12,915 nt of DNA from an uncultured Paraglaciecola sp. (lineage in GTDB: Bacteria; Pseudomonadota; Gammaproteobacteria; Enterobacterales; Alteromonadaceae), in the NCBI GenBank assembly GCA_905479025.1, contig CAJQKX010000773.1:1-12915 (forward strand). Reading direction: 5' to 3'. Both the position numbers and the translations under genes were made by a program. Each line of letters starts with the position of its first letter. The stretch's first letter is position 1. Below are positions 1-12,915 of the stretch, in pieces. Under the pieces are notes generated by a model. That model was given only the letters and a program-made list of their open reading frames with translations. It was not told where the DNA came from and did not search any database.

Positions 1-2
1 CC

Positions 3-2060
3 TACGAGCGCCGAGCCGAGGTTATAAACTACATAGAACAAAAGCATCCAGGGAGAACAGCTAAAATTTTAACCCTAAACACGCTAAGCGGTAAATTGTG
101 CATAAAAGAATGCGGTAAAATCGTGGGAGAATTCTCAGAGCAAGAAGTCAATGAAATAAGCAATACTATTCCCAAGAAATTTGGAGTCGTAGTTCCACTA
201 AAATTAGCCCTAGAAGAGAGTGAAAAATTTGTTGACTGGTCTTCAAGCAACGCAGAAGTTTTTAACATAGCTTTGAAGCTCGAAGGCTTAAATAAAAACA
301 CTGGAGTCCATCCAAGCGGAATAGCGATTTGTTTTGATAAAATTACAGACATATGCCCAATCCAAACTTCCAATGATGGAGCTTTAGTTACTGGGTACGA
401 TATGAATTGGGTTTCAGAGCTAATGGTTAAGTTTGATATTCTTGGACTAAGAACATTGAGTGTTATTTATGATGTGTGCAAGAGTTTAAATATTAATTGC
501 TCAGATATAGATTTAAGTGACGAAAAAATATATGAGCCGCTTCAATCCCTGACCGCGCCACACGGATTGTTTCAGTTGGAATCTGATACAAACTTTAGGG
601 TTTGCAAAAAAGTAAAACCAAGAAACCTTGAAGAGCTCAGCGCTGTAGTTGCAATAGGAAGACCTGGAGCTCTTGACTTTCTTGGGGATTATTCAACCTA
701 CCGAGATACAGGAGAAGCTCAAGTAATTCATGAGTTTTTCACAGATATCCTGGAGTACACAGGAGGAATACCGTTATATCAAGAACAATTAATGCAAATG
801 GCAGTTAAGGTAGGATTTACTCTTGATGAGTCTGAGCAATTAAGGAGAATTGTCGGAAAAAAGAAAATAGACCAAATGCCTGAATGGAAAGCTAAAATTG
901 AAGACAAGGTTAAAGAAAAAGATTTACCAAGAGAAGTTGGCGATATCCTGTGGAGAGTTGCAGAAGATAGTGCAAATTACTCTTTTAACAAGTCTCACTC
1001 AATCAGCTATTCGGTTTTGGCTGCATGGACGACACACTTAAAGTTTAAGCACCCCCAGCAATTTTTTCTCTCTCTATTGAAGATGACAAAATATGAACCC
1101 GCGCCTCAAGAAGAAATATCAAAAGTCTCTAAAGAGCTTTCTAGGTTTGGTTTAAAATTATTATCGCCGGACCTCGCAAAATCTGGAATGGATTTTTCCA
1201 TAGAGGGCAAAAATATAAGATTTGGACTTAACAGTATAAAAGGAGTTAGTGAAAAGTCTCTAAAATCTCTTAAAGATTTTAGGTCAAGCGATACACCAAC
1301 GAAGTATGATATATTCTTAGCCGCAAAACAGGCAGGATTAAATATTGGAGTGTTAAGCGCATTGATTCAAGCGGGAGCGCTTGAAAGTAAAGGCTCGAAC
1401 AGATCGCTCATGGTGCTAGAAGCTCAGGCATTCAATCAATTGACAGATAGAGAAAAAAGAAATTTTATATTGCTCGGAGAAGAATATAAATTCAAACTCT
1501 TAAATTGCATAGCTGATGCAAAAAAGGGTGAACTAGTAGGAGATGACGGAAAACCATTAATGAAGGAATCGAGATTTCAAACCTTTAAGAAAAAGTATGA
1601 TGTATATAAATCAATCTATGATAAAAATAAAGAATACGAAGATTTCGCTAACTGGTATTTTGAAACAGAGCTCCTCGGCTATAGTCATAGCTCTAATCTA
1701 AAAAGTTGCTTTGTGGATAGTTACAACTCTTTAAAAGATTCTAGAGACTTAAGAGTTATGGATTCAGATGAAAAAGGAAAATTCATAGGCGTCGTAGAAG
1801 ATTGCATAAAAAGAACCTCAAGAAACGGAAATAAATATATGAAGCTTTCAATAGCGGATGAGTTTGGAAGATACGACGCAATGCTTTTAAATTCAAGAAG
1901 AGGGAATTTTTATGACAGATATTTTGATTCAAAAAATAAAACCCCGCTTAAAAAGAGCATAGTTGTGGCCTTTGGAAGGAAAGGAGAAGATATAGTCTTC
2001 CTTGATTCGTTAAATATAATGAATGAAAAGATATATATGAAAATGTCGGACGTTAAATAA
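3..2060 (+). CDS. dnaE: DNA polymerase III alpha subunit (DnaE type), C-terminal 685 residues, 5'-truncated by window edge
   Basis: This is the replicative C-family DNA polymerase that extends primers at the fork. The frame is open from base 3, so the TTG at 96 is not the true start. The first visible residues (YERRAEVINYIEQKHPG) are the segment that directly follows the PDxDxD motif in DnaE, so two catalytic aspartates lie just off the left edge. The third is present in VKFDILGLRTL (Asp codon 435-437). Other family blocks follow in order: GVHPSGIAI (about 303-329), LFQLES (about 567-584), YQEQLMQMA (about 777-803), RRIVGKKK (about 844-867) and FNKSHSISY (about 984-1010). A helix-hairpin-helix-like stretch (LNSIKGVSEKSL, about 1230) and an OB-fold-like segment (GKFIGVVEDCIKR, about 1779-1817) come next. 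The protein ends soon after the OB fold, so no E. coli-style tau-binding tail is seen, nor an obvious QLxLF clamp motif. AIGRPGAL replaces the common ALxRPGPx, which suggests a divergent phage version rather than a host gene. It is followed 16 bases later by the ClpC-like gene. Confidence 0.93.
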   Translation, partial: YERRAEVINYIEQKHPGRTAKILTLNTLSGKLCIKECGKIVGEFSEQEVNEISNTIPKKFGVVVPLKLALEESEKFVDWSSSNAEVFNIALKLEGLNKNTGVHPSGIAICFDKITDICPIQTSNDGALVTGYDMNWVSELMVKFDILGLRTLSVIYDVCKSLNINCSDIDLSDEKIYEPLQSLTAPHGLFQLESDTNFRVCKKVKPRNLEELSAVVAIGRPGALDFLGDYSTYRDTGEAQVIHEFFTDILEYTGGIPLYQEQLMQMAVKVGFTLDESEQLRRIVGKKKIDQMPEWKAKIEDKVKEKDLPREVGDILWRVAEDSANYSFNKSHSISYSVLAAWTTHLKFKHPQQFFLSLLKMTKYEPAPQEEISKVSKELSRFGLKLLSPDLAKSGMDFSIEGKNIRFGLNSIKGVSEKSLKSLKDFRSSDTPTKYDIFLAAKQAGLNIGVLSALIQAGALESKGSNRSLMVLEAQAFNQLTDREKRNFILLGEEYKFKLLNCIADAKKGELVGDDGKPLMKESRFQTFKKKYDVYKSIYDKNKEYEDFANWYFETELLGYSHSSNLKSCFVDSYNSLKDSRDLRVMDSDEKGKFIGVVEDCIKRTSRNGNKYMKLSIADEFGRYDAMLLNSRRGNFYDRYFDSKNKTPLKKSIVVAFGRKGEDIVFLDSLNIMNEKIYMKMSDVK

Positions 2061-2076
2061 TTTAGAGTGTAAATCA

Positions 2077-4563
2077 ATGAAGATGACGCCAAAACCAAAC
2101 TTTACGCCGCGAGCACAACAGGCAATTAATGAAGCTAAAAAAGTTGCCCAAAAGTACGGAAATGAGTATGTGACCCTAGATCATTTATTTTTCGGAATGG
2201 TCAGCCTGAACGCTGGAATTCTTAGCGAGATACTATTTTTATTACAAATTGATGACGAAAAACTAAAAGAAAAAATAGAAAAATCTCTGTACATTGTTTC
2301 AGAAAACGAAAGCATTCAGTCTTTTTCGCCGGAGGATATAGACTCAGTGTACGACGAACACTTTCACTTAGTGCTAAAAGTATCAGCTTCTATAGCCGAG
2401 AAGCTAGGACATGAATATGTCGGAATAGAGCATATACTACTAGCTTTATTGAAGTACGAAGAATCTAATATACCCGAATACTTTGAATCATTTAACGCTT
2501 CAGAAAATGATATAATATCTCAAGTAAGAGAATATCTTCATATATCAAAAGACTCCGCTGCAGAAAGACACAAAAAAACAAGACCTATAAAAACCAAAAT
2601 AGCCCCAAAAGAACCAAAAATTCAAAACCTAGAAAAATTTGCAACAAACTTAAACGCAATGGCCTTGCAGGGAAAGTTCGATAGTATTATAGGAAAAGAG
2701 TCTGAGATATATGACGTATGTGAAATACTTTGCAGGAGAACAAAAAATAATCCCGTACTATTAGGAGAGCCTGGGGTGGGGAAAACAGCCATAGTTGAAG
2801 GGTTAGCGCAGAATATAACGAAAGGAGAATGTTCTGATTTTCTTATTAGTAAAATTATATATTCCTTGGACCTAGGATCCCTTATAGCTGGAACTAAATA
2901 CAGGGGGCAGTTTGAAGAAAGGTTGAAATTAATCATTGAAGAAGTAAAAAAGAATAAAGATATTATTCTTTTTGTCGATGAAATTCATACCTTAGTTGGG
3001 GCGGGAAGTGCAGAAGGAAGTATGGACGCCGCGAATTTACTAAAGCCCTTGCTCGCAAGAGGAGAAATAAAGTGCATAGGAGCCACTACGCAAGATGAAT
3101 ACAAGAAATCAATATTAAAAGACGGAGCCCTAGACAGAAGGTTTCAAGCTGTAAAGGTCATCGAGCCAACAAAAGAAGAAGCCAGGGAAATAATAAAAGG
3201 AATCAAGCATAAATACGAAGAATTTCATAGTATTCATTACCCAGAAGAGGTGTTAGATTTAGTGATAGACTTGACCTCTAGATATGTACTCGACAAACAA
3301 TTCCCAGATAAAGCAATAGATATACTCGATCAAGCTGGATCAAAAGTTAAAATAAAAAATATCGAAAGACCTCAGGCTGCAAAAGATATTGAACAGAGGC
3401 TAGAAGACCTAGCTTTAAAAGAATCAAGCTTAAGTTCTGAAGATTTTAGCTCTCACTACTCGATACTGCAAGACGAACAGCTTGATTTGCTAGAAAAGTA
3501 TGACGAGATTATATCCAAATGGGCGAAGAAAACAATGAAGTATAAAATATCTGTAAAGAAAAAAGATATATATGAGGTAGTATCCTCTCGAACCGGAGTC
3601 CCTATTTCAGATATCTCAAAGAAAGATTCAGAAAAAATGCTCGGGCTATTCAACAAACTAAATAAAAAAATAGTAGGTCAGAGAGAAGCGCTGCAAGAAA
3701 TTTCAGAATGCATACTTAGATCCAAGTCAGGACTTCAAGACAGCAATAAACCAGTAGGAAGCTTTCTTCTTATTGGAGCCAGCGGAACCGGAAAAACTTA
3801 TACCGCAAAGTGTATAGCGGAATTTATATACGGAGATAAAAATAAGCTTATACAAATAGATATGAGTGAATTTTCTGAAAAAATATCGGCAAGTAGGCTA
3901 ATTGGCGCGTCTCCAGGATATGTCGGCTATGAAGAAGGAGGAGAGTTAACAGAGAAAGTCAGAAGAAATCCTTACAGCGTTGTTCTATTTGACGAAGTCG
4001 AAAAGGCTCACCCAGAAGTTTTAAACATATTACTGCAAATTTTAGAAGAAGGATCGGTAACAGATAACTCGGGAAGAAAAATCAACTTCGCTAATTGCAC
4101 AATTATATTAACAGGTAATATTGGTAGTGAAAAAGTTGCAAAACCATATATCGGGTTTGGAGAAAAATCGAGCCCCACGAAAGACATGGAAAAGCTTAAA
4201 GAAGAACTAAAGACCTTCTTTAGGCCTGAATTCCTAAATAGATTAAATGAGATAATTTTATTTAAAAACTTCTCCACAAAGGATATTCAAGACATAACCA
4301 AAATAGAAATCAATCACTTATCAAGCAAACTTTCTTGCAAGAAAATAAAGCTTTCTATTACCCCTAAGGTATGCAAACTTATAGCAGAGAAAGCTGAAGA
4401 AGAAAAAATGGGAGCAAGACCAATAAAAAGATTAATTCAGAAGAATATAGAAAATAAACTATCTAAACTAATTTTAAGTAAAGAATTAAAAGAAAATCAA
4501 GAAATAAAATTTTCAGTCTTGAAAGATTCTATTGTATATAATATTACGGAAGGATTGGCTTAA
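2077..4563 (+). CDS. clpC: ClpC-type AAA+ unfoldase/chaperone with intact ClpP-docking tripeptide
   Basis: An 828-residue Hsp100 protein that should form a hexamer, unfold proteins and thread them through its pore using ATP. Domains: two Clp N-repeats (about 9-72 and 95-155); D1 AAA+ with Walker A GEPGVGKT (230-237), pore loop KYRG (274-277), Walker B ILFVDE (297-302) and arginine fingers R354/R355; a short single-wing middle domain (about 430-485); D2 with Walker A GASGTGKT (567-574), pore loop GYVG (614-617), Walker B VVLFDE (635-640), arginine finger R722 and sensor-2 GAR (779-781). The short middle domain and overall length fit ClpC, not ClpB. F457 in SEDF aligns by eye with the ClpC middle-domain Phe that holds the resting state. 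IGF at 692-694 sits where ClpC carries its ClpP-binding tripeptide, so partnership with a host ClpP is inferred; no clpP is in the window. The ATG at 2077 has a weak GAGTG upstream; the ATG at 2083 is an alternative start. The 3' end overlaps the opposing gene by 20 bases. Confidence 0.93.
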   Translation: MKMTPKPNFTPRAQQAINEAKKVAQKYGNEYVTLDHLFFGMVSLNAGILSEILFLLQIDDEKLKEKIEKSLYIVSENESIQSFSPEDIDSVYDEHFHLVLKVSASIAEKLGHEYVGIEHILLALLKYEESNIPEYFESFNASENDIISQVREYLHISKDSAAERHKKTRPIKTKIAPKEPKIQNLEKFATNLNAMALQGKFDSIIGKESEIYDVCEILCRRTKNNPVLLGEPGVGKTAIVEGLAQNITKGECSDFLISKIIYSLDLGSLIAGTKYRGQFEERLKLIIEEVKKNKDIILFVDEIHTLVGAGSAEGSMDAANLLKPLLARGEIKCIGATTQDEYKKSILKDGALDRRFQAVKVIEPTKEEAREIIKGIKHKYEEFHSIHYPEEVLDLVIDLTSRYVLDKQFPDKAIDILDQAGSKVKIKNIERPQAAKDIEQRLEDLALKESSLSSEDFSSHYSILQDEQLDLLEKYDEIISKWAKKTMKYKISVKKKDIYEVVSSRTGVPISDISKKDSEKMLGLFNKLNKKIVGQREALQEISECILRSKSGLQDSNKPVGSFLLIGASGTGKTYTAKCIAEFIYGDKNKLIQIDMSEFSEKISASRLIGASPGYVGYEEGGELTEKVRRNPYSVVLFDEVEKAHPEVLNILLQILEEGSVTDNSGRKINFANCTIILTGNIGSEKVAKPYIGFGEKSSPTKDMEKLKEELKTFFRPEFLNRLNEIILFKNFSTKDIQDITKIEINHLSSKLSCKKIKLSITPKVCKLIAEKAEEEKMGARPIKRLIQKNIENKLSKLILSKELKENQEIKFSVLKDSIVYNITEGLA

Positions 4564-5038
4564 CAGGGTCAGGTAGCTCTGGTTCTTTAACCTCCATGGG
4601 GTCTTCAAATTTTTCTCCTGGATTCTGTTGGTTGGCAGAGTCTTTTTGATTATCATTATAAATTGACATGCAAGCTCCAAAACGATCAGCCTGAACAGGA
4701 TACCTCTTTTTCATATTGGCATCAAGTATACAGCGCGTAACAAATTGATCTCCCCCTTCTTGAGCTACAGGAACTGGAAACCTTTTATCTTGATTGGATA
4801 AGAAATTATTCTTTTCATTCTCAGGAGTTTCTTCTTTTTTATTGGGAAATATTTCCTCGTATTCAATAAATCGCATAGCTTCGTCAATTAATTCGTAGGC
4901 TTGAGTTATATTTTTCTTTACCCAATCGTCGAGAGAAGGCTTTTCCTTCAAAGATTCATACATGATTCTTGCTTTTTTCCAAATATGAAATAATTCGGAT
5001 TTCACTTTTTTAGTGTCATTTTCAGATAATTCGCTCAT
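4544..5038 (-). CDS. Conserved phage head/neck-associated protein, function unknown (164 aa)
   Basis: Last gene of the minus-strand cluster. Residues about 8-61 look like two helices (ending DDWVKKNITQAYELIDEAMRFIEYEE in form, split here as DDWVKKNITQAY and ELIDEAMRFIEY). The centre is charged and disordered. Residues 99-128 contain FVTRCILD followed by YPVQADRFGACMSIY, with cysteines C103 and C123 about 20 apart. A Cys-x-n-(Y/F)P-x-Q-R-x-x-x-C pattern of this kind recurs in phage head proteins; that is recalled family knowledge, not a search. The tail is Pro/Glu rich. AGGTG upstream of the ATG at 5038 overlaps the stop of the preceding gene, supporting this start. The position after capsid genes suggests a structural or assembly role, but no specific function can be given. 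Its last 20 bases lie antisense to the clpC 3' end. Confidence 0.8.
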   Translation of the reverse strand: MSELSENDTKKVKSELFHIWKKARIMYESLKEKPSLDDWVKKNITQAYELIDEAMRFIEYEEIFPNKKEETPENEKNNFLSNQDKRFPVPVAQEGGDQFVTRCILDANMKKRYPVQADRFGACMSIYNDNQKDSANQQNPGEKFEDPMEVKEPELPDPVKPILP

Positions 5039-5055
5039 AATTACATTTACACCTA

Positions 5056-5574
5056 TTAATTAGAATATTCGTCAAGGCTTGATCCTTGATTAGTTGAAGG
5101 AGAGTCCTTGCCTACTACTTGACTTGGCTTGGCGCCATACAAGTTATATGCATAAACAAGGTCTTTGATTCTTTCTTGAGATTTAGCATATGCGTCAAGA
5201 TACGATTTAGCAGTAACATTTTTATTGGTTCTTTGAATCATAGAGTCTCCCTCTCGGATTACCTGAAAGTCAGAATCTCCATTGCTGCCATCTATCCCCC
5301 TAAGAACTCTCCTGTGGGCCTTCCTGTTATATTCAGAGATATACATCTCTTTAAGTATTGACTGTTCCTCCAGATTTAAACCTTCGGGACTTTCTCCGCT
5401 AAAGCAAGTAAATATTAAGTTGTTTAGCTCGCCCAAATGACCTTCTAGCCAACCAGATATTAAACCTACTTCTGCGTTTCTAACTTCCCCATGAGAATGA
5501 AATCCAATCTCTTGGTCGTAGATATTTACAGCCAATTTGCCTAGGTTTGTATCTGGGAACAGATCGTGTGCCAT
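5056..5574 (-). CDS. Probable head-completion/neck protein, unrecognised family (172 aa)
   Basis: I do not firmly recognise this protein. The first 145 residues appear mostly helical: residues 35-95 (EVGLISGWLEGHLGELNNLI, then an acidic segment and a basic EYNRKAHRRVLRG) alternate hydrophobic and charged positions like the helical bundle of head-tail adaptor proteins. Residues 123-147 form another amphipathic helix. The C-terminal 25 residues are Ser/Gly/Asn-rich and likely disordered. There is no signal peptide, membrane segment or catalytic motif. The ATG at 5574 lies one base after the stop of the preceding gene, so translation is probably coupled. The neighbourhood (after the capsid gene, between two other small proteins) makes an adaptor or neck role plausible, but that is inferred from position and predicted helices only. 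Confidence 0.75.
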   Translation of the reverse strand: MAHDLFPDTNLGKLAVNIYDQEIGFHSHGEVRNAEVGLISGWLEGHLGELNNLIFTCFSGESPEGLNLEEQSILKEMYISEYNRKAHRRVLRGIDGSNGDSDFQVIREGDSMIQRTNKNVTAKSYLDAYAKSQERIKDLVYAYNLYGAKPSQVVGKDSPSTNQGSSLDEYSN

Positions 5575-5575
5575 T

Positions 5576-5995
5576 TTAATTATTCAAGAAATCTATAACC
5601 TTTGAATGCTGTGGGTTAGAAGGGTCAAGCTTAACTGGTTCTCCCATAACTTGAACACTACCTTTTCCGTGAAGGCTAGAATCAAATGCTCTTTTTATTT
5701 TATTTTTTAATACCGTTTTATTTCCAGAAGGGAAAACTCCAACTTTCACAGCAAAGGATTGAAGATCTGTAAGATTCATGTCTTGCAACATGTCAGCGAA
5801 TACGCGTTTATCATTTGTCTTGAATGGATTGATCTTTGCAATCCCTAAAATGTCCTCAAGTTCGCGTGCCTTAGCGACTTGATCTTCATAGCTTTTACCG
5901 TTTGTTTGTTGAAGATTGTCAAGTTTACTTTTCTTTTCTGTAGAAGTTTTTTTCGAAGAAGTAGACCTGCTCGATTTTGTTTTTTTGTTTGCCAT
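5576..5995 (-). CDS. Small basic protein with SAP-like DNA-binding motif (139 aa)
   Basis: The first 25 residues are almost entirely Lys, Ser and Thr, typical of a flexible nucleic-acid-binding tail. A helical stretch follows (about 36-52). Residues 74-105 read LTDLQSFAVKVGVFPSGNK then VLKNKIKRAF, which matches the SAP helix-extended-helix pattern (Leu-x-x-Leu/Phe, hydrophobic-Gly, xxSGxKxxLxxxI). SAP motifs bind DNA in many nuclear and phage proteins; here the match is by eye. It is the first gene after the capsid terminator, with Shine-Dalgarno-like AAAGG eight bases before the ATG at 5995. A role at the head interior or neck, touching packaged DNA, is inferred. A small regulatory DNA-binding protein is the alternative. 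Confidence 0.78.
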   Translation of the reverse strand: MANKKTKSSRSTSSKKTSTEKKSKLDNLQQTNGKSYEDQVAKARELEDILGIAKINPFKTNDKRVFADMLQDMNLTDLQSFAVKVGVFPSGNKTVLKNKIKRAFDSSLHGKGSVQVMGEPVKLDPSNPQHSKVIDFLNN

Positions 5996-6049
5996 AATTT
6001 ATACCTTTTTCCTTATAGGGTTATACACTAATATATAGTAAATTGATAA
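5996..6049 (-). promoter_or_regulatory. Leader of the 139-aa gene: RBS and possible sigma70-like promoter
   Basis: On the minus strand AAAAAGG (6004-6010) lies eight bases before the ATG, a good ribosome-binding site; a second AAGGA lies at 6010-6014. Farther up, TTATCA (6044-6049) and TATAAC (6020-6025) are 18 bases apart and could be -35/-10 boxes. They lie directly downstream of the terminator, where a new promoter would be needed. AT-rich DNA gives such boxes by chance, so the promoter part is weak and the RBS part is good. Confidence 0.35.
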
Positions 6050-6082
6050 AATAAAAAATCCACCCCAGTTTCCTGAGGTGGA
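6045..6082 (-). terminator. Intrinsic terminator after the capsid gene
   Basis: Read on the minus strand, TCCACCTCAG (6073-6082) pairs with CTGGGGTGGA (6059-6068) across a GAAA tetraloop (6069-6072), followed at once by TTTTTTATTTT. The stem is 10 bp with a single G-U wobble. On the plus strand that pair becomes a C-A mismatch and there is no T-run on that side, so the element is directional for the minus strand. It begins about 28 bases past the capsid stop and separates capsid transcription from the three small downstream genes, or attenuates it. Confidence 0.88.
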
Positions 6083-6110
6083 CATTTTATAAAACGTTAA
6101 TTTGTTTAAA

Positions 6111-7259
6111 TTAAACGATAAGACCAAGTAACACACGGTCATCGATGATCATTCGGCCTTCTTCAATAGAGCCATAATAACCAATCTTTGATTGACGTGT
6201 TACAAATTGATCGTCGGATACAAGACTAAACTCATCTCCGGACTCGGAATCGGTAGCTACTGCACGAATCATTGATTCACGACTAAGGTCGACACCAACA
6301 AGAATTTGTTCTCCGTCTGTACCTCCGTCAAACACTGCTGGATTAGATGATCCGCTAGCGTAGTGATCGGCATACTTTGTGGTGTCTGCAGCGACGTCAA
6401 ATACGTCGTTCCATTTTTGACCAGCGCCCATTTCGTTATATTCCTGAATGGATACGCCATAGAACTCAGGAATGCCAGCGCTATTAAAAATAGCGTCACG
6501 CATACTGTCTGTTCCTGCAATGCCATCTCCATCAGTAGGTGCGCCACCAGCGCCTCCACGACTATTAATCGGATTGTAAGCTAGCCCACGAATTTCTTCT
6601 ACAATTTCAGGAGAAACAAGAAGATCTGTAATTCCACGACCACGACGCTCAGCAGGAGTTCCTCCGGTCCAAGAAGTATTAATTCTTTTCGCTTTGGTGA
6701 ACAACTTGTTAAGGTCGGAAAGTAAGAACCGTCCTGATTGAGCAGAACGCATAACGTGTTTTTCGCTATTTGTTGTAGCGTTAGCCAATGCAGTCATGAT
6801 CATGCTGGCAGAAGTTTTCTCTTGTTTGAGAAGAATTTCTTGAGCCATGCGTGTGAATGTCTTGCTGACTACATCAAGTCTAGAACGAGAAGCATAACGC
6901 TTGTCGAAACTCAATGCGCTATCGAGAGTATAAGTTGTGAACTTAAGCTCGCTTTGTGATGGAGCGACTTGGTTGGTAGGAAGTCCGCCAGGAACTGATT
7001 GACTCCAAACTTGAATGTAATCTTCGTCAGTCATATCGTGATAAAGATCCAATGGAATACTTGGACTCTCTTCGCTGTTAAACTGAAGACTAGTAAACAT
7101 GTTACTTACAGTAGGAGCTGTGTTAACAACTTCTGCTAAAACTGGACCAATAAATTCAGCCAATGCAGTTTGAGCTTCGTAAGCTACGTCTCTATTCTTT
7201 GAAGCCATAGCTTTAATAAGCTCGACTTGCTCGGGTGTTCTATCTAAAGTAATTTTCAT
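6111..7259 (-). CDS. Major capsid protein, HK97-fold candidate (382 aa)
   Basis: It likely forms the hexamers and pentamers of the icosahedral head. It has the composition and order of HK97-type capsid proteins: an N-terminal helix (about 7-48, ending AEFIGPVLAEVVNTAP), a strand-rich E-loop-like section (about 58-120), a long spine-helix candidate (about 128-160, SKTFTRMAQEILLKQEKTSA), a P-domain segment GITDLLVSPEIVEEIR (209-224) and a C-terminal strand region (KIGYYGSIEEGRM then DDRVLLGLIV). The length is usual for the family. It lacks a long N-terminal delta domain, consistent with a separate scaffold encoded two genes upstream. The start is supported by a strong AAGAAAGGA site 11 bases upstream, the best RBS in the window, as expected for the most abundant virion protein. 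A terminator follows the stop. The identification rests on context plus general fold signs, not a database match. Confidence 0.82.
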   Translation of the reverse strand: MKITLDRTPEQVELIKAMASKNRDVAYEAQTALAEFIGPVLAEVVNTAPTVSNMFTSLQFNSEESPSIPLDLYHDMTDEDYIQVWSQSVPGGLPTNQVAPSQSELKFTTYTLDSALSFDKRYASRSRLDVVSKTFTRMAQEILLKQEKTSASMIMTALANATTNSEKHVMRSAQSGRFLLSDLNKLFTKAKRINTSWTGGTPAERRGRGITDLLVSPEIVEEIRGLAYNPINSRGGAGGAPTDGDGIAGTDSMRDAIFNSAGIPEFYGVSIQEYNEMGAGQKWNDVFDVAADTTKYADHYASGSSNPAVFDGGTDGEQILVGVDLSRESMIRAVATDSESGDEFSLVSDDQFVTRQSKIGYYGSIEEGRMIIDDRVLLGLIV

Positions 7260-7270
7260 TTTTTTAAATT

Positions 7271-7280
7271 TCCTTTCTTA
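7271..7280 (-). promoter_or_regulatory. Strong ribosome-binding site of the capsid gene
   Basis: The minus strand reads TAAGAAAGGA: the TAA is the stop codon of the preceding gene and AAGGA is the Shine-Dalgarno core, 11 bases before the capsid ATG. Terminating ribosomes are thus placed directly on the capsid start, and this site is clearly stronger than those of the other late genes. Confidence 0.7.
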
Positions 7281-7904
7281 GAAGCTGACTTTGCAGAGAT
7301 ATTTCTTAGCTGTAGTATCGCTTTCTTTTCCGATTGCGATAACAGTTCCAACTGCTGCACCAGAAGTCTTCGCAGCAAGCTTTCCTCCGGTTGCGACTTC
7401 AAGTTCATCTCCAAGTGCGACAGTGCCACTTATAGCTCCTGCAGCGAGAAGAACGAGGCCCTTTGTCAAAACAGGAACTGTTTGACCAGGAAGAACTCCT
7501 TGAGCTTCATCAAGTTTTTGTTTGTAATAGAGCATTTTCTCTCCATTCTCGTCGAAAGCCAAGGTTTCACGTAATGTGATTCCAAGTCCACGACTGCCAG
7601 CAGCAGCAGGAGCAACGGTCATACCTGTGTTAGCGGGGTATCCGTTGAATCCAATATGCGCTCCGCAAAAACTAGCGCCTAGATAGCCTCGGAGGGCATC
7701 GCTAGATTCAGCACGCAATTCGGAAACCTCACCAGGTAGAGCTCCCGCACTTACAGAAACGACAACGCCTGCATCGAAATCTCCTGATCCATTAGAAACC
7801 ATTCCAGCCAACGTTGTAGCTGTTGCGGATGATAAATCAAGAGAAAACAAATTAACAACATCGTGTTCACTGTAGTCTCGGTATGGTAGTATTCTTTTTG
7901 CCAT
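7278..7904 (-). CDS. Probable capsid decoration (head stabilisation) protein (208 aa)
   Basis: Rich in Ala, Gly, Val and Ser, with short beta-strand-like runs and few long helices. The C-terminal third carries the pattern of phage decoration/DUF2190-like barrels: PGQTVPVLTKGLVLL (139-153), then LGDELEVATGGKLAA (164-178), then AAVGTVIAIG (183-192) and a final strand YLCKVSF. That series (fill value, set value, time-varying marker) is typical of these proteins in my recall. The conserved-looking N-terminus (LPYRDYSEHDVVNLFSLD) may be an arm that binds capsomers. It sits directly before the capsid gene, as gpD precedes gpE in lambda. The ATG at 7904 follows a weak AGAAG site and lies 19 bases from the preceding stop. 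Head fibre base or minor capsid protein is the alternative. Confidence 0.68.
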   Translation of the reverse strand: MAKRILPYRDYSEHDVVNLFSLDLSSATATTLAGMVSNGSGDFDAGVVVSVSAGALPGEVSELRAESSDALRGYLGASFCGAHIGFNGYPANTGMTVAPAAAGSRGLGITLRETLAFDENGEKMLYYKQKLDEAQGVLPGQTVPVLTKGLVLLAAGAISGTVALGDELEVATGGKLAAKTSGAAVGTVIAIGKESDTTAKKYLCKVSF

Positions 7905-7923
7905 AATTTTTTTCTTCTATTTT

Positions 7924-8664
7924 TTAGTATGAAATTTTAACAGATTCTTTAAAAGTTTTTGCGAATCTATCTTTAAGGGAAACTTGGTCAGAAGAGCTTT
8001 CGTTGTTATTAACAACAGCAGCCTCTTCAACTTCGAGAGAGTCAAGAGCTTCAGAAACTTCGTCTGAACTTTCTTCTTGAGCTTCTGATGCTTGAGAAAC
8101 CTCAACTTGTGTTTCTTCTTTTGTTGCGGCTTCGACTGTTTCGAGTCGTTTTGCAACTTCTGAAGCTACTCGATCTTCAAATGCTTTTTGTTCAGCAGCG
8201 ATGAAATCTTTATTTTTATGTTTCCAAACCTTGGCTAGTTTTTCTTGGTATCCAGCGAAACTCTCTTCAGTTTCGTCGAGACTAGAAAGCTCAGACGCCA
8301 CAATTTTGGAATCTTCTTCATCAAGCTCATAAACTTCATTCAAGAGCTCCATGCGTGAATTAAATCTAACCTCAGCTTCGCGAGCTGCATTTTCTTCTTC
8401 AAGAGAAGTCAACTTTTCTTTTGTTGACTGTAGCTGTTGTTCAACTTCGCCCATTTTCTCTTGAAGAGAATTTTGAGCCAGAACAGCTTCTTCTTTTTCA
8501 GCTTTAGCTTTTTCGAGATCGGCGACATATTGTTCACCTTTCTCTCGGATAGCTTCGATAAAAACTTTGGAGATGCTTGCGACACTCTCTTCAGAAAAAT
8601 CTTGGCTGCCAAGCTTTTCGTCTAAAGCTGCTCGGAATTCATTTATAATTTGATCTTTATCCAT
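7924..8664 (-). other. Possible nested scaffold reading frame (internal ATG, 246 aa)
   Basis: An in-frame ATG at 8664-8662 falls exactly at the end of the polar linker between the protease-like and coiled-coil parts, so initiation there would yield a free scaffold MDKDQIINEFRAALDEKLG and onward. Lambda produces Nu3 this way inside C, and related phages do likewise. No convincing Shine-Dalgarno precedes the codon (the upstream bases read AAAGAACC then an AT-rich spacer), so it is a hypothesis resting on position. Alternatively the free scaffold is released by proteolysis, or is not made. Confidence 0.3.
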
Positions 8665-9522
8665 AATAGTATTATTAGGTTCTTTGTTTAGTACATTTTC
8701 TTTGGGTGAATGGGAAGTTTTTTTACTTCTTGTAATTAATTGGTCGATCGGCTTATTACTGCTTGACACTTCAGGCGTGGATTTTCCTTGGTCTGCGATA
8801 AGACCTTTTACATCTGCAGCAGGGTTAGAAGTAAAGCCTATACCTAAGGGGTAAATTTCTCCTACGATAAGTCGGTTAACTTTTCTTCCGTCTTTTAAAA
8901 GCCCTTTTCCTCCTAAAGATTTTAAATAAGGAGAATAAGCCTCGACTTCTTGAGGGTCGGAGATAATTGTCGAATCGCACAAATCATCACCTCCTACAGA
9001 AATAACGTAATCATTAAAACCTACCTCCCAGCTAGCAGAAACAGTTGAGTAGTAATCGCTGTCTTCATCAGTAGAACTTAAAACAAGGTCGGAAAACTCC
9101 TTGCTTGCTGTTTTATAAACTACAGCTGCGAGCGCAATATTGTAAGCATTCTCTTCAATTAAAGCTTCATCGTCACTCATCAAAGAGGAGGAATCATCAT
9201 ACTTTGAAAAGCCTGCGGAAACAATATGGCCAACAATCTTATCTCGATCATGTTCTATATTAGTAGGCTTGTGAATAAAAAAATCTTTAATTTTTACCGC
9301 CGCTTCACTATCTATACCATCTCCATTTTTATTAAATTTATTTACCACTGCAGCATTAAAAGCAACTCCAAGAAGGTCAATATTTTTTTCCAAGTTTATA
9401 TCTTGAGGAATTAAAGGTCTAAGAGATTCCAATGAAGCTTTACTAATTGAGGACTTCTCGATGTCGCTTGAAGCGAAAACTACATTATCAAAAGTTGCGG
9501 TGTATTTATATTTTTTAGACAT
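7924..9522 (-). CDS. Prohead protease-like and scaffold fusion protein (532 aa)
   Basis: The N-terminal part (to about residue 245) resembles capsid-maturation serine proteases. NIEHDRDKIVGHI places His91 in the HD-x-x-x-(V/I)-G context of the catalytic His, and STVSASWEVGF gives candidate nucleophiles Ser162/Ser164 in the position of the VSxGF block. A polar linker (about 246-286) follows. The rest is scaffold-like: highly charged, a predicted coiled coil (about 320-385, rich in Glu/Lys/Gln), an acidic disordered stretch (about 450-505), and a basic C-terminal helix KDRFAKTFKESVKISY that could bind the capsid protein. The arrangement recalls lambda C/Nu3. The ATG at 9522 is preferred over an in-frame TTG at 9528; neither has a strong Shine-Dalgarno. 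It lies 17 bases after the terminase stop and upstream of decoration and capsid genes, the standard place for protease and scaffold. The protease assignment is by motif and position; the catalytic Ser is not certain. Confidence 0.72.
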   Translation of the reverse strand: MSKKYKYTATFDNVVFASSDIEKSSISKASLESLRPLIPQDINLEKNIDLLGVAFNAAVVNKFNKNGDGIDSEAAVKIKDFFIHKPTNIEHDRDKIVGHIVSAGFSKYDDSSSLMSDDEALIEENAYNIALAAVVYKTASKEFSDLVLSSTDEDSDYYSTVSASWEVGFNDYVISVGGDDLCDSTIISDPQEVEAYSPYLKSLGGKGLLKDGRKVNRLIVGEIYPLGIGFTSNPAADVKGLIADQGKSTPEVSSSNKPIDQLITRSKKTSHSPKENVLNKEPNNTIMDKDQIINEFRAALDEKLGSQDFSEESVASISKVFIEAIREKGEQYVADLEKAKAEKEEAVLAQNSLQEKMGEVEQQLQSTKEKLTSLEEENAAREAEVRFNSRMELLNEVYELDEEDSKIVASELSSLDETEESFAGYQEKLAKVWKHKNKDFIAAEQKAFEDRVASEVAKRLETVEAATKEETQVEVSQASEAQEESSDEVSEALDSLEVEEAAVVNNNESSSDQVSLKDRFAKTFKESVKISY

Positions 9523-9539
9523 ATACAAAAATCTTACAC

Positions 9540-11411
9540 TTAGTTTATAAACATGGGAGTAAAAGTATAATTCACGTTATTAACTTTAGAGTTCATTATA
9601 TCATAGTAAAGTTTAATCATCCAATTGCCAAGTATTAATGCAGAATAACTATCTTTTCTCGCTTTTTCTGGGCCGGTTTGACGCTTTAAACTAGGAGGAA
9701 GATCAAACGTTTGAGTTCCTCCTGCAGAAGTAGATATCTGAATTAGAGAGCATTGAGTTTTAATAAGATTCATCATATCAAATTGATGCTCAACAAAGTC
9801 AATCATTTTCGCTGCATTTGTTTGGCGCTCTAAACTTTGAGATGTTCTTAAAAATTTTAAATCCTGAATTGGTATTTTTTTATTTCTTTGTTCGTTATAA
9901 GCATCATCAATTGCTCTTGCCCCAAAGAATATCCGATGATGATCAAAGTTGGCCTGAAGCAACTCGTTCGCCAACCTAATCCACTGACTAGTAGGTTTGC
10001 GCAAATAACAAATCGTTTTATCTTCTAAATTATATTCTTTTTTTCCTTCTATTATTTTTTCTTGATAATGTTCTAAGTCATCAAAGTTAGTATTTAAACA
10101 TTTTATATTCATTTTATTTTTCTTGAACAAACTACTTTCATTACAAGCATTAATAAATTGTACTCCTCCATTATAATCTCCAACAATAGATACAATATTA
10201 AAATGAGTAAGTAAATAATAAAAATAAAAAATATGTTGTTTTAAATTTGTGCCGCTTAAAGCGTAGCTATGCACGACAGTCCCAATTTTCTTGTCGTCGT
10301 TAAGCTTGATTACCATCATGGCAAAATCATCGCTACTTTCGCTTTCTGCCCAACTCGGATCAAACGCCAAAATATATTTTTGACCAATTTCCCCGCGCAC
10401 TTCTATAGTCGGAGTCTCTCCATCTTTCAAAGTGCACGAAGCCATCTTGGAGGTCTTAAAATATCCACTGCTATCGTCAGTAAAAATCGAACCAAACTCT
10501 CTGTCAAATTGACTTTGACTCATTGTTGATTTCGCTTGGTCTAAAAGATTTTGGTCGTACAACTGCTTTGGGGCGCAGTCATAACTAAACTGCATGATAA
10601 CCCTGTGAGCATCGTTTTGCTTGGAGCTCCCCTGCCTTATTAAATCTTCAAATTGCTCGTAAGCTTTGTACATGTACTCAAACTTATAACTTGCTGAAGA
10701 AAGAGCTATTAGCTTATTGTTGCGCCAAACGTGCCGCTCGTCTTCGTTCATCTTTCCTTGCTCAATTAAATTCGTCTCAAGGTTAAATAAAGCCTCCCTT
10801 TGAGTCGGGTTTTCTACCACACTCAAGAACGGTATTATAACCTCATTATAAATACGCTCGGGCATAAGGGCAAACTCGTCTATAATAATTCTATGAAAAC
10901 GAAACCCTCGAAGCTTCTCTCCATCTCCAAGAGGTAGAGCTCGGATCCTACTGCTACCGATCTCAAGTAGCCATTCATCATTGCTTTTCGATTTATGCGT
11001 TATACATTGAGCCAGATATGTCGCTCCAGGCTTCGAGGCAATATCTTCAATTTTCTTGAATATCATCTTGGCTTGCCTAAAGGACTTTGAGAGTATTCCT
11101 ATTTCGACTCCTTGATTCATTATAGCATCTAAATATGCATATATGGCAGTAGTGAACGACTTACTCATTCCTCGAGACCATACCCCCATGAAATAATCTG
11201 TTTCAAACATAGCCTTGATTGCCATATGCTGAAAAGGAAAAAGCTGAACTCCGCTAACTAAATCTGCAGTAAATGTGATATTCTCCCTCAAGAACTTGTA
11301 TAGTAAAATCTTAGCTTCTTTTTCTTCTATAAACCCTTTCATTTCTTCAAGCTGCTCATTGAAGTTTTTTTCTTCAGCCCTAGATAATTGATTTCCTGTT
11401 TCCCAAGTCAT
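9540..11411 (-). CDS. terL: Terminase large subunit (packaging ATPase and nuclease)
   Basis: The motor that pumps DNA into the prohead and cuts the concatemer. The 623-residue protein has an N-terminal ATPase and a C-terminal RNase H-fold nuclease. ATPase: adenine-binding region around QLFPFQHMAIKA (56-67); deviant Walker A WSRGMSKS (78-85); Walker B RIIIDEFA (174-181) with D178 and catalytic E179; coupling motif ALSSAS (236-241). Nuclease: D351 in LAFDPSWAE, D412 in IVGDYNGG and D587 in RKDSYSALILG, the three acidic metal ligands. All key residues are present, so the protein should be active. Its start overlaps the preceding stop by one base (TAATG), which indicates reinitiation. The usual partner, a portal gene, does not follow; the protease-scaffold gene does. 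Confidence 0.96.
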   Translation of the reverse strand: MTWETGNQLSRAEEKNFNEQLEEMKGFIEEKEAKILLYKFLRENITFTADLVSGVQLFPFQHMAIKAMFETDYFMGVWSRGMSKSFTTAIYAYLDAIMNQGVEIGILSKSFRQAKMIFKKIEDIASKPGATYLAQCITHKSKSNDEWLLEIGSSRIRALPLGDGEKLRGFRFHRIIIDEFALMPERIYNEVIIPFLSVVENPTQREALFNLETNLIEQGKMNEDERHVWRNNKLIALSSASYKFEYMYKAYEQFEDLIRQGSSKQNDAHRVIMQFSYDCAPKQLYDQNLLDQAKSTMSQSQFDREFGSIFTDDSSGYFKTSKMASCTLKDGETPTIEVRGEIGQKYILAFDPSWAESESSDDFAMMVIKLNDDKKIGTVVHSYALSGTNLKQHIFYFYYLLTHFNIVSIVGDYNGGVQFINACNESSLFKKNKMNIKCLNTNFDDLEHYQEKIIEGKKEYNLEDKTICYLRKPTSQWIRLANELLQANFDHHRIFFGARAIDDAYNEQRNKKIPIQDLKFLRTSQSLERQTNAAKMIDFVEHQFDMMNLIKTQCSLIQISTSAGGTQTFDLPPSLKRQTGPEKARKDSYSALILGNWMIKLYYDIMNSKVNNVNYTFTPMFIN

Positions 11412-12334
11412 TATATTAGTTCTCGATCAAGATAGTACTGAAGGTCTACATCCCAGAGCTGTTTTCCTAAAGTCAATATTTTTGGAATTAAATGCTCAGA
11501 TTCTTCTCTGCTTCCCGTAAAAATGAACTGACAGCTACCTTTGAATTTGTGGGCTAGAGTTCGCATATTATGATAAATATATTTCATGTTTGACATGTGT
11601 GGGGCCCATCGATTATTTTTTTCTATGCTGTTTATGCTTCCTTCAGTTACCACGAACAAATAACTATCAAAGTCTTTCGTGCGTTGAAGTTCGTACTCGA
11701 ATCTATTTAAATTATTTTTACTCAATGTGGATTTAAAATCTTGCTCGCTTTTTCTATCCGCGTAAGTATAATCATAATGTTCCTTGCCTACAGCATAATC
11801 TCCAAAATCTAGCTTAAGAAACTCTGAATTAGGAAACTCTAAAGGCTGCTGCTCTCTTGTGTCTATAAAAATTTTAACCGAATCATCAACCTTTCTTCCC
11901 CATTCTTTTGGCAATCGAGACCCAAACATTGGAAGAACCCCTGCGGCCTTACAAGCTTCGGTATAAGAGCCGAAATGTTTTTGATATAGTTCTATGGTAG
12001 GCATTTCATTTACCTCTAGCTCTATATGGGAAGGTCCGAACTTTAAGTTTTTATCTTCAACCCTATGCTTGAGCATTTTTAATATATATTCCCTAACAGT
12101 TTCATCTGATTGCGCGTTGCACCATTTTAATAACTGATCCCTGTTTGAAAAATCTCGCCCGAAGTATTGTTCTTTATTTTTAAATGGCAATAAATCTCCT
12201 GTATATAGATTATGACGCGGATAGTATTTTATGTAATATTCTGCGAGAGTAACCTTGTGAGACCTCAAGTGCATATGAAGTTTTTTTTCGCTTTCAAATT
12301 CCAGCGAACATATCTTGCAAGCATTAAATGACAT
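11411..12334 (-). CDS. C2H2 zinc-finger / HNH-repeat-like / ERCC4 nuclease protein
   Basis: A 307-residue protein with three visible modules. Residues 6-26 (CKIC, F13, L19, H22, H26) fit the classical C2H2 finger exactly: C-x2-C-x12-H-x3-H with the core Phe and Leu correctly spaced. The following LAEYYIKYYPR is common after such fingers in phage proteins. Residues about 100-137 (including IELYQKHFGSYTEACKAAGV) resemble the small winged-helix repeat found with homing endonucleases. Residues about 153-235 match the ERCC4/XPF nuclease: IDTREQQPL (157-165), FGDYAV (177-182), DRKSEQD (193-199) and VVTEG (228-232). The canonical GD-x-n-ERK-x3-D is present, with Asp replacing the Glu. It should cut branched or double-stranded DNA. 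Its ATG lies 11 bases inside the preceding gene and its stop overlaps the terminase ATG, tying it to packaging. A role like that of HNH proteins paired with terminases is inferred; homing or recombination nuclease is the alternative. Confidence 0.85.
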   Translation of the reverse strand: MSFNACKICSLEFESEKKLHMHLRSHKVTLAEYYIKYYPRHNLYTGDLLPFKNKEQYFGRDFSNRDQLLKWCNAQSDETVREYILKMLKHRVEDKNLKFGPSHIELEVNEMPTIELYQKHFGSYTEACKAAGVLPMFGSRLPKEWGRKVDDSVKIFIDTREQQPLEFPNSEFLKLDFGDYAVGKEHYDYTYADRKSEQDFKSTLSKNNLNRFEYELQRTKDFDSYLFVVTEGSINSIEKNNRWAPHMSNMKYIYHNMRTLAHKFKGSCQFIFTGSREESEHLIPKILTLGKQLWDVDLQYYLDRELI

Positions 12335-12914
12335 CTTCTTTAGAAATGCCCAAAACCCTAGCTTTCCAGTCAGGCATCGATTCGAGCCTTCCAGCTTCTT
12401 CTTTTGCTGCCTCTCTTTGCAATCTTGCGATTTTTATCATAATCTCTCGTTCTTCCTCTTCCTGAAACAGTTGGACAAGCGACAACAAACTTGCATTTTG
12501 CTGGTGCTTGCTGGATATTCTTTTTGATCGGTCTCCCTGAAGTTTTTGAATCAATGACTCCATTCTTTTTTCGCACTGATTGTATTCTTCGCTTTTAGTT
12601 TTAAGCAATTCTGCTAATCTTACAGTTAAATCCTGCTGGTCTTCCGCTTCATCGAACATTCTATTTAACTTATTAATTGCGCTTTGAATGTTTTTCAAAT
12701 GAATGTAATCCATACACACGTTGATGTATAAATTAATCTCGTCACTTGTTAAGTCAGGCTTATCCCAGGTAGCCCTAACAAACTCTGCCTCAAATAAGTC
12801 TCTATCCGCCTGACTATCGTAAGTGTTGATTACCTGAATAAATCTAGGTGACGCTAAAAGCCTCCCAAGGATTCGATGCCTTTTCTCTCGGACATGGTGA
12901 GCTTTTCTTCGTTT
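12324..12914 (-). CDS. Candidate terminase small subunit, 5'-truncated by window edge (196 residues visible)
   Basis: The frame is open from the window's right edge through the stop at 12324, so the GTG at 12719 and ATG at 12713 are internal codons, not the start. Visible parts: a basic start (RRKAHHVREKRHRILGRLL), a helical segment with DRDLFEAEFVRATW, then DEINLYINVCMDYIHLKNIQ and INKLNRMFDEAEDQ. A long heptad-rich helix follows (about residues 100-170, LLKTKSEEYNQCEKRMESL and later EEEEREIMIKIARLQREAA), ending MPDWKARVLGISKEDVI. A DNA-binding N-terminus followed by a coiled-coil oligomerisation region is the usual plan of phage small terminases. The position, first in a coupled run leading to the large terminase, supports this. 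I see no specific signature that proves it; a scaffold-like or regulatory coiled-coil protein is possible. Confidence 0.6.
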   Translation of the reverse strand, partial: KRRKAHHVREKRHRILGRLLASPRFIQVINTYDSQADRDLFEAEFVRATWDKPDLTSDEINLYINVCMDYIHLKNIQSAINKLNRMFDEAEDQQDLTVRLAELLKTKSEEYNQCEKRMESLIQKLQGDRSKRISSKHQQNASLLSLVQLFQEEEEREIMIKIARLQREAAKEEAGRLESMPDWKARVLGISKEDVI

Positions 12915-12915
12915 A

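Follow-up and report, generated by a model that had tools for sequence, protein, structure and literature searches.

A zinc-finger ERCC4-type nuclease in the terminase operon of a large lineage of uncultured phages

The window investigated in this study, a stretch of 12,915 nucleotides from an assembly of an uncultured Paraglaciecola sp., encodes a nuclease directly before the large terminase TerL (Table 1). This nuclease is a fixed core member of the terminase operon in a large uncultured phage lineage rather than a sporadic homing gene, and it co-diverges with TerL under purifying selection. The domains of the protein, its predicted fold and conserved active-site motif, the constant position of its gene and the co-inheritance with TerL form, together with this selection, the observed base of our conclusions, and they suggest that the protein helps to prepare phage DNA for packaging. 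As a specific role, we favour, with a probability of about 0.45, that the nuclease acts together with TerL at the packaging motor to remove branches from concatemers. Packaging motors stall on branched DNA and need a clean end, and to our knowledge the partner nuclease is in many phages unknown or encoded elsewhere. In the widespread uncultured lineage described here, a repair nuclease of XPF/Mus81 type is a constant part of the terminase operon, and with three proteins encoded together, a direct test of how branch removal is linked to packaging becomes possible.

Table 1. Features of the terminase operon in the window and, with locus labels, in related contigs.
Feature	Position	Strand	Basis
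Large terminase TerL, 623 aa	9540..11411	-	PF03237 above cut-off; PHROG 2, E 1.6e-26
C2H2 - HARE-like - ERCC4 nuclease gene, 307 aa	11411..12334	-	Frame, Pfam, PHROG, structure model
C2H2 zinc finger, residues 6-26	12257..12319	-	Pfam and family profile; ligand conservation
Homing-endonuclease-associated-repeat-like (HARE-like) segment, residues 101-133	11936..12034	-	Below Pfam cut-off
ERCC4/XPF nuclease core, residues 153-292	11459..11878	-	Pfam and structure model
Motif DTRE, residues 158-161	11852..11863	-	Alignment
Motif GDY...DRKxxxD, residues 178-199	11738..11803	-	Alignment
Upstream gene, 3' part, 196 of about 350 aa	12324..12914	-	TerS candidate by position only
SNase-like gene	L024:5992-6360 and similar		PF00565 above cut-off
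Beta-helix-like gene	L005:7043-7726 and similar		PF13229 just below cut-off
Sigma-factor-like genes	L002:6201-6968, L183:3063-3737, L146:1293-1991, L211:2161-2838		Sigma-70 region 2

Domain organization and active site

The nuclease frame begins with an ATG and overlaps both of its neighbours, as the first-pass annotation had remarked, by 1 nt with TerL, where its stop codon meets the start codon of the terminase, and by 11 nt with the upstream gene. The N-terminal finger deserves the description as canonical that it had been given, since it displays the exact spacing C6-x2-C9-x3-F13-x5-L19-x2-H22-x3-H26 with ligands that are invariant in 72 of 72 relatives. For the single sequence, Pfam finger models stay below cut-off (zf-C2H2_6 21.1 vs 25, E 3e-4), and the profile of the nuclease family matches solved C2H2 fingers with an E of 4.8e-8. 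The likeness of residues 101-133 to a homing-endonuclease-associated repeat was recovered in a match to PF18780 (E 8.6e-5), whose 23.2 bits remain below the cut-off of 26, and this identity is suggestive only; a precomputed assignment to PF18780 is found for relative P0063 alone among the 120 rows listed. This repeat is also the sole HNH-named Pfam match of the protein, and the eight Pfam families that match at E up to 1 include no HNH nuclease domain.

The catalytic part had been assigned to the ERCC4 family, which is borne out by a match to PF02732 above cut-off (30.9 bits vs 24, E 3e-7) and by a second match to the 'ERCC4-type nuclease' family PHROG 3490 (E 2.8e-7). The PF02732 score falls below cut-off in some relatives, as for L102 with 17.1, and a single-sequence search of the core against PDB sequences returned no match. 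The predicted structure of the core places it within the fold of the XPF/Mus81/Hef nuclease domain. A C-terminal tandem helix-hairpin-helix (HhH2) is absent, as reflected in the lack of a Pfam HhH match and in the only 15 residues that follow the core (which ends at about 292 of 307). The active-site motif GDxnERKx3D is present in the form GDY-xn-(D/E)RK-x3-D. An alignment of 72 chosen relatives, the most distant being 36% identical to the window protein, shows invariance (72/72) of D158, R160, E161, D179, R194, K195 and D199 as well as of all four zinc ligands, and the position of the glutamate in the XPF motif ERKxxxD is occupied by D in 69 and by E in 3 rows, either of which fits a PD-(D/E)xK site. 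The same conservation extends to larger sets. Of 277 non-identical proteins with 295 or more residues, all carry the nuclease motifs; the finger is found in 274 and missed in L109, L114 and L200, which start at contig ends. In a further set, [GA]DY-[DE]RKxxxD is found in 105/105 and the finger in 103/105 proteins, where the start of L352 was probably taken too early and L372 lacks one Cys.

Place in the operon and inheritance

The gene order in related phages, whose comparison had been proposed as a check, shows the nuclease before TerL wherever a locus could be tested in four scans that were anchored on TerL and made no reference to the nuclease. The first found it upstream in 74/74 testable loci in the best 80 of at least 573 relatives, and the others in 28/28 testable of 30 loci, in 77/77 testable in the best 80 of 190 relatives and in 76/76 testable in the best 80 of 199. 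Loci counted as untestable (6, 2, 3 and 4, respectively) are those where the contig ends before the nuclease position, as in L275, which stops inside a gene that by eye is methyltransferase-like. In the first scan, 76 loci offered at least 300 nt before TerL, of which 58 showed the nuclease directly, 16 on closer look, their frames overlapping TerL more widely, being separated from it by a subtilase gene or being incomplete at a contig end, and 2 are cut by contig ends. Since the scans favour nearest relatives and share contigs, these counts are not independent, and the outer limits of the TerL family lie beyond them. No empty site, a TerL without the nuclease, was found in the 255 testable loci of the four scans summed, with some contigs repeated. 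In one of the 77 loci (L239:3000-4000), the nuclease frame is broken in the contig by an apparent short tandem duplication, reflecting either loss or an assembly error.

Scans anchored on the nuclease lead to the same arrangement. TerL adjoins in 64/64 viral loci and, with a distant member as query, in 6/6 loci, one of which is shared with the 64. In contigs of 84,980 prokaryote species, 37 loci matched the nuclease, of which three belong to the family, and all three adjoin TerL, one with a methyltransferase gene in between. A single copy of the nuclease is present in each of ten long records of the lineage (10/10), and no copies at other loci were seen in close relatives, as covered by the family-found loci and these records. 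Sporadic occurrence at many loci, which the first-pass annotation had named as the mark of a mobile homing gene, was thus looked for and not found, and the fixed adjacency in the four TerL scans upholds its view of the gene as part of the packaging module.

The remaining 34 of the 37 prokaryote-contig loci match the C-terminal part of the protein, mostly the nuclease core. A reading frame was found for 23 of them, 21 encoding proteins of 134-209 aa, and the family TerL profile detected no terminase near these 23 within up to four frames on each side. Ten neighbours scanned with Pfam include Toprim, AAA, integrase, resolvase and, once, a tape measure, three giving no match and none being a terminase. 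Such stand-alone ERCC4 genes at prophage-like loci would fit a general replication, recombination or repair nuclease that merely happens to reside in a late operon, as would the ERCC4 gene reported among replication genes of magroviruses (PMC10160649) and that of Bacillus phage A9Y (ORF14), described with repair genes and apart from the terminase genes ORF24 and ORF25 (PMC10535572). For the family described here, this explanation appears rather unlikely, since the gene was never seen away from TerL in the nuclease-found loci (64/64, 6/6 with one shared, and 3/3) and its order is kept through insertions.

The common history of the genes is reflected in their pairwise distances, compared in 102 loci whose genes are full-length and whose TerL sequences differ. 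The correlation of the nuclease distances is r 0.96 with the upstream gene and r 0.88 with TerL, values that 0 of 1000 permutations reached in a procedure that ignores relatedness. With a mean distance of 0.50 compared to 0.35, the nuclease diverges faster than TerL. Between the window and its near relative L003, dN/dS amounts to about 0.03 for the nuclease, 0.02 for TerL and 0.10 for the upstream gene; it ranges from 0.03 to 0.16 over the nine pairs with a value for the nuclease and from 0 to 0.08 over the computed pairs for TerL, most pairs with the window being saturated at synonymous sites and thus without a value. In two of seven further locus pairs, the synonymous change of the nuclease is unlike that of TerL (0.73 vs 0.30 for L009/L022 and 0.09 vs 0.37 for L192/L183), which indicates that local exchange occurs.

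These two pairs, the HARE-like segment and the reported clustering of homing genes near terminases, with a hot spot upstream of HK97-type terminases (PMC10448857), could point to a homing endonuclease directed at the terminase locus, whether still active or domesticated not long ago. Given the lack of an empty site in 255 loci, the covariation of distances and the single copy in 10/10 records, we regard this origin as very improbable, and the absence of empty sites in the four TerL-anchored scans ruled it out as the main reading. A similarly small chance is given to an attack on host or competing-phage DNA late in infection. A host-inhibiting phage nuclease has been reported (PMC12817073), and the predicted DNA-binding parts of our protein would suit such activity; its strict link to TerL and strong conservation would be unlike the turnover of conflict genes.

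Surroundings of the terminase operon

The spacing of the genes is compact in most loci. Between the nuclease stop and the TerL start, the distance is negative in 114 of 167 loci, 0-30 nt in 34, 31-100 nt in 6 and above 100 nt in 13, and between the upstream gene and the nuclease it is negative in 70 of 151, 0-30 nt in 31 and above 100 nt in 50, both counts taking in the window and repeated contigs. The nuclease and TerL are probably translationally coupled. Insertions leave the gene order intact and the nuclease in place, and the order also holds in a clade of about 35% identity. The upstream gene and the nuclease are separated in some loci by a SNase-like and in others by a beta-helix-like gene, the two alternating at a single insertion point, and some loci contain a subtilase (PF00082), a methyltransferase or, by eye, a LAGLIDADG-like gene between the nuclease and TerL. 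The latter was observed in this gap in a single locus (L267, near 3400-4000) and exemplifies a sporadic insertion of the homing type.

The gene preceding the upstream gene matches sigma-70 region 2 in four of four clades tested, three of them above cut-off and the fourth, nearest to the window, at 23.6 vs 24, which defines the order sigma-like gene, upstream helical gene, nuclease and TerL in the four clades. The first of these is perhaps a late sigma factor for the terminase operon. The window contains only the last 196 residues of the upstream protein, whose relatives are mostly about 350 residues long. A model of a near relative is all-helical (pLDDT 80.7), and its comparison with known structures yielded generic coiled-coil matches and none that is specific, a listing that is no evidence of absence. 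The protein had been annotated as a small-terminase candidate, an assignment that our searches did not confirm, where matches to families, solved structures or profiles, as well as to another terminase neighbour, are weak and non-significant. Homology to PHROG 16146 found no support, at a probability of 0.11% with a shallow two-sequence template.

The identity of TerL stands as earlier proposed. Its residues D351, D412 and D587, invariant in 9/9 aligned TerLs, are at positions which we take to be those expected of its own nuclease domain, as in terminases of the T4 gp17 type. With these acidic residues kept, the cutting by TerL need not be taken over by a partner. In one relative (L063:about 5042-5845), the TerL frame is interrupted in the Walker A region of the ATPase by a stretch of about 0.8 kb that by eye is intein-like. 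Downstream of TerL, the window encodes a 534-aa protein without family match (7924-9528); in some clades, the corresponding gene shows weak portal matches (L146:5904-7862 and L183:7614-9488; PHROG 16240, E 0.005 and 2e-4), and the portal gene may thus have moved. On the plus strand of the window, we noted by eye a DNA polymerase III alpha subunit-like gene (3-2060) and one for a ClpA/ClpC-like AAA+ protein (2077-4563).

An embedded packaging site was sought as a region of suppressed synonymous change, with a set of 29 relatives for TerL. No cos or pac site was found at the block of upstream gene, nuclease and TerL in the window, whose overlaps leave no non-coding room for a site between them. 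Where the nuclease gene and TerL begin, synonymous values are low over the first codons, perhaps owing to the overlap of each with its preceding gene. An AT-rich stretch within TerL (10194-10244, codons about 390-406) has a synonymous ratio of 0.46, half of expected (mean 0.97, sd 0.12), and is possibly an embedded DNA element or an effect of codon bias. This lack of a site in overlapping genes, the expected nuclease residues kept by TerL and the usual structure-specificity of ERCC4 enzymes weigh against a partner of the HK97 gp74 kind, where finger and HARE-like segment would bring the nuclease to cos or pac to nick the DNA or help TerL to start or end packaging. Such a role would be consistent with the zinc ligands being invariant in 72/72 rows, with the HARE-like segment and with the place directly before TerL, and it has a precedent in the HNH protein gp74 encoded beside the HK97 terminase, which is reported to promote cos cleavage with TerL (PMC9410871). 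We consider it unlikely, though ahead of the repair function discussed above.

Other nucleases of the lineage were surveyed in the ten long records, which are fragments or of unstated completeness, making absences of resolvases suggestive only. RuvC and RusA were found in 0/10 each, with working controls for both; T7 endonuclease I in 0/10, with no positive control; and endonuclease VII above cut-off in 0/10, with one weak match and control genomes that also gave none. An HNH gene above cut-off is present in 4/10, at least 20 kb from the nuclease, and one of these four proteins is the same that shows the weak, sub-cut-off endonuclease VII match.

A search of 50,697 phage records at E up to 1e-3, which may leave out records very near the window, revealed no isolate of the lineage, the nuclease matches being two records of a single virus, HRTV-25, in the core region. 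A distant TerL is found in 77 phage records. In the three that were opened (MaeS, Staley and TR-TP1; TerL 22-26% identical), no ERCC4 gene precedes TerL, and the role of the nuclease is thus not general to terminases. The gene directly before TerL encodes a PHROG 16146 protein in MaeS and Staley, and in TR-TP1 (L144:5003-5947) a protein whose N-terminal stretch weakly matches endonuclease VII families (E 1e-5). An exchange of ERCC4 for HNH at the same site in sister phages was considered and dismissed, with no clean case in these three.

Proposed role and known systems

ERCC4 enzymes act on branched DNA and are usually structure-specific. In the mechanism that we favour, the protein would be a structure-specific endonuclease of the ERCC4/XPF type, presumably expressed late along with TerL, that would work in contact with TerL at the packaging motor, where it would cut the branches of replicated concatemers such as forks, flaps and unresolved junctions to prevent the motor from stalling. 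The C2H2 finger and the helical HARE-like segment may hold the nuclease on DNA or on the packaging complex and could thereby stand in for the tandem helix-hairpin-helix of cellular XPF/Mus81 proteins. Several features count against debranching, including the missing HhH2, the HNH genes in 4/10 records, the faster divergence compared to TerL and the local exchange, and the invariant finger would point equally to site recognition. Debranching nevertheless ranks before a site-specific cut and the latter before repair, in light of the precedents in T4 for debranching and in HK97 for cos cleavage, and of the acidic residues of TerL itself. A tentative and, to our judgement, somewhat doubtful extension views the terminase as a three-part machine composed of a TerS-like helical protein, the zinc-finger XPF nuclease and TerL, in which the nuclease would be a motor subunit whose finger ties debranching or end cutting to the start of packaging.

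The closest known systems are the nuclease domains of archaeal XPF and Hef (PDB 2bgw, 2bhn, 1j22, 1j24), from which the phage protein differs by the absence of tandem HhH2 and helicase, by its N-terminal C2H2 and HARE-like parts instead, and by the replacement of the motif E by D in 69/72 phage rows. In gp073 of Halorubrum virus HRTV-25, a member of PHROG 3490, the core is 31.5% identical over 42% of the nuclease query; this protein is only 156 aa long, and the surrounding 16 kb contain 37 annotated features without any called terminase. As with the HNH packaging protein gp74 of HK97 (PMC9410871, PMC10448857), a small nuclease gene adjoins the terminase; unlike gp74, the window protein has no match to an HNH nuclease domain, and its action with TerL is a proposal. 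The proposed clearing of branched DNA at the motor would, by analogy, resemble the job of T4 endonuclease VII (gp49). The folds of both HK97 gp74 and T4 gp49 are unrelated to ERCC4, and in T4 the gene for gp49 lies outside the terminase operon. The T4 resolvase gp49 is reported to associate with the portal and to free motors stalled on Y-DNA (PMC9958956, PMC10893049). Among open-licence papers, we found none that links an ERCC4 nuclease to a terminase. Collectively, the parts of this system are known, whereas their combination into a finger-bearing ERCC4 nuclease that forms a constant part of the terminase operon across a broad lineage is apparently undescribed in the open-licence literature searched.
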